Source of the DNA: Arcobacteraceae bacterium | GTDB taxonomy: Bacteria > Campylobacterota > Campylobacteria > Campylobacterales > Arcobacteraceae | Reading direction: 5' to 3' | Assembly: GCA_028687375.1 (NCBI GenBank) | Contig: JAQUAG010000001.1 | Coordinates: 62,001-126,000, forward strand | Length of the DNA: 64,000 bases | Shown: one piece after another, positions 1-64,000 of the stretch | How positions within the stretch are numbered: position 1 is the first letter of the stretch | Layout of the letters: every line of letters begins with the position of its first letter | The notes under the pieces: model-generated | Database searches by the model: none | Seen by the model: only the letters and a program-made list of their open reading frames with translations | What the model was told of the DNA's origin: nothing | Translations under genes and position numbers: made by a program

Positions 1-1
1 A

Positions 2-2203
2 AACAAAACTTTTTTATTTATCTTTATAATTCTCTCTTTACTTTTATCTTCAATACTATTTTTTATATACACTCAAGAACAAAGTCGAATCCATGATATA
101 AAAATACTCAATATCAATAAAATTCAATCATCTTATGATAAAAATATTGTAACTCATTTGGAAGATTTTTATATACAAAAGGGGGAATTACTCCTTTCAC
201 CAAAGGTTATAGATGCTGTTTATAAGAAAGACAGACTCGCACTAGAACAGCTTATAGAGAACAACTATAATGATTTAAAACTTGAAGATATCTATCTTCA
301 ACAAGTTCATTTTCACCTAAGTGATGGAACTTCGCTTTATCGTGCTCATAACCCACAAAATTTTGGAGACAATATTGCAAAACTTCGCTCTATGGTTACT
401 ATCGTTCATCAAGAACAAAAAATTGTAAGTGGTTTTGATGCAGGAAAAGCTGGTCTTACTTTTAGAGTTTTTTTACCTATCTTTAAAGAAAAAGTGTATA
501 TTGGAGCTTTAGAGATTGGGGTAAGTGCCGAAAAACTTCTTGATGTTGTTTCCTATTTTAATAATATAGATGCTTTAATTTATATGGAAAAATCAAAATT
601 ACAAAAAGATTCAAAAGAGATAGTTTATACAAATGTTAAAAATAAAGAGATTTTAAAACGATTGCCTAAAGATTTTGATATTGAAGATGAACTTACAATA
701 GATATTGATGGAAAATATATTTTTGCATATAGCATAGATATGAAAGATTTCAATAATGACACGATAGGGAAATTTATATTTTTTGAAGACCTTACAAAAG
801 AGTATACTTATTTTTACAACACCATAAAACAAATTAGTTTTATATTTATTGTCATATCTGTATCTCTTTTTATCATTATAAATTATACTTTTTCAAAACT
901 TATAGGTACACTTGATAAAACTAAGTTATTTACAGATTCTATTTTAGATAATTCTGCCCATGCCATCATTGCCACAGATACAAAAGGGATAATAACCCTC
1001 TTTAATAAAAAAGCTCAAACGATGCTTGGATTTAGTGAAGAGGAACTTGTAGGGAAATTCACCCCAATTATTTTTCATAAACAAGAGGAGATGGAGGAAA
1101 AACTAAAAAAATACAATAAAGAGTTTGGCGTCAATCTTACACTATCGTTTGAACTATTTACTTTAAAAACAAAATTAGGACTCATAAATCATGAAGATTG
1201 GATATATGTCGCTAAAGATGGTGTTGAACATCCTGTATCAATATATATCACACCACTTTATGATATAAATAGAAATATAACTGGCTACTTAGGAATTGCA
1301 GAAGATATTGGTGCTATTAGACAAACTGATAAACTTTTACAAGAATATGTAAAACTAATTGATAAAAATATCATCACTTCAACTACAGATTTAAAAGGGA
1401 ATATCACTTATGTTTCGGAGGCATTTTGTGAAATCAGTGGCTATAAAAAAGAGGAACTTATAGGGGAAAACCATCGGATTATAAAACATAAAGATATGAA
1501 TGAAGAGGTTTATAAGAATTTATGGAACACTATAAATATAGATAAAATTTGGAATGGTGAGCTAAAAAATCTTAAAAAAGATGGTGGATACTATTGGGTA
1601 GATGCAACAATCTCTCCAATTTATAACAATCAAAAGCAAAAAATAGGATACACTGCAATAAGACAAAATATCACAGATAAAAAATATATTGAACATATCT
1701 CTATTACTGATGCATTAACTAATATTTATAACAGACGACATTTCAATGAGATATTTCCAAAAGTTATCAGCACAAGTAAAAGAAAAAATGAACTGGTATG
1801 TTTTTTAATAATGGATGTAGATCACTTTAAACAATACAACGATACCTACGGGCATCAAAAGGGTGATGATGTTTTGAAAGCTATTGGAAAAACTTTAAAA
1901 GAGAGTTTAAAAAGAGCTAATGATTATTGTTTTAGACTTGGTGGTGAGGAGTTTGGCGTTGTATTTGTCGTTGAAGATAAAGAGAAAGCTTTGACATATG
2001 GAAATATCCTAAAAGATAATATAGAAAAGTTAAAAATAATACATAAAAATAACAGTGCCAGTCCTTATGTAACTGTATCTATGGGACTTGTATGCAAAAA
2101 TGCAAATGAGATACAAAATGAAGATGCAGTGTATAAAGAAGCTGACGAACTTCTATATCAAGCAAAAGAAAGTGGTAGAAATAAGGTGTGTATAAATGGA
2201 TAA
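2..2203 (+). CDS. membrane sensor diguanylate cyclase (Cache-PAS-PAS-GGDEF), 5' end cut by the window
   Basis: The reading frame is open back to base 2 and encodes a hydrophobic segment right at the edge (FLFIFIILSLLLSSILFFIY), so the true start lies outside the window; the TTG at 158 is not the start. A periplasmic Cache-like region follows (GxDAGKAGLTFRVFLP), then a second membrane helix near bases 830-890, two PAS domains (the second contains GNITYVSEAFCEISGY) and a C-terminal GGDEF domain. The active-site loop reads GGEEF (bases 1940-1954) and an RAND inhibitory I-site sits five residues before it, so active, product-inhibited cyclic-di-GMP synthesis is expected. The ligand is unknown. 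Its end overlaps the next c-di-GMP gene by 8 bases. Confidence 0.9.
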   Translation, partial: NKTFLFIFIILSLLLSSILFFIYTQEQSRIHDIKILNINKIQSSYDKNIVTHLEDFYIQKGELLLSPKVIDAVYKKDRLALEQLIENNYNDLKLEDIYLQQVHFHLSDGTSLYRAHNPQNFGDNIAKLRSMVTIVHQEQKIVSGFDAGKAGLTFRVFLPIFKEKVYIGALEIGVSAEKLLDVVSYFNNIDALIYMEKSKLQKDSKEIVYTNVKNKEILKRLPKDFDIEDELTIDIDGKYIFAYSIDMKDFNNDTIGKFIFFEDLTKEYTYFYNTIKQISFIFIVISVSLFIIINYTFSKLIGTLDKTKLFTDSILDNSAHAIIATDTKGIITLFNKKAQTMLGFSEEELVGKFTPIIFHKQEEMEEKLKKYNKEFGVNLTLSFELFTLKTKLGLINHEDWIYVAKDGVEHPVSIYITPLYDINRNITGYLGIAEDIGAIRQTDKLLQEYVKLIDKNIITSTTDLKGNITYVSEAFCEISGYKKEELIGENHRIIKHKDMNEEVYKNLWNTINIDKIWNGELKNLKKDGGYYWVDATISPIYNNQKQKIGYTAIRQNITDKKYIEHISITDALTNIYNRRHFNEIFPKVISTSKRKNELVCFLIMDVDHFKQYNDTYGHQKGDDVLKAIGKTLKESLKRANDYCFRLGGEEFGVVFVVEDKEKALTYGNILKDNIEKLKIIHKNNSASPYVTVSMGLVCKNANEIQNEDAVYKEADELLYQAKESGRNKVCING

Positions 2204-4229
2204 ACAACTTCAACGATATATTGATATTATCAATAGTGAACTTTTCAAAGTAGGACCAATTGTCGTATTTATTTGGGAAAATAAAGAAAATTGGCCAGTA
2301 CTAATCGTATCTGAAAATATACAAAGGATATATGGACATAAAAAAGATAACTTTATATCAAATAATTTACAATATTCAAGTTTAATACACGAAGATGATT
2401 TAGCTACTGTATTTAGTGAAGTGATAAGTGCTTCAAGCTCAAATAATATAACATTTGAACATCAACCTTATAGATTGCAATGTAAAGATAAAAGCTATAA
2501 ATGGGTGCATGACACCACACAAATTATAAGAGATGAAAATAATCATATAACTCACTATGTGGGATATTTATCAGATATAACAGAACTAAAAAAATTACAA
2601 AATGAATATGCAACACAAAATCAAGAGTTATCCCAAAGTATTGCATTTTTAAAATCTCATCAACTAGCAATGGATGAATCAAGTATCGTAAGTAAATCAG
2701 ACTTAGATGGTAATATCACTTATGTAAATGATAATTTTTGCAAAGTCACTGGTTATACACAAACAGAAGTAATAGGAAGACCACACAATTTATTAAGACA
2801 TCCATCAAACGATAAAGAGACTTTTAAAAACTTATGGAAAACAATAAAATCAAAACAAGTTTGGAAAGGGATACTTCAAAATAGAGGAAAGTATCAAGAC
2901 TATTGGGTAGATATTTCTATACTTCCTATTTTAGATGCAAAAGGTGAAATTGTTGAGTATATAGCTGTGCGTCACGATATAACTAAAATGATACAGCAAC
3001 AACAAATTTTGGATACAGCAGCAAACACAGATACACTTACAGGGTATGGAAATAGATATAAACTTAACAACGATATCAAAAATAGTATCAATCCAGCACT
3101 GGCGATACTCAATATTGATAGTTTTTCTCAAGTGAATGATTTTTATGGACATGAAAAAGGTGATATAGTTATACAAAAATTAGCTTTAAACATATCTAAT
3201 CTTTTAAAAAGGAGTAGTTGTAAATTATACCATTTACAAGGTGATGAGTTTGTAGTATTTGATGCAAATATAGATAAAAACTTATTTATTGAAAATATGA
3301 CAAATCTTTCAATCTTGATATCAACTATGCCCATTGTTTTAGATGGAGAGGAGATATTTTTGAACTTCAGTACAGCTATCTCTTTTGAAGATAAATCAAA
3401 AATATTAACAACAGCAGATATGGCACTAAAGATTGCAAAAAAAGAGAATAAAAATATTGTAGTCTATAGTGATTTTATCTCTTTAAATGATGAATACCAA
3501 AATAATATCACTTGGGCAAAAAAAATAAAGTATGCACTTGAAAATGATAAAATAGTCCCTGTATTTCAACCAATTGTAAATAATAAAACTAAAAAATGGG
3601 AAAAATATGAAGCCTTAGTAAGACTAGAAGATGATAATAAACTAATATCACCATACTTCTTTTTGGAGATTTCTAAAAAAACAAAACACTATACACAAAT
3701 CACTAAAGTTATGCTTGATAAATCATTTGAAATGTTTAAAGAGAAAGATATAGAGTTTTCAGTTAATCTTACAATAGAAGATATCCTCAATAATGATATT
3801 AAAATACATATTTTTACCCTTTTAGAACAATACAATATCGGTTCAAAAGTTGTATTTGAAATAGTTGAATCTGAATCAATAGAGAACTTTGAACAGATAG
3901 CCATTTTTATTAAAGAGGTAAAAGCATACGGTTGTAAAATAGCAATTGATGATTTTGGAACAGGATATAGTAACTTTGTATATCTTATGAAAGTAAAAGC
4001 AGACTACATCAAAATAGATGGAAGTATGATAAAAAATATCGATGTAAATACAGATGCTCAAATGGTAGTATCTACTATCGTTGAATTTGCAAAAAAAATG
4101 GGAATGAAAACTATCGCAGAGTTTGTAGAAAATGAATCAATCTTAAATAAAGTCTTAGAACTTGGGATTGATTATACGCAAGGGTATTATTATAGTAAAC
4201 CTGAACTTACTATTGATATGGATAAGTAA
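2196..4229 (+). CDS. PAS-PAS-GGDEF-EAL protein, probable c-di-GMP phosphodiesterase
   Basis: A 677-residue protein without membrane segments. The first PAS domain is of the PAS_3 type (YKWVHDTTQIIRDE), the second contains GNITYVNDNFCKVTGYT. The GGDEF domain has a degenerate loop, QGDEF, so cyclase activity is doubtful and it may only bind GTP or regulate. The EAL domain looks complete: EALVR, the Asn of SVNLT, EIVES, DDFGTGYSN, the Lys of YIKIDG, AEFVE and QGYYYSKP. Hydrolysis of c-di-GMP is therefore the likely activity. It overlaps the upstream GGEEF gene by 8 bases, so a maker and a degrader are probably co-translated and may respond to two different signals. Confidence 0.9.
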   Translation: MDKQLQRYIDIINSELFKVGPIVVFIWENKENWPVLIVSENIQRIYGHKKDNFISNNLQYSSLIHEDDLATVFSEVISASSSNNITFEHQPYRLQCKDKSYKWVHDTTQIIRDENNHITHYVGYLSDITELKKLQNEYATQNQELSQSIAFLKSHQLAMDESSIVSKSDLDGNITYVNDNFCKVTGYTQTEVIGRPHNLLRHPSNDKETFKNLWKTIKSKQVWKGILQNRGKYQDYWVDISILPILDAKGEIVEYIAVRHDITKMIQQQQILDTAANTDTLTGYGNRYKLNNDIKNSINPALAILNIDSFSQVNDFYGHEKGDIVIQKLALNISNLLKRSSCKLYHLQGDEFVVFDANIDKNLFIENMTNLSILISTMPIVLDGEEIFLNFSTAISFEDKSKILTTADMALKIAKKENKNIVVYSDFISLNDEYQNNITWAKKIKYALENDKIVPVFQPIVNNKTKKWEKYEALVRLEDDNKLISPYFFLEISKKTKHYTQITKVMLDKSFEMFKEKDIEFSVNLTIEDILNNDIKIHIFTLLEQYNIGSKVVFEIVESESIENFEQIAIFIKEVKAYGCKIAIDDFGTGYSNFVYLMKVKADYIKIDGSMIKNIDVNTDAQMVVSTIVEFAKKMGMKTIAEFVENESILNKVLELGIDYTQGYYYSKPELTIDMDK

Positions 4230-4321
4230 CACTACTATAACAATCTCATAAACTAACAAAACACAAATACAAAAAAACAAAAGCATTTGATATTCTTTGA
4301 AAAAATAAAAAGGATTATCAA

Positions 4322-5218
4322 ATGACAACAATAAAAATAGCACTTGAGTGGTTTATAAATCCAGACCATCTTCCTATGATTGCAGGAGTTGAGCTTGGGA
4401 AATACAAGGAAGCTGGGCTTGATGTAAAGATTATCCAACCGATTGAACATTATGATGGTTTTGATGACTTGAAAAGTGGAAAGATTGATATTCACTGTAA
4501 TGAGCCGTTGCATCTTTTTGAACACCATTTTGATGGGTTGAAGTCTATGGGATGTTTTTTTGAAACGAGAGGTGGGGTGATGATGAGGGAAAGTAGTGTC
4601 AAAAAACTAGAGTCAAATCAACCAATTCGTATAACCACACCAGCATCAAATGAAGTGACAAATAAAATAGGTTTTGAAATCTTACGAAGATATGCTCTCA
4701 AAAATGGTTTTACTCTAAATAGGGAAAATGTGACTTTCGTGCAAACTGATTTTTGGCATTTGAACAATATGGAAAATGATGAAAGTTTTGATGGTGCATG
4801 GCTTTGTTTTTATAACTTTGAGGGGATAGAAGCAAGTATGAAAAACTTTCCAAATCTTTTTATAGACCAGTATCTCTCGCCATATCCAAATTTCTCAGCT
4901 TTAGAATTTATGACAACAGATAACATCATAAAAGAGAAAGGGGAAGCACTTTGTAAATTTATCGAAGTAACCAATGAGATGGCAAGTTTTTGTAGAAAAA
5001 ATAGTGATGACGCAAGAAAAATTTATTATAGTTACACAAAAGAGGAGCCATCGCTATTAATGGATAATATCATCAAAGATACAATCCCACGACTTGAAAC
5101 AGATATCAAATCAGATGATATGCGATGGTTTGAGCTTTATAAATTTTTAGAAGAGCTAGAGCTTGTAAATTTGACAAATGAAGAGTACACAAAAATTTGG
5201 GAAACAAAAGGGCATTAA
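4322..5218 (+). CDS. NMT1/THI5-like (SsuA/ThiY fold) protein without signal peptide
   Basis: A 298-residue protein that starts directly with the mature fold of a type 2 periplasmic binding protein: KIALEWFINPDHLPMIAGVELGKYKEAGLDV, where LEWxxNxxHxP is the signature of the ThiY/THI5 pyrimidine-binding family, and later DGAWLCFYNFEG. No signal peptide or lipobox is present and no permease or ATPase gene is adjacent. It may be a cytosolic pyrimidine-binding protein, a THI5-like HMP-P synthase, or a binding protein that lost export. It is preceded by AAAAAGGATTATCAA-ATG, a good ribosome binding site. Family membership is well supported; the function is inference. Confidence 0.7.
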   Translation: MTTIKIALEWFINPDHLPMIAGVELGKYKEAGLDVKIIQPIEHYDGFDDLKSGKIDIHCNEPLHLFEHHFDGLKSMGCFFETRGGVMMRESSVKKLESNQPIRITTPASNEVTNKIGFEILRRYALKNGFTLNRENVTFVQTDFWHLNNMENDESFDGAWLCFYNFEGIEASMKNFPNLFIDQYLSPYPNFSALEFMTTDNIIKEKGEALCKFIEVTNEMASFCRKNSDDARKIYYSYTKEEPSLLMDNIIKDTIPRLETDIKSDDMRWFELYKFLEELELVNLTNEEYTKIWETKGH

Positions 5219-5266
5219 GGATTTTTTCTTTACAATGCTTCAACAAAATCTACAAGAAAGAGTGAC

Positions 5267-5944
5267 ATGAAAATAGTTTTTTTCCTATTAGGGGTAGCAA
5301 GTTTCCTATTTGGTTTCCAAAATAGTATTGGGGTGGCTTATTTGCACTCCCCAACTATCTACACCAAAACAGATGATACAAACACTTTTTTCCCAGCATT
5401 GTTTTATGAAAATGAATATTTTTATTTTAGAGGGATTGAGCTTGGATACAAGTACAATCCAAATATCTCTTTTATCTTAAGACCTAATTTTAATACAAGA
5501 GAGATTGAAGGGTTAGAAGATAAAAAACAAGCATTTAGTGGTGGCGTTGAGTTCACACACAAAATAGATAGCTACAAGATTTCACTCAATCTTTTACACG
5601 ATATTTCAAATGCCCATAATGGAACACAAAGTTCACTAAAACTCTCAAAAACTTTTGTAAACTATCCATTTATCATAACTCCATCTCTTGGAATAGAGTA
5701 CGAAGATAAAAAAGTTACCAATTATTACTTTGGAGTTGAGCCAAATACAACCTATCCAAAATATGAAGCAAAAGAGAGTTTAAGCCCTGTAGTTGGAGTG
5801 ATGGGAATTTATAATATAAATAAAACATATTCTATTTTTCTCCTTGCAAACAACAAATTTTTAAGTAAAAATATTACAGATAGCCCAATCGTAGAAAAGT
5901 CAAATAAGAGTATGATACTAGCTAGCATACTTTACAAATTTTAA
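5267..5944 (+). CDS. secreted outer-membrane-type protein of unknown function
   Basis: The 225-residue product begins with a signal peptide (MKIVFFLLGVASFLFGFQ). The rest alternates polar and hydrophobic or aromatic residues in short strands, and the chain ends in ILYKF with a terminal Phe, the usual end of an outer membrane beta-barrel recognised by the BAM complex. About eight strands would fit the length. I do not recognise a specific family. It is followed after 21 bases by a lipocalin gene on the same strand, so both may serve the envelope. Confidence 0.6.
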   Translation: MKIVFFLLGVASFLFGFQNSIGVAYLHSPTIYTKTDDTNTFFPALFYENEYFYFRGIELGYKYNPNISFILRPNFNTREIEGLEDKKQAFSGGVEFTHKIDSYKISLNLLHDISNAHNGTQSSLKLSKTFVNYPFIITPSLGIEYEDKKVTNYYFGVEPNTTYPKYEAKESLSPVVGVMGIYNINKTYSIFLLANNKFLSKNITDSPIVEKSNKSMILASILYKF

Positions 5945-5965
5945 CCCACCACAAGGAAAACCAAT

Positions 5966-6478
5966 ATGAAAAATTATCTTCTTCTCCTCGCACTATCTCT
6001 TTTTTTTGTAGGATGTAGCACAAAACATCCCCATCTTGAAACAGTCAAAAGTGTAGATATCCAAAAATACAAAGGGACTTGGTACGAGATAGCAAGGTTT
6101 GAGCATTTTTTTGAAAAAGGATGCAAAAATGTTACTGCTACTTATGAGCTAAAAAGTGATGGGGATATCAAAGTTATCAATAGATGTACGATGATTGAAG
6201 ATAATAAACAAAAAGAGGCTTTTGGTGTCGCTTATCCTACAGATGAAACAAACTCTAAACTCAAAGTGAGTTTTTTTAGACCATTTTATGGGGATTATTA
6301 TATTTTAGATGTAGCTAGTGATTATAGTTATGCTCTTGTTGGAGCTCCTAGTAGGGAGTTGCTATGGATTTTAAGTCGAACCAAAACGATAGATGAAAGT
6401 ACAAAAGAGAAAATTTTAGCACAACTTCCAAAATTGGGCTTTGATAAAGAAAAATTTATTTGGACTATTCAAGAATAA
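5966..6478 (+). CDS. blc: bacterial lipocalin lipoprotein
   Basis: The 170-residue protein has a lipoprotein signal peptide with the lipobox FVGC (Cys 17). The lipocalin signature G-x-W is seen in YKGTWYEIARFEHFFEKGC, and the later stretches YALVGAPSRELLWILSRT and LGFDKEKFIW match Blc-type outer membrane lipocalins. Such proteins bind lysophospholipids or other hydrophobic ligands and serve envelope maintenance. Length is normal for the family. The ribosome binding site AAGGAAAACC lies just before the ATG. Confidence 0.9.
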   Translation: MKNYLLLLALSLFFVGCSTKHPHLETVKSVDIQKYKGTWYEIARFEHFFEKGCKNVTATYELKSDGDIKVINRCTMIEDNKQKEAFGVAYPTDETNSKLKVSFFRPFYGDYYILDVASDYSYALVGAPSRELLWILSRTKTIDESTKEKILAQLPKLGFDKEKFIWTIQE

Positions 6479-6552
6479 CCAAATAGCAAAATATCTCTAC
6501 TAAATGTTATCAATTTGCTATAAACTACCTAATAAATTAAAAAGGATACAAA

Positions 6553-6816
6553 ATGTTAAAAGAATTATTATTTACAGGGATTGGGGCGACGATGCTTTTC
6601 AAAGAAAAAGTGGAAAGTGAAATCAAAAAACTAGAAGAGAGTGGAAAACTCAAAACTGATGATGCAAAAAGTTTTTTAGAGTCACTTGAACAAAAAGGGA
6701 AAGATGAAGAGCAAAGAGCAAAAGATGAGATGAAAAAGATGCTCAAAGAGATAATCGATGAACTTGGTGTGGCTACCAAAGAGGATATAGAAAAGTTAAA
6801 AGAGAGTTTAAAGTAA
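6553..6816 (+). CDS. small coiled-coil phasin-like protein
   Basis: An 87-residue, highly charged helical protein with a short hydrophobic start (LLFTGIGATMLF) followed by a long Lys/Glu-rich coiled coil and the ending LGVATKEDIEKLKESL. The LGxATKEDIExL tail is typical of the PhaF/PhaI phasin-like superfamily. It lies three bases before the UbiB-type kinase gene, so the two are almost certainly co-transcribed. Neither a PHA synthase nor other granule genes are present here, so a scaffold or partner role for the kinase is as likely as granule binding. Confidence 0.65.
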   Translation: MLKELLFTGIGATMLFKEKVESEIKKLEESGKLKTDDAKSFLESLEQKGKDEEQRAKDEMKKMLKEIIDELGVATKEDIEKLKESLK

Positions 6817-6819
6817 CCG

Positions 6820-8352
6820 ATGCAACTCTATAGCCCTTTTAGACTCTATCTTACTTTTAGATTTCTTTTTACACTTTTTTTAGTGATAAAGAAAAAAACG
6901 AGTCTTTTGGGGATAAAACCACTAAAACCTAAACAACTAAAAAATACCATCATCATTTTAGGGGCTAGTTTTATTAAACTCGCTCAAGTGTTAGCTACCA
7001 GAAGCGATTTTTTCTCAAAGGAATATTTGGAGGAGTTAAAAGAGCTTCACGATGATATTCCACCTATGAAGCAAAAAGATTTTGAAGAGATTTTTAAAAG
7101 AGTCTTTCCAAATTCTCCATTTGAAACTTTCAATCAAACTCCAATAGCATCAGCATCAATCGGGCAAGTTCATAGTGCCATTTTAGATGGAGCAAAAGTA
7201 GCTGTGAAACTAAGAAGAGTTGGGATAAAAGAAAGAGTAGTAGCAGATATCAAAATCATCTCATTTTTCAATATTATTTTTCGACCACTCTTTTCAAAAC
7301 ATACAAAAAACTCAATTGAAGCGGTTATTGCTGAATTTTCAAAGATGATTTTACAAGAGGTGAGTTTGACTCATGAGGTGGAAAATTTAATTGAGTTTAG
7401 TGAAGTGTATAAAAATTTTGGGATAATCTTTCCAAAACCATATCTTGAACATTGTAACGATGAAACAATAGTGATGAGTTATGAAGAGGGATTTAGGTTT
7501 GATGATAAAGAGAATCTTTTCAAATACAATATTGACTTTAAAGAACTCATAGGAAAATTAGTCAATTTTTACACTACACAAATGCTTATCAAAGGATATT
7601 TTCATGCAGACCCACATCCAGGAAATCTTCTAGTGACTCCAAAAGGGGAACTTGTATTGCTTGATTTTGGAATGGTAAAATCTATACCAAATGAGACAAG
7701 ACTAGCAATCATTGAACTTATCAAAAGTGCAAATGAACAAGACTATGAAAGCTACATCATAGCAAATAAGAAGTTAGGAACAATCGCTTATGAAGCACCA
7801 ATAAGTGAACTAGCAACGTTTACAAAAAAGATGTTTAAGATATTTTCAAATGACAACCTCTCAAGTGAATCGATGCAAAAATTAGCTTTTGAAGTGCTTG
7901 AGGGGACAAAAGATTTACCTTTTAAACTCCCTAGTGATGCAATATATATTTTAAGAGTAAGTGCTATTATTGAGGGGTTGGGGACAACTTATATAGAAAA
8001 CTTCAATGGAGTAAAAGATATTTTACCCATCTTGCAAAAAAATATCCCAAATGCTTTGGGACTTAAAGATAGTTTGCTTGAAAATATAATCGATGAGATA
8101 AAAGATTTGCCAATAGTTGCTAAAAATTTAAAAACCTCGCTTCAAAAAATAGCAAACAATCAACTTGTAGTAGAACTAAATTCTGACCAAATAAGTTACC
8201 TAGAAGAGAAGATTTCTCAAAAAATCAAATCATATATGGTCTCTTTGAGCTTTTTATTTGGTGGGATATTTGTCTATCTTTTGGATAAGGAGTACAAAGA
8301 GATAGCAATCGCACTTTTTGTATTTGGAGTTGCTAGAATTTTTTATAAATAA
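6820..8352 (+). CDS. UbiB/ABC1 (COQ8)-family atypical kinase
   Basis: A 510-residue protein with the ABC1/UbiB order of motifs: FIKLAQVLATRSDFF (the KxGQ region), ASASIGQVHSA (the Ala-rich loop), VAVKLRR (the ATP-contacting Lys), YFHADPHPGNLLV (catalytic loop) and LLDFGMV (metal-binding DFG), then two C-terminal membrane helices. In Proteobacteria this family supports ubiquinone synthesis, but Campylobacterota generally use menaquinone. The KxGQ motif is changed to KLAQ. Kinase or ATPase function in lipid or quinone homeostasis is inferred; the family call is firm. Confidence 0.9.
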   Translation: MQLYSPFRLYLTFRFLFTLFLVIKKKTSLLGIKPLKPKQLKNTIIILGASFIKLAQVLATRSDFFSKEYLEELKELHDDIPPMKQKDFEEIFKRVFPNSPFETFNQTPIASASIGQVHSAILDGAKVAVKLRRVGIKERVVADIKIISFFNIIFRPLFSKHTKNSIEAVIAEFSKMILQEVSLTHEVENLIEFSEVYKNFGIIFPKPYLEHCNDETIVMSYEEGFRFDDKENLFKYNIDFKELIGKLVNFYTTQMLIKGYFHADPHPGNLLVTPKGELVLLDFGMVKSIPNETRLAIIELIKSANEQDYESYIIANKKLGTIAYEAPISELATFTKKMFKIFSNDNLSSESMQKLAFEVLEGTKDLPFKLPSDAIYILRVSAIIEGLGTTYIENFNGVKDILPILQKNIPNALGLKDSLLENIIDEIKDLPIVAKNLKTSLQKIANNQLVVELNSDQISYLEEKISQKIKSYMVSLSFLFGGIFVYLLDKEYKEIAIALFVFGVARIFYK

Positions 8353-8371
8353 GTACCACTAACTAATAAAA

Positions 8372-8394
8372 ATATGTCAAATTGCAATGTTTTT
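8372..8394. promoter_or_regulatory. recurrent motif, copy 1 (TGTCAAATTGCAAT)
   Basis: This copy reads TATGTCAAATTGCAATGTTT and ends 57 bases before the ATG of the ORF6N gene at 8452. A plausible -10 (TATAGT, 8417-8422) lies between. Four more copies stand at similar distances from other accessory genes (9883, 11949, 18548, 25471). The core ATTGCAAT is a perfect palindrome, as for a dimeric regulator. Confidence 0.5.
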
Positions 8395-8451
8395 AAGTTG
8401 AAAAAATATTTCGTGTTATAGTTTGTAAAATCAAACGATAAGGAAACAAAA

Positions 8452-8958
8452 ATGAACTTAACAGTGCAAGAGATAAATAGCAAAATATATGAAGTTCGTG
8501 GGATGAAAGTGATGCTAGATAGTGACTTGGCAAAATTATATCAGGTGGAAACAAGAGATTTAAATAAAGCAGTATTTAGAAATATAAAAAGATTTCCACT
8601 TGATTTCATGTTTGAACTTACTAAAGAAGAATTTGAAAACTTGATGTTCCAAAATGGAACATCAAGTTGGGGTGGAAGGAGAAAGTTACCAAAAGTTTTT
8701 ACAGAACAAGGTATTGCAATGCTTTCATCAGTTCTTAGAAGTGATATAGCTATAGAAGTTAATATATCTATAATGAGAACATTTGTTGCTCTTAGAAAAT
8801 ATGCTCTCACACACGATGAACTTGCAAAAAGACTTGAAGAACTTGAAGCCAAAGTGGAAAAAGGTGAGCAAGTTGATAGACAGATACTCGATGTCCTCAC
8901 TCAACTTATTTCAGAAGAGAAAACAAAGAAATCGACTAAAAAGATTGGGTTTGTGTGA
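8452..8958 (+). CDS. ORF6N-domain DNA-binding protein
   Basis: A 168-residue protein with an N-terminal ORF6N domain, as in phage antirepressor-type regulators: IYEVRGMKVMLDSDLAKLYQVETRDLNKAVFRNIKRFP, then FTEQGIAMLSSVLRSDIAIEVNISIMRTFV. A helical, coiled-coil-prone tail ends in KKIGFV. No phage genes adjoin. Paralogues lie at 8963-9823 and 17959-18489, and a decayed fragment at 9941-10018 ends with the same IGFV. SD AAGGAAAC precedes the ATG. DNA binding is expected; targets are unknown. Confidence 0.85.
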   Translation: MNLTVQEINSKIYEVRGMKVMLDSDLAKLYQVETRDLNKAVFRNIKRFPLDFMFELTKEEFENLMFQNGTSSWGGRRKLPKVFTEQGIAMLSSVLRSDIAIEVNISIMRTFVALRKYALTHDELAKRLEELEAKVEKGEQVDRQILDVLTQLISEEKTKKSTKKIGFV

Positions 8959-8962
8959 GTTT

Positions 8963-9823
8963 TTATCCCAATCTCTCTATCAATGTCTCCACTTCTAAAT
9001 CTATTTTAGAAAATGCAAACCATTTTTTGCCAAGGTCTTTCAAACTTGCTCCGATGTGAAATATCTCTTTGTTATCTAGTATTAAAAATCTATCGTGAGA
9101 GTTTTTGAAAGTTTTTAGGGTGATATTGAAATATTGTTTGGAGTATTTTTCATAGTCAAGTTTGAGTTGCTTTGAAATACTATGAGTATATATCGTCACT
9201 TGAATAGTTGGTACTTTTGAAAATAGAGTAAAAACGGTATCATCGATATAGTTATCTATCAAGATTATCTCATTTTTTGCTCCTCTTAATAAATCATTGG
9301 CAAAAATATAAGCATCATAAATTTGTCCGTCGTAAAATATCCCTTGGGCTGGTTGTAATTGTTTGGATTCTATCGCTTTAAATATTGTGTCAAAATTATT
9401 GTTATGGAGTAAAAGTTGTTGTTCAATCCTGTCAAATCGTTGGAAAATAGAGGCATTGTCTAAGAGAAATTTTCTCATTTGTACAAAACTATTAATAATT
9501 TTGATACTTGTTTGTATTGCAGTATCACTTTTAAGTACAGCACTTAGCATTGATACACCTTGTTCTGTAAAGAGATAAGGCATTTTTCGTAAACCCATTT
9601 TATCAGAATTGGAAATCACAATTTGTGACTTCCAATTTTCAAACTCTTCTTTTGTCAGCTGAAACATAAATTCAAGTGGAAATCTCTCAATATTTCTTTT
9701 GACTGCTTGATTTAAAACTCTATTTTCTACTTGATACAGCTCTGCCAAATCTCTATCGAGCATAACTTGAACCCCTCGTATGGTATATATTTTACTGTGT
9801 ATATTATCGATAATTAGTTGCAT
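8963..9823 (-). CDS. ORF6N-domain protein with C-terminal phospholipase-D-like domain
   Basis: The N-terminal half (residues 1-115) is ORF6N: IYTIRGVQVMLDRDLAELYQVENRVLNQAVKRNIERFP and LFTEQGVSMLSAVLKSDTAIQTSI. The second half (about 165-286) has IILIDNYIDDTVFTLFSK and HDRFLILDNKEIFHIGASLKDLGKKW, which fits a single PLD/BfiL-like HxK(R)-type domain found in nuclease-like proteins. This architecture suggests a DNA-binding protein carrying a possible nuclease or phosphatidyl/nucleotide domain. It is convergent with the 8452 gene, four bases apart. A copy of the recurrent motif sits 59 bases upstream of its ATG. Confidence 0.8.
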   Translation of the reverse strand: MQLIIDNIHSKIYTIRGVQVMLDRDLAELYQVENRVLNQAVKRNIERFPLEFMFQLTKEEFENWKSQIVISNSDKMGLRKMPYLFTEQGVSMLSAVLKSDTAIQTSIKIINSFVQMRKFLLDNASIFQRFDRIEQQLLLHNNNFDTIFKAIESKQLQPAQGIFYDGQIYDAYIFANDLLRGAKNEIILIDNYIDDTVFTLFSKVPTIQVTIYTHSISKQLKLDYEKYSKQYFNITLKTFKNSHDRFLILDNKEIFHIGASLKDLGKKWFAFSKIDLEVETLIERLG

Positions 9824-9882
9824 AATATTTTCCTACTTAGAAATTTTATAACTATATCACAAGTTTTTATTTTGATTTCAAA

Positions 9883-9906
9883 GTATGTCAGGTTGCAATG
9901 TTTTTT
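9883..9906. promoter_or_regulatory. recurrent motif, copy 2 (TGTCAGGTTGCAAT)
   Basis: Reads GTATGTCAGGTTGCAATGTT. It is 59 bases upstream of the start of the leftward ORF6N-PLD gene and also directly precedes, in the opposite sense, the remnant of a rightward ORF6N gene. A possible leftward -10 (TATAGT on the minus strand near 9852-9858) lies between the motif and the ATG at 9823. Confidence 0.45.
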
Positions 9907-9940
9907 GAGTCTTTTTATTTTATGTTTCAATTTTTAGAAA

Positions 9941-10018
9941 GTGGTACAAGTGGTTTCAAGTATGCAAAATATTCAAAATGAAGCAAAAGAGGGGACTAAA
10001 AAGATTGGGTTTGTGTGA
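9941..10018 (+). pseudogene. C-terminal remnant of an ORF6N gene
   Basis: Bases 9941-10018 translate as VVQVVSSMQNIQNEAKEGTKKIGFV followed by TGA (split here: VVQVVSSMQNIQNEA, then KEGTKKIGFV). The first part nearly equals the tail of the ORF6N protein at 17959-18489 (VVQVVSSMQSLQNEAKEKT) and the second the tail of the one at 8452-8958 (TKKIGFV). No start or ORF6N domain precedes it and the frame is broken just upstream (in-frame TAG at 9935). The gene body appears deleted, leaving only upstream motif and tail. Confidence 0.7.
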
Positions 10019-10078
10019 GCTTTAGAATTTCTTTCGTATAATATTTTTAAGTATTTGGGCTGGGGATTTTTCTTTTTG

Positions 10079-10312
10079 CTCGTCCCTTGGTGAGAATTTT
10101 TAAGCCGATTAAAGTCAGCTTTACAGCTTTTCGTAACACCGACTTCAGTCGGTTATTTTTTGAAACAATCGATAACATAAAATCCTCATCTCCAATAAAA
10201 AGTATTAAGAATGAGAAATTTTTGCTCTAGTTCCAAAAGCTTTAGTTTTGGAATTTGTATATTACTTGCTATTTTTATTGTTGTATGCATCCCCAAGTAC
10301 AAATTGGGGACG
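10079..10312. repeat. hairpin-rich non-coding block bounded by inverted CTCGTCCC / GGGACGAG
   Basis: The stretch between the ORF6N remnant and the TPR gene has no credible ORF. It is bounded by CTCGTCCC near 10079 and its exact complement GGGACGAG near 10305. Inside are ACCGAC-TTCA-GTCGGT (10138-10153), TTCCAAAA-gctttag-TTTTGGAA (about 10230-10252) and CCCCAA-gtacaaa-TTGGGG (about 10291-10308). It may be a remnant of a mobile element or a structured RNA; neither is proven. Confidence 0.4.
10138..10161 (+). terminator. Rho-independent terminator
   Basis: Perfect six-base-pair stem ACCGAC/GTCGGT with a TTCA loop followed by TATTTTTT. It would end rightward transcription from the ORF6N remnant side before the convergent TPR gene. 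Confidence 0.65.
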
Positions 10313-10349
10313 AGGGAAAAAAGTTGTGAATTTACTAAGTTTTATATGC

Positions 10350-11885
10350 TTAAATCATTTTCTCTAATGCAGTTATAAAATTTATTATATTTTGTTTATT
10401 TATTGCCCAAACCTTAATATCTGAAAAATCAAAATGAAATTCTTTTTTATCAATTTCAGACAAAAATTTGGTTACTAAAATTTCTTCAATATTATTATTG
10501 TTCTTTAAGTTAAATAGAATAATAAACATTTCTAAATAAAGAATTTGGTCATTGAAATATTTTTTAAAATGTTCAATTATTTCTTCATGTAAAATATCAT
10601 TAGAAATCAGTTTAAATTCGAGAATAGAAAGATAAATTTCATAATTTTCTATATTCTGTTTAGTTAAAACATTAAATATATTATTTGCTTTTTCAAATTT
10701 ATTTTGCTTAAAAAAGCTATAGGCTAGATTATTCAATAAATAAATATCATTTTCAAAATATTTTAATGCATATTGATGTAATTTTTCAGCTTCTTTATAA
10801 AGACTTAATTTAAACAATCCTATACCTAAATTTTGTAAATATATTAGATTTTTAGAATTGTTTTTAGAATAATTTTCAGTTTGCAGTAAAATTTCTTCTT
10901 CTAGATCAGTTAGAATATTTATAATTGCTCTCATATTATGATTTGCACCTTTATGATTTTTATCTAATAGTAATATTTTTTGATATAAGTCAATTGTTAA
11001 ATCATACCGTTTCATTTTTTCATATCTAATTGACAAATTAAATAAAGCATCAACATATTTGTCATTTAAAGTTATTGCTTTTTTATAGTATTCAATTGCT
11101 TCATCAATTTCTTTAAATTCAACTAAACAATTTGCAATATTATTGTAAGCCATTTCACAATTTTTTGAGTTGATTTCAACGGCACGTTTGTATGATTCAA
11201 TAGCTTTATAGAATTTCCCTTGTTCATAAAATGTGTCACCATCAATCATATATTCTCTATATGATTTATAAATTTTCATAGGTTCAAAAGGTAAATTATT
11301 ATTTGTAAATATTTCTTCACTATGTAAAACTTCATAAGCAAATTGTCTAAGCAGTATATAATGATGATTAGTTAAATCTTTAGTAATTTTATGATTGTAT
11401 TCACTTATTGTAAAAGTGCCAAATTGTTTTTTTAAGGGTTCTAAGTCTTTATCCACAATTTCAATATGTGCTCCACCATCTTTATGAGTAGTGATTTTGA
11501 TAATATCATATCTTGAGTAAGATTTATCAGCTAATGTTAGTACATTTTCCTCTAGCCAATCTTTTATAGTAATCAATTCATTTTTATCAGAGTTATTTAA
11601 ATAAGGTCTTTGCCCATCACTTGTCATCATTATTGGTATAGCTGTTACATTTTTCATATTTTTAAACAAAGGGTCTTTTGTTCTATCGGACAAAGTAGAT
11701 AAAAGTTTTATCTTATCTTTTTGATTTAATTGTTTAAACAATGATGGACTCTTGGGGTTGTTATCATAAAACAAAGTTCTTAAAGTTTTAGCTATATCTA
11801 AAGCTTCTTCAATTCTGCTTTTATCGTATAATTCACAAGAATTTTTTAAAAGTTTGAGTTGTTCTTCTAATTTCTGTTTAAGCAT
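10350..11885 (-). CDS. TPR-repeat protein with an unassigned N-terminal domain
   Basis: A 511-residue protein. Residues about 205-320 form classical tetratricopeptide repeats (YEQGKFYKAIESYKRAVEINSKN, AYNNIANCLVEFKEIDEAIEYYKKAITLN, DALFNLSIRYEKMKRYDLTIDLYQKILLLD), and more degenerate repeats follow. The first 195 residues are a separate domain beginning LLKNSCELYDKSRIEEALDIAKTLRTLFYD with a later THKDGGAHIEIVD; the pattern is reminiscent of HEPN-like helical domains in defence or stress proteins, but this is only an impression. A copy of the recurrent motif lies 63 bases upstream, placing it with the accessory genes. Confidence 0.65.
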   Translation of the reverse strand: MLKQKLEEQLKLLKNSCELYDKSRIEEALDIAKTLRTLFYDNNPKSPSLFKQLNQKDKIKLLSTLSDRTKDPLFKNMKNVTAIPIMMTSDGQRPYLNNSDKNELITIKDWLEENVLTLADKSYSRYDIIKITTHKDGGAHIEIVDKDLEPLKKQFGTFTISEYNHKITKDLTNHHYILLRQFAYEVLHSEEIFTNNNLPFEPMKIYKSYREYMIDGDTFYEQGKFYKAIESYKRAVEINSKNCEMAYNNIANCLVEFKEIDEAIEYYKKAITLNDKYVDALFNLSIRYEKMKRYDLTIDLYQKILLLDKNHKGANHNMRAIINILTDLEEEILLQTENYSKNNSKNLIYLQNLGIGLFKLSLYKEAEKLHQYALKYFENDIYLLNNLAYSFFKQNKFEKANNIFNVLTKQNIENYEIYLSILEFKLISNDILHEEIIEHFKKYFNDQILYLEMFIILFNLKNNNNIEEILVTKFLSEIDKKEFHFDFSDIKVWAINKQNIINFITALEKMI

Positions 11886-11948
11886 AATTAGTTCCCTTAT
11901 TTTGGAATTTTTTTAAATTATACTATTAAAAATACACAAAGCAAAATA

Positions 11949-11972
11949 ATATGTCAAATTGCAATATTTTTG
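11949..11972. promoter_or_regulatory. recurrent motif, copy 3 (TGTCAAATTGCAAT)
   Basis: Reads ATATGTCAAATTGCAATATT, identical in its core to copy 1. On the minus strand it supplies TTGACA, a consensus -35, and lies 63 bases upstream of the TPR gene start; TATTTT or TATAAT further on could be the -10. Confidence 0.45.
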
Positions 11973-12117
11973 GATAAATAGTGATTCCTTAGCTTTCAAC
12001 TATTTTTCAAATTCGTTTTATTTATCAAAATTCATCACCATTCCCCTATAAACTCCCATTTTAACACTACCAAACAATCTCTTTTTTTATTACAATAAAA
12101 TAAAAAAGGATTTTGTA

Positions 12118-13179
12118 ATGTCTTGTGTGAAATGTACAGAAAAGTTTCAGCTTCAGTCAATATCTTCAACGATATATTTTATAAGTGAATTTGATGAGCT
12201 TATCCGAAAAAGTTTTTTATTTTTTACGAAACTCTCTTTGGATGTTGTTCTTGATGATGGGGTGGTTTGTTTGAAATATGTTGATGATACGAAGAATTTT
12301 TTTAGAGAAAACATTGATGCTTTAAATGAAACTTTCAATGATATGGAGAAAAATGATATCAAAGTTTTTATCGAAGACGAAAACAATAAATTTAACTACA
12401 AAAGCATAATGAGTGCAAAACCACTTCAAAGATATATCAATCTTTTTCTTGACAAAGAGTTTTTTGATATCATCAATAATGAGAGTTTAACCTCTTATTT
12501 TCAACCGATTATTGATATGAAAACAAATACAATCTATGGGTATGAAACACTGATTCGTGGGGTAAAGGCAGATGGAAGTTTGATGTATCCCGATGAATTA
12601 TTTGAAAAATCAAAAAGAAACGATTTGAACTTCAAACTTGATAGACTTTGTCGTGAAAGTGCTCTTAAAACGGCAGCGACTAAAAAAGTTCATCAAAAAG
12701 TATTTATCAACTTTATCCCAACTTCTATTTATGACCCAGAGTTTTGTTTGGCTTCCACTGAAAAATGGGCGAAACAACTCGAATTTGACCCCTCTCAGAT
12801 AGTTTTTGAGGTGGTGGAAACGGAGCTTGTAAAAGACCAAAAACATCTTAAAAAGATACTTGAATTTTATAGAAGTAAAGGGTATAAAATAGCTTTAGAT
12901 GATGTAGGTGAGGGGTATTCAAGTCTCAATATGCTGATAGAACTTCGCCCAGATATTATCAAAATTGATAGAAATATCATAGATGGAATTGATAAAAATG
13001 AACTCAAACAATCAGTCTATAGGGCCTTGTACAATCTTGCACGTGAGCACAATATCACAGTTTTGGCTGAGGGTGTTGAGACTTTGTATGAGTTGGAGAT
13101 GATACAATCAATTGGGGTTGATTTGGTGCAAGGGTATTATTATGCGAAGCCAACAGCTGAACCGATACGAAAAATTTAA
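12118..13179 (+). CDS. EAL-domain protein, probable c-di-GMP phosphodiesterase
   Basis: The 353-residue protein has no membrane segment. Its first 120 residues begin MSCVKC, a CxxC pair, and are otherwise unassigned. The EAL domain starts at YFQPIIDMKTNTIYGYETLIRG, so the signature reads ETL; the other catalytic positions are kept (Asn of FINFIP, FEVVE, LDDVGEGYSS, IIKIDR, AEGVE, LVQGYYYAKP). Activity is likely but the altered ETL and DDVGEG make it a divergent member. It could instead be a c-di-GMP-binding regulator. Two small conserved genes follow closely. Confidence 0.85.
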   Translation: MSCVKCTEKFQLQSISSTIYFISEFDELIRKSFLFFTKLSLDVVLDDGVVCLKYVDDTKNFFRENIDALNETFNDMEKNDIKVFIEDENNKFNYKSIMSAKPLQRYINLFLDKEFFDIINNESLTSYFQPIIDMKTNTIYGYETLIRGVKADGSLMYPDELFEKSKRNDLNFKLDRLCRESALKTAATKKVHQKVFINFIPTSIYDPEFCLASTEKWAKQLEFDPSQIVFEVVETELVKDQKHLKKILEFYRSKGYKIALDDVGEGYSSLNMLIELRPDIIKIDRNIIDGIDKNELKQSVYRALYNLAREHNITVLAEGVETLYELEMIQSIGVDLVQGYYYAKPTAEPIRKI

Positions 13180-13196
13180 AATAAAAAGAGTAATAA

Positions 13197-13412
13197 ATGT
13201 TTAAAATAGAGATACAAAACCCTTGTAGTTGTGTAAAGAAAAGAAAAAGCTGGGGACAACAATTAGCATTTGGAACATTAGAAGAGGCCCAAAAAGTAGC
13301 ATCCCAAATGTGTGAGCAAGGGAATACAAAATTTTGTAAAAAACATAGTTTTGAAGTGGTTACTGATGGAGAAAATGTCATAATAAACGTAACAAAAGCA
13401 ACCAAAGAATAA
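13197..13412 (+). CDS. small Cys-containing conserved protein
   Basis: A 71-residue protein: PCSCVKKRKSWGQQLAFGTLEEAQKVASQMCEQGN, then FCKKHSFEVV. Five Cys and one His suggest a metal-binding or redox-sensitive fold, though the spacing is not a classical zinc ribbon. It follows the EAL gene by 17 bases and precedes another small gene by 13, so it belongs to the same transcript. I do not recognise a named family. Confidence 0.65.
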   Translation: MFKIEIQNPCSCVKKRKSWGQQLAFGTLEEAQKVASQMCEQGNTKFCKKHSFEVVTDGENVIINVTKATKE

Positions 13413-13425
13413 AGGAAAACTTACA

Positions 13426-13782
13426 ATGCCACATATCGTATTAGAAAAAGCAAAAAGTGTAAAAGAGTGTTTTGAAGTGATAACGCCAATGATGGAAAAG
13501 TTGCCAAATGGAATCTTAAAAATCACAGATAGTTATCTCAATGCTCAAGGAACTAGTGCATTAATTGAAAGTATCGCAATTGAAGATGGGAAAAATCAAA
13601 ACTTTTTTATCCAACTTTCAAGTAAAGGGGATGCTGTGACAGTTCGACTTTTACCTTTAACTGATCCAGAAAAAACAAAAGGGGTAAAAACTTTGATGGG
13701 GATAATTGCTAATAAAATCAAACAATCAAATGGGGATATTTATTATGGAAAAACAAATCTTCAAGACTTTATCATTCAATAA
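13426..13782 (+). CDS. conserved hypothetical protein (118 aa)
   Basis: A soluble alpha/beta protein (MPHIVLEKAKSVKECFEVITPMMEKLPNGILKITDSYLN and later VTVRLLPLTDPEKTKGVKTLMGIIANKI). No catalytic motif is evident. The SD AAAGGAAAAC and the short gap to the preceding gene support co-transcription. The last 38 bases overlap the next gene in another frame. I do not recognise it beyond resemblance to uncharacterised Campylobacterota proteins. Confidence 0.65.
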   Translation: MPHIVLEKAKSVKECFEVITPMMEKLPNGILKITDSYLNAQGTSALIESIAIEDGKNQNFFIQLSSKGDAVTVRLLPLTDPEKTKGVKTLMGIIANKIKQSNGDIYYGKTNLQDFIIQ

Positions 13783-14071
13783 TGAGTGTGATGATAAAAA
13801 ACCATTAAATCCTCCAAAAGTTAAAAGTAGAGATTTATCTTTAGAAGAGTTCGATGAAAATAGGCTTATTGAGATGGCTTGGCAAGATAGAGTCCCTTTT
13901 GATATTATTTTTTCTCAATATGGGCTTAGGGAAAATCAACTCAAAAATAAAATGAGAACACTTATAACTAAAAAAGCTTATAATAGATGGAGAAAAAGGG
14001 TTCAAGGGAGAATCACAAAACATACCCAAAAATGTGACCACAAACCAAACAGATTTCAAGGTCCTTGGTAA
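13745..14071 (+). CDS. TIGR03643/DUF2805-family protein
   Basis: The core RLIEMAWQDRVPFDIIFSQYGLRENQLKNKMRTLITKKAYNRWRKRVQGRITKH matches the small TIGR03643 family (EMAWEDRTPFE...WRKRVxGRxTKH), a helix-turn-helix-like protein of unknown function. The chosen start ATG at 13745 (MEKQIFKTL, 108 residues) is preceded by GGGGAT; the longer frame from 13706 lies deeper in the upstream gene. The basic C-terminus suggests nucleic acid binding. Confidence 0.75.
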   Translation: MEKQIFKTLSFNNECDDKKPLNPPKVKSRDLSLEEFDENRLIEMAWQDRVPFDIIFSQYGLRENQLKNKMRTLITKKAYNRWRKRVQGRITKHTQKCDHKPNRFQGPW

Positions 14072-14080
14072 AAAATAGGT

Positions 14081-14186
14081 AAAGCAAGGAAATTGATTTC
14101 CTCTTTAGGATTTGCTACTTTAGGCTTGACTTGTTAAGCCATTAAAAGTAGACACTAATAATAGGTCCCTTTTAAAATGGGACATT
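14081..14186 (+). ncRNA. structured leader/repeat element, copy A (upstream of pdxH)
   Basis: Ordered elements are AGCAA, hairpin GGAAAT-tg-ATTTCC, the constant string CTCTTTAGGATTTGCT, the stem CTACTTT/AAAGTAG enclosing GGCTT-gacttgtt-AAGCC, and the palindrome GTCCCTTTTAAAATGGGAC (14165-14183) just before the pdxH ribosome binding site. Copy B (21463-21594, minus strand) keeps the constant string and every stem while changing both sides of the stems (CTTCTTT/AAAGAAG; AGAGAT/ATCTCT). TTGCT can pair with AGCAA or give its CT to the second stem, as in a switch. A non-autonomous mobile element is the main alternative. Confidence 0.55.
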
Positions 14187-14204
14187 TTCAAAGGAGACGA
14201 GGAA

Positions 14205-14846
14205 ATGGCAGACTTATCAAAAATGAGGGAAGAGTACACAACAAAAGGGCTTCATAGAAAAGATATGCTGGAAAATCCATATGAGCAATTTGAGCTATGG
14301 TTCAATCAAGCAGTTGATGCAAAACTTATTGAACCAAATGCTTTTACACTAGCAACTGTTGGCGTTGACCTCAAACCATCGCAAAGGACAGTATTACTTA
14401 AAAGATATGATGAAAGTGGTTTTGTTTTTTTCTCAAACTATGCAAGTAAAAAATCACGACAAATTGAACAAAATAGTTTTGTAGCAGCCCATTTTGCTTG
14501 GCTTGGACTTGAGAGACAACTTAGAATTGAAGGGACGATTGAAGAGATTAGCAAAACAGAATCACTCAAATACTTTTTAAGTCGTCCACGTGGAAGTCAA
14601 ATTGGGGCTTGGGTATCGCATCAAAGTGAAGTGGTTACTTCAAGAAGTATTTTGGAACAAAAATTTGACCAAATAAGAAAAAAGTTTGCAAAAGGGGAGA
14701 TACCATTTCCTGATAAGTGGGGTGGCTATATCATCAGACCAACGCTATTTGAATTTTGGCAAGGTGGAAAAGATAGACTGCACGATAGATTTGAATATAT
14801 TTTGGAAGAGGATAAAAACTGGGATATCCATAGATTAGAGCCGTAA
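14205..14846 (+). CDS. pdxH: pyridoxamine/pyridoxine 5'-phosphate oxidase
   Basis: A 213-residue flavoprotein that oxidises PNP or PMP to pyridoxal 5'-phosphate. Family features are MREEYTTKGLHRKDMLENPYEQFELWFNQA at the start, the FMN-binding RTVLLKRYDESGFVFFSNYASKKSRQI, the substrate-binding YFLSRPRGSQIGAWVSHQSEV, and the ending GGKDRLHDRFEY...WDIHRLEP. Length and motif order are normal. The SD GGAGACGAGGAA lies just before the ATG, 21 bases after the structured element's terminal palindrome. Confidence 0.97.
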   Translation: MADLSKMREEYTTKGLHRKDMLENPYEQFELWFNQAVDAKLIEPNAFTLATVGVDLKPSQRTVLLKRYDESGFVFFSNYASKKSRQIEQNSFVAAHFAWLGLERQLRIEGTIEEISKTESLKYFLSRPRGSQIGAWVSHQSEVVTSRSILEQKFDQIRKKFAKGEIPFPDKWGGYIIRPTLFEFWQGGKDRLHDRFEYILEEDKNWDIHRLEP

Positions 14847-14868
14847 TGAATTTATTGAATACAAAATA

Positions 14869-14903
14869 TTGACATCACTTCTAAAATAGTATAAACTAAA
14901 TGT
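14869..14903 (+). promoter_or_regulatory. promoter of the Crp/Fnr gene, possibly leaderless
   Basis: TTGACA (14869-14874) and TATAAA (14890-14895) are 15 bases apart. Initiation about seven bases after the -10 would fall at or next to the ATG at 14904, and no Shine-Dalgarno sequence precedes that ATG. A leaderless or near-leaderless message is the simplest reading. Confidence 0.5.
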
Positions 14904-15515
14904 ATGAAAAACGATTTAAGAACACTCATACAATTTCCGCAAATTGAAAAAATAACAACTATCAAAACCTATAATGAAACAGAAATAATTTTTTTTGAGG
15001 GGGAGATGCCACACTATTTTTATCTTCTCCTTGATGGCTTTGTCAAAGTATATAAAACTGACCACAAGTGCAATGAGATAGTGCTACATAATTTTGCACC
15101 TATTACTTTTATAGCAGAGATGGCTAGTATCGAAAACTTTAAATTTCCTGCTAGTTCGGTGGCACTTACTCCTTGTAAAATTGCTCTTATCAAAAAAGAT
15201 GAATTTATAGCAATTCTACAAACAAATCCAGAAATATCTTTTTTGCTTACAAAATCGCTTACTAGAAAGATAAAAGCACTAGAGGGACTTCTCAATCGTA
15301 GTTTGATTTTTGATGCAACCACAACGATAGCTTCATATATCTATCACAATGAAGAACTCTTTAAAACCAAAAAAAATAAAGTGATCGCAAGTGAACTCAA
15401 TATCACCCCTGAAACACTCTCCAGAGTACTCAAAAAACTCAAAGATTTGAAAATTTTAGATAATGAATCAAATATTATCGATAAAAATAAATTAGAAGTT
15501 TTACTTAACTTTTAA
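14904..15515 (+). CDS. Crp/Fnr-family transcription regulator
   Basis: The 203-residue protein has an N-terminal cyclic-nucleotide-binding-type beta roll (FFEGEMPHYFYLLLDGFVKVYK...NEIVLHNFAPITFIAEMASI), a dimerisation helix, and a C-terminal winged HTH whose recognition helix TPETLSRVLKKLK carries ExxSR, the FNR/DNR pattern for TTGAT half-sites. Only two Cys are present, so it lacks the four-Cys cluster of FNR and is more like NssR/DNR-type NO-responsive regulators. Perfect TTGAT-N4-ATCAA boxes at 20887 and 35630 are plausible targets. Its 3' end overlaps the convergent kinase gene by 15 bases. Confidence 0.88.
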   Translation: MKNDLRTLIQFPQIEKITTIKTYNETEIIFFEGEMPHYFYLLLDGFVKVYKTDHKCNEIVLHNFAPITFIAEMASIENFKFPASSVALTPCKIALIKKDEFIAILQTNPEISFLLTKSLTRKIKALEGLLNRSLIFDATTTIASYIYHNEELFKTKKNKVIASELNITPETLSRVLKKLKDLKILDNESNIIDKNKLEVLLNF

Positions 15516-16742
15516 AAATAAAATCGTAAAAATATTTTTTTCATTTTCATATTTATACTCAAGTTGGAAGTTATGTGCTTTTAAAATATGATTGCTGATA
15601 TAAAGCCCTAAACCAAAACTATCATCATTTGTATTTTCTTTTTTAAATGGCTCAAAATAATATTCAAGTTGATATTTAAGTGGTTTTCCATCATTTATAA
15701 ACTCTATTTTATCTTTTAAAGCATTGAGTGTTACCCTTTTTGTTTGACTATATTTGATACCATTATCAAGTAAATTTTTAACTGCTATACTAAAAAGTTT
15801 GAAATGAACATTTATCTTTTCATCCTCTATGCTAAGGTCAACCTTATCCTCAATATTTATCATCAAATCTATTGCATTATCAACAACATCAGCTAAAAAG
15901 TACTCTTTTGTTTGGAAATTTTTAACAGAGATTAGCTCTTCAATAGATGCAAATTCATTGATTAAACTCTCCAGTCTATAAAAAACTTTTTGCATCAAAA
16001 GTTTGTTTTCCTCATCATTTGGGAGTTCTAGTAAAAACTTTCCTTTTGTTATTGGCGTTTTTAATTCGTGCATAATATTCCGAATAAATATATTTCTAGC
16101 CTCTTTTATCTCTTCAAGCTTTTTTGCTGATTTACTAAATTCTTGTGCTAAAAGGCTTACTTCATCTTTCTTTTCACTCTCAAAACAACTAAAATCAAAA
16201 TCTTCATCTCCAAGTGATGCAACTTTTTCTTGTAGTTTTTTGATGGGATAAAGTTTTTTGAGTGTCATTATAAAGACAAAAATAAAACTTAATAAAATCA
16301 ATCCAAAAACAACCATAATCAAAAAAGTTGCCGATTTTGCCTCGTTTTTATCTTTCAATAAAAAATGATTTTCATGAACTTCTATATCCAAATAGATGAA
16401 ATTTTTATATTCCAATACTTTCATATTGCCATGTTTATCTCTACCCAATCTAAACTTTTTATGGGCATTTTCTAAAATCTCATTAAATTCCATAGGAGAT
16501 TTGATAACTTCAAAGTTCATCTCACTTAGCTCATCTTCTAATTCACTCGTTATTTCTCCACTATATCTAGCTTCGTGCATCACCATTTTTACCATAGAGT
16601 GATATTTTTTACCAGCGTTCAGTTCTTCAAATTTATGATTGCTTTGCATTAAAAAAGCAAATGAAGCTATGATTAAAATCATTGAAATAAGAAAAACAAT
16701 TGATAGACTAAAAAATATTGAGTTTTTATTTATTTTGAACAA
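15501..16742 (-). CDS. ArsS-like sensor histidine kinase
   Basis: A 413-residue membrane kinase: first helix near residues 10-32, a periplasmic domain of about 100 residues, second helix near 137-160, HAMP-like linker, H-box HELKTPITKGKF, an N-box NLLDNGIKYS and a short G-box FGLGLYISNHIL. HELKTPITKGK is the form typical of the Campylobacterota ArsS/HP0165 group, which senses acid or a related envelope signal. It overlaps the response regulator gene by 17 bases. The signal here may be the metal or envelope stress implied by the Spy-like protein encoded first in the operon. Confidence 0.9.
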   Translation of the reverse strand: MFKINKNSIFFSLSIVFLISMILIIASFAFLMQSNHKFEELNAGKKYHSMVKMVMHEARYSGEITSELEDELSEMNFEVIKSPMEFNEILENAHKKFRLGRDKHGNMKVLEYKNFIYLDIEVHENHFLLKDKNEAKSATFLIMVVFGLILLSFIFVFIMTLKKLYPIKKLQEKVASLGDEDFDFSCFESEKKDEVSLLAQEFSKSAKKLEEIKEARNIFIRNIMHELKTPITKGKFLLELPNDEENKLLMQKVFYRLESLINEFASIEELISVKNFQTKEYFLADVVDNAIDLMINIEDKVDLSIEDEKINVHFKLFSIAVKNLLDNGIKYSQTKRVTLNALKDKIEFINDGKPLKYQLEYYFEPFKKENTNDDSFGLGLYISNHILKAHNFQLEYKYENEKNIFTILFLKVK

Positions 16743-17406
16743 ATTTATATCCCATCCCTCTTATTGTTTCAAGAAACTCTGGTTTTTTTGGATTTTCTTC
16801 TATTTTATTTCGTATCCGATTGATAATAACAACTAAAGAACCCTCATCATTGCTAAAAGCATCACAATTATCAAAAATATCCTCTCTACTAATCACAAAA
16901 CCATCTCGTTGTAAAAATAATGACAACACTTCAAACTCTGCAACTGTAAGCTTTAGTGCTACACCATTCTTTGTTATCTCTCTCTTTTTTTCATCTAAAA
17001 TAAATATTTTGTATTGTTCTTGTATTGTTGGATTTGGCGTGGTATGGTTATATCGTCGCAGAATTGTTTTGATTCGTACCTCTAGTTCTCTAGGGTCGTA
17101 AGGTTTTGGAAGATAGTCGTCAGCTCCAAGTTCAAGAGCGGTTACTTTATCTGTGATATCACTTCTCGCACTTGAGATAATCACTGGGATTTTATGCTTT
17201 TTCATAATCTCTTTGCAAACTTCAAGCCCATCCATCCCAGGTAAAGTGAGGTCAAGTATCACAATATCAAATGTTTTAAGGTTGAGCGTTGAAAGAGCCA
17301 AAAATGGATCTTCAAAAGTCTCAACCTCAATGTTAAATTGTTTGAGATAGGAACTTAGCATAAAGCCAAGTTCAATATCATCTTCTAAAAGTAGGGCTTT
17401 TATCAC
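16726..17406 (-). CDS. OmpR-family response regulator (ArsR-like)
   Basis: A receiver domain (EDD near residue 10, DLTLPGMDGLEV with phosphoacceptor Asp 52, SSARSD, PKPYDPREL) joined to a winged-helix DNA-binding domain (KLTVAEFEVLSLFLQRDGFVISREDIF...RNKIEENPKKPEFLETIRGMGYKF). The start is a GTG at 17406 with AGAGGA upstream and lies 29 bases inside the end of the Spy-like gene. It is the partner of the overlapping kinase. Confidence 0.93.
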   Translation of the reverse strand: MIKALLLEDDIELGFMLSSYLKQFNIEVETFEDPFLALSTLNLKTFDIVILDLTLPGMDGLEVCKEIMKKHKIPVIISSARSDITDKVTALELGADDYLPKPYDPRELEVRIKTILRRYNHTTPNPTIQEQYKIFILDEKKREITKNGVALKLTVAEFEVLSLFLQRDGFVISREDIFDNCDAFSNDEGSLVVIINRIRNKIEENPKKPEFLETIRGMGYKFVQNK

Positions 17407-17869
17407 ATTTTCCTCTCATTGATGGCAAACCATCTTTCATCTCATTTTTAAATTTTACTTTTTGTTCTGGTGTCAGAATATCATATACTTTTGAAATGAT
17501 ATCCGCTTGCTGTTTGATTCTTTCTAATTTTTGATTTTGTATGATATCTACAAATTTCTGTGCATCAAATTTATCATCACTAAAAGCCTCCATTGGGGTA
17601 ACCATTTTTGGTTTATTTTCATCAAAAATCTTCCCAATACTCGCTTTTTGCTCTTTTGTAAGTCCAAGAGTTTCAACTTTTCCCATAAACATTCTCATAA
17701 AATCATGATGAGGATGTTCCCCTTTTTTGAAATTTTTAGAATCAACTCTCTTTTCCCCTTTCATTGGTCGATTATCATCTTTATTAACTTTACAACCCAT
17801 TGCTCCATTTGCAAAAGCTACACTCACACCTGCTACTAAAAGACCCGCTAATATTTTACTCGTTTTCAT
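17378..17869 (-). CDS. Spy/CpxP-like periplasmic LTxxQ protein
   Basis: A 163-residue protein with a signal peptide (KILAGLLVAGVSVAFANGAMG) and two LTxxQ motifs (LGLTKEQKASIGKIF and LTPEQKVKFKNEM), the hallmark of Spy/CpxP chaperones and metal-resistance relatives such as CnrX. A His/Asp-rich patch (GEHPHHDFMRMFMGK) may bind metal. It is first in an operon with an OmpR/HK pair; CpxP-like proteins usually report envelope stress back to such kinases. Repeated TTAAT/TTAAC elements upstream (17910-17950) could be the regulator's boxes. Confidence 0.8.
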   Translation of the reverse strand: MKTSKILAGLLVAGVSVAFANGAMGCKVNKDDNRPMKGEKRVDSKNFKKGEHPHHDFMRMFMGKVETLGLTKEQKASIGKIFDENKPKMVTPMEAFSDDKFDAQKFVDIIQNQKLERIKQQADIISKVYDILTPEQKVKFKNEMKDGLPSMRGKCDKSPTFRR

Positions 17870-17958
17870 ATTTTCTCCTTGTTTTGATATGAAAGTATAA
17901 GAAAGCTCGGTTAATAAAGTGTAAATGGAATGTTAATGGGAGATTAACAACAATTCTA

Positions 17959-18489
17959 TTATTTCATATTTGGACGAAAGCCAATAGGGTTTGTTTTCTC
18001 TTTTGCTTCATTTTGAAGTGATTGCATCGAACTTACAACTTGCACAACTTTTTGAAGCAACTCTTTTGTTTCTTTATTGTCTGTTTCAAGTGCTTCAAGT
18101 CGTTTTATGATGTCAAAGTATGGAACAGAAAGGTTTTTTAGCCTTGTAAATGTTCGCATAATTGCAATATTAACTTCTGTAGCTATTGAACTTTTGAGTA
18201 CAGTAGCCAACATATAAACACCTTGCTCTGTAAAAACTTTTACTTTTGATGGATTAAATTTCAAACTTTGTAGGTTATCACATTTTGTGATAAGCTCATT
18301 TTTTTCATTTTCATTAAGTTCAAACATAAAATCTTGTGGAAATTTTTCCATATTTCTTTTAACTGCTTGATTCAAAGCTCTTGTTTCTACCTGATACAGC
18401 TCTGCTAAATCTTTATCTATCATCACCTGCACACCTCGAATGATAAAGATTTTTTCATCCACTAAAACATTTTTTACTATTGCATCCAT
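17959..18489 (-). CDS. ORF6N-domain DNA-binding protein
   Basis: A 176-residue ORF6N protein (IFIIRGVQVMIDKDLAELYQVETRALNQAVKRNMEKFP and FTEQGVYMLATVLKSSIATEVNIAIMRTF), followed by a coiled coil (IIKRLEALETDNKETKELLQKVVQVV). The ATG at 18489 is chosen because AGGAGGTGTAAG stands right before it; the frame runs on to 18525 without support. The tail matches the decayed fragment at 9941. A copy of the recurrent motif lies 58 bases upstream. Confidence 0.85.
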   Translation of the reverse strand: MDAIVKNVLVDEKIFIIRGVQVMIDKDLAELYQVETRALNQAVKRNMEKFPQDFMFELNENEKNELITKCDNLQSLKFNPSKVKVFTEQGVYMLATVLKSSIATEVNIAIMRTFTRLKNLSVPYFDIIKRLEALETDNKETKELLQKVVQVVSSMQSLQNEAKEKTNPIGFRPNMK

Positions 18490-18547
18490 CTTACACCTCC
18501 TAAATTTATGTGAAAAGTGTACCAAAAAGATATTCTTAGTAGGAGAA

Positions 18548-18571
18548 ATATGTCATATTGTCATACTTTTG
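18548..18571. promoter_or_regulatory. recurrent motif, copy 4 (divergent)
   Basis: Reads ATATGTCATATTGTCATACT: the first half is as in the other copies, the second is TTGTCAT rather than TTGCAAT, giving an internal direct repeat of TGTCATA-like units. It is 58 bases upstream of the ORF6N start at 18489. Confidence 0.35.
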
Positions 18572-18582
18572 TAGAGATAAGA

Positions 18583-18897
18583 TTATAAATCCGAGATGTA
18601 ATCAATTACTTTTTCTCGTTGTTCTGCATCATCTTGAGCAATCTGTTGTTTAATAAGAATACCTGTGATAATACGATTAACTATTTCAATTTCTTTTTCA
18701 TCATCAACATCACCAATAGTACATGAAATATTTTCTCTTTTTTTTTCATAATACATTTCTAATATATTTTGTGCAATGGCATTTAATCTATTTATCTCTC
18801 GTTTAGCCTCATCATAACTATCAAATGTTTTATAACCTATACCTTTAATTCTAAATTTTCCGTCTTTTGTTTCTATAATATCAGCATCTTTAAGCAT
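18583..18897 (-). CDS. hypothetical small protein (104 aa)
   Basis: A soluble charged protein: a short beta region (KDGKFRIKGIGYKTFDSYDEAKREINRLNAIAQN) and then a helical tail. No family recognised. The ribosome binding site GGAGAAAG precedes the ATG. It lies alone between the ORF6N gene and the NnrS-like operon, with gaps of about 94 and 72 bases. Confidence 0.55.
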   Translation of the reverse strand: MLKDADIIETKDGKFRIKGIGYKTFDSYDEAKREINRLNAIAQNILEMYYEKKRENISCTIGDVDDEKEIEIVNRIITGILIKQQIAQDDAEQREKVIDYISDL

Positions 18898-18969
18898 AAC
18901 TTTCTCCGATTTTCTTTTGAGTGTAAGTGTAAATAAATTAATATATGCTTAAAATCTGGAAAGAGATAC

Positions 18970-20172
18970 TTACTTTATTGTAGCTCTCAACCTAAAATAT
19001 ATCTTCGCAGGGACTAAAAGATTATAAAAAAGCACTCCATTTGAAAGCAAAAAGAAAAATGCTCCAATACTACTATCAAAAATAAAAGCTACCAAAGAGA
19101 TAATATGCAGATATCTTTGTATAGTGATAAGTTTATCATCTATCATATCTCTCATATTTGGTACGGTAAAAATACCTTTGCTTGAAAGATGAAACCAAGT
19201 TAAAAAGGGGATGATTTTATAGGTCATACCATTTATAATAGAGATAGCAAATCCTCCAAATAATGTAAGTGTTATAACTCCATCAAATTCTATAAACTCA
19301 CCTAAAATAAAATAAAAAATACCAAAAATAAAAAATACCAATCCCGTTTGCCAAAATAAAACACTTTGGTCTTTCAGTTTTCTTTTTCTATTTTTGAGTT
19401 TTTGATAAGTTAGAAAAGTGAAATAAACTCCAATACCTACAATCAAAATCTTAAAAATAAAATAGTATCCAAGTGTAAAAATAGTATCAAGAACTAAAAA
19501 TAATAGGGCAAAGATTGTTCCAAAAAGTATGATTTTTTGTTCGTGCTTTTTGTAAGCGTCACACACCCAAAACATAGGGATAACTTGAAAGCTGATAGAG
19601 GCAATAAGTAAAAACACCCAACCAAAAAAGATAATATTGTAGTGAAGTGCAAGAAGTTGTGTGTATGATTCTTCTATATTTGAGATAGTATGAAGATATA
19701 TCATATAAAATCCAAGAAGAAATGCAACCATAAAAAAGACAAAGCTTGCAATCATACCATTTACAATAAGTGAGCGATTTTGCACCCCTAGAAGACCTTT
19801 TAGGCTAACGAAACTAAAAAATGCGATACTAAGGAAGAGTGTAATCATTGAGAGCTGTAAGAGCACTGTTAGGTGATAATAAAATCCAATTGAAAATGAA
19901 AAAAGAAAGATAAGTAGAAAAGTATATGTAAAATTTGCAGTAAACAGTGGTTTTTTGATAACCACACCAGCTACGACTGGCAACATCTGTTGCATCGCAC
20001 CAAACATCATCATTATCATAAATCCAATGGTAATAAGATGTAATGCTACGATATTTATCCCGCCGAACAATACCATTAAACTAGCTATTATTCCAAATAT
20101 AGGAGCTGTAAGGAAAAACTTTAGTGGTGCTTCAAATGGTGGAGCTTGGTCGAGGGAAAGTCCTGCAAACAT
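18970..20172 (-). CDS. NnrS-like polytopic membrane protein
   Basis: A 400-residue protein with about twelve hydrophobic helices. Conserved His-bearing helices such as IVALHLITIGFMIMMMFGAMQQMLPVVAGV and LALHYNIIFFGWVFLLIASISFQVIPMFWV resemble NnrS and the haem-copper-type membrane proteins that protect against nitric oxide. It is the last gene of an operon with DUF2249 and hemerythrin genes behind an FNR/DNR-type box, a context typical of NO or low-oxygen response. The exact family was not verified. Confidence 0.65.
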   Translation of the reverse strand: MFAGLSLDQAPPFEAPLKFFLTAPIFGIIASLMVLFGGINIVALHLITIGFMIMMMFGAMQQMLPVVAGVVIKKPLFTANFTYTFLLIFLFSFSIGFYYHLTVLLQLSMITLFLSIAFFSFVSLKGLLGVQNRSLIVNGMIASFVFFMVAFLLGFYMIYLHTISNIEESYTQLLALHYNIIFFGWVFLLIASISFQVIPMFWVCDAYKKHEQKIILFGTIFALLFLVLDTIFTLGYYFIFKILIVGIGVYFTFLTYQKLKNRKRKLKDQSVLFWQTGLVFFIFGIFYFILGEFIEFDGVITLTLFGGFAISIINGMTYKIIPFLTWFHLSSKGIFTVPNMRDMIDDKLITIQRYLHIISLVAFIFDSSIGAFFFLLSNGVLFYNLLVPAKIYFRLRATIK

Positions 20173-20182
20173 TTTTTAAACC

Positions 20183-20401
20183 TCACTCTTTCCAAATAAA
20201 TATTTGAAACATCTCATCATCTTCAACTATCTCATATTTAAAATTATTTTCATTTAGGATATTGAGAAGCATTTGAGGTTTTAGTCGATGGAGCATTTTA
20301 AGGCGATTTGTAGCATTGAGGAAAGGAAGTTTTGAAACCACTAAATTAAGTGGTTCTGGAGCTTCAAGTTCTCTACAATCAACCTCAATATCAGTTCTCA
20401 T
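20183..20401 (-). CDS. DUF2249-family protein
   Basis: A 72-residue protein: DCRELEAPEPLNLVVSKL, then a helix with a His-Arg pair (MLHRLKPQMLLNIL) and FQIFIWKE at the end. This is the TusA-like DUF2249 fold, found beside hemerythrin and NO-reduction genes in many bacteria. It lacks the N-terminal catalytic CPxP Cys of TusA, as usual for the family. It is six bases from the hemerythrin gene. Confidence 0.75.
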   Translation of the reverse strand: MRTDIEVDCRELEAPEPLNLVVSKLPFLNATNRLKMLHRLKPQMLLNILNENNFKYEIVEDDEMFQIFIWKE

Positions 20402-20407
20402 AAAGTT

Positions 20408-20833
20408 CTAAAGTGCTTTCATTTTTTCTATAATTTCATCACTATTTAAAGCATTATCTACCATATTGTACATAATCTGCTCCTCTTTCATATTGTGCTG
20501 TTGCATCACAAAAAGGAGGTTTTCACTTGTACCTAAAAATTGATTTTTATCTTTTTTTTCAAGAGCCACTTCCATTTGAGAAAATAATCCTCTCATCTGC
20601 TCATGCTCCATAAGCATAACAGTTGTAGGGTTACATCCACCACCACTACAGTTATTAAACTCAGGGAACATAACTTTCTCTTCCATAGAAAAATGGTGTT
20701 CCATATGCTCTTTAAACTCTTTAAAAAGTGGTTCTGCTTTCGTAAAATCACCACTATCTACTATATTTTCTAAGGTTGCAAACTCTTCATCGCAACTTCT
20801 GTGATCTTTTGTCATAAATTGATTTACTGTCAT
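20408..20833 (-). CDS. hemerythrin-domain protein
   Basis: A 141-residue four-helix protein with the di-iron ligand pattern: DHRSCDEEF, HMEHHFSMEEKVMFPEF, HEQMRGLF and HNMKEEQIMY. Such proteins bind O2 or NO or repair iron centres. It is first in an operon with DUF2249 and an NnrS-like protein, and a perfect TTGAT-N4-ATCAA site lies 54 bases upstream of its ATG. An extra CSGGGC segment between the helices is unusual. Confidence 0.9.
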   Translation of the reverse strand: MTVNQFMTKDHRSCDEEFATLENIVDSGDFTKAEPLFKEFKEHMEHHFSMEEKVMFPEFNNCSGGGCNPTTVMLMEHEQMRGLFSQMEVALEKKDKNQFLGTSENLLFVMQQHNMKEEQIMYNMVDNALNSDEIIEKMKAL

Positions 20834-20886
20834 ATTATTTTCCTAATTTGTTTTTAGAATAATAATAAAACAAAAAAAGTTTTTAG

Positions 20887-20900
20887 TTGATTTGTATCAA
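20887..20900 (-). promoter_or_regulatory. FNR/DNR-type box upstream of the hemerythrin operon
   Basis: TTGATTTGTATCAA is a perfect inverted repeat. Its centre is about 31 bases from a minus-strand TATTAT (20862-20867), which fits activation from -41.5. It shares the half-site and distance of the box at 35630. Confidence 0.7.
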
Positions 20901-20907
20901 GAAAAGA

Positions 20908-21438
20908 TTATTTAATCTCCTCTTTATCCTCTTGTATACTCTCTTTCACCTCTCGTATCTCATAAGACAGCGCTTTTTTAAGGTACTCAAGGGGATAAAA
21001 GAAAAGTGCTTTAAACACTATGCTAATTTTTGCATCATTTTCACCTACTTCACTAAACAATGGGAAAGTTGAACTTTGAATAGTGTCTACTTTTGGAGAA
21101 ACTGTAAATTCTACATTTTTAAGAGCTTTTATCATATTTAAGGTATTTTTGAAATCTTTTGGTGCTAAATTTTCTAAAATATTACTAGTAGTTTCCTCTT
21201 TCTTAACTGCATAAAAAAGTGCCGTTAGTGAATCTTTATGGATAACTTTCGTCCAGTTGATTTTAAATTTTGGATGATGAAATACTGAACTTTGATGAAG
21301 TAATGGGTTTGTTTTTTCTCTTCTCATCTCTTCAATAACAGTTAAAAAACTATTTTTCCCACCAAAGCTCATAGCCACTTCTAACACTATATTGTGTACA
21401 TTCTCTTTTTGTTTTATCTCTAATTTATAAAATTCCAT
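20908..21438 (-). CDS. conserved hypothetical protein (176 aa)
   Basis: MEFYKLEIKQKENVHNIVLEVAMSFGGKNSFLTVIEEMRREKTNPLLHQSSVF, then VIHKDSLTALFYAVKKEE and a charged tail. I do not recognise the family. The frame could be read from 21483, but that would start inside the palindrome of the structured element; the ATG at 21438 has AAAGGAAAAC upstream and is preferred. The gene is preceded by copy B of the element, just as pdxH is by copy A. Confidence 0.6.
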   Translation of the reverse strand: MEFYKLEIKQKENVHNIVLEVAMSFGGKNSFLTVIEEMRREKTNPLLHQSSVFHHPKFKINWTKVIHKDSLTALFYAVKKEETTSNILENLAPKDFKNTLNMIKALKNVEFTVSPKVDTIQSSTFPLFSEVGENDAKISIVFKALFFYPLEYLKKALSYEIREVKESIQEDKEEIK

Positions 21439-21462
21439 TTTGTTTTGTTTTCCTTTTAAAAT

Positions 21463-21594
21463 GTCCCATTTTAAAAGGGACATAGTGTTCTTTGTCTTCT
21501 TTTAACGATATGGCAAAGCCACATCTAAAGAAGCAAATCCTAAAGAGAGAGATGAATCTCTCTTGCTTCGCAAATGTCCCATTTTAAAAGGGAC
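21463..21594 (-). ncRNA. structured leader/repeat element, copy B
   Basis: Read leftward it has GAAGCAA, hairpin AGAGAT-tc-ATCTCT, the constant CTCTTTAGGATTTGCT, stem CTTCTTT/AAAGAAG enclosing GGC-ttt-GCC, and GTCCCTTTTAAAATGGGAC, in the same order as copy A at 14081-14186. Here the palindrome is present at both ends (21463-21481 and 21576-21594). GAAGCAA can pair with TTGCTTC, which competes with the CTTCTTT stem. It fills the gap between the MORN-repeat gene and the 20908-21438 gene. Confidence 0.55.
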
Positions 21595-21601
21595 CATCTA
21601 T

Positions 21602-22906
21602 CTATTTTATCTGCGTTTCTTTAAGAAGCTTTCCATATACATCAAAAAATTGTTGTAACCCTTTTTCCTCACCCTTTACATAGTTTCCTTTAGTTCTAAT
21701 TTTACCATTTTGATAGTAAGTTATCACCTCTCCATCAATTTCACCATTATGATACTGTGTTTGTGATTTTATACTTCCATCTTTATAAAATGTTTTTGTA
21801 ATCCCCTCTTGCTCTCCCTCTTTATAGTTTGCCTCTTCAAGAACAGTTCCTGAGTTGTAATAAGTTATCTTTAATCCATCAAGCTTATTGTTTTTCATCT
21901 CTGTTCTACTATAAAGTATTTTATCCATCGCATAAAGTGTAACCACACCATTTAAAGCACCATTCACAAAAGTTTCTGTTGATTTAAGATTTCCATTTTT
22001 ATAGTAAAGTGTTCTTATCCCCTCTGGCTTTCCATTTTTATATGAAACTTTTGATTCCATTGTTCCATCTGGATAATATTGTTTCATAAGACCATTTTGT
22101 TTATTTTGAGTATATTGTATCTCTTGTTTTTTCCCACTTGGGTAGCTTGAGATAGCTACTTTTGTGATTGATTTTGCTTTTTTGTCATTTTTAAAGTAGT
22201 TCTCTTTATCATAAATAAGCCCATTTTTAAAATAACTTTCACTTACCACTTGTTTATTTTTATTGTATATCTTTGCCAATCCATCTAGTTCATTCTCTTT
22301 GTATGGATATTCACTATAGAGTTCTCCTGTGATGAAATACTCTTTTTCAATACCATCAATTTGATTGTTTTTATAGGGTGTTTCTTTCTTTTTTAAACCA
22401 TTCAAAAAATACTCTGTAGTTACCCCATTTTTTACATCATTTTCATAAGATATTTCAACTTTTAATTTTTTTTGAGGATAATATTCTTTTGCAATTCCTA
22501 TGCGTTGATTAGTTTTATAAGTTTCTTCAAGTTTGATATCACCATTTTCATAGTATTCTACACTTATTCCATTTTTGTTATTATTGCTGTAGTTGATTTC
22601 AAAATGGAGTTTTCCATTTGGATAATAAATCTTAACAATACCCTCTATTTGGTTGTTTGAATAGGGTTCTTCCCTTATAATTGTGCCATCTTTCCCAAAA
22701 GTAGTTTTAATCCCAAAAGCTTGTCCATCACTATAAAGTTGCTTTGATTTTAATTCACCACTATTATAATATTTAGTAACCACTTCAATTGGTTTATCTT
22801 TAGTTTGCTCTAACTCCATCCCATTATAAAGTGTAGTTGTAGTTGCACAATAAAGTGTACTTGCCCCAAAAAAGATAAAAAATAAGGGTAAAAAAAGTTG
22901 CTTCAT
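21602..22906 (-). CDS. exported MORN-repeat (YwqK-like) protein
   Basis: A 434-residue protein with a signal peptide (MKQLFLPLFFIFFGASTLYC; the last Cys could be a lipobox Cys) and about fifteen repeats of the form YYxNGxLKxExxYxNxxxxGIxKxYY, the MORN_2/YwqK type. These repeats form extended beta-hairpin surfaces for protein or lipid contact. Database names for this family often say toxin-antitoxin, which has no support here. A single promoter may serve this and the genes to its left. Confidence 0.85.
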   Translation of the reverse strand: MKQLFLPLFFIFFGASTLYCATTTTLYNGMELEQTKDKPIEVVTKYYNSGELKSKQLYSDGQAFGIKTTFGKDGTIIREEPYSNNQIEGIVKIYYPNGKLHFEINYSNNNKNGISVEYYENGDIKLEETYKTNQRIGIAKEYYPQKKLKVEISYENDVKNGVTTEYFLNGLKKKETPYKNNQIDGIEKEYFITGELYSEYPYKENELDGLAKIYNKNKQVVSESYFKNGLIYDKENYFKNDKKAKSITKVAISSYPSGKKQEIQYTQNKQNGLMKQYYPDGTMESKVSYKNGKPEGIRTLYYKNGNLKSTETFVNGALNGVVTLYAMDKILYSRTEMKNNKLDGLKITYYNSGTVLEEANYKEGEQEGITKTFYKDGSIKSQTQYHNGEIDGEVITYYQNGKIRTKGNYVKGEEKGLQQFFDVYGKLLKETQIK

Positions 22907-23743
22907 CTATTGAAACATACCCTCATATTTTTTCATCGTTGCTTCGATATTTTCTATAATCGCACTTATATCTACTTTCTTTATCTCAAGAGTTTGAGGA
23001 TAATTTGCTATAAGGTCGTCAAATTGCGCCACAACTTCATCAAGAGTTCCCCCTTTTATTTGAGGAATATTATATTTTTCCAAAAGGTCTAATTCCCCTT
23101 TATATGGCTTAATATCTCGTGGAAAAAATACTGGTTTATTTCCACTAGCTAACGATTCCAAGCAAGCATGCACAGAAGAAGTAAGGAGATATGAACATCC
23201 TTTGATAAACTTCATATACTCTTCATCTTCATAAATCTCACCAAAATAAGGGGCAAGTTTTATTTCGGTTCCAAGGAAAAAATAGTGTCCTAAAAGTATT
23301 GGTAATCCACAGTTTTTACTATTTTCACACATTTTAAGTAGATCTGCTTCATAGTCATCATCTGCAAAGAAAAATCCCTTTTCGTGAATCTTTGATGAAG
23401 ATGTAAAATACTCATCATCGATAATATCATAAGGGATATCAACCCCAACTTCCAAAAGAGTTTCACAAAAATCAGCCATATACTCTCTCATGGTAGCACT
23501 TGGTTCTAGTGAATCAAAAATAAGTATATCTTTTCGTCTCATCATATGTGGAAGATTTCCTATGATATCGACCCCTACACCTTTTTTTACACCAAGTTCA
23601 GCCTTTGCAAATGATGCTGCTCTATAGTCAGCCGTCGCTAAAATTGGATCAAGATGAGCTAATTGCTTATAAATAGCCGATGTTCTTCTAATATTTTCCA
23701 ATCCAAAATTATGTCCACTTCTTGCGTACAAATATAAAGTCAT
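22907..23743 (-). CDS. GT-B glycosyltransferase-like protein
   Basis: A 278-residue protein that starts TLYLYARSGHNFGLENIRRTSAIYKQL and later has KGCSYLLTSSVHACLESLASGNKPVFFPRD, like the sugar-nucleotide-binding half of GT-B enzymes (MurG/WecB type), where a Ser/Glu-rich loop contacts the nucleotide. It is shorter than usual GT-B enzymes, so it may be a divergent or partial fold. The upstream neighbour encodes a metal-binding HMA protein and beyond that glmU is divergent. Function not assigned. Confidence 0.5.
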   Translation of the reverse strand: MTLYLYARSGHNFGLENIRRTSAIYKQLAHLDPILATADYRAASFAKAELGVKKGVGVDIIGNLPHMMRRKDILIFDSLEPSATMREYMADFCETLLEVGVDIPYDIIDDEYFTSSSKIHEKGFFFADDDYEADLLKMCENSKNCGLPILLGHYFFLGTEIKLAPYFGEIYEDEEYMKFIKGCSYLLTSSVHACLESLASGNKPVFFPRDIKPYKGELDLLEKYNIPQIKGGTLDEVVAQFDDLIANYPQTLEIKKVDISAIIENIEATMKKYEGMFQ

Positions 23744-23755
23744 TCTAAATTTCCC

Positions 23756-24034
23756 CTAATTATCTATTTTTCCAATAGCACAAGATACGAAACTCTTAGC
23801 TGTTGTTGTTATTTTCTCGATTGTATTTAATTCATCTGATGCCAAAGGATAGCCTAATGTTTTAAGTTTTGATTTTAAGCTTTCTATTTGGCTTTCATCG
23901 ATATCAAGGGTAATTTCTCGTGGCATCAAGTCAAGATTGACTTCAACCTCTCCAAATTCCTCTAAAAGTGATTTTTTAAGGGTATTAGCACATCCACCAC
24001 ATTTTACATTTGAGACTTGAAATGTTTGTTTCAT
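23756..24034 (-). CDS. HMA-domain metal-binding protein (CopZ-like)
   Basis: A 92-residue protein with the heavy-metal-associated fold: FQVSNVKCGGCANTLKKSLLEEFGEVEVNLDLMPREITLDI. The metal loop is CGGC, where copper chaperones usually have MxCxxC, so the bound metal is uncertain. A short tail after residue 70 contains one more Cys. No P-type ATPase lies in the window. It is divergent from glmU. Confidence 0.8.
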   Translation of the reverse strand: MKQTFQVSNVKCGGCANTLKKSLLEEFGEVEVNLDLMPREITLDIDESQIESLKSKLKTLGYPLASDELNTIEKITTTAKSFVSCAIGKIDN

Positions 24035-24173
24035 TTTAACTCCTTAATCTTTTGTTCGATTTTACAATATTTTTTGATAAATTGATAGAGTTCTAATGAC
24101 CGTTTATTTGTTTTGGCATTAATTTGTTATAATCTATCCTTAAATAAAATTCATACAATTTAGGCAAATCAAA

Positions 24174-25469
24174 ATGAAAACAGATATCTCAATCATCATC
24201 CTAGCAGCTGGTCAAGGTACTAGAATGAAATCAACACTACCAAAAGTGCTTCACAAAATATCAGGCTTTGAGATGTTGTATTACTCTATCGCTGAAGCTA
24301 AAAAGTTAAGTGATGATATTACAGTGGTTTTATATCATCAAGCAGAACTCGTACAAAGTGCTATGGATAAATACTTCGATGGTATAAACTATCATATCCA
24401 AGACCATCTAAACTTCCCTGGAACTGGTGGTGCAGTGATGGGAATTACTCCAAAACATTCAAAAACTTTGGTACTCAACGGTGATATGCCACTTGTTGAA
24501 GCAAAAGAACTTGACGCTTTGATAAGCGATAGTAAACTTACTATGTCTGTGCTTGAACTTCCAAGTGCTATGGGATATGGAAGAGTTGTCGTGGAAAATG
24601 ATGCAGTAAAAAAGATAGTTGAGCAAAAAGATTGTACTCCTAGTGAACTTGCTATTAATGTTGCAAATGCTGGGATTTATTGTTTTGATACCGAGTTTCT
24701 ACTAGCAAATTTACCAAAACTTACAAATAACAATAATCAAAAAGAATACTACATAACAGACCTTGTAGAGATGGCGATAGAGCAGGGGATAGATGTAAAA
24801 CCAATAGTTGTAAGTGAAGAGAATTTCAAAGGTGTCAATAGTAAAGTTGACCTCTCAAACGCAGAAGTTATCCATCAAAATAGAATAAAAGAGAAATTTA
24901 TGGCAAATGGTGTGATTATGAGATTACCTTCAACTATCTATATCGAAAGTGGTGTGGAGATAGAGGGGGAGAGTATCATTGAAAATGGTGTGTCACTTCT
25001 AGGAAATACTAAAATTATCGCAAGCCACATCAAAGCAAATAGTGTTGTTGAAAATAGTGTGCTAGAAAATAGCGATATTGGACCAATGGCAAGAATAAGA
25101 CCAGATAGTATCCTCAAAGATACCCATATTGGAAACTTTGTAGAGGTGAAAAAAGGAAATCTAAATGGTGTTAAAGCTGGACACTTAAGTTATCTTGGAG
25201 ATTGTACAATTGATACTGGTTCTAATATTGGGGCTGGAACTATCACTTGTAACTATGATGGGAAGAAAAAATACCAAACAATTATCGGGAAAAATGTATT
25301 TGTAGGAAGCGATACACAACTTGTAGCTCCAGTAACAATCCCTGATGATGTGATGATAGCAGCGGGAACAACTGTGACAAAAGACCCACAAAGTGGCGAC
25401 TTGGTACTGAGCCGAACGCCTCAAAAAAGTATTGGTAAGTTTTTTTATAAATTCTTTGGGACAAAATAA
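24174..25469 (+). CDS. glmU: bifunctional GlmU (GlcN-1-P acetyltransferase / GlcNAc-1-P uridylyltransferase)
   Basis: A 431-residue enzyme making UDP-GlcNAc for peptidoglycan and LPS. The N-terminal uridylyltransferase shows LAAGQGTRMKSTLPKVLH and NGDMPLVE; the C-terminal left-handed beta helix has hexapeptide repeats and the acetyltransferase residues in IRPDSILKDTHIGNFVEVKK, GHLSYLGDCTIDTGSNIGAGTITCNYDG and VGSDTQLVAPVTI. Length is normal. The restriction-modification cassette starts one base after its stop codon. Confidence 0.97.
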   Translation: MKTDISIIILAAGQGTRMKSTLPKVLHKISGFEMLYYSIAEAKKLSDDITVVLYHQAELVQSAMDKYFDGINYHIQDHLNFPGTGGAVMGITPKHSKTLVLNGDMPLVEAKELDALISDSKLTMSVLELPSAMGYGRVVVENDAVKKIVEQKDCTPSELAINVANAGIYCFDTEFLLANLPKLTNNNNQKEYYITDLVEMAIEQGIDVKPIVVSEENFKGVNSKVDLSNAEVIHQNRIKEKFMANGVIMRLPSTIYIESGVEIEGESIIENGVSLLGNTKIIASHIKANSVVENSVLENSDIGPMARIRPDSILKDTHIGNFVEVKKGNLNGVKAGHLSYLGDCTIDTGSNIGAGTITCNYDGKKKYQTIIGKNVFVGSDTQLVAPVTIPDDVMIAAGTTVTKDPQSGDLVLSRTPQKSIGKFFYKFFGTK

Positions 25470-25470
25470 A

Positions 25471-25494
25471 ATATGTCAAAATGCAATATTTTTT
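25471..25494. promoter_or_regulatory. recurrent motif, copy 5 (TGTCAAAATGCAAT)
   Basis: Reads ATATGTCAAAATGCAATATT and begins one base after the glmU stop, at the left edge of the restriction-modification cassette. It ends 50 bases before the methyltransferase ATG, with TACAAT (about 25516-25521) as a possible -10. Confidence 0.45.
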
Positions 25495-25544
25495 TAAAAA
25501 GTTATTTTGGTTTGTTACAATTAGAAAAAAGATAAGGGGATAAA

Positions 25545-26531
25545 ATGACCAAAATTATGCAACAACAATTTAATCTTAATAATCCACTAAAGAACAAACC
25601 AAATACACTTAAAGCAATAGATCTTTTTGCAGGAATTGGTGGAATTCGACTGGGATTTGCAGAAGCTTTTAAAGAAGATATTGAATTTGTATTTAGTTCG
25701 GAAATAGATAAATATGCACAACAAACTTATTATGCAAATTTTGGAGAAATGCCTCATGGTGATATTACACAAATAGATGAAAAAGATATTCCCTCTCATG
25801 ATATTATTTTGGCTGGATTTCCGTGCCAAGCATTTTCTATAGCTGGAAAAAGACTTGGGTTTGAAGATATAAGAGGGACATTGTTTTTTGAAGTAGCAAG
25901 GATAATCAAACACCATAAACCAAAAGTTGTTTTTTTAGAAAATGTAAAAGGTTTTGTCAATCACGATAAAGGAAATACTTTTAAAGTAGTAAAAGAAACT
26001 TTAGAAGAACTTGGATACAGAGTATTTACAAAAGTCTTAAATGCAAAAGATTTTGGAGTACCCCAAAATAGAGAAAGAATTTATATTGTTGGATTTTTGG
26101 ATAATGAGGTGGAGTTTGAGTTTCCAAAAAGCTTAGATAAAGAGGTAAAGGTTGGGGATATTTTAGATGGCAAAATTCCTGATAAATATACAATTTCAGA
26201 TAAGCTTTGGGCTGGACATCAAAGAAGAAAAATTGAACACAAGGCAAAAGGTAATGGTTTTGGCTATTCTTTATTTGATGAAAATTCAAATTACACAAGT
26301 ACAATTAGTGCAAGATATTATAAAGATGGTTCGGAAATTTTAATAGCACAAAGTGGAAAAAATCCGAGAAAATTAACTCCGAGAGAAGCTGGAAAATTAC
26401 AGGGATTTAATGAAAACTTTAAAATAGTATGTAGCGATGTTCAAGCTTATAAACAATTTGGAAATAGTGTAAGTGTCCCAGTGATTAGAGCTATTTCAAA
26501 AGAAATAAAAAAGTATATCGGGAAAAAATAA
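25545..26531 (+). CDS. DNA (cytosine-5) methyltransferase
   Basis: A 328-residue type II C5 methyltransferase. Motifs in order: IDLFAGIGGIRLGF (SAM binding), GFPCQAFSIAGKR with catalytic Cys 94, FLENVKGF with Glu 132, QNRERIYIVGF, and GNSVSVPVI near the end. It transfers a methyl group to cytosine within a target that cannot be read from sequence. It is first of four tightly packed genes (next start overlaps its stop by one base), a restriction-modification cassette inserted between glmU and coaBC. SD AAGGGGAT. Confidence 0.95.
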   Translation: MTKIMQQQFNLNNPLKNKPNTLKAIDLFAGIGGIRLGFAEAFKEDIEFVFSSEIDKYAQQTYYANFGEMPHGDITQIDEKDIPSHDIILAGFPCQAFSIAGKRLGFEDIRGTLFFEVARIIKHHKPKVVFLENVKGFVNHDKGNTFKVVKETLEELGYRVFTKVLNAKDFGVPQNRERIYIVGFLDNEVEFEFPKSLDKEVKVGDILDGKIPDKYTISDKLWAGHQRRKIEHKAKGNGFGYSLFDENSNYTSTISARYYKDGSEILIAQSGKNPRKLTPREAGKLQGFNENFKIVCSDVQAYKQFGNSVSVPVIRAISKEIKKYIGKK

Positions 26532-27556
26532 TGAGTATTGAAAAAATAAAAATTGAAAAAAGTATATTTGATATAAATTTAAAATTTTACTTTATTTTGA
26601 AGTATCTTTTAAAAGCAAATTGTACAGATAGAGATATACACAAGATTTTAGAGCTTTACTCATTAAATAAAAGTATTTCACTTAAAATGGCATTGACAAA
26701 GAATTATGAAAATTATTTTGGAAATACAAAATCAGGATTAAAAAAGATTTCATTTTTAGGCGATATATTGGATTTATTGGAAAGTGATTTGGATATAGAA
26801 CTTTTTATTTTTTCATTAAAACTAATAGCTATAAAACCTTTATTGCTTCAGGAAGCAAAAACAAGAGATTTGCTAGATAGTTCCAAACTTCCTTTGCTTA
26901 ATCCTCTTTCGTTAGCTTATGATAAAATTACAACATTTACACCGTATTCTACAAGAGTAAGTGGTGCATTATTATCTTTAATATTTTTTGACAAGTTAGA
27001 GAGTAAAGATACAGTTTTTTTATCGAGTGATACAACAGATTTTTTAAAAGAACTTTCAAAAGAAGCAATAAAACTTAAAAAAATAGGTCTTGAACCAAAT
27101 CAAATTTTTATGTTGATGTTTAGTGAAAGTATTAATCAATCAATCACAAGTTATAGTGGAAGTAATTATGAAGATAGAATTTTATCAGTTTTGAAAACTA
27201 TTGGTATTGATGAGAGTAAGGTTTCAAAAACTCATGATAAAAATGACAGTTCAACAGAATTTGATTTTTTCTTTGAGTTAGATGGAAAAACTTATGGAAT
27301 TGGTGCAAAAAGAACTTTAAGAGAACGATATAAACAATTTATAAAAACAGCTCAAATGACCAAAATTGATGTGATGATTGAGATAACTTTGGGAATTGAT
27401 TTAACAGAAGAAAAAGTAAAAGCAATTAGAAATCACAATGTTTATCTATTTATAGCAGATGAAATTTATATAGCATTTGAATATTTACAAAATACTCAAG
27501 GTGTATTTAGTACCAAAGATTTAACTATGGATACTTTAAAGAGATTAAATGATTAA
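26531..27556 (+). CDS. type II restriction endonuclease, EcoRII-C-like PD-(D/E)xK
   Basis: A 341-residue protein. The first 200 residues are helical and unassigned. The nuclease core is SGSNYEDRILSVLKTIG, STEFDFFFELDGKTYGIGAK and RTLRERYKQF: Asp 245 and Lys 260 form the catalytic pair, and AKRTLRERYKQ closely resembles the AKTTCKDRWRQ signature of EcoRII-type and related enzymes. It overlaps the methyltransferase stop, so it is its cognate endonuclease by context. Recognition sequence unknown. Confidence 0.8.
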   Translation: MSIEKIKIEKSIFDINLKFYFILKYLLKANCTDRDIHKILELYSLNKSISLKMALTKNYENYFGNTKSGLKKISFLGDILDLLESDLDIELFIFSLKLIAIKPLLLQEAKTRDLLDSSKLPLLNPLSLAYDKITTFTPYSTRVSGALLSLIFFDKLESKDTVFLSSDTTDFLKELSKEAIKLKKIGLEPNQIFMLMFSESINQSITSYSGSNYEDRILSVLKTIGIDESKVSKTHDKNDSSTEFDFFFELDGKTYGIGAKRTLRERYKQFIKTAQMTKIDVMIEITLGIDLTEEKVKAIRNHNVYLFIADEIYIAFEYLQNTQGVFSTKDLTMDTLKRLND

Positions 27557-28316
27557 AAACAAACATCAAAATTATGAAATACTAAATCTTATAGGATATG
27601 GACTTTCAAAATTTAATGATGAATTTATTAAGGAATTTGAGTTTAAAACAAAGACGGCATTTTATGAATATTGTGTTGCAAATAAAATTGCTGATACGAC
27701 AGGAACTGTGAAAAATAGAATGGATTTATTTGACCATTTTTTTCCTGAAAATGGACGAAAAGGATGGTGGCAAAAAGGTGATGCTTACATTCATAGAAAA
27801 ATTTTAATTGATAATCTTTTTGGCAATGAAGATGTTAAGGGATATGCAAATATAGTTAAGCTTTATTTGCAAGAGAATTTTGGAGTACAAGATATTATTG
27901 TAAATACAAAACCAATTGTAAAATCAAGATTTAAGAAATTACAAGAAACAGGACTTGAGGCGGAACTTTATTTTATGAATAATTTTAATCAAATCGATAA
28001 ATTTCATTTAGGTGTATTAGAAGATGCAAGGTTATTTGGAGATGGATATGATTTTCAAGTAAGTGTAGATAACTTTACCTATTTGGCAGAGGTTAAAGGA
28101 ATTCGAGAAAAAAAAGGTAAATTTAGACTAACCGAAAATGAATACAATAAAGCTTTAGAATATAAAGATGACTATATTATAACATTGGTTTTAAATATGA
28201 ACGATTTGCCGACATTTTTAAGCATTGAAAATCCAATTAAGAATTTAAAATTTGAGGAGAGAATTATCAATTCAAAAATATCAAAAGAATACCATTTAGT
28301 AGGTGAAATATGTTAA
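27549..28316 (+). CDS. DUF3883/PD-(D/E)xK-type protein in the R-M cassette
   Basis: A 255-residue protein. Its C-terminal part reads EDARLFGDGYDFQVSVDNFTYLAEVKG, then KFRLTENEYNKALEYKDDYIITLVLN, which is the DUF3883 form of the nuclease fold (GYD, ExK, and TxNEYxxA). DUF3883 domains accompany many restriction and defence systems. It overlaps the preceding endonuclease gene by 8 bases. It may be a second nuclease, a specificity partner or a control component. Confidence 0.7.
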   Translation: MIKNKHQNYEILNLIGYGLSKFNDEFIKEFEFKTKTAFYEYCVANKIADTTGTVKNRMDLFDHFFPENGRKGWWQKGDAYIHRKILIDNLFGNEDVKGYANIVKLYLQENFGVQDIIVNTKPIVKSRFKKLQETGLEAELYFMNNFNQIDKFHLGVLEDARLFGDGYDFQVSVDNFTYLAEVKGIREKKGKFRLTENEYNKALEYKDDYIITLVLNMNDLPTFLSIENPIKNLKFEERIINSKISKEYHLVGEIC

Positions 28317-28546
28317 GCTTTGAAGATAAAAAACAATATTTTGAAAAGATTTTAGAAATAGATGACAATTGTTTTGCTGAAGAATTGTATTTGTACTTTT
28401 TTACATTAGAACAAGGTAATTTTGATTTTTTAAATAATTTGAATAATTATAATGAAATTGAAAACAAAACAAATTATTTGATTTCTAAAATTGCAAAGCA
28501 CGAGCATGAAGATAGTGTATCTAATATTATTGAGAGCTATCAATGA
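28310..28546 (+). CDS. small acidic protein of the R-M cassette (78 aa)
   Basis: MLSFEDKKQYFEKILEIDDNCFAEELYLYFFTLEQGNFDFLNNLNN and a His/Glu-rich end (KIAKHEHEDSVSNII). Acidic and helical, with no family recognised. It overlaps the DUF3883 gene by 7 bases, so it belongs to the cassette, perhaps as an inhibitor, control protein or small subunit. Only 28 bases separate it from coaBC, marking the right border of the insertion. Confidence 0.6.
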   Translation: MLSFEDKKQYFEKILEIDDNCFAEELYLYFFTLEQGNFDFLNNLNNYNEIENKTNYLISKIAKHEHEDSVSNIIESYQ

Positions 28547-28574
28547 GAAAATTACAATTACAGGAAAAGACTAA

Positions 28575-29837
28575 ATGTTACTAAAAGATAAAAATATACT
28601 CCTTGGGGTGACTGGTTCGATTGCTATTTACAAGTCACTTGAACTTATTCGTCTTTATATAAAAGCTGGGGCAAATGTCAAAGTGATTATGACAGATGGG
28701 GCAAAAAGATTTATAGCACCTCTTACATTTGAGACGATTTCACAAAATAATATACTTGATAAAAGCACTGAAAATTGGGACAAAAGCTCTATCAATAACC
28801 ATATCGCTCTTGGAAAATGGGCTGATATCTTTGTCCTTGCACCTGCTACTGCAAATACGATAAATAAACTAAGCAATGGGATAGCTGATAATCTTTTATT
28901 GCAAACTGCTTTAGCATATCCTCGAATAAAACTACTTTGTCCTGCAGCCAATACAAATATGATAGAAAATCCTATTACAAAAGCTAGTTTAAAGATGCTT
29001 GCTCTTTGTAATTTTAAAACAATTAGCCCAATCTCAAAAGAGTTAGCTTGTAGAGATATTGGAAATGGTGCAATGGCTGAGGTTGTTGATATTTTTGATG
29101 CAACAGCTAGGGAACTTTTAAGTGATAGCTATTGGATGGATAGAAAAGTTGTAATGAACGGTGGAGCAACGATTGAAAAGATTGATGATGTACGATTTAT
29201 TTCAAATTTTTCAAGTGGAAAAATGGCTGGGGCGTTAGCCTCTGCACTCTACTATAAAGGTGCTGATGTTTGTTTGGTTGGAAGTAGTGATTTTAAAGTC
29301 CCTAGCGAAGTGCATATTATCAAAACAACGAGCACGCAAGAGATGAATGGTTACCTTGTGGACTGTATCAGAGTGGCAAAAAAAGGGAAACTTTCAAATG
29401 CTACTTTGATGGATAACTCAAATGTTCAACTTATTCAGAAAAAACCATATTTTTTTGGGGTAGCGGCGGTCTCTGACTACACTCCAAAATATCCACAAAA
29501 TGGGAAACTTAAAAAAGATGATATTGGGGAAAATTGGAGTTTGGAACTAGCAAAAAATATTGATATTTTGGCAAATCTACCAAAAGAGGATATCTATACT
29601 ATCGGCTTTAAAGCTGAGATGGATAAAGAGAATGGGAAACAAAATGCCCAAAGTATGTTAGAAAATAAAAATCTCGATGGGGTTTGTTTAAATATTTTGG
29701 ATAGTAATAACACTTTTGGAAGTGATACTAATACAATTGAATTTTTAAACCAAAAAGATAATTTCACAGTTAGTGGAGATAAGCTTACTATCTCGTTTGA
29801 GCTCTTAGAAAATTTTAAAAAGGTTTTTAGTGAATAA
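28575..29837 (+). CDS. coaBC: bifunctional phosphopantothenoylcysteine decarboxylase / phosphopantothenate-cysteine ligase
   Basis: A 420-residue enzyme giving 4'-phosphopantetheine in CoA synthesis. The CoaC half has LLGVTGSIAIYKSLELIRLY, the FMN/substrate His in NNHIALGKWADIFVLAPATANTINKLSNGIADNLL and CPAANTNM; the CoaB half has NGGATIEKIDDVRFISNFSSGKMAGALA and AVSDYTP. Length normal. It overlaps uppS by 8 bases, heading the run coaBC-uppS-pilD-lptF-truA. Confidence 0.96.
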   Translation: MLLKDKNILLGVTGSIAIYKSLELIRLYIKAGANVKVIMTDGAKRFIAPLTFETISQNNILDKSTENWDKSSINNHIALGKWADIFVLAPATANTINKLSNGIADNLLLQTALAYPRIKLLCPAANTNMIENPITKASLKMLALCNFKTISPISKELACRDIGNGAMAEVVDIFDATARELLSDSYWMDRKVVMNGGATIEKIDDVRFISNFSSGKMAGALASALYYKGADVCLVGSSDFKVPSEVHIIKTTSTQEMNGYLVDCIRVAKKGKLSNATLMDNSNVQLIQKKPYFFGVAAVSDYTPKYPQNGKLKKDDIGENWSLELAKNIDILANLPKEDIYTIGFKAEMDKENGKQNAQSMLENKNLDGVCLNILDSNNTFGSDTNTIEFLNQKDNFTVSGDKLTISFELLENFKKVFSE

Positions 29838-30510
29838 TTTTCCAAATCATATAGCTATCATTATGGATGGCAATGGAAGATGGGCGAAAAGTCGTGGGCT
29901 TAATAGAACAGCTGGACATGAAGAGGGGGCAAAATCAGTTAGAGATATAACTACTCATTGCTCTAAAATTGGGGTTAAATATCTTACTTTATATGCTTTT
30001 AGTACAGAAAATTGGACAAGACCAAAGCTAGAAGTTGAATTTTTAATGAAATTACTTGAAAGATGGTTTAAAAGTGAATTGCCAATCTATTTAGAAAATA
30101 ATGTCCGATTTAAAGCTATTGGAGACCTTAGTAAATTTTCTAAAAGTTTACAAAAAACTATTAAAAATGTTGAAGAAAAAACAGCTATTTGTAGTGGACT
30201 TACACAAGTTTTGGCACTGAACTATGGAAGTAGAGATGAGCTTACAAGGGCTTTTCAAAAAGTTGTTACAAATAATTTAGAGATAACCGAAGAAAATATC
30301 AACTCTTCCCTTGATACTGCATCTTTTGGTGATGTTGATTTGCTTATAAGAACTAGTGGCGAGGTAAGATTGTCAAACTTTTTACTTTGGCAATGTGCGT
30401 ATAGTGAGATGTTTTTTACAAATACTTTGTGGCCAGATTTTGACTCGATTGAGTTAGATGAGATTATCGATCAGTTTTTACAAAGAGAGAGAAGATTTGG
30501 TGGTATTTAG
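29830..30510 (+). CDS. uppS: undecaprenyl diphosphate synthase
   Basis: A 226-residue cis-prenyltransferase making the C55 lipid carrier. It shows HIAIIMDGNGRWAKSRGLNRTAGHEEGA (catalytic Asp), LTLYAFSTENWTRPKLEVEFLM, and DLLIRTSGEVRLSNFLLWQCAYSEMFF with the late RxSxxxRLSNFLLWQxxYxE signature. The start is a GTG at 29830, inside the end of coaBC. Confidence 0.96.
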   Translation: MNNFPNHIAIIMDGNGRWAKSRGLNRTAGHEEGAKSVRDITTHCSKIGVKYLTLYAFSTENWTRPKLEVEFLMKLLERWFKSELPIYLENNVRFKAIGDLSKFSKSLQKTIKNVEEKTAICSGLTQVLALNYGSRDELTRAFQKVVTNNLEITEENINSSLDTASFGDVDLLIRTSGEVRLSNFLLWQCAYSEMFFTNTLWPDFDSIELDEIIDQFLQRERRFGGI

Positions 30511-31267
30511 TATTCTTATTTTTATTTTTGGTACCATGATAGGAAGCTTCCTAAATATGCTTATCTATCGATTGCCACTTCAAATATCACTTATAAATCC
30601 AAAAAGGTCCATTTGCCCAAATTGTGGGCATCAAATAAAATGGAGTGAAAATATTCCTATTTTGTCATATCTGTTTTTGAGAGGAAAATGTTCACATTGT
30701 AAAGAAGCAATCTGCGTAAGTTATCTGTTTGTTGAGATACTATCAGGGGCAATTTTTTTAGCTTTATTTATGAAATTTGGCTTAAGTAGCACTTTTGTAC
30801 TCTACAGTCTCCTTTTTTCACTTCTAATGCTTTTGAGTTTTATAGATTTGAAATACAAAGCAGTACCAGATTATTTACTTTTAATATCGTTAGTTGTAGC
30901 TCTATTTCTGCCGAATTTTTCTTTTAGTGATGCTTTAATGTTTGCAGGAGGATTTGTTTTACTTGATTTTATTGTGACATTTTATATCCAAAATATAAAA
31001 GCTAGAATCACCAAAAATGAGGAACTTCAAACCCAAAGAGCTTTGGGTGAAGGGGATATTCCAATTGTAGCTATTATTGGCGGAGTTCTGGGAGTAAAGC
31101 TTGGACTTTTTGCTCTTATCTTTGCTTCTGTTTTTGCACTTTTTCCTGCACTTTATGGAAACTTCAAACATAAAGAGATAGAAACACCGTTTATCCCATA
31201 TCTCTCTTTGGGGCTATTTTTGGTACTATTATTGGGTGAATCAATTTACACAATAAACATCAACTAA
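30500..31267 (+). CDS. pilD: prepilin peptidase / N-methyltransferase (A24)
   Basis: About 255 residues and mostly membrane helices. The two CxxC pairs of the methyltransferase domain are present (CPNCGHQIKWSENIPI and CSHCKEAIC), as are the aspartates of the GxGD protease (FIDLKYKAVPDYL and LGEGDIPI). The GTG at 30500, preceded by AGAGAGAAGA, is chosen: it makes the protein start directly with the first helix (FSILIFIFGTMIGSFLNMLIYRLP) and overlaps uppS by 11 bases rather than 53. It cleaves type IV pilin-like or type II pseudopilin leaders; substrates lie outside the window. Confidence 0.9.
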   Translation: MVFSILIFIFGTMIGSFLNMLIYRLPLQISLINPKRSICPNCGHQIKWSENIPILSYLFLRGKCSHCKEAICVSYLFVEILSGAIFLALFMKFGLSSTFVLYSLLFSLLMLLSFIDLKYKAVPDYLLLISLVVALFLPNFSFSDALMFAGGFVLLDFIVTFYIQNIKARITKNEELQTQRALGEGDIPIVAIIGGVLGVKLGLFALIFASVFALFPALYGNFKHKEIETPFIPYLSLGLFLVLLLGESIYTININ

Positions 31268-31276
31268 AGGGTAGAG

Positions 31277-32299
31277 ATGCGATTACTAAAAAGATATATA
31301 AGTGAGACGATTTCAGGAACATTTTTTCCGATTTTCTTATCTCTTTTTACTATCACTTCAGTTGTTTATTTAGTCAAAATATCTTCACTTACTTCAGTAA
31401 TCACAATCGATTTTTCTGAGCTTAGTTATCTTTATACCCTTAGCATTCCTAGTATTTTATACTATACACTTCCTATAACTTTTTTTATTGCTATGATTAT
31501 CAATCTCTCAAAACTTTCAGGGGAATATGAACTTATCGTAATATCAAGCTTTGGGCTTTCTCCTATGCGACTTCTTTGGCTTGTGTTACCTATTTCATTT
31601 TTTATGAGTGTAGCTCTTTTTGTGATATCATTTATCATCATCCCGCAAACTGACTACTTGCAAGAAAAGTTTCTTATTCAAAAACAACAAGAAGCAGAGT
31701 TCAATATCAAACCTAGTGAATATGGGCAAGTTTTTGGACCTTGGTATATTTATGTCGAAGGGAAAAAAGGTAATTCATACAAAGATATCACCCTCTTTTT
31801 ACCTGATGAGAAAAAAGATACTTTTGTAATGGCAAAAAATGCAAATATCTCAAATGAAAATAGCTCTTTAAGTTTGACATTGGAAAATGGGATAGCTATG
31901 AATATTCTAGGAGATGAGATGCAAGAGGTTAACTTTGAAAAAATGATACTTGGCTATCAACTAAGCGAAGCAAAAAAGATAAGTTCGATTAGTGATTTGA
32001 TAGAGTATTGGGAAAATATTGATCCAAATAGTTCAAAAATGAGAATCTATATCCAAAACTTTTTTATATCATTTTTCCCTTTGGTATCGGTGATGTTTTA
32101 TATCGCTTTAGGATTTTATAATCCAAGATATGAAAAAAATAAAAATACTATTTATGCAATTGTCTTGACTGTTATCTATATGATTTCGATGCAAAAAGTA
32201 GCTGAATTGAGAGATATAGCAAATATTTTTATTTTCTTTTTTATCTGGTATTTTATATCATTTATCATCTACCAAATTAGGATAAAACCACACTACTAA
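31277..32299 (+). CDS. lptF: LptF/LptG-family LPS export permease
   Basis: A 340-residue protein with three N-terminal helices (MRLLKRYISETISGTFFPIFLSLFTITSVVYLV, then IPSILYYTLPITFFIAMIINLSKLSGEYELIVISSFGLSPMRLL), a central periplasmic beta-jellyroll (FGPWYIYVEGKKGNSYKDITLFLPDEK) and three C-terminal helices. GEYELIVISSFGLS contains the coupling helix to the LptB ATPase. Whether it is LptF or LptG cannot be settled from this copy alone. It directly overlaps truA by one base. Confidence 0.9.
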   Translation: MRLLKRYISETISGTFFPIFLSLFTITSVVYLVKISSLTSVITIDFSELSYLYTLSIPSILYYTLPITFFIAMIINLSKLSGEYELIVISSFGLSPMRLLWLVLPISFFMSVALFVISFIIIPQTDYLQEKFLIQKQQEAEFNIKPSEYGQVFGPWYIYVEGKKGNSYKDITLFLPDEKKDTFVMAKNANISNENSSLSLTLENGIAMNILGDEMQEVNFEKMILGYQLSEAKKISSISDLIEYWENIDPNSSKMRIYIQNFFISFFPLVSVMFYIALGFYNPRYEKNKNTIYAIVLTVIYMISMQKVAELRDIANIFIFFFIWYFISFIIYQIRIKPHY

Positions 32300-33027
32300 T
32301 GATGATAAAATTAACAATCGCCTACGATGGGAGCAAATTTAATGGCTCAGCAATCCAACCAAAATCTACAACCGTACAAGGGGAGCTAGAAAAAGCCCTT
32401 AAAGTTTTAGGAATAGAGGGAAAAACAGTTTTTAGTGGAAGAACCGATAAAGATGTTCACAGTACAAATCAAGTAGTTTCATTTCAAATTCCCCCTTTTT
32501 GGGAAAATACAAAAAAACTCAAAACTACTCTAAAAAAGCTCCTTGGGGATTTTATACAGGTTAAAAAACTAGAAGTTGTAAATGATAACTTTCATGCAAG
32601 ATTTAGTGCGATAAAAAGGGAATATCGCTATATTGTATCACTCAAAGAGGCAAATCCTTTTAATCATAACTATATATATCATCATAAAAATATCAATCTT
32701 GAACTCTTACAAAAAGCCTCAAAAATTTTAGAGGGGAGATATGATTTTGCTTTTTTTAGTAAAAGTGGAAGTGAGCCTAAAAGTACAATACGAGAGATTT
32801 ATAGTGTGAAAATCTATCGATATAGAGATTTTATCATTTTTAAATTTTGTGCGAATAGTTACTTACGAAGTCAAATTAGAATGATGGTTGCATTTTTACT
32901 TAAAATCTCTGATGGGGTTTTAACTATAGAGGATTTACAAAAACAACTCCATTGTGAAGCATACATCTCAAAAAGATTAGCACCACCAAATGGACTTTAT
33001 CTCTCAAAAATAAGATATGCCAAATGA
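32299..33027 (+). CDS. truA: tRNA pseudouridine(38-40) synthase
   Basis: A 242-residue enzyme with YDGSKFNGSAIQPKSTTVQGELEKAL and the catalytic FSGRTDKDVHSTNQVVSF (Asp of GRTDxxVH), then NSYLRSQIRMMVAFLL. GSAIQP departs from the usual GWQxQ. It modifies the anticodon arm of several tRNAs. The stop overlaps the next ATG as ATGA. Confidence 0.95.
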   Translation: MMIKLTIAYDGSKFNGSAIQPKSTTVQGELEKALKVLGIEGKTVFSGRTDKDVHSTNQVVSFQIPPFWENTKKLKTTLKKLLGDFIQVKKLEVVNDNFHARFSAIKREYRYIVSLKEANPFNHNYIYHHKNINLELLQKASKILEGRYDFAFFSKSGSEPKSTIREIYSVKIYRYRDFIIFKFCANSYLRSQIRMMVAFLLKISDGVLTIEDLQKQLHCEAYISKRLAPPNGLYLSKIRYAK

Positions 33028-34292
33028 TCAATAAAGAATTTTTAAAAAATATTACCGTTTTATATGTGGAGGATGACCCACATATTAGAGAGTCTATGCA
33101 AGGGATTTTTCTAAAACTTTTTAAACATATCGTAATGGCAAATAATGGGGAAGAGGGGTATTTTGAATTTGTAAATTCTAAAGAACATAATATCGAATTT
33201 GATATTGTTATTAGCGATATCAATATGCCTAAAATAAACGGTATCGAGATGGCAAAGATGATACGAACAGTAGATGAGCAGATACCTATTATTTTTACCA
33301 CTGCTCATTCTGATGTGGAATTTTTACTTGATGCTATTGAACTAAATATCACCCATTATGCAGTTAAACCTGTCAATCTAAAAAGATTGATGGATGCTGT
33401 TCAAGAGGCTACTAAAAAATATTACGATAGCAAGATTATCAAAACTCAAGAGACTCAAAATGAAAGATTTATCAATATTATCAATCAAGTAGCACTTGTG
33501 TCAAAAACAAATCTAAGTGGAACAATCACTTATGTAAACGATATTTTTTGTGAAGTTTCAGGATACACAAAAGAGGAGCTTTTAGGAGAAAACCAAAGGA
33601 TAGTTCGACATGAAGATATGACAAAATCTTACTTCGATACTTTATGGAATAGTCTAAGGGATGGAAAAGTATGGAGAGGAAAGATAAAAAATAGAAATAA
33701 AGATGGTGTTGATTATATTGTAAACACCACTGTTTTACCTGTTTTTGATATTTTGGGTGAGAATATTTTAGAATATATGTCTGTTGGATTTGTGGTTACC
33801 AAAGAGGAAGTAGAAAAACGAGAATTTCAAAAGAAAGTGATTCAAAAGATAAACTATCAAAAAACAGTACAATTGACCCTAGAAGAGCAGATTCAAGAGC
33901 TTGAACAAAAACTTACTCTTAGTGGTGATATCGATATCGTTTTATACAATCTCAATATGGAAAAAGTAAAAAATGAAAAATCTCAAAAACAGCTTTTGTA
34001 TTATGAGGATTTAATAGCTAAAAAAGAGGAGATAGAAAAACAACTTAAATACAAAATATCAAACATTGAAAATGAATCATACGAGTACAAAAAAAAGCTC
34101 CATAAAAAACTAGAAGATGCAAAAGAGCAGATAATTCACGACAATAAAATCATCAAAGCACAATACGAAGAGGCAAAACGACTAAATGGCTATCTTCAAG
34201 AGAACAATATTAAAATCAAGAATCTCTACGATGTTATCGTTCATAGAGAGGAACAACTAGCCAAGTTGGAAGCTAAATTGGAGCAAAAGTAA
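33024..34292 (+). CDS. REC-PAS-coiled-coil signalling protein
   Basis: A 422-residue protein. The receiver domain has LYVEDDPHIRESM, VISDINMPKINGIEMA (phosphoacceptor Asp), FTTAHSD and VKPVNLKRL. A PAS domain follows (GTITYVNDIFCEVSGYTKEELLGENQRIVRH, very similar to those of the c-di-GMP proteins at the left end), then a coiled coil from about residue 265 to the end. No output enzyme domain is present, so it probably acts by protein contact. It overlaps truA by 4 bases. Confidence 0.88.
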   Translation: MINKEFLKNITVLYVEDDPHIRESMQGIFLKLFKHIVMANNGEEGYFEFVNSKEHNIEFDIVISDINMPKINGIEMAKMIRTVDEQIPIIFTTAHSDVEFLLDAIELNITHYAVKPVNLKRLMDAVQEATKKYYDSKIIKTQETQNERFINIINQVALVSKTNLSGTITYVNDIFCEVSGYTKEELLGENQRIVRHEDMTKSYFDTLWNSLRDGKVWRGKIKNRNKDGVDYIVNTTVLPVFDILGENILEYMSVGFVVTKEEVEKREFQKKVIQKINYQKTVQLTLEEQIQELEQKLTLSGDIDIVLYNLNMEKVKNEKSQKQLLYYEDLIAKKEEIEKQLKYKISNIENESYEYKKKLHKKLEDAKEQIIHDNKIIKAQYEEAKRLNGYLQENNIKIKNLYDVIVHREEQLAKLEAKLEQK

Positions 34293-34332
34293 CCAATCAT
34301 AGTGTATAATCAATTTTTACAAGGAGCGAAAT

Positions 34333-34755
34333 ATGAAAAAAAATATTTTAATAGGGTTAATGCTCAGTGGAGCATTATTTGTGGGATGTGGTGGTGATAA
34401 ACCAAAAGAGGAACAAAAAGTAGTTGAGCCTACAGCAGTAACAACAGCAACTCCAACAGTAACTGAAACAAAGCCAGAAGCAACTACGCCTGTAGCAACT
34501 ACAAGTGAACCAAAAGCTTTTGATGCAACTAGCGCATTTGCTTCAAAATGTTCTAGCTGTCATGGTACAAAAGGTGAAGGGAAATCAATTTTTCCAAAAC
34601 TTGCAGGACAAACAAAAGATGCAATAGCAAAAAAACTGCGCGGATATAAAGATGGTACTTTTGGTAATGATAAAAAAGCGATGATGATACCAAATGTAAA
34701 TTCTTTAACGGATGATGAAATAGAAAAAATAGCTGAGGTTGTTTCAAAATTCTAA
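34333..34755 (+). CDS. c-type cytochrome lipoprotein
   Basis: A 140-residue protein with a lipoprotein signal peptide (LMLSGALFVGCGG), an Ala/Thr/Pro-rich flexible linker of about 45 residues, and a class I cytochrome c domain: CSSCHGTKGEGKSIFPKLAGQ with the haem site CxxCH, and a distal Met candidate in MMIPNVNSLTDDEIEKIAEVV. It probably carries electrons at the periplasmic membrane face. SD AAGGAGCG is strong. Confidence 0.92.
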   Translation: MKKNILIGLMLSGALFVGCGGDKPKEEQKVVEPTAVTTATPTVTETKPEATTPVATTSEPKAFDATSAFASKCSSCHGTKGEGKSIFPKLAGQTKDAIAKKLRGYKDGTFGNDKKAMMIPNVNSLTDDEIEKIAEVVSKF

Positions 34756-34792
34756 ATTTGAAACTTCTATAAATTTAATTTTGGAGGAAACG

Positions 34793-35011
34793 ATGAATAA
34801 ATTATCAATGACACAAAAAGAGATAATGGAGAGAAAAGAGACTATTGAAACTGAACTTGAAGAGTTATTTCAAGCACATATGAGAATAACTGATTGGGAT
34901 GTTCCTGAAGCAGATGACCAAAAAGCAGCTGAGATGATACTTGGTATTTTTGAAAGTAAATTAGCACAAATCAGAAAAGATGTAGTTGATGGAGCTTATA
35001 AATATTTTTAA
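34793..35011 (+). CDS. small helical conserved protein (72 aa)
   Basis: MNKLSMTQKEIMERKETIETELEELFQAHMRITDWDVPEADDQKAAEMIL and a Lys/Asp-rich end. The ATG at 34793 is preceded by GGAGGAAACG, a near-perfect ribosome binding site; the longer frame overlaps the cytochrome gene and is rejected. Helical and acidic, with no family recognised, co-transcribed with the cytochrome. Confidence 0.65.
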   Translation: MNKLSMTQKEIMERKETIETELEELFQAHMRITDWDVPEADDQKAAEMILGIFESKLAQIRKDVVDGAYKYF

Positions 35012-35032
35012 TAACTCCCTTTAATAGAACCA

Positions 35033-35057
35033 AAAAAGGAGAGGTTAAACTCTCTTT
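35033..35057 (-). terminator. terminator at the end of the FmdE-like gene
   Basis: On the minus strand GAGAG-tttaac-CTCTC is followed by CTTTTTT; the stop codon of the 35045-35575 gene lies in the loop region. It separates that gene from the convergent 72-residue gene. Confidence 0.6.
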
Positions 35058-35575
35058 GCTTTGATAATCTTATCAATATTTTGAAATATCTCTTCAACTT
35101 TCCCTTGCCAAGAAGTTGTAGAAAATTGAATATTTGAAGGATTATAATAAACTTCAATAGCCTCATTTGTATCTAATCTTGTAAATCTTACATTTGAGCT
35201 TATTCGCGCATTGTAAAACATTAAATTTGTTCTTGTAAATTTACCATTAAGCCCTTTAAACCCATAATTAGAAGTAGCCCCTGTGATATTTGCTATCACT
35301 GCTCCAATAACTCCAGTTACCCCCTCAGTGATATCATTTGGAAGTTCAACTTTTATCTCCCCTCTTTTTGGATAACCATTTGGATAAAGAGCTTTGAGCC
35401 CAACTAAAGTGGATAAATAAGCACCAGTTACTGTTGGGCAACTATGCCCTGCACATTTTACTACATCAAGATAAGAAAACTCAACTATTCCATCTTCAAA
35501 TGTCCCTAAAGTTTTGGCTAAATCATCTTGTAAAATTATTTTTTCTATTGTGTCAAAAAAGTGTGGGTAGGTCAT
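35045..35575 (-). CDS. FmdE-domain protein
   Basis: A 176-residue protein with VVKCAGHSCPTVTGAYLSTLVGLKAL, the C-x-GHxCP signature of the FmdE (formylmethanofuran dehydrogenase subunit E) family, a metal-binding domain common outside methanogens. The central VELPNDITEGVTGVIGAVIANITGAT is also family-like. A perfect FNR/DNR-type box lies 54 bases upstream, the same distance as for the hemerythrin operon, so it probably belongs to the same low-oxygen or NO regulon. Substrate unknown. Confidence 0.78.
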   Translation of the reverse strand: MTYPHFFDTIEKIILQDDLAKTLGTFEDGIVEFSYLDVVKCAGHSCPTVTGAYLSTLVGLKALYPNGYPKRGEIKVELPNDITEGVTGVIGAVIANITGATSNYGFKGLNGKFTRTNLMFYNARISSNVRFTRLDTNEAIEVYYNPSNIQFSTTSWQGKVEEIFQNIDKIIKAKRV

Positions 35576-35629
35576 ATTGTAAATTCCTTTATATTTTTGG
35601 AATTTTAGTTAAAAGAATAAGTAAATAAA

Positions 35630-35643
35630 TTGATTTTAATCAA
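35630..35643 (-). promoter_or_regulatory. FNR/DNR-type box upstream of the FmdE-like gene
   Basis: TTGATTTTAATCAA is a perfect inverted repeat, 54 bases before the ATG at 35575. It matches the box at 20887 in half-sites, spacer length and distance from the gene. Confidence 0.68.
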
Positions 35644-35665
35644 TAAAAGTGAAATTAGCTACTAT

Positions 35666-35995
35666 TTAAAGTGTGATATTTTCCAAAAACTCCAGCTCTT
35701 CCCCAGCAAAAATAATAGCATCAATACAGTATGGCACACTTAGTTTTTTAGTTTGGAGATAATATTCAACACTTCGTTTGAGTTTCCCTAGTTTTGATGG
35801 GGTGATATTGTAAACTGCTTCAAAACTTTCGCCACTTTTTACCTCAACAAAATGATACACACCCTCCTTGGTTGCGATGATATCTATTTCACCAAGTTTC
35901 TTTGCATAGAAGTTTCTCTCAACTAAAAGGTAACCACAATCTTCTAGATAACCCACCGCTTTATCTTCAAAATAGTTCCCTTTATCTTTTGTCAT
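35666..35995 (-). CDS. YraN/UPF0102 endonuclease-like protein
   Basis: A 109-residue protein: KGNYFEDKAVGYLEDCGYLLVERNFYAKKLGEIDIIATKEGVYHFVEVKSGES, with the GEIDII...VEVK core of the PD-(D/E)xK fold seen in YraN. The ATG at 35995 (MTKDKGNYFED) fits the usual family start; a TTG at 36007 is possible. It follows the retropepsin-like gene by one base and is last in the leftward operon. Confidence 0.88.
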   Translation of the reverse strand: MTKDKGNYFEDKAVGYLEDCGYLLVERNFYAKKLGEIDIIATKEGVYHFVEVKSGESFEAVYNITPSKLGKLKRSVEYYLQTKKLSVPYCIDAIIFAGEELEFLENITL

Positions 35996-35996
35996 T

Positions 35997-36794
35997 TTAA
36001 TGTTCAAAAATAAGTTTATTGTTTTTTGTATCTAGTTGAAAATACTTTAAGATATTCATCCCCAAAAGACCATCAAATCCATTAAAAACATTTTCTCTAG
36101 AGGCTATAATTTCTACTTTTTCAAAGTTTAAGTCATTGATAGAAAGATTTTGAACTTCAATTCTTTTTGCTTTTGTGATTCCAGATGCAGTTTGAATATC
36201 GATACTATCACTGATTATTTGATAGTAAAGTCTTTGTGCAACAGAACTATTTATCATAGTTGTAGTAGCACCTGTATCAATAAGCAATTTTACCCTTTGA
36301 TTATCTATTTTCGCTTCTATAAAATATTGGTTATTTTTCTTTTCTAATCCAATAGTTTTCTGTTGTTTTGATGGGTAGAGGATTTTATTTAATTTATCCA
36401 AGAGTGTATTTACTTTAGTACTTATCTCTAACTCAATATATCCCTCACTTAGTTGTTTTGCAAGTTCATAAGCTCTGTTATAATCACCCTCTTCATAGAA
36501 TAATAGGGCTTGAAAATAGCGACCATAATTATTATTTGGTTCAAGAAGTAAAAATTGATTGGTTAATTTATGTGCGTGGTAGGTATTGGTTGAGATAGCT
36601 TTGGATATCTCATTAAAAAGATACTCTTTGTATTGTTCACCTGATTCATTATGGATATTCTCTTGGTATAGTGAAAATATTTTATTGTAATTGGTATCGA
36701 TAAAAGCTTGTTTGTATTCATCAAAGCTATTTGCAAAAAGGTTCCCAAAGAATAAAACAACACCTAATACAAAAGAGAAAAATCTCTTATGCAT
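35997..36794 (-). CDS. exported retropepsin-like aspartic protease
   Basis: A 265-residue protein with a signal peptide (RFFSFVLGVVLFFGNLFAN), a helical region with one TPR-like pair (YEEGDYNRAYELAKQLSEG) and a C-terminal single-lobe aspartic protease domain: LLIDTGATTTMINSSVA with the catalytic DTGA, and FDGLLGMNILKYFQLD. The ATG at 36794 overlaps the preceding gene by 8 bases and gives a proper signal peptide; a longer frame to 36887 does not. It probably works as a dimer in the periplasm. Confidence 0.85.
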   Translation of the reverse strand: MHKRFFSFVLGVVLFFGNLFANSFDEYKQAFIDTNYNKIFSLYQENIHNESGEQYKEYLFNEISKAISTNTYHAHKLTNQFLLLEPNNNYGRYFQALLFYEEGDYNRAYELAKQLSEGYIELEISTKVNTLLDKLNKILYPSKQQKTIGLEKKNNQYFIEAKIDNQRVKLLIDTGATTTMINSSVAQRLYYQIISDSIDIQTASGITKAKRIEVQNLSINDLNFEKVEIIASRENVFNGFDGLLGMNILKYFQLDTKNNKLIFEH

Positions 36795-38868
36795 GGATAA
36801 CTTCAACCTCAACAGATTTAAATCTCGCTGTTTTGATAAGTTCATCACATTCATCCCCAAAGATGTAGTTGATATTCGATTTTGCATGGTGAAAAGTACA
36901 AAACATTGTCCCAGTTTTGAGTGTTTTTACAAACTTCACTGTAAGTGGTGCTGTCTCTCCATATTGGTTTTTGAGTATCACTTTTGAAGTGGTAAATCTC
37001 TCTTTATCTGCAATGGAAACTTGCAAGACATCCTCTTCATGTTTGCTAAGAAGTGTCTCACTATGCATCGTTTGAGCTGAATTGTTGTAGTGAACTATAG
37101 TTCTTCCAGTTGTAAGATAAAAAGTTTCGTGAACCTCATGATTAAGAAGTTTTTTGACTTGTTCTCTAAGCTTATATTGGTGGTATTTGAATCTTCCAAA
37201 CCCATCTTCTGTTCTAAAGCTTTCAAGATGAAGTGTTGGTGTGTCGGTTCTCCCTACTGGCCATTGCATTCCACGACTACGATTTTTGATGAGCTTAAGA
37301 TAACTTGCCCCACTAAATCTTTTTGGAGCATCTTTTCTGATATCTTCCCAAACATCTTCACTTGAGTTGTAACCAAAATCCCCTTTGATTTTATTTTCGA
37401 TATCCCTTAACACTTCCCAATCATCTGGCATCTCACACTCTACAAGTGGTTGAGAAAGGTGGAGTCTTCTCATAGCATTTACATAAACTCCTGTTTTTTC
37501 ATAAGCTGATTTTACCCCAAAAACAATATCCGCTTTTTGTGCAATATCAACCATAAATAGGTCTTGTACCACGATAAGTTCTAAGTTTTCAATTGCCTGA
37601 TGCACTTTATTTTGATTTGGATGGATATGAGTGAAATCTTCCCCCATTACATAAAGTGATTTTACTTTCCCCTCAATCATAGCATCAACAGCATCAGGAG
37701 TCATAAGTCCTATCTCATCTGGTGTCCCATAATCAGGACTAAAGTATGGTAAACACCCAACATCACAAGCACCTTGAACATTATTTTGACCTCGAAGTGG
37801 CATAAGCCCAGCACCCTCTTTTCCAATATTTCCAGTCATAAGAGCAAGATGTGTGATAGCCATAACAGCATAACTTCCATCAAGATGTTCAGTGATACCA
37901 AGTCCCCAGAATATCATAGATTTTTTTGAAGCATAGAGTCTGGCTACCGTTTGAATAGTCTCTGTAAGCTCTTCATATCCTTTTAGTTGTTGAAAATACT
38001 CTGGATTTGCAAATGGGTCTTCAAGGATAGATTTTTTATAGCTTTCAAAATCCAAAGTTCGATTTTCTATAAACTCTTTGTTGTAGAGTTCCTCAGTGAT
38101 AATAACATACGCTATCATATTTAAGATAAGGAGATTTGCTTCAAAAGGGATGATTGCTTCATAAGTTGCATATTTATGAAGTTGGATTTGTCTTACATCA
38201 AAAACTGCTATCTCACACGATTTATTTCTCACCGCTTCAATCATACGATTGGCTACTATTGGATGGGCTTCAGTTGTATTTGAGCCAATTACAAGTAAAA
38301 ATTCACTTTTAAAAATATCATCATAAGGGTTTGTTGCAGCACCTTCCCCTATTGTTGCTTTCATCCCTGTAAGACTTGGGCTATGACAAACTCTAGCACA
38401 GTTATCAATGTTTGGACTCTCCATCGTAACTCTGGCGAATTTTTGCAAACTATAAGCACTTTCACAAGATGTTCTAGCACCTCCCATAGCACTAAAACTA
38501 TGTCGTCCATATTTTTCTTTGATTTGAGAGAGTTTCCAAGCTACTAAGCTTGTAGAAAATTCATAACCACCTTTATACCAAATATCATCTATACTTACAA
38601 GCCTTTTTGTTCTTGCTCTTAGCTCTTGAGGTAAGCTATCTAGGTTTTTTTCGATAAAAGATTTTTTTATCCTTACATCACGAAGACGGTGTGGACTTGC
38701 AACAAAATCAAATCCACTTTTCCCTTTGATACAAAGTTTTCCACGACTTACATAACCATCTGCTTGAGCGTAAATTTTTTCAATTGTATTATCTTTTACA
38801 ACACCTGTTATATCACATCCTACACCACAATAGGTGCATACAGAAGCTATCTCTTGTGAACTACTCAT
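36787..38868 (-). CDS. molybdopterin oxidoreductase, formate dehydrogenase-like, Cys type
   Basis: A 693-residue enzyme without Tat signal, so cytosolic. The N-terminal [4Fe-4S] motif is CTYCGVGC with a fourth Cys at 46 (GKLCIKGKSG). The Mo-ligand region NIDNCARVCHSPSLTGM aligns with FdhF, with Cys 161 in place of selenocysteine and His 162 kept; the Arg of LRGQNNVQGACDVG is also kept. No electron-transfer subunits adjoin, so the partner is unknown. It starts inside the proA stop (4-base overlap) and overlaps the retropepsin gene, an odd operon. Confidence 0.87.
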   Translation of the reverse strand: MSSSQEIASVCTYCGVGCDITGVVKDNTIEKIYAQADGYVSRGKLCIKGKSGFDFVASPHRLRDVRIKKSFIEKNLDSLPQELRARTKRLVSIDDIWYKGGYEFSTSLVAWKLSQIKEKYGRHSFSAMGGARTSCESAYSLQKFARVTMESPNIDNCARVCHSPSLTGMKATIGEGAATNPYDDIFKSEFLLVIGSNTTEAHPIVANRMIEAVRNKSCEIAVFDVRQIQLHKYATYEAIIPFEANLLILNMIAYVIITEELYNKEFIENRTLDFESYKKSILEDPFANPEYFQQLKGYEELTETIQTVARLYASKKSMIFWGLGITEHLDGSYAVMAITHLALMTGNIGKEGAGLMPLRGQNNVQGACDVGCLPYFSPDYGTPDEIGLMTPDAVDAMIEGKVKSLYVMGEDFTHIHPNQNKVHQAIENLELIVVQDLFMVDIAQKADIVFGVKSAYEKTGVYVNAMRRLHLSQPLVECEMPDDWEVLRDIENKIKGDFGYNSSEDVWEDIRKDAPKRFSGASYLKLIKNRSRGMQWPVGRTDTPTLHLESFRTEDGFGRFKYHQYKLREQVKKLLNHEVHETFYLTTGRTIVHYNNSAQTMHSETLLSKHEEDVLQVSIADKERFTTSKVILKNQYGETAPLTVKFVKTLKTGTMFCTFHHAKSNINYIFGDECDELIKTARFKSVEVEVIHA

Positions 38869-40097
38869 CTTACTTGACCATTTCCTAATATTTTAAATTT
38901 ATATGTTGTAAGCTCATTAATCCCCATTGGACCACGTGCGTGAAGTTTATTTGTACTAATTCCAACTTCAGCCCCAAAACCAAAAGCACCACCATCTGTA
39001 AATCTGGTACTTGCATTTGCATAAACGCAAGCACTATCAACAGTATTTAAAAACTTTTGAATCTCTGTGTAACTTTCAGAGAGAATTGCTTCACTATGTC
39101 CTGAACTATATGTTTCTATATGTTCAATCGCCTCTTCTGTACTTGCTACTATTTTAATTGTAAGGATATTTGCTAAATATTCTGTTTTATAATCCTCTTC
39201 TGTCGCCTCTTTTGTAGAGATAATCTCCATCGTTTTAGGACAACCAAAAAGCTCTGTACCATTTGCTTTGAGTTCTTTGTAGAGTTTTGGCAAAATAAAT
39301 GGTGCTAAATCTTTATGAACAAGTAACGTTTCTAGTGAATTACAAACCCCAGGTCTTTGACATTTTGCATTAATAACGATTTTTATAGCTTTCTCTTCAT
39401 TGGCATATTTATCGATATAAGTATGACAAAGCCCTTTGTCGTGTTTAATAACTGGTACTGAAGAGTTTCTACTTACGAACTGTATCAAAGCTTCTCCACC
39501 TCTTGGAACAATCAAATCAACATAAGCATCTTGTGTGATAAGATTTGCGACACCTTCACGACTACTATCAGGTAAAAGTGAGATGATACTTTCTGGAAGA
39601 TTATTTTTTATAAGCACTTGTTGTAAAACTTGAGCTATCGCTTTATTGCTGTGCTCTGCTTCTTTTCCACCTTTTAATATACAAACATTTCCACTTTTAA
39701 AACATAATGCTGCTGTATCACTTGTAACATTTGGACGGCTTTCATAGATGATACCAATTACCCCAATTGGAACTGCAACTTTTTCGATTGAAAGTTCATT
39801 TTCAGTTACCCAACCATCAAGGATTCTACCAATTGGGTCTTTAAGAGATGCTATCTCTTGGATTGCTTTTGCCATATCTTCGATACGAGATGGATTGAGT
39901 AATAGTCTATCCATAAGTGCCGATGTTAGGTTATTAATTCTCCCATATTCTATATCTTTCATATTTTCTCGAATGATAAAAAGAGCACTTTCTAAGATAG
40001 CTTCACTCATTTGATGAAGGATATCATTTCTCCTTTCACCACTTAAAGTTGCAACGATTGACTTTGCTTTTTTTGCACTTTGTAAAAATTGTTCCAT
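38865..40097 (-). CDS. proA: gamma-glutamyl phosphate reductase
   Basis: A 410-residue NADPH-dependent enzyme of proline synthesis: VAVPIGVIGIIYESRPNVTSDTAALCFKSGN, LIVPRGGEALIQFV, and the catalytic Cys in NAKCQRPGVCNSLETLLVH. The ATG at 40097 has AAGG upstream; an in-frame TTG at 40121 is less likely. It heads the leftward run proA-fdh-retropepsin-yraN. A 40-base tandem repeat lies upstream. Confidence 0.96.
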   Translation of the reverse strand: MEQFLQSAKKAKSIVATLSGERRNDILHQMSEAILESALFIIRENMKDIEYGRINNLTSALMDRLLLNPSRIEDMAKAIQEIASLKDPIGRILDGWVTENELSIEKVAVPIGVIGIIYESRPNVTSDTAALCFKSGNVCILKGGKEAEHSNKAIAQVLQQVLIKNNLPESIISLLPDSSREGVANLITQDAYVDLIVPRGGEALIQFVSRNSSVPVIKHDKGLCHTYIDKYANEEKAIKIVINAKCQRPGVCNSLETLLVHKDLAPFILPKLYKELKANGTELFGCPKTMEIISTKEATEEDYKTEYLANILTIKIVASTEEAIEHIETYSSGHSEAILSESYTEIQKFLNTVDSACVYANASTRFTDGGAFGFGAEVGISTNKLHARGPMGINELTTYKFKILGNGQVR

Positions 40098-40143
40098 ATG
40101 TAGCCTTTTTGTAAATATCAATGATTATACAAAAAAGAAAATT

Positions 40144-40281
40144 TTATTTTGATTTATAAAGTTATTTTTTAATTGTTAAATCCTTATTTTGATTTATAAA
40201 GTTATTTTTTAATTGTTAAATCCTTATTTTGATTTATAACTTTATTTTTTTAATCGTTAAATCCTTATTTTGATTTATGAT
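40144..40281. repeat. tandem repeat, 40-base unit, about 3.4 copies
   Basis: The unit begins TTATTTTGATTTATAAAGTT and ends TAATTGTTAAATCC. Copies 1 (40144-40183) and 2 (40184-40223) are identical, copy 3 (40224-40264) has small changes and one extra base, and copy 4 is partial. It fills the gap between hemH and proA. There are no spacers, so it is not CRISPR. Confidence 0.9.
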
Positions 40282-40311
40282 TTAGTTAATTAGTTTTGTT
40301 TAGGGAATATT

Positions 40312-41247
40312 TTATTTTAAGCTCTCTTCCCATTTTTGTTTTATCATCTCCATAAAATATGGGTGATGATTTGGAGCTTCTGCTACCTTATAGTCAACTA
40401 TACCAATCTCATTAGCTAACTCTCTATATTCAATATCAAGTTCACATTGGGTCTCTGAGTTATCAACAGTAAATGAAATAGGATAAATCAACACTTTTTT
40501 ATCCTTAAATTCAGTTAATTTATCGCTCATATAAGGTCGTAGCCACTCCATGGGTCCAAGTCTTGATTGATACGCTAGGTGGATACTATTGAAGTTTATC
40601 CCTTGAAATTGAAGCTCTTTTTTGGCACGCTCTACATTTGCTAAAATATGCTTTTGGTATAGATCACCTTTCTCTATTAATTTTTTTGTGAGTCCATGCG
40701 CAGAAAAAATAAGCTCATATTCATTTGTACTAACTCCATTCATCGACTCTTTTATTTTCTCAACTATCGCTTTATTATAAAGCTCATTATCATAATAGCT
40801 ATCAATTGTTTTGATTTTATCTTCGATTCCATACTTTTTAGCAGACTCCATAAAATCTTCTATAGAGGATTTTGTAGTTGTTTGTGAATAATGTGGATAC
40901 ATAGGAAAAGCAAATATCTCATCATACTCTGTGAGATTTTTCATAATATCACTAGCAAATGGAGGCGTATATCGCATCGCATAGTAAACATCCACCCCAA
41001 GCTCTTTAGTAAGTCGTCTTACTAATCTTTTTGTATGCCCAACAATCGGCGACATCCCACCAAGAAGTGAGTAGTTATGTTTTGCTTCTTTTTCTCTTAG
41101 TGTCGTAATAAGCCATGCTATCATCGCTCGTATTGGTTGAGGAGCTCCTATAATATACTTATCGTTGAACATATTTGTTAAAAATACTTTCACCTCATCT
41201 AAATTATTTGGTCCACCCATATTGAGTAAAACTATCGCTTTTTTCAC
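40312..41247 (-). CDS. hemH: ferrochelatase
   Basis: A 311-residue enzyme inserting Fe2+ into protoporphyrin IX. It starts AIVLLNMGGPNNLDEVKVFLTNMFND and has SPIVGHTKRL, AMRYTPPFASD, FPMYPHYSQTTTKS, the catalytic FSAHGLTKKLIEKGD, and YQSRLGPMEWLRPY, ending with ISFTVDNSETQCELDIEY. All are typical of HemH. Length normal. Confidence 0.96.
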   Translation of the reverse strand: MKKAIVLLNMGGPNNLDEVKVFLTNMFNDKYIIGAPQPIRAMIAWLITTLREKEAKHNYSLLGGMSPIVGHTKRLVRRLTKELGVDVYYAMRYTPPFASDIMKNLTEYDEIFAFPMYPHYSQTTTKSSIEDFMESAKKYGIEDKIKTIDSYYDNELYNKAIVEKIKESMNGVSTNEYELIFSAHGLTKKLIEKGDLYQKHILANVERAKKELQFQGINFNSIHLAYQSRLGPMEWLRPYMSDKLTEFKDKKVLIYPISFTVDNSETQCELDIEYRELANEIGIVDYKVAEAPNHHPYFMEMIKQKWEESLK

Positions 41248-41367
41248 TTATCATCCTTCTTATACTTATATTGAATTATATTGTATTATATTTAATTTTT
41301 GGATTTTAACAGATTTGTAATTTTTTCATAACCTTTATTTGTAAGTCTATACTTTGTATACTCCCAA

Positions 41368-42732
41368 ATGAGAAAATCAAACGACCTAATCACAAAAGAT
41401 ATCAAAAAACTTATTTTTCAAATTGCCATCCCTTCAAGTGTAGGGATGTTTTTTAATACTATGTACAATGTAGTGGATACTTTTTATGTTGGACTGATTT
41501 CAACTGTAGCTATCTCTGCACTTTCTTATAGTTTTATCGTTTATTTTATGTTGCTTTCGATTAGTTTTGGATTGTCTTCTGCGATTACAGTTTATGTTGG
41601 AAACTCTCTTGGAAAAGAAAGAAGTTCATTAGCTAAAATTTATGCATCAAATGGGGTGAGTTTTTTTACATTTATCTCTATTTTACTTTGTATATTTGGA
41701 TATATTTTTAGTGAAGATATGTTTCTTTTAATGGGAGCTAGAGGGGAAGCTTTAGAATTGGCTCTTGAATATACTTACATCATTCTAATTGGTACTGTTC
41801 CTATGCTTTTAGGACTTGGGGCTAATGCTGTTTTGGTGGCAAAGGGAGATACGAAAAGTTATCGAAATACCCTTATTTTTGGTTTTTTTGCCAATCTTAT
41901 CCTTGATCCACTTTTTATGTATGGATACGGAATCATTCCAACTTTTGGATTTAGTGGAGTTGCACTTGCTACAGTGTTGATACAATTTATCAATTTCTTC
42001 TATATTTTCTCAAAGTTTTATGAGACAAAGTTTTTTGACTTTAAAAGTTTTTTTTCACATTTACCAAATATAAGAGCTTATAAAGACCTATTGAATCAAG
42101 CAGTACCAGCAAGTTTAAATATGTTTTTGATGAGTTTAGGAACAATGATAATCTCCTATTTTGTATCTGAATATGGATATAAAGCAGTTGCTGCATTTGG
42201 GATAGGGTATAGAGTAGAGCAGATTATTTTACTTCCTATGTTGGGGCTAAATATTGCTGTTTCTACAATTGTTGCTAATAACTTTGGGGCAAAGAATTTT
42301 GATAGAATCGATGAAGTTATAAGAAAATCTCTTACTTATGGATATATGATGAGTGGTTTGGGAGTGGTGTTCTTAGCAATTTTTGGAAAATATATTGTGA
42401 TGATTTTTAGTAGTGATAATGTTGTTTTAGATGTTGCTTATGGTTATATTGTTGTTGAGAGTATTATATTCTTCGCATTTATTACTATATTTATCTCAAA
42501 CTCTACACTCCAAGGGATTAAAAAACCTCTAGCTGTACCAATTATCAGTTTTTATAGACAAATTTTAATGCCATCAATCATACTATATTTTGTTGTAAAA
42601 GTTTGGCATTTGGATATTATTTTTGTGTGGCTTTCTATGATGGTAATTGTTTATAGTGCTGCTGTTACGATTTTTGTTTTTACAAAAGGTAAATTAATAG
42701 GATTGAATACTAAGAAAGTTGTACTTTCTTAG
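41368..42732 (+). CDS. MATE-family multidrug/Na+ exporter
   Basis: A 454-residue protein with twelve predicted helices: LIFQIAIPSSVGMFFNTMYNVVDTFYVGLISTVAISALSYSF is the standard start of the NorM/DinF-type MATE family, and the second half repeats it (LLNQAVPASLNMFLMSLGTMIISYFV). Substrate unknown. No clear Shine-Dalgarno sequence is seen. The 3' end overlaps the convergent dxs gene by 23 bases. Confidence 0.9.
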   Translation: MRKSNDLITKDIKKLIFQIAIPSSVGMFFNTMYNVVDTFYVGLISTVAISALSYSFIVYFMLLSISFGLSSAITVYVGNSLGKERSSLAKIYASNGVSFFTFISILLCIFGYIFSEDMFLLMGARGEALELALEYTYIILIGTVPMLLGLGANAVLVAKGDTKSYRNTLIFGFFANLILDPLFMYGYGIIPTFGFSGVALATVLIQFINFFYIFSKFYETKFFDFKSFFSHLPNIRAYKDLLNQAVPASLNMFLMSLGTMIISYFVSEYGYKAVAAFGIGYRVEQIILLPMLGLNIAVSTIVANNFGAKNFDRIDEVIRKSLTYGYMMSGLGVVFLAIFGKYIVMIFSSDNVVLDVAYGYIVVESIIFFAFITIFISNSTLQGIKKPLAVPIISFYRQILMPSIILYFVVKVWHLDIIFVWLSMMVIVYSAAVTIFVFTKGKLIGLNTKKVVLS

Positions 42733-44521
42733 CTAATTGTGGAGGAGTAATTCCCAAATCAAACTCTAAAAGTTTTGTATCTCCATGTTGGATATAGATA
42801 TCTTCATATTCAAATGTGATAACTTCTATTTGAATTTTTGCTTCATTTAAAAACTCTAAAATTGCACTTCCAACTCCACCTTGTTTTTGGCTATCACTAA
42901 AGATATACCATTTTGTTGTGTGAGTTGCTAGTTTGGTTAAAAGTTCCTTATCAAGTGGTTTGACAAATCGTAAATCGACAATGGTAATATCAATATCCAG
43001 AAGATTTGAAGTATCTATAGCTCGATTCACCCCAGCCCCATATCCAATAAAAGCGATATTAGAAGAGCCTGATTTTAATACTTCCCCTTTTCCATGGATA
43101 AATGGAGTAGCCACATAGGGTAACTCTTTTAAAGCACCTCTTGGATATCTTATAGCACAAGGTGAGCCTAAATTTGCCCCAAACTCTAAGCTAAGCTCTA
43201 AAGTTTTGCTATCTCTTGGAGCTACTAAAGTCATATTTGGTAAAAATCTTAAAAAACTTATATCAAATTGCCCTTGATGTGTTTCCCCATCAGCTCCTAC
43301 AATCCCTGCTCTATCAATCGCAAAAGTAACTCCCAAATTCATCAAACAAACATCGTGAATAATCTGGTCAAATCCTCTTTGTAAAAAAGTTGAATAGATG
43401 GTCACAAATGGTTTAAATCCCTCTTTTGCCATCGCTGCCATTGAAGTTACTGCATGTTGTTCAGCAATTGCTACATCCCAAAAACGATTTGGAAACTCGT
43501 GCATAAGTTTATCTATCCCTGTGCCACTTGGCATCGCTGCAGTTACACCTACAACTTTTTCATCTTTTAGCGCTAGATTATAAAGTGCTTCACTAAATAC
43601 AGCAGTTGCCGATTTAGCTCCCTCTTTTGTCTCAAATTTTCCAGTTTCTATATCAAAAGGACCCACACCATGCCAGTGTTCAAAATGCCCTTCAGCTATT
43701 TTATACCCTTTCCCTTTGACTGTTTTTGCATGGACAATTACAGGTTTTCCAAAGTTTTTAGCTAAAGTAAGAGTATCTATAATCTCTTCAATATCATGTC
43801 CATCAATAGGTCCTATATAATCTATTCCCATCTCTTCAAACAACATTCCAGGGGTGATAAGCTTCAGACTCTCTTCAAATCTTTTTGCTAAATAGAGTGA
43901 ACCATCAGGGAGATTGTTTCTGATAAATTTATCTACCCTCTCTTTAAACCCTTGGTATGATTTTCCAGCAAGAAGTTTACTTAAGTATTTACTAATAGCC
44001 CCTATGGGTTTTGCTATAGACATCTCATTGTCATTGAGGATAATAACCACTGGAAGTTTTAAATCCCCTAGTTCATTTAAAGCTTCATACACCATCCCAG
44101 CGGTCATACTTCCATCCCCTATCATCACAACAGGAACTTTTGAACCACCACTTAGTTTATTTGCTTTGGCTGCACCAACAGCAAGTGAAATACTTGTAGA
44201 AGAATGTCCAGCTACAAAATAATCACATTGACTCTCTTTAGGTTTTGTAAATCCACTTAAACCACCAAATTGTCGAATAGTTTCAAACTCTTCCCATCTT
44301 CCAGTTATAAGTTTATGAGGATAGCATTGATGTGATACATCAAAAATAAAAGGGTCAAAAGTGCTATCAAAAACTTTATGCATTCCAATAGTAAGTTCAA
44401 CTGCACCCAAAGTTGAGCTAAAGTGTCCACCATTTCGTGAAACTACATCGATAATTCTATCTCGTATTTTTTGAGCTACTATTTCTAACTCTTTTGTACT
44501 TTTATTTTTTATATCTATCAT
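42710..44521 (-). CDS. dxs: 1-deoxy-D-xylulose-5-phosphate synthase
   Basis: A 603-residue thiamine diphosphate enzyme, first step of the MEP isoprenoid route (its product feeds uppS at 29830). Motifs: GHFSSTLGAVELTIGMH, VAGHSSTSISLAVGAA, GDGSMTAGMVYEALN with NDNEMSI (ThDP/Mg site), and DRAGIVGADGETHQGQFD. The ATG at 44521 is preceded by TTAGGA; the frame can be extended to a TTG at 44536 inside the upstream gene. Confidence 0.97.
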   Translation of the reverse strand: MIDIKNKSTKELEIVAQKIRDRIIDVVSRNGGHFSSTLGAVELTIGMHKVFDSTFDPFIFDVSHQCYPHKLITGRWEEFETIRQFGGLSGFTKPKESQCDYFVAGHSSTSISLAVGAAKANKLSGGSKVPVVMIGDGSMTAGMVYEALNELGDLKLPVVIILNDNEMSIAKPIGAISKYLSKLLAGKSYQGFKERVDKFIRNNLPDGSLYLAKRFEESLKLITPGMLFEEMGIDYIGPIDGHDIEEIIDTLTLAKNFGKPVIVHAKTVKGKGYKIAEGHFEHWHGVGPFDIETGKFETKEGAKSATAVFSEALYNLALKDEKVVGVTAAMPSGTGIDKLMHEFPNRFWDVAIAEQHAVTSMAAMAKEGFKPFVTIYSTFLQRGFDQIIHDVCLMNLGVTFAIDRAGIVGADGETHQGQFDISFLRFLPNMTLVAPRDSKTLELSLEFGANLGSPCAIRYPRGALKELPYVATPFIHGKGEVLKSGSSNIAFIGYGAGVNRAIDTSNLLDIDITIVDLRFVKPLDKELLTKLATHTTKWYIFSDSQKQGGVGSAILEFLNEAKIQIEVITFEYEDIYIQHGDTKLLEFDLGITPPQLAKKVQLS

Positions 44522-44528
44522 TTGTATC

Positions 44529-44969
44529 CTAATCAACTTCCCAAAAAAAGTCTATCCAAGCAGTTGCCTCTTTTTCCATAAAATCTGGTTGAACACAAGC
44601 TGTTTGTTTGTAGAATAAACTAGCTACCTTAAACTCAATATGTGGAAATCTATCGCTAAGTATTTTTATAATATTTTCAATAGTTTCTCCACTATCAATA
44701 ATATCATCAGCAATAACCACTTTTTTATAGCTACTCAAATCTGGAACATTAAAAACAGCACCATTTTCTTTTTTTGTCGTATCATCATAAAGTATTGAGT
44801 TTATTGTAAACACATCTCTAAGATTTAATTTTATAGCTAAAAATTGAGTTACGAGAAGTCCACCTCTAGCAATCCCTACTATCGCTTCAAAATTTTCATC
44901 TTGTAGTTTGGAAGCTAGATTGTTGACATCAACTTTAAACTCATCATACCCATAATAATATTTTTCCAT
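44529..44969 (-). CDS. purine phosphoribosyltransferase (Gpt/Xpt-like)
   Basis: A 146-residue type I phosphoribosyltransferase. EAIVGIARGGLLVTQFLAIKLN and the PRPP-binding KVVIADDIIDSGETIENI are clear. The ending TAWIDFFWEVD resembles xanthine/hypoxanthine-guanine salvage enzymes (IxFPWE). Base specificity cannot be read from the sequence. It sits between hisC and dxs. Confidence 0.85.
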   Translation of the reverse strand: MEKYYYGYDEFKVDVNNLASKLQDENFEAIVGIARGGLLVTQFLAIKLNLRDVFTINSILYDDTTKKENGAVFNVPDLSSYKKVVIADDIIDSGETIENIIKILSDRFPHIEFKVASLFYKQTACVQPDFMEKEATAWIDFFWEVD

Positions 44970-44973
44970 ATAT

Positions 44974-46071
44974 TTATTTACCTAAAATAATATCAAGTGC
45001 TTTAAATACTTTTGTATTTTGTTCAGCTCGTCCAATAGTTATACGAAGAGCATTAAAACCATATCCAGTCATATCTCTTACGATTATCCCTTTTTTAAGA
45101 AGCTCTAACGCTACCTCTTTTGAAATATATCCATCCATATAAATAGTGATAAAATTTGTATACGATGGGATAAATCTTAACCCTTTAGATGTTGCATATT
45201 CTTCATATCGTTTCATTTCACTAAAGTTTTTCTCTATCCCCATAGTTACAAATGATTCATGTTTTAAAGCTTCAATAGCACCTGCAAGGGACAATGTTGT
45301 GATATTAAAAGGTGGTCTTACTTTATGTAATACACTAATGATTTCACTATTTGATATCCCATAACCAACCCTCATTCCACCAAGTCCGTACGCTTTTGAA
45401 AAAGTTCCAAGATAGATAACATTTGAATATTTTGCAATTACATCATTTGGTACAATCTTTTTAGCCCCATCTTTATAACTTGCAAACTCTTGGTAAGCAC
45501 CATCAAGTATCACTAAAGTATTACTATCAATCTCATCCAAAAAACTATAAACATCTTTTGCATCAAGACATTCTCCAAGTGGATTGTTTGGAAGGCATAG
45601 AAAAATAATATCAGCACCTTCTTTTTTATAAATCTCTCTAAACTCATCAAGATTATGTGCATCGCTTGGTGTTTTTAATATATTTGCACCTACTTGTTTT
45701 GCATAAATTTCATACATTGCAAATGTTGTTTTTGCCATCAAAACTTTACTATTTTCATGACATTTTGAGTGGATACAAAACTCTATAACTTGATCACTTC
45801 CAGCACCAATTACTATATTTTTACTTTCAACTTCATATTTTTGAGCCAATGCTTCTTTGAGTTCATACATACTATCATCAGGATATACAAATGCACTAAT
45901 AGCTTTTCTAGCTATTACATCAGCAACTCCATCACAAGTTCCATATGGATTTTCATTTGACGCTAATTTTACTATATCGTGTGGCGCAATTCCATATTCT
46001 CTTACAACTAATTCTATAGGTTTCCCTGCTTCGTAAATACTTACATTGTCTAAACTTTTATTAAATATCAT
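44974..46071 (-). CDS. hisC: histidinol-phosphate aminotransferase
   Basis: A 365-residue PLP enzyme: [47 protein letters not shown], and the PLP lysine in [18 protein letters not shown]. HisC also commonly accepts prephenate or phenylpyruvate, in keeping with its overlap (11 bases) with pheA upstream. Length normal. Confidence 0.95.
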
Positions 46072-47140
46072 CTGCTTCCCTTACATAACTTCCCAAAAAT
46101 TTTATCTCATTTGGAAATATTTTAAATATATTTTGTACCCTAACATCCTCTTTATGCGCATTAAATTCCAAAAAGAATGTAGAAATACCTTCAACAATAT
46201 GTGATTTTATTTTCGTAAGATTAATTCCCTCTTTATCAAAAACATTTAAAAACTTAACCAATGCACCCGCTTCATTTGAAAGTTGTACAAGGATTGACGT
46301 TTTATCATCACCACTTTTGGCATTTAGAAAATTAGATATTATCAAAAATCTTGTTCGATTATTCCCTGTATCTTCAATATTTTCAAATAAAATTGGTAAA
46401 TTGTACATTTTTGCCCCAACATGTGAACAAATAGCTGCACTATAAGGTTCATTCATAGCAAGTTTTGCAGCCTTTGCTGTACTTTCAACAGGGATAAGTT
46501 CACACTCAAGAAGTCCAAAATCTTCCAAAAATTTATGACATTGATCAAATGCGATATCTTTTGAATAGATTTTTTTAATATCTTTTACTTTATCACAAGT
46601 TGTTGCAAATGTATGGTGTACATCAATCATCACTTCTGCAATTATTTTGAGGTCATAATCCCCAAAACAAGTTATAGTATCACTCACTATTCCATTGCTA
46701 CTATTTTCAATAGGAATCACTCCAAATCTTGCTTTTCCACTCGCAACTTCTCTAAAAACACCTTTAATACTTCCAATAGGAAGGTATGAACTCATAGCCC
46801 CAAAACGACTTTCAGCTGCTTGATGGGTGAAACTCCCCTCAGGTCCAAGGTATGCTATATTTTCAGGTAATTCAAGATTTCTACTAATTGCAAAAATCTC
46901 TAAAAAAAGAGCTTCGATAGCTGAACGATTGAGAAGTCCATTTGTATTTAATGACTTTTTTGTAAGTCGTTCAATTATTGATTTTTCTCTTTCTGGTCGA
47001 TAGATAGCTCCTCCACTTTTTGCTTTTACAGCTCCAACTTTATGAACCGTTTCCATTCGTTGATTTAATAAATCTAAAAGCTTATCATCAATTGTATCGA
47101 GTGTTGCTCGTAACTCATTTAGTTCAATCTCTTTATCCAT
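46061..47140 (-). CDS. pheA: bifunctional chorismate mutase / prephenate dehydratase
   Basis: A 359-residue protein: chorismate mutase at the start ([34 protein letters not shown]), then prephenate dehydratase ([41 protein letters not shown]), and an ACT domain ([33 protein letters not shown]) for phenylalanine feedback. The ATG at 47140 has AGAGGTG upstream; a GTG two codons earlier is the alternative. Confidence 0.96.
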
Positions 47141-47166
47141 ATTCACCTCTCTTTTACCAATATCTA

Positions 47167-49008
47167 CTACTTAAACTTTTTTTCATTCGCATCATTCACT
47201 ATTGTTTTAGCTAAACTATTTGTTTCTCTTGCAATATGAAATGCCTCTTCTGCCATATTTGTATTTTCTCTTGTAGAATCTTGAATATGATGGATATTTT
47301 TATTAATTTGTTCAATACCACTTTGCTGATTTTGAGATGCTCTAGTTACATCATCAATCAGTTTAATAGTTGCTTCTATATGAGAATTCAGTTCATCATA
47401 TCCCTTTTTCATATCATTTGATATATCTTTTCCCATATTTGCTTTTTGTGTTGCACTTTCTACTAGACTTTTTATCTCTTTTGCGGCATCACTACTTCTA
47501 TTTGCTAAGTTTCTTACCTCTTGTGCAACAACTGCAAATCCTTTTCCAGCTTCCCCCGCCGTTGCTGCTTCAACTGCTGCATTCAATGAAAGTATATTTG
47601 TTTGGAATGCAATTTGATCAACAATTGTTATCGCTTCACTAATAAGATTTACCCTTGAAGCTATCTCATCCATCTCTTCTAATGTTTTATTTGCTAAATT
47701 TTGTCCTGCTAAAACAGAAGTTGTTACATTTTGTGCATAAGAAGCCATCTCAACAGCATTTGATGCAGTTTTTCTAATTGCTGTTGTTATTTGTTCTAAC
47801 TCCGTAACACTATGTTCCAATTGATTTGATTGTTCAGATAATGATGATTTTATTTTTAAAACAGAATTCTCTAAAATAGTTGCATCTCTTTCTAAAGTTT
47901 GTCCATTTTGTAAATTTGTTTTTGCACTATGAGTAAGACTATTTCCTAGAGTATCCACTTTATCAAATACATATTTCATACTTCCTTGTGTATTTCCTTG
48001 TGAATTGATTCTTTCTATAAAATTATTATTTTCATATTTTGTTAGTATTTCTGCAACTCTTTGGACATTATGCCCAGTTGAAGAGATAAGTTTGTTTACT
48101 AAATCTTTTAACTCATTTATCTCTGTACTATGAGCAACTGAATTGATTTTTACATCATAATTTCCAGATGACGCTTTTTGACAAACTTCTTTCGCTTCAG
48201 CAATAACAGCCTCATCTTGTTTAACACCGATAACAGTCGCATCAATATTTTTATTAACTGAATCTACTAAATCTCCTATTTCGTCATTGCTATATCCATC
48301 GATATATCCAACTTCTTTCTCCTCTTTGTTGATATATCTAAAGAACATCTCCAATCCTTTTTGAAATACATCAATAGGTCTAGTCGCTTTTCGTATAAGC
48401 CATGTCATAAAAATAGTGATTAATATAAGTACAGTTACTGCTTGAATTATTAAATTCATAACTGTATTATTGATAATTGTATCTGATTCTTCAAGGTTAA
48501 AAGTCAAATCTAAAACACCTATAACTTCCCCAATTTGCTGATTGACATGACAATGTGTACACTCTTCTTTAGCAATCATTGGTCTTAAAGAACGAATATA
48601 ATGTTTCCCATCTTCATAACTTTCAAGGATATTTTGCTCTTTACTTGCAAATACTTTGAGTGTTTCTGGATCTTTTGTATAAATTACTTGAGGTGAAAAA
48701 AGTTCAATCATCTTTTCACTTCTTGCAACTACAAATTTTTCCAACCCTTTAATATGCTTTCTACTCTTTTCTTCAGCATCTTCTATAATAGTAGAATCAC
48801 CAGTATTCATAGCTGTTCTTAGATTTAAAAAAATTGAATCACTCAGTTGTTCAAGCGCAGCTTTTGCATTACTTTTTGCAAGGTCATCCATTTTGTAAGC
48901 AGAAGTAAAAACGGAAATTAAATTACTTAAAACTAATACTAATATTGTTGGAACTATAATCTTCGTTCGAATTTTTATATTACCAAATTTCTTTCCTACT
49001 TCATTCAT
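47167..49008 (-). CDS. methyl-accepting chemotaxis protein with a periplasmic c-type haem site
   Basis: A 613-residue receptor with helices near residues 17-36 and 183-204. The periplasmic domain contains CTHCH (150-154) in [22 protein letters not shown], a covalent haem c motif as in DUF3365-type and Geobacter haem-PAS sensors. A HAMP region and the MCP signalling hairpin follow ([41 protein letters not shown]). No C-terminal CheR-binding pentapeptide is seen. Redox, O2 or NO taxis is inferred. It lies within the lysA-pheA amino acid run. Confidence 0.9.
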
Positions 49009-49028
49009 TTTTTCCCCTTGTTTTTTAT

Positions 49029-50246
49029 TTATTGCAAATACTCTTTTTCTAAAGCTATTAAATCTTCAAAAGTTTCCCTTTTTCTAATAACTCTATCATT
49101 TCCATTTTCTAAAGCAATCTCAACAACTCGACCTCTTGTATTATAGTTACTAGACATTGTAAATCCATAAGCACCAGCACTATAAATAGCTATTAAATCG
49201 TTATGTTCAGTTAGTGGTAATTGGATATTTTTACCAAAAAAATCTCCACTTTCACAAACAGGTCCAACAACATTACAATCACTTACATTTTCCGATTTTT
49301 CTAACACTTCAATTTTATGATAAGCGTTATAAAGACTAGGTCTTATAAGGTCATTCATAGCGCCATCAACAATAATAAATCTTTTTTTACCATTGATTTT
49401 TTCATATAAAACTTTTGTTACAAATGTTCCACTATTTCCAACTATAAATCTTCCAGGTTCACAAATAATAGTAATATCAAGCCCAAAGATAGCTTCTAAA
49501 ACTGTTTGTGCGTATTCATAAGTATCGATTAAAATCTCATCTTTATAAACTATTCCAAGTCCACCACCCACATCGAAAAATTTCAACTCAATATCAAGAG
49601 CTGATTTTAAATTTCTTACCAAATTTGCTACAATATTTACAGCTTCTTTGATCGGCGAAAGTTCAGTAAGTTGGCTACCAATATGACAGTGGATACCAAC
49701 TGGGTCAATAAACTCACTTTTTTTAGCTTTGATATACATTCTTTTTGCAGTATCTAAATCAACTCCAAATTTATTTTCATGAAGCCCTGTTGAGATATAT
49801 GGATGTGTTTTTGGATCTACATTTGGGTTTACTCTGATGCTTATTCTAGCTACTTTATTTAACTCAATTGCAATAAGCTCAACTCTTCCAAATTCAGCTT
49901 CACTCTCAAGGTTTATCATCAAAATATCTAAACTAATAGCTTCCCTTAACTCATCATCTGTTTTTCCAACACCACTAAAGATGATTTGGTATTTTGGAAT
50001 ACCCGCCATTAATGCTCTTTTAACCTCACCAATACTCACACAATCAGCCCCACTTCCAAGGTTTCCAAGGTGTTTGATAACACTTAAATTTGAATTTGAT
50101 TTTACAGCATAAGAGATAAGTGATTTTCTAGCTCTAAAAGCATTTTTTAGTTCATTGTATTGGTTTGTAATATGGTCAAAATCATACACATAGTATGGTG
50201 TTCCATATTTTGTTGCTAACTCTTTAAAATTTATATTGTTGCTCAT
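49029..50246 (-). CDS. lysA: diaminopimelate decarboxylase
   Basis: A 405-residue PLP enzyme, last step to lysine. Motifs: [11 protein letters not shown], the PLP lysine in [47 protein letters not shown] and the substrate Cys in [13 protein letters not shown]. Length normal. It begins the leftward run lysA-MCP-pheA-hisC-PRT-dxs. Confidence 0.97.
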
Positions 50247-50276
50247 TTATATTTTTTCCTATATTTTTTAAAATTT

Positions 50277-50305
50277 AAACTGAATATTCCAAGAATACTC
50301 AGTTT
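50277..50305 (-). terminator. terminator-like hairpin between fabI and lysA
   Basis: On the minus strand AAACTGAGTATTC-ttg-GAATATTCAGTTT forms a 13-base stem with one mismatch, followed by AAATTTT. It could end the gapA-fabI transcript before lysA. Confidence 0.5.
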
Positions 50306-50343
50306 AGATTTTATGAAGTTTTTGGAAGTCTCTGACAAAGAGA

Positions 50344-52105
<1,762 letters not shown>

Positions 52106-52109
<4 letters not shown>

Positions 52110-53152
52110 ATTGAGCTTCCTTCTTGATTATTTGTTGATTTTAACATAATGTACCTATTAACTATCTCTACTACTTTTGAAGCATAGCCAAATTCATTGT
52201 CATACCAAATAAGTGTTTTTATCATATTGTGATTGATGATTTGTGTAAATTTTCCATCGATGATAGTTGAAAAAACTTCCCCTTGAAAATCACTTGAGAC
52301 AAGTGGCTCTTTTATATTTTTAAAAATATCATACTTTTGAGTTGCCTCTTGTTTTTCTAAGAGGGTATTTAGCTCTTCTAGAATTAAACTATTTTCTACA
52401 TTCAATACAACATTTATAGCCCCCACTGTCGGTGTTGGAACCCGAAGCGAGCTTGATGAGATAAGAGTTGAATTAAAAGTAGGAAACACATAACTGCAAG
52501 CTTCAATAGTTGTAGTTTTACTTGGAATGATATTTTGAGTGGCACTTCTTCCAAATTCAAAGTTACATTTTACATCCCTATCACTGCTACTTATACATTT
52601 GCTATCAAGTGTTTTTTGATGATTTAAAAGTGGATGTATGGTTACAATATCGCCACTTTTTATTTTGTAATTGTCATCAATGAGTTTTAAAAATGGTAAA
52701 AGAGCTGAAGCATTGCAAGAGCTTGTTGATATTATTTTATGATTAGTTTGTAGTTTTTCTTCATTTGCCCCAAGGATTACATTGATATCTGCCTCACTAT
52801 TTGGATGGGTTAAAAAAATAGCTTTCGCATCAAGGCTAGTTAAAAAATCTCTATTTTGTGATATTCCGCTAGCATCGATGATAAGTTCGATACCTAAAGC
52901 TTTATAATCTATGGTATCTAAGGTTGGATGATTTAAAACTTTTATAGTTTTTTTACTATTTCTGATTGTGTCATTATTGGCTGTAAATTTATCACTCAAC
53001 TTACCATATGTTGAATCATAATTTATCAAATAAGCTATATTTTCAATATTTTGATTTATCTCATTAATCGCTACAATCTCTAAATCTTTCAGAAGGGAAA
53101 GTCGCAAAATTGACTTTCCTATCCGTCCAACACCATTTAAAAGTATTTTCAT
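52106..53152 (-). CDS. divergent second glyceraldehyde-3-phosphate dehydrogenase-like protein
   Basis: A 348-residue GAPDH-fold protein: ILLNGVGRIGKSILRLSLL, catalytic Cys in STSSCNASALLP (usual SCTTNCLAP), LRVPTPTVGAINVVL and IKTLIWYDNEFGYASKVVEIV. It lies between pgk and tpiA, with one- and four-base overlaps, while a canonical gapA opens the same operon. It may have another cofactor or substrate (erythrose-4-phosphate or NADP use) or be catalytically reduced. Confidence 0.85.
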
Positions 53153-54345
53153 TATTCGATGATAAGTGCTTTTACACCTGGTAAAACTTTTCCTTCTATT
53201 AGTTCAAGTGAAGCTCCACCACCTGTGCTTATAAAAGTCATAGCATCTTCATCACCTGTTTTTCTCACCAAATCAGCGGTATCTCCACCACCAACAACAG
53301 TTGTAGCGTAAGAGGAAGCAACAGCGTGAGATATTTTTGCACTTCCTTTTGCAAATTTATCCATCTCATAAACTCCCATTGGACCATTCCAAAGGATTGT
53401 ATGAGCATCTTCTAAAGCTTGTGCAAAAAGTAATGCGGTCGCTGGTCCAATATCTAATCCCATCCAATTTTTTGGAATCTCTTGAACGGTTGTAGCTTTC
53501 GCAAAAGCTTCACTACTAAAACTTTCTGCTGCTATAACATCAACAGGAAGATAAAATTTAACACCTAATTTTTTTGCTTCATCCATAATTTTTAAAGCTT
53601 CTGGGATTAAATCATCTTCTACTAAAGAGTTTCCAATTTCATAACCAAGAGCTTTTAAAAATGTAAATGCCATACCACCACCAATAATAATCTTATCAAC
53701 TTTCGGTACTAAATTATGAAGTGCTTCTAATTTTCCACTTACTTTACTTCCCCCTACAATACTTACAAATGGTCGTTTTGGTTCTTGAATGATATGATAG
53801 AAAAATTTAATTTCACTAGCTAGTAAAAACCCAGCAGCTTTATGTTCAATATCAAAATATTTTGCAATCCCCTCAACAGATGAGTGAGCTCTATGGCTTA
53901 CCCCAAAAGCATCATTAATATAAACTTCAGCCATATCTGCAAGTGTTTTACTAAGATTCTCATCATTTTTCGTTTCACCAAGCTCAAATCTCATATTTTC
54001 TAAAAGTAAAATCTCACCTTTTTGTAAATCATTTGCCATAGCAATTGTTTCATCACAAATAACATTTGGAGCTAATTTAATTTCTGTTTTCAGTAAAGTA
54101 TGTAATCTTTTAGCAATTGGTTTGAGAGAGTACTCTTCCTCATATCCACCTTTTGGTCTTCCAAAATGTGTTGCTATAATAACTGAACAATCATTGTCTA
54201 TGCAATATCTAATAGTTGGCAATGCACTTCTGATTCTTCTATCATCTGTAATATTTTGATATTCATCAACAGGAACATTAAAATCACATCTTATAAATAC
54301 TTTTTTCCCGCTAATATCAATATTTTTTAATTCTTGTAATTTCAT
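53152..54345 (-). CDS. pgk: phosphoglycerate kinase
   Basis: A 397-residue enzyme: [67 protein letters not shown], and [16 protein letters not shown]...[16 protein letters not shown]. It catalyses ATP formation from 1,3-bisphosphoglycerate. Length normal. It shares one base with the second gap gene. Confidence 0.97.
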
Positions 54346-54357
54346 TTTTTTTGCTCC

Positions 54358-55353
54358 TTAATTTTTAGAGGCATACACTGCCATATCCACAAGTCTTGTT
54401 GAATAACCCCATTCATTGTCATACCACGAAAGCACTTTAATCATATTTCCACCAACTATTTGAATTGTATCAATTGGGATAACTGTACTATTTGTCTCAC
54501 CATTAAAATCACTTGAAACTCTATATTCAGTATCAACTGCCAGTATCCCTTTCATAGCACCAGCTTCCGCTTTAAAAAATGCCTCTTTCACTTCATCAAT
54601 TGTGATATCTCTTTTGAGTGTAGCAGTTAAATCTATCATTGAAACATTTGGAGTTGGAACTCTTACAGATTGACCGTTGATTTTCCCATTAAGGTGTGGA
54701 AGAACTTTCCCTATAGCTTTTGCAGCTCCTGTTGTAGTTGGAGACATATTTAATGCACCTGCTCTTGCTTTTCGTGGGTCTTTTTTATCTTTTGCATCAA
54801 GGATAGGTTGACTACTTGTGTAGCTGTGAATTGTTGTCATAAGAGCTTTTTCAAGTCCAAAATTATCATCAAGAACTTTTACAATTGGTGCTAATCCATT
54901 TGTTGTACAACTTGCATTTGAAATCACACTTTGTCCAGCATAAGTTGATTCATTTACACCATATACAAAAGTTGCAGTGTCATCTTTTGCAGGTGCTGAG
55001 AATATTACTTTTTTTACACCATTATCAAGATATGGTTGAACACTTTCTTGTGTTAAAAATGCACCTGTACACTCTAAAACTATTTCAGCTCCATAAGAAG
55101 CGAAATCAATTTTAGCTGGGTCTCTTTCACTTAATAATTTTGCCTTTTGTTTTCCAATAGTTATATAACCATCTTTTACCATAACATCATTTCTAGTTCC
55201 ATGTACTGTATCATATCGAAGTCCATATTGAATCATATCATCTGTTCCACTTGCATTTGCAGCTACCAGTTCTACATCATCTCTATCTGCTATGATTCTA
55301 GCTACACATTTCCCAATTCTTCCTAATCCGTTGATTGCAACTTTTACAGCCAT
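54358..55353 (-). CDS. gapA: glyceraldehyde-3-phosphate dehydrogenase
   Basis: A 331-residue enzyme: KVAINGLGRIGKCVARI, the catalytic SNASCTTNGLAP (Cys; the usual second Cys region reads GLAP), MTTIHSYTSSQPILD, LRVPTPN-like SVRVPTPNVSMIDL and WYDNEWGYSTRLVD. The ATG at 55353 has AAGGAGAAAAG upstream, so it is preferred to an in-frame start at 55377. It heads the operon gapA-pgk-gap2-tpiA-fabI. Confidence 0.96.
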   Translation of the reverse strand: MAVKVAINGLGRIGKCVARIIADRDDVELVAANASGTDDMIQYGLRYDTVHGTRNDVMVKDGYITIGKQKAKLLSERDPAKIDFASYGAEIVLECTGAFLTQESVQPYLDNGVKKVIFSAPAKDDTATFVYGVNESTYAGQSVISNASCTTNGLAPIVKVLDDNFGLEKALMTTIHSYTSSQPILDAKDKKDPRKARAGALNMSPTTTGAAKAIGKVLPHLNGKINGQSVRVPTPNVSMIDLTATLKRDITIDEVKEAFFKAEAGAMKGILAVDTEYRVSSDFNGETNSTVIPIDTIQIVGGNMIKVLSWYDNEWGYSTRLVDMAVYASKN

Positions 55354-55456
55354 CTTTTCTCCTTCATATTGTTTCACAATGTTAAATAAATGTAAATTAA
55401 TTTTACCGATTTTATCCTATTTAAGCTATAATTTTTGTTAAAAATAGAGGTTTCAA

Positions 55457-56005
55457 ATGGACATTGCAGTTTTTGGTGGTAGCTTTGACCCACCTCATAT
55501 TGGACATGAAAAAATTGTTGATATGGCACTTTTAGAATTACCAATTGATAAATTATTTGTAGTACCCACTTTTTTAAATCCATTTAAATCTCATTTTCAT
55601 CTCCAGCCATATGAGAGATTTGAACTTTTAAAAGAGTTATTTCAATCAAATCAAAAGATTGAAGTTTGCAATTTTGAGATACTACAAAATCGAAAAACAA
55701 CCACCTTTGAAACAATCTCTTTTTTAAAAAATTCTTATGCTATAGATAAAATCTATCTTATCATCGGTGCTGATAATCTTAAAAATATACATTTATGGTA
55801 TAATTTTTTAGAATTAAAGGAACTTGTTTCATTTGTAGTGGTTACTAGAGGTGATAATGTTTTGAAAAATGAGCATCTTGACAATTTTATTCAGTTAAAG
55901 CTTGATGTTAAAGTAAGCTCTACAGATTTAAGAAAAAGTATAAATTTGGATTTAATTCCAACAAAATTAAAAGAAAAGGTAACAAAAATTTGGAACAAAG
56001 ACTAG
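55457..56005 (+). CDS. nadD: nicotinate-nucleotide adenylyltransferase
   Basis: A 182-residue nucleotidyltransferase: AVFGGSFDPPHIGHEKIVDMAL with the HxGH ATP site, IIGADNLKNIHLWYNF, and VSSTDLRKS near the end (the usual ISSTxIR). It makes NaAD in NAD synthesis. It is divergent from gapA and overlaps rsfS by 16 bases. Confidence 0.95.
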   Translation: MDIAVFGGSFDPPHIGHEKIVDMALLELPIDKLFVVPTFLNPFKSHFHLQPYERFELLKELFQSNQKIEVCNFEILQNRKTTTFETISFLKNSYAIDKIYLIIGADNLKNIHLWYNFLELKELVSFVVVTRGDNVLKNEHLDNFIQLKLDVKVSSTDLRKSINLDLIPTKLKEKVTKIWNKD

Positions 56006-56310
56006 CAACAATAGTAAATTTTCTTAGTGAAAAGAAAGCTGAAGATATTGAAACAATAGATTTAAAAGGGAAAGGTTATATTGTAGATAGTGTTATTATC
56101 GCTACTGCACTTAATAATAAACACTCAATAGCTCTTTTAAATTATTTAAGAGAAACTTTAAAACCATTAGGTGAAGAGTTTGTAAGAGTTGAAGAGGATG
56201 GAGAATGGTCAATTATTGATATGGGAGATATGCTTATCCATATTATGACTCAAGAGCATAGAGACAGATACAATATCGAAGAGTTTTTAAAAGAGATCAA
56301 AAGAGGATAA
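55990..56310 (+). CDS. rsfS: ribosome silencing factor
   Basis: A 106-residue RsfS/Iojap protein: KKAEDIETIDLKGKGYIVDSVIIATALNNKHSIALLNYL, VEEDGEWSIIDMGDMLIHIMTQEHRDRYNIEEF. It binds uL14 and blocks subunit joining when starved. The start is a TTG at 55990 with AAAAGGT about ten bases upstream, inside the end of nadD. It is the last clearly core gene before the island. Confidence 0.92.
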   Translation: MEQRLATIVNFLSEKKAEDIETIDLKGKGYIVDSVIIATALNNKHSIALLNYLRETLKPLGEEFVRVEEDGEWSIIDMGDMLIHIMTQEHRDRYNIEEFLKEIKRG

Positions 56311-57044
56311 TTTTCAAAATTATCAGCTCTTTTTGATGCTAACATCAAAAAAACTTTCACGCTTATATAGATTTATTTACTTCTAATTCTTTTAACAAGT
56401 ACATTACTTTCTCAACTATACAATCACAAATCATATAACGCTTTCTACAAAGGGAATGCCTATAGTAAAAATTATAATGAAGGTATATGTAAAATATTTT
56501 TTAATATTATTATACTAGCTACAAAGGTTGTTATTAAACACGTATTTACCATATTACTTGTAGTATATACTTACTAAGAATGATTTATTTAAAGGAATTA
56601 GAATATGAAAATTCGTGTATATTACGAAAATAATCCTTTAAAGCCATAATCTCTAAAAACCCTTAAATAAAGGGTTCTGGTACAAACTCTTATTTTTAAA
56701 AATCAAAATCTTTACATAAAAATAGGCACGATTTTAGACTCTATTTTTGATGAAAAATTTTCATATTTTTTTCTAACTATTTTTGGTTATCTTTCTCTAT
56801 CTTTTTTATCTTCTTATTTGAATCTCCCATAAAATAGAGTTATCTTAGTTATCTGACTTATCTTAATAAATTTTGATAATAAAATCCAGAAAAACATATA
56901 CTTTTTTCTAGAAAAATATTTTTTATAAACAGCTATTAAAACCCATAAAATAGGTTTATTTTTACTAATGTTTTTTTAGAGGTGATATTTTGTTTTTTCA
57001 AAATATGAATATACATAAAGATATTTATAAAAAGGAAGAAAACA
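56311..57044. other. gene-poor border of the defence island
   Basis: More than 700 bases of very AT-rich DNA without a substantial ORF. Visible items are GATG-ctaa-CATC with flanking T and A runs (56330-56352), one 14-codon frame (56605-56649) and AACCCTT-aaata-AAGGGTT (56658-56676). No tRNA, integrase or att-like direct repeat was found. It looks like the scar or junction between the core chromosome and the island. Confidence 0.6.
56605..56649 (+). CDS. possible 14-residue leader peptide or gene stub
   Basis: ATG preceded by AAAGGAATTAGAAT encodes MKIRVYYENNPLKP and a stop, and the AACCCTT/AAGGGTT hairpin follows nine bases later. It could be a leader peptide before an attenuator or the leftover start of a deleted gene. 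Nothing beyond the ribosome binding site supports translation. Confidence 0.2.
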   Translation: MKIRVYYENNPLKP

Positions 57045-57263
57045 ATGAACGATATAAACCCAGCTACAGGCTTACCGATGTCAGGTGGAGGAATTGATGC
57101 AGGAGGTACACCTTATGGTTGTAGTTCAGACAATTTTGATGATGGAACAGGCGAATCAAGTGGTAATGATTTCAATAATATTGCTAATTACTGGAGCTGG
57201 AAAGTTGATGTAGTACTAATGCTGATTGCATTTGGTGTAAATATTTATTTTTGGGTACAGTAA
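57045..57263 (+). CDS. small NPATGLPM-motif membrane protein (72 aa)
   Basis: MNDINPATGLPMSGGGIDAGGTPYGCSS, a Ser/Asp/Gly-rich middle, then one C-terminal helix (VDVVLMLIAFGVNIYFWV). The NPATGLPMxGGxDxGGxPYG start recurs, to my recollection, in small uncharacterised proteins of varied bacteria. SD AAAAAGGAAG is strong. It lies 185 bases before the CBASS cyclase on the same strand and may be part of that unit or a separate mobile gene. Confidence 0.65.
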   Translation: MNDINPATGLPMSGGGIDAGGTPYGCSSDNFDDGTGESSGNDFNNIANYWSWKVDVVLMLIAFGVNIYFWVQ

Positions 57264-57448
57264 TCTATCACAAAAAAATTTGTTTTATTCTTTAATAAGG
57301 ATTGGATATAATTTTCTTTTATTATATTAATTTGATAGTTATATTTATATGCTGAAATATTTAATTTTTATAAGAATGTCCCATATTTCGAAATATATCT
57401 ATTAGTATTATTTTTCTTTTATGAAATTCTTAAAGGATATTCGAAACT

Positions 57449-58348
57449 ATGACAAAAAATTGGGAATCTACTTTTGCTTCATGGGCACAAGGACCAAGTG
57501 CAACAGAAAAAGAGCGAGCTGAAAATGCAGAAAGACAGATTAGAAAAGCCATTCAAACTAGTGATAAGTTGAAGAATAGAAATATAAAAGTTTTTACTCA
57601 AGGCTCTTACAGAAATAGAGTAAATGTTAAAAAAGATAGTGATGTTGATGTTGGTGTATTGTGTTATGACACATATTTCCCAGAATATCCTGATGATAAT
57701 GTAAAAGCAAAACTTGAGGAAAGTTCTAATTCAGCCACTTATAATTACGCTACATTCAAGAATGAACTTGAAGAAGCTCTTGTAGCATATTTTGGGCAAG
57801 CTGCTGTGACACGTGGTAAAAAAGCTTTTGATATAAAAGCAAATACTTATCGTGTAGAATCAGATGTCGCAGCATTTTTTGAGCATCGACGCTATACCTC
57901 GACTAGTCATTATTTATCTGGTGTAGAAATGATACCCGATGATTTCAACCCTTTCATGATCCGAAATTGGCCAGAGCAACATTACGAAAACGCTGTTAAT
58001 AAGAATGACTCGACGAACAGACGCTATAAAAGAATCGTAAGGATATTAAAATCTCTTTCTAATGAGATGTCATCTAAAGGTATTCAATCCGCTCAAAAAG
58101 CACCTAGCTTTTTAATTGAATGCCTAGTTTGGAACACACCAAATGAATACTTTAACCGTTCCTCCTATACAGCAGATGTTAGAGCTGTACTTGCACATCT
58201 CTTTAATAATACAAAGGCTGATGATAAATGTAATGAGTGGGGTGAAGTTAGTGAATTGAAATACTTATTTAGATCATCACAACCTTGGACCAGGCAGGAT
58301 GCACATAACTTTGTTAGTGATGCCTGGGATTATATAGGATTCGAATAA
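57449..58348 (+). CDS. CBASS cGAS/DncV-like nucleotidyltransferase (CD-NTase)
   Basis: A 299-residue polymerase-beta-like cyclase. The active site is FTQGSYRNRVNVKKDSDVDVGVL (G52-S53, Asp 65, Asp 67) with the third carboxylate in YRVESDVAAFF (Asp 139). The start W-x5-W-x-GPSATEKERAENAE is typical of bacterial CD-NTases. It should make a cyclic oligonucleotide when phage infects. Codon use is less AT-rich than that of the core genes, a sign of transfer. Its stop overlaps the effector start by one base. The product nucleotide cannot be predicted safely. Confidence 0.92.
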   Translation: MTKNWESTFASWAQGPSATEKERAENAERQIRKAIQTSDKLKNRNIKVFTQGSYRNRVNVKKDSDVDVGVLCYDTYFPEYPDDNVKAKLEESSNSATYNYATFKNELEEALVAYFGQAAVTRGKKAFDIKANTYRVESDVAAFFEHRRYTSTSHYLSGVEMIPDDFNPFMIRNWPEQHYENAVNKNDSTNRRYKRIVRILKSLSNEMSSKGIQSAQKAPSFLIECLVWNTPNEYFNRSSYTADVRAVLAHLFNNTKADDKCNEWGEVSELKYLFRSSQPWTRQDAHNFVSDAWDYIGFE

Positions 58349-58980
58349 TGCTTACAAGACTTCATATTTCATCTTTTATTGGGCTCACCATAGCTGTGTG
58401 GCTTATTGCACTTTGGATTCAAGGTATGCCGGTTTTAAGTGCTGATTTCATTAAACCGTTTGGTATTGTTGTAGGTGCTATAACATTAATAGTCACCTTG
58501 TTCAATAAATATGCTTGGTCTTGGATAATTTTTCGAGGTTGGTATGTTAAACGACCAGACCTTAGGGGTACATGGGAGGTTGAGCTAAAAAGTAGCTGGA
58601 TTAATCCTGAAACAAATGAACCAATTCCACCAATCACTGCCTATGCAACAATTAGACAGTCTTTAACATCACTAAGCTTTAGATTGATGACTCTAGAATC
58701 TCGTTCAGTATTGATTGCTCACAGTATTGAATCACAAGAAGAAGATAGTTTATTCAAGTTGGTTGGAGTTTATCGCAATGAACCGAAAATTGAACTTCAA
58801 GGAGACCGTAGTGAAATACATCATGGTTCATTTTCTCTAGAAATACACGGAAGTCCTGTTGTAGAACTTGAAGGCCATTACTGGACAGATCGAGGAACAA
58901 AGGGCAGTATGAAACTCACTAAAAAAATTGCAATATTTTGTGACACTTACAAACAGGCAAAAAGTCAATTTGAAAAATAA
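58348..58980 (+). CDS. Cap15-like CBASS effector (two TM helices plus beta-barrel)
   Basis: A 210-residue protein with helices near 10-28 (SSFIGLTIAVWLIALWI) and 36-54 (KPFGIVVGAITLIVTLFN), then a beta-rich domain beginning RPDLRGTWEVELKSSWINPE and ending HYWTDRGTKGSMKLTKK. This matches the S-2TM-beta / Cap15 effectors, which bind the cyclic nucleotide with the barrel and disrupt the inner membrane. Overlap with the CD-NTase gene makes a minimal type I CBASS pair. No Cap2/Cap3 genes are present. Confidence 0.85.
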   Translation: MLTRLHISSFIGLTIAVWLIALWIQGMPVLSADFIKPFGIVVGAITLIVTLFNKYAWSWIIFRGWYVKRPDLRGTWEVELKSSWINPETNEPIPPITAYATIRQSLTSLSFRLMTLESRSVLIAHSIESQEEDSLFKLVGVYRNEPKIELQGDRSEIHHGSFSLEIHGSPVVELEGHYWTDRGTKGSMKLTKKIAIFCDTYKQAKSQFEK

Positions 58981-59038
58981 AAAATCTTGCAAAAGATACC
59001 GTGATTATTCATTTGAAACATTTGGAGAATACTGAAAA

Positions 59039-59740
59039 ATGAAAGAAATACTTTATACTTTACAAGGTTTAGTAATCTTGTTCTCATTAGAACAATACTT
59101 GCGACAGAATAAAAAATGGGACATTGTCTTTGAATATTTAGAAACAGGCTTAAAAGCTTTTATAAATTGGCGTTCTGATGCCAATATTATTGAAGAAATG
59201 AAAGTCATTCCTGATTTATTTTCAAAACTAGCTTTTCTAGCACTTGCATTTATCTTTTTAACAATGTGGTTGAAGATAGACAATATTGCAGTTTTGCAAG
59301 CTTTACTCGGCATAATCATGTTAAGTATTACTACAATTTTCTCTTTTAACTGGGTCTTTAAACATCGTGAAACCATTAAAGAATTCAAACCTGTTATGTA
59401 TATTTATGGTTTAGTAGGATTAATCATTTTAGTGAATATTTTTGTCTCAGAAATATATCCAAGTGATCTTATATCAATAGCGAATCAATACAATTTAACT
59501 ATACCAACAAAATATGAAATTGCCATAAGTTTTCTTTTCTATTTCTCTTTAGCAATATTATCATTTTATGTGTTCATGTGGATGTTTGCTTTAATTTTTC
59601 CGATTTCAATATTGATTATATTGTTTACTACCTCTAAACTATCTGGATATATAAGGCTAAAACTGAATAAACAAAGTTTTATTGGATTGATAGGGGTATT
59701 GCAAATAGTTGTACTTTTTGGTTTATACAAATATACATAA
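59039..59740 (+). CDS. island membrane protein of unknown function (233 aa)
   Basis: Five predicted helices (for example KLAFLALAFIFLTMWL, VMYIYGLVGLIILVNIFV, ISFLFYFSLAILSFYVFMWMFALIF and SFIGLIGVLQIVVLFGLY). No motif recognised. It follows the Cap15-like gene by 58 bases on the same strand but is more AT-rich, so it may be a third component or an independent insertion. Its stop is 16 bases from the stop of the convergent reverse transcriptase gene. Confidence 0.6.
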   Translation: MKEILYTLQGLVILFSLEQYLRQNKKWDIVFEYLETGLKAFINWRSDANIIEEMKVIPDLFSKLAFLALAFIFLTMWLKIDNIAVLQALLGIIMLSITTIFSFNWVFKHRETIKEFKPVMYIYGLVGLIILVNIFVSEIYPSDLISIANQYNLTIPTKYEIAISFLFYFSLAILSFYVFMWMFALIFPISILIILFTTSKLSGYIRLKLNKQSFIGLIGVLQIVVLFGLYKYT

Positions 59741-59756
59741 TCAATATATTATATAA

Positions 59757-61490
59757 TTAAAGTGAAAAATAGTCCTTTTCATCCAAAGTTAAACCAGCTA
59801 AATATAATTTTTCTTTACTATCATATTTACTAAACAATTTTTTTAGCATATTCTCATGCAATGTATTTAATCTTAATGACAATATTTCATCATTGTAAGA
59901 AAAATCATTTAATAATCTTTCTGTAGGAGCTTGTACATTACAAAATAGGAGAAAGTTTTTTATCTGATTGTTTTGTATTTGTTCAATTTCTATACTTTTA
60001 TTCAATAGAATTAATCCATATAAAGATAATACACCTAATGAGTACAGCTGTGTGTTATCATCGGCTTTTAATAATGTTTTGTTGATTTTTGGAAGAGATA
60101 AAGAATTTGCTTTAGATATTTCTACAAATGTTAAAATAGATTTACCACCAATACTTAATATATTTGAAATATCATTTATTATTAAAGCCTCAACGACAGA
60201 TTTTGTTTCAAAAAACTCTTTTGTCGTAGGTATTAAAGGTAATAGCTTATCCTCAAATTCACTTACATCAAATAAATAAATGAGTCTATTTATATAGAAA
60301 TGATACTTTTTAAGCAACACTTTTTGATTCACATTTTGTTCAGATATGGCAACTTTATCCAAAGATTTTAAACTTTCAATATAGAATTTCTTCAACTTTA
60401 TAGCTCTATCTACAAGCTTTTCAACAGTCAAAGATTTTCTATAACTTTTTAAAGGATTATAATAACTTAGCCACTTTACAAAAGATTGCCAGCCACCATA
60501 TCTTGAGTTTATGTAAAGTTTATACACAGGAAGTGAAATTTTATTGTCTTTTAGTTGCTTTTGTATTTCTGATGCAGTGTCTTGCATGGATAAGTAAAGT
60601 TGTATGTCATTGAGCAAGTTAATAAATTCATCATTATGACCAATTTCGCTAGTAAGAAGCTTCCATTCTACTAAATCTAATTCTTGATATTTTTCTTGAT
60701 TTAAAATAGCACCTTTACTTTTAGGTATTTTTTCATCTAAAATAGCTTTTACAAATTCGACATTGTCTTGATTGTCAATAATTACAATATCATCGACATA
60801 TCTAAAATATCTATCTCCAAAAATTTCATACATTTCATTATCAAATGATTTTAAAGTGATACTACCTAAAAGATGACCAATATCAGGATTGACTGGTATC
60901 CCTGATACTGTAACATCAAGAGATGATTTGATGAAATCTAAAATACCACTTTTGATTTTTTCATCAATATTACTTTGTTCGATATAGTTAGAAAAATTTT
61001 CATAAACAAAAGATTTGTCCATACTAGGATAATAATTGCTCAAATCAAAAACAAAAGCCCTTAGATTTGTGTCTTCTGCTAATTTATTTGAGATAGAAAT
61101 ATTTCTGTTGCGATAACCTTTATAGTAGTATGAATAATTATAACTAGCATAATCTTCTGCGAGGTAATAGCTAAAATTTTGTGAATTGTTTTTAAATATT
61201 TCCTCTTTTGATAATATAGACAAAATATATGCTTCCACAAGTAGAGTTGTAGGACTACCTATATAAAAAGTACGATGATTTAACTTATCTTCTTCATCAA
61301 TCTTTTTAAACCATTGATATTCAAAATAAGACCATTTTGATGTTGTAGTTAATTTTCGTTCACAATAGCTTTGTAGCCATTTTAAATTGTGTTGATTATC
61401 AAGTAACAACCTAAGAGCTACATATGTAGCTGGAGAAGTTCGTCTGCTTGAATTAATGGCTCTAAGTGCTATTTTCTTTATATCTATCAT
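59757..61490 (-). CDS. reverse transcriptase of a probable defence operon
   Basis: A 577-residue protein. RT motifs: AFVFDLSNYYPSMDKSFVYE (first catalytic Asp, residue 149), VTVSGIPVNPDIGHLLGSI (motif B, about 195-211), and FRYVDDIVII (YVDD at 231-234). The C-terminal 290 residues are helical and lack group II intron maturase and endonuclease domains and the CRISPR-Cas1 fusion. No msr-msd-like DNA is next to it. It overlaps the preceding gene by 4 bases. It fits the UG/Abi-like defence RTs; the exact class is not assigned. Confidence 0.88.
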   Translation of the reverse strand: MIDIKKIALRAINSSRRTSPATYVALRLLLDNQHNLKWLQSYCERKLTTTSKWSYFEYQWFKKIDEEDKLNHRTFYIGSPTTLLVEAYILSILSKEEIFKNNSQNFSYYLAEDYASYNYSYYYKGYRNRNISISNKLAEDTNLRAFVFDLSNYYPSMDKSFVYENFSNYIEQSNIDEKIKSGILDFIKSSLDVTVSGIPVNPDIGHLLGSITLKSFDNEMYEIFGDRYFRYVDDIVIIDNQDNVEFVKAILDEKIPKSKGAILNQEKYQELDLVEWKLLTSEIGHNDEFINLLNDIQLYLSMQDTASEIQKQLKDNKISLPVYKLYINSRYGGWQSFVKWLSYYNPLKSYRKSLTVEKLVDRAIKLKKFYIESLKSLDKVAISEQNVNQKVLLKKYHFYINRLIYLFDVSEFEDKLLPLIPTTKEFFETKSVVEALIINDISNILSIGGKSILTFVEISKANSLSLPKINKTLLKADDNTQLYSLGVLSLYGLILLNKSIEIEQIQNNQIKNFLLFCNVQAPTERLLNDFSYNDEILSLRLNTLHENMLKKLFSKYDSKEKLYLAGLTLDEKDYFSL

Positions 61491-62401
61491 TTGTCTTGCC
61501 CATCTATAATTAATCTTAAGCCAGATATATTGCCTCTTAGCTCATTTAAAGAAGTTGGATGAATAAATTTAAATTCTCTTGTTGAAATTTCACAGGCATC
61601 GCTATTTGAATCAGTAAATTGTGCCCAAAGTTTTTTGATTGAATCGATTAACATTCCAATTTTTACAAATAACTTTTCTGCTTTTTTAAAATTTCCAGGT
61701 TCTATCCACAAAATAGTAGAATTTTTGCCGATGGTAGCAACATAGTCCAAAACAGTACGGAATGAATCATCAAAATTATTATTCGTACCTGTAGCACCTG
61801 AAAAATTAGAAAAAAATACAAAATGTTCATCTGCTTGAGTAGTAAAAAATTGATGCATTAATTTCATTGTCTCAGTGTTACTTGTGGCATCCCACTGTTG
61901 TGTTGAGTATGATATATTAATCCCAACTCTCAACAACTCTTTCGATATTGAATTCATCATTTCAGTAAAAATACTTAAAGCATCACTTGAATAATCAGCA
62001 CCTATAATTTCAATATTTAATGGCAAAGTTGGATAATACTTGTGTTGTCTTAATGTAAAAAAAGTAGTAAGTAAACCAACCAATCCTGCACCGCTTCCAC
62101 ATGGCAAATATAATATCTTTAAGGTTTTATCTGAAAATACAGTCGCTAATTGTGATGCAATATGATTTAAATCTCCATCTGGATTTATCACAACATACTG
62201 TGATCTTACAGCACCATTTGGGAATCTTCCTACAAAATGATTTATTGCTTCATCTTCCTCATTCCCACCTATTGAACCTTGCAAATTTACTTTTGATTCT
62301 TCAAATTTACCAAGTGCATTTAACTTATCAATATATGATTTTATTAATAGTGGTGATAGTTTTAACTGCTTATTTTCAAATAGGTCTGATGGAATTTTCA
62401 T
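61487..62401 (-). CDS. Rossmann/methyltransferase-like protein of the RT operon
   Basis: A 304-residue protein. TLKILYLPCGSGAGLVGLLTTFF followed by LNIEIIGADYSSDALSIFTEMM resembles motif I and the acidic motif II of SAM-dependent methyltransferases, and STILWIEPGNFKKAEKLF could be a later strand. The first loop reads PCGSGAG, not the usual DxGxGxG. It could methylate a nucleic acid or protein or only bind a nucleotide. Four-base overlaps on both sides place it firmly in the operon. Confidence 0.65.
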   Translation of the reverse strand: MKIPSDLFENKQLKLSPLLIKSYIDKLNALGKFEESKVNLQGSIGGNEEDEAINHFVGRFPNGAVRSQYVVINPDGDLNHIASQLATVFSDKTLKILYLPCGSGAGLVGLLTTFFTLRQHKYYPTLPLNIEIIGADYSSDALSIFTEMMNSISKELLRVGINISYSTQQWDATSNTETMKLMHQFFTTQADEHFVFFSNFSGATGTNNNFDDSFRTVLDYVATIGKNSTILWIEPGNFKKAEKLFVKIGMLIDSIKKLWAQFTDSNSDACEISTREFKFIHPTSLNELRGNISGLRLIIDGQDK

Positions 62402-63276
62402 TTTATTACCTCAAATTTAAATTCTTTTGGATTTTCATCGTGAGGATAAAAACTTTTTATTTTATACACGACTGTTGTAAAAGGCTCATATATTTTGATA
62501 GCTTTTTCAATATCAAATCCCATTAGCCAATTACACTCAATTTCTAGCTCATCTTTATACTTTATTGCAAATAATTCTGTTTCATCAATAACTTCTAGAA
62601 CACTATCATTTTGAACTACACTTTTGACATATTCAAAAAAACTTTTATCAATAAAAAAGTTACTGCCATCTATCCCTGCTTTTGAACCTAAACTTTCGAT
62701 AATATAAGACTTAGATAAAGCAGTATTCATTTGTAGTGGTCGAGGATTATGCATTAATGCATAATCCCCAGTATTTATAGCTAACTGGGATTTTTGATTT
62801 TTGTCTTTTTTTGTATAGTTATAAACTAAATCATCTACTGTAATTTCATCTAAAAAACTATTGAATCTCTCTCCATAGGATAAAACTGTTCTAGCTCCAA
62901 TATTATCGTTTTTATTTACATTCACATGTGAGATAATAATATTTCTAATCCACATTGAAATTTCGAAGAGTTGATTAATCATCGCAGTATCTCTCCAAAC
63001 TAATGGTATTGTCCTTACAATCCCATCATTTAAAATAAAAATGTACTCATTTATAGAAGCAAAATTAAGATAATGATGTCGATAAAAGTTTTTTAGTCTT
63101 AAGTCAATTTGTTGCCATTTTTCATAATCTAATTCCCATTGATTTTTATAAAAGTCTTTGCCAAATCCTAGTAAATCACTCCAAACTGTTAAATTTTTAA
63201 TAATCTCAAATTGTTTATTTTGAGATTTTTTATCTTTTTCATCTAGTCCTGAAAAATATTCCATATTCTCTGTCAT
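62398..63276 (-). CDS. unrecognised protein of the RT operon (292 aa)
   Basis: Sequence landmarks are VWSDLLGFGKDFYKNQWELDYEKW, FASINEYIFILNDGIVRTIPLVWRD, GARTVLSYGERFNSFLDEITVDDLVYNYTKKDKN, and PRPLQMNTALSKSYIIESLGSKAGIDGSNFFID. No known catalytic motif. The strongly patterned, Gly-containing blocks suggest a conserved family rather than a decayed gene. It abuts the upstream stop codon (TAAATG) and overlaps the next start. Confidence 0.65.
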   Translation of the reverse strand: MTENMEYFSGLDEKDKKSQNKQFEIIKNLTVWSDLLGFGKDFYKNQWELDYEKWQQIDLRLKNFYRHHYLNFASINEYIFILNDGIVRTIPLVWRDTAMINQLFEISMWIRNIIISHVNVNKNDNIGARTVLSYGERFNSFLDEITVDDLVYNYTKKDKNQKSQLAINTGDYALMHNPRPLQMNTALSKSYIIESLGSKAGIDGSNFFIDKSFFEYVKSVVQNDSVLEVIDETELFAIKYKDELEIECNWLMGFDIEKAIKIYEPFTTVVYKIKSFYPHDENPKEFKFEVIK

Positions 63277-63999
63277 TTAATTATCTTTCATATTCCATAA
63301 TTGTGGAAATACAGGCATTCTAAAGTGTCTATTTGATATTAAAATTAAAGGAAATAATCCGTGTTTAACACTTGATAAGTTTTTAATATCAATAAAATTG
63401 TCACTATCATGAATTTCTTCCATTAATTTGGCAAAATCTTTAGGATGTTTGTGTATTGTAATTGGGGCTTCAGCATATCCACATTTATATGCGGCATTAG
63501 ATATGTACATAAATTTTTCTATATCAACATCAGGATACCAGATTTGTAGTGTTGATTTTTCATAAATTTCTGTTGATACATGATGAATAAATTTATAACT
63601 TTCGATTAAGCCAAGTGATATACACCATTGAGCCAAGATTGGTAACATTGTTGAAGTTTGAATATATTCTTCTTTATTTGCACCATCTTTTAAATTGAGT
63701 TCTACTAACTCATCAAAATTATCAGAATCAATTGGAAAATATTTCCCTTGAGCATTATATGCAAATTGTATATGAGAAATTAAATTACTTATCCATTCAT
63801 CTATAAAATCAATTTCATTCCATAAATTTAAGAGCAATATTGCCAATGAAATATCAATGATATGCTCATCATACACGGGGTTATACATAGCTTTATGATT
63901 TTGGATGTATATTTTTAACAAGCTAGATATATGTTGAGAGTAATTTAGATATTCTTTGTTTTCAGTTTGAAAACCTGTAAAGTAACATAAATGACCAAG
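63277..63999 (-). CDS. unrecognised protein of the RT operon, 5' end cut by the window
   Basis: The frame is open to the right edge (its first visible codons read LGHLCYFTGFQTENKEYL), so this is the C-terminal part of a larger protein; a TTG at 63921 is not a credible start. The visible part is helical: VYDEHIIDISLAILLLNLWNEIDFIDEWISNLISHIQFAYN, GKYFPIDSDNFDELVELN, and the ending RHFRMPVFPQLWN. No enzyme motif seen. It is first of the visible operon genes and abuts the next without a gap. Confidence 0.6.
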   Translation of the reverse strand, partial: LGHLCYFTGFQTENKEYLNYSQHISSLLKIYIQNHKAMYNPVYDEHIIDISLAILLLNLWNEIDFIDEWISNLISHIQFAYNAQGKYFPIDSDNFDELVELNLKDGANKEEYIQTSTMLPILAQWCISLGLIESYKFIHHVSTEIYEKSTLQIWYPDVDIEKFMYISNAAYKCGYAEAPITIHKHPKDFAKLMEEIHDSDNFIDIKNLSSVKHGLFPLILISNRHFRMPVFPQLWNMKDN

Positions 64000-64000
64000 T

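Follow-up and report, generated by a model that had tools for sequence, protein, structure and literature searches.

The last part of the window, by which we mean the whole 64,000-nucleotide stretch analysed here, appears to carry a four-gene operon containing a reverse transcriptase (RT), and the question that it raises is where the boundaries of the RT system lie. The preliminary description had taken these genes for a single candidate RT defence system of an undescribed kind. We examined this claim by checking the open reading frames, retrieving the sequence beyond the window edge, and comparing the locus with its relatives in other genomes.

Composition of the operon at the window edge

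Four open reading frames were found on the minus strand at the positions previously given for them: the RT (59757..61490, 577 aa), a methyltransferase-like protein (MT; 61487..62401, 304 aa), a protein that we call X (62398..63276, 292 aa), and a frame cut by the window edge (63277..64000). The 4-base overlaps between RT and MT and between MT and X were confirmed, X abutted the cut frame with zero gap, and the YVDD motif of the RT was intact, all as claimed. The operon lies in a defence island. On one side is CBASS, a convergent system on the plus strand consisting of a cyclase (CD-NTase, 57449..58348; PADLOC Cyclase, E 5e-132) and the effector Cap15 (58348..58980; Pfam Cap15_CD_rec, E 3.9e-17; PADLOC 2TM effector, E 3.3e-88). 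Behind Cap15, and 16 nt from the RT stop, is a predicted membrane protein (59039..59740, plus strand, 233 aa) that is hydrophobic by eye and had no family match in PADLOC, Pfam or NCBIfam. Olokun, a type I restriction-modification (RM) system and a GmrSD-type enzyme lie on the other side. The idea that a UG-type RT sits with a conserved partner protein inside a defence island, next to CBASS, was supported.

The sequence fetched from beyond position 64000 extended the operon to at least five genes in the order OloA–OloB–X–MT–RT. The cut frame, which ends at approximately window-equivalent 64929-64950, encodes OloB (63277..64000 being its C-terminal part; PADLOC OloB, E 7.8e-149 for the full protein), with ATT rather than ATG where the conserved start is expected. 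The gene behind it, which shares one base with the stop of a type I HsdS gene, is OloA (8945-10654 of the extended locus, L003, or window-equivalent 64944-66653; PADLOC E 1.5e-52). With OloB and OloA so identified, the upstream half of the operon is Olokun, a catalogued two-gene phage-defence system whose gene order and lengths are matched here.

Of the partners that the preliminary description could not match to DRT1-9, retrons or Abi systems, one therefore has a name, while MT indeed matched no described DRT component in PADLOC, Pfam or NCBIfam. The Olokun pair recurred without the RT in three other Campylobacterota (G396, G264 and G379) and on two plasmids, and OloA, OloB and X were absent from every other UG36 locus examined. 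X matched no PADLOC, Pfam or NCBIfam family; the only other copy found, 78% identical, belonged to a type I RM locus in another genome (G106), with no RT in the 17 kb fetched around it. A search that treated the four genes as a single system was accordingly dropped, because the RT keeps no conserved association with OloA, OloB or X. The apparent four-gene operon is instead two stacked systems, Olokun and a separate two-gene unit of MT and RT.

The UG36 reverse transcriptase and its methyltransferase-like partner

The RT is not an undescribed one but a clear, full-length member of the catalogued group UG36. It matched the PADLOC RT_UG36 profile at E 3.2e-118 (394 bits) over residues 5-573 of 577, about 340 bits ahead of the next-best RT profile, UG17 (51 bits). 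In the RT tree, UG36 with the window RT inside it occupied one side of a single branch (support 97/89, present in 96% of bootstrap trees); placing the RT by phylogeny, as had been proposed, thus gave a single UG36 clade, but the tree, which had several long branches, did not settle its sister group. All catalytic residues were intact, and D149 and the YVDD motif (residues 231-234, 60789..60800, minus strand) were invariant in the UG36 alignment, with Y231, V232, D233 and D234 present in 35 of 35 RTs. The AlphaFold2 model (pLDDT 91, the final four residues being modelled at low confidence) showed a fingers/palm domain and, after it, a long C-terminal region made up of helices alone. Its best Foldseek matches were AbiK (top), AbiA, Abi-P2, DRT6, DRT4 and DRT9, and the closest PDB sequence, 9wy8, is a DRT6 protein. 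The RT thus resembles the Class 1 enzymes AbiK, AbiA and Abi-P2, and DRT6, in the all-helical region that comes after the RT domain, but the TM-scores were modest (0.3-0.45), the RT belongs to another group, and it has an obligate MT partner. A retron identity was considered and set aside, as there was only a weak match to the retron profile RT_VI (E 0.002) and Rfam found no neighbouring msr-msd RNA in L003 1000-12200. UG36 matched none of 50,697 phage records, the RT relatives in IMG/VR were all of other groups, and one plasmid carrying UG36 was found, pAFAEC of Aliarcobacter faecis. The literature searched, which did not include the survey defining the UG/Abi groups, held no mention of UG36 as an RT group.

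MT is a class I SAM-methyltransferase-like protein, for which SAM binding and methylation are predicted from the fold and the conserved residues. The AlphaFold2 model (pLDDT 87.5) had a Rossmann methyltransferase topology with a C-terminal beta hairpin, and its Foldseek matches were mostly methyltransferases, at E about 1e-6 and low TM-scores. The putative SAM-binding motif I, YLPCGSGA (residues 98-105, 62087..62110, minus strand), contains G102 and G104, which are conserved in all 32 aligned MTs without exception. Position 136, which closes beta-2 and is Asp in the window MT, was Asp or Glu in every one of them; W170 and E234-P235 were invariant, and D171 was kept in 29. The position in motif I that holds Asp in 28 of the 32 is Tyr in the Arcobacteraceae members. 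None of the 32 passed the Pfam gathering cut-off for a methyltransferase family (best E 0.0038, in two of them), and a PDB sequence search returned noise only (envelope-protein matches, none below E 0.26). MT is covered by no model of PADLOC, Pfam or NCBIfam, and none of these libraries names it as a defence component.

The recurrence of the visible partners beside the RT, on which the four-gene proposal depended, failed for X and OloB, whose company with UG36 was confined to the window genome, but held for MT at every locus tested. MT lay directly upstream of the RT at all 35 distinct UG36 loci examined for which upstream DNA was available, which come from several phyla, and the 4-base overlap was the modal spacing (18 of 34). 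Homologues also occur in beta-proteobacteria, for instance in Delftia and Rhodoferax. Among 397 Campylobacterota genomes, MT occurred in exactly five, the same five that carry a genuine UG36 RT. The distance matrices of the two proteins were strongly correlated (Mantel r = 0.946, with none of 2000 permutations as high), and seven pairwise comparisons gave dN/dS values of 0.09-0.26, which indicates purifying selection on both genes. Together with the intact catalytic residues of the RT, this selection shows that the gene run is more than chance. MT and the UG36 RT are thus shown to form a two-gene unit, and its exclusive pairing, co-evolution, purifying selection, conserved catalytic and SAM-site residues and conserved hydroxyl-bearing tail (below) are likewise observed.

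The limits of this unit were also visible in the DNA. The window and A. faecis share a block that begins 9 nt before the MT start and ends at the RT stop (96%), and the slot upstream of it varied, holding Olokun and X in the window, Lamassu LmuA-LmuB in A. faecis, and two unrecognised genes in A. vandammei. At one locus (L050) MT overlaps a DinG-type helicase gene, and at another (L037) MT-RT stands by itself behind a divergent neighbour 183 nt away. The surroundings of other UG36 loci included DISARM DrmA, DrmMI-like or type IIG methyltransferases, a type I restriction endonuclease and the DinG-type helicase; we infer that MT-RT itself functions in defence.

Priming, template and the role of MT

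Our preferred reading, to which we give a probability of roughly 0.45, is that MT-RT is an autonomous DRT of two genes, lying behind an unrelated Olokun and an orphan X, with a methyltransferase effector under the control of protein-primed DNA synthesis. The UG36 RT would synthesise single-stranded DNA primed on a Ser or Tyr of its own C-terminus. It would need no dedicated ncRNA encoded nearby as template, in the manner of Abi RTs and DRT1, which work template-free. The state of the resulting protein-DNA adduct would gate MT, and disturbance of DNA synthesis by a phage would release MT as a growth-arresting effector. The module would then be a split version of DRT1 (Class 3, RT-nitrilase), in which an enzymatic effector is governed by DNA that is made by protein priming and with no template; in DRT1, however, the nitrilase is fused to the RT, whereas here the enzyme is methyltransferase-like and separately encoded, and the priming is predicted only. 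Protein priming, template independence and the effector role of MT are all inferred from the comparisons that follow. Counted against this reading were the failure of MT at the Pfam cut-off, the Tyr in motif I of the Arcobacteraceae, UG17 as second-best profile, the unsettled sister group, and the intergenic space at other loci. The further proposal that UG36 is a distinct DRT class, in which a self-primed, template-free RT makes a DNA adduct that activates a SAM-dependent methyltransferase acting by methylation or SAM depletion, and which is fused into one protein in UG35, is a tentative one.

The C-terminal tail of the window RT is Y-F-S-L (residues 574-577, 59760..59771, minus strand), and all 35 UG36 RTs, one of them possibly truncated, had Ser, Thr or Tyr within their last five residues (mean 2.3, where 0.8 would be expected). 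C-terminal Tyr residues prime synthesis in DRT9, and a Ser or Tyr at the C-terminus does so in DRT10. By analogy, the terminal Ser/Tyr of UG36 may be a protein-priming site, although such conservation is no proof of priming.

The same tail would suit a different mechanism, in which UG36 is a DRT of the Class 2, ncRNA-templated type like DRT10 (a UG17 RT with a SLATT protein and an ncRNA), with MT replacing SLATT as effector or modifier and the RNA acting in trans, lying in a coding region or having diverged too far to be seen. We regard this as unlikely. It fits with UG17 as the second-best profile, the C-terminal Ser/Tyr common to both, the intergenic room at many other UG36 loci, and the short conserved upstream stretches in close pairs of loci (110 nt at 80% between L037 and L039; 169 nt at 76% between L059 and L065). 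DRT10 also has two translated genes in its operon, as UG36 does. A further upstream match, between the distant loci L051 and L055, was set aside as an ncRNA candidate because it falls inside an apparent neighbouring coding sequence. However, the RT is not UG17, MT takes the place of SLATT at every locus, and the all-helical C-terminal region, which is longer than that of DRT10 (577 aa versus 456 for the RTs), best fits the folds of AbiK, AbiA and DRT6. There is also no room for an ncRNA in the window operon, where X, MT and RT overlap and the convergent gene ends 16 nt from the RT, or in L050, and the block shared with A. faecis has no flanking non-coding DNA. Retrieving the DNA beyond the edge had been proposed partly in search of such an RNA, but no trace of a neighbouring one was found: an Rfam search of L003 1000-12200 with a cut-off of E 0.5 returned no RNA, and synonymous-site windows showed no consistent depression.

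A second alternative keeps the MT-RT unit but not MT as the killer: MT would methylate the RT, its DNA product, or host or phage nucleic acid, and so serve as licence, antitoxin or sensor, while the effector would be the adduct of RT and DNA itself. The conserved SAM site agrees with this, the translational coupling and strict co-occurrence would suit a modifier or antitoxin equally well, and DRT9 provides a precedent for a DNA product that alone can drive abortive infection. We found no acceptor motif, however, and the motif IV region of MT reads N/A-F-S-G rather than the (N/D/S)PP(Y/F) of DNA amino-methyltransferases; by analogy only, the partner is the effector in other multi-gene DRTs. Such a role for MT is distinctly unlikely in our judgement.

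It is quite improbable that MT-RT is an add-on cassette that couples translationally to any defence operon found ahead of it (RM, Olokun or Lamassu) and boosts it, instead of acting alone: MT does overlap an unrelated defence gene upstream of it both in the window and in A. faecis, as well as the helicase gene in L050, but many loci have no close co-directional upstream gene, the solitary L037 among them. A single system of OloA, OloB, X, MT and RT, the extended form of the preliminary proposal, is scarcely credible despite the shared strand and the overlaps or near-zero spacing, given the other UG36 loci, the solitary Olokun pairs, and the Lamassu in A. faecis, where homology stops at the MT start.

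Significance for the DRT families

The UG36 RT group and Olokun were known; what was unexpected is MT as the constant partner of UG36, unnamed in the curated libraries searched. PADLOC-DB 2.0 lists the UG36 RT alone, with no partner. The reading of MT-RT as an autonomous two-gene DRT is consistent with the PADLOC profile of another group, UG35 (938 positions), in which approximately positions 22-184 matched MT (best E 1.4e-11) and 346-665 the RT domains, implying that UG35, judged here from its profile, would carry MT and RT fused in one protein. Here the genes are separate and overlapping and the RT itself belongs to UG36, and no true UG35 proteins were found in Campylobacterota. A methyltransferase so constantly beside its RT would lead us to expect that UG35 and UG36 belong to a single functional group.

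Described DRT partners and effectors include a nitrilase (DRT1), a SLATT membrane protein (DRT10) and a second RT (DRT3), and in DRT2 and DRT9 the effector part is played by the cDNA and a gene that it encodes. Olokun is a neighbour of the RT unit and not a component of it, so that a search seeded with all four genes would have targeted a nonexistent system. With the boundary corrected, the unit is small (about 2.6 kb), shows no visible need for an ncRNA and can be cloned directly, and the role of the DNA made by its RT therefore becomes testable. A methyltransferase inseparable from its RT would add a new chemistry to the set of DRT partners.

The UG36 reverse transcriptase and its constant partner

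The preliminary description placed the open reading frames exactly, with the reverse transcriptase (RT, 59757-61490), the methyltransferase-like protein (MT, 61487-62401) and the unrecognised protein X (62398-63276) all on the minus strand, and regarded the operon as a candidate undescribed defence system. Profiles and phylogeny assigned the RT to a known group: it matched PADLOC RT_UG36 over residues 5-573 with 394 bits (runner-up UG17, 51 bits), and in a tree of RT cores with labelled references (UG17, UG19, UG9, UG5-nitrilase, DRT3a, DRT3b, DRT4, RT-Cas1, group II-like and retron) UG36 formed a single clade (97/89) containing the window RT, the sister group of UG36 not being settled with these ten reference groups. 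In the RT structure model (pLDDT 91.1), the C-terminal region behind the RT domain was entirely helical; its closest folds were AbiK, AbiA, Abi-P2, DRT6 and DRT4, and DRT6 was the nearest PDB sequence. Full-length UG36 RTs were found in 5 of 397 Campylobacterota genomes, and among GTDB representative genomes there were 31 long UG36-like loci (about 400 residues upwards), distributed over Campylobacterota, Pseudomonadota, Planctomycetota, Verrucomicrobiota, Chloroflexota, Acidobacteriota, Bacteroidota and others.

The methyltransferase-like protein was a conserved neighbour across several phyla: in each of the 35 distinct loci with upstream sequence, MT lay directly 5' of the RT and in the same orientation. 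The genes overlapped by 4 bases in 18 of 34 cases and had another overlap or a near-zero gap in most of the remainder, several longer overlaps being artefacts of over-long start calls. An MT profile search returned the same five of 397 Campylobacterota genomes, each match at the RT. MT and RT distance matrices were correlated (r = 0.946; 0.916 for pairs with RTs less than 50% identical), and both genes were under purifying selection (dN/dS 0.09-0.26).

The confident MT structure model (pLDDT 87.5, pTM 0.90) had the element order of a class I methyltransferase, and its Foldseek matches were mostly methyltransferases (UbiG, glycine N-methyltransferase, METTL6; E about 1e-6, with low TM-scores). 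Motif I G102 and G104, an acidic residue at the end of beta-2 and E234-P235 were invariant. No Pfam methyltransferase model matched above cut-off, and it is accordingly by fold and motifs that MT is placed, as a putative member, among the class I methyltransferases. Residue 98 in motif I (62108-62110) was Tyr in the three Arcobacteraceae and Asp in 28 of 32 relatives, which may have consequences for SAM binding.

The preliminary description could not match the partner to DRT1-9, retrons or Abi systems, and PADLOC 2.0, Pfam and NCBIfam contained no model for it. In the PADLOC UG35 profile, a stretch close to the N-terminus (at best about positions 22-184, E 1.4e-11) matched MT, and a later one (about 346-665) matched RT domains; judged from this profile, UG35 is probably the same pair fused in one protein. 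The literature searched, which left out the survey believed to define UG36, held no mention of UG36 as an RT group, and that survey may have noted MT earlier. UG36 and Olokun are already known; what would be new is the constant MT partner.

Stacked cassettes and exchanged neighbours

The four genes had been proposed as one system, with the last cut by the window edge. The cut was real, as the sequence past the edge (region L003, contig positions 118000-137900 where the window is 62001-126000, so that L003 position p is window position p + 55999) completed this minus-strand gene and revealed one more behind it; the gene's membership of the RT system was not upheld, since the two are OloB (PADLOC E 7.8e-149 on the completed gene) and OloA (E 1.5e-52), both genes of Olokun. 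OloB relatives start MKLIIKEYL, and at L003 8930-8960 (window-equivalent about 64929-64959) the conserved ATG was absent, the codon being ATT (ATT AAA CTA ATT ATA AAA GAA TAC TTG). Translation would thus begin at ATT or a downstream TTG, and the start may be weakened. Past OloA lay genes for HsdS, an AlbA/Schlafen-type ATPase-like protein (L003 12097-13563, between HsdM and HsdS), HsdM, HsdR and a GmrSD-type protein. The AlbA/Schlafen-type gene was also present in Aliarcobacter faecis and absent from A. vandammei.

The conserved block ends at MT-RT, the adjacent slot varies, and Olokun and X occur elsewhere, all of which marks the operon as independent cassettes stacked one behind another. Over MT-RT, the Arcobacteraceae-like source genome and A. 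faecis shared 94-97% protein identity; the 96%-identical block began 9 nt 5' of the MT start and ended at the RT stop, and beyond it only the upstream restriction-modification (RM) genes were common to the stretch. The interval separating the RM genes from MT is filled by OloA-OloB-X in the window, by LmuA-LmuB of Lamassu in A. faecis (plasmid pAFAEC, L119 11547-14384, between HsdS and MT-RT) and by two unrecognised genes in A. vandammei. This slot between type I RM and UG36 is a defence swap site. The Olokun pair recurred in three further Campylobacterota with no RT nearby, and plasmids carry it too; a second X copy, 78% identical, was the one further occurrence found (genome G106). There (L114 7917-9463), at the end of a type I RM locus, the copy came after a 219-aa gene and overlapped it by one base; X may thus be part of a small cassette that accompanies RM systems.

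The CBASS that the preliminary description noted beside the operon is convergent with the RT and contains a CD-NTase and Cap15. A 233-aa, membrane-spanning-looking protein after Cap15 (59039-59740) matched no family and is possibly a third CBASS gene. A 182-nt stretch 3' of the RT, 90% identical between A. faecis and A. vandammei (loci L034, 11629-11811, and L035), coincides in part with a 245-aa gene on the opposite strand in A. vandammei, whereas the A. faecis copy seems to be a remnant; in the window it is missing, with CBASS in that place. Among the neighbours of UG36 loci elsewhere were DISARM DrmA, DrmMI-like or type IIG methyltransferases, a DinG-type helicase and type I restriction enzymes. 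Such company supports a defence role for the unit by association only.

Possible protein priming and control of MT

DRT2, DRT9 and DRT10 require a neighbouring ncRNA. The window operon and locus L050 had no space for one, an Rfam search found no family match, and synonymous change along MT and RT was not consistently depressed in any stretch. A template ncRNA may be supplied in trans or lie inside the coding sequence.

Every UG36 RT had Ser, Thr or Tyr within its last five residues (mean 2.3 versus 0.8 expected, in a count where the L066 sequence may be truncated). The structure model of the window RT was of low confidence over its last four residues. DRT10 and DRT9 likewise carry hydroxyl residues in the C-terminal tail, from which they are primed (Ser456 or a Tyr in DRT10; Tyr496/Tyr498 in DRT9; PMC12632851, PMC12483538). 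By this likeness, we infer that the UG36 RT would be protein-primed from its C-terminal tail.

The fused nitrilase of DRT1 is controlled by DNA synthesis that is protein-primed and needs no template (PMC13275509), whereas in UG36 MT is encoded by a separate gene. MT may act as a modifier. The most economical reading, by analogy, is that UG36 is a split counterpart of DRT1, in which RT-DNA adducts would control MT.
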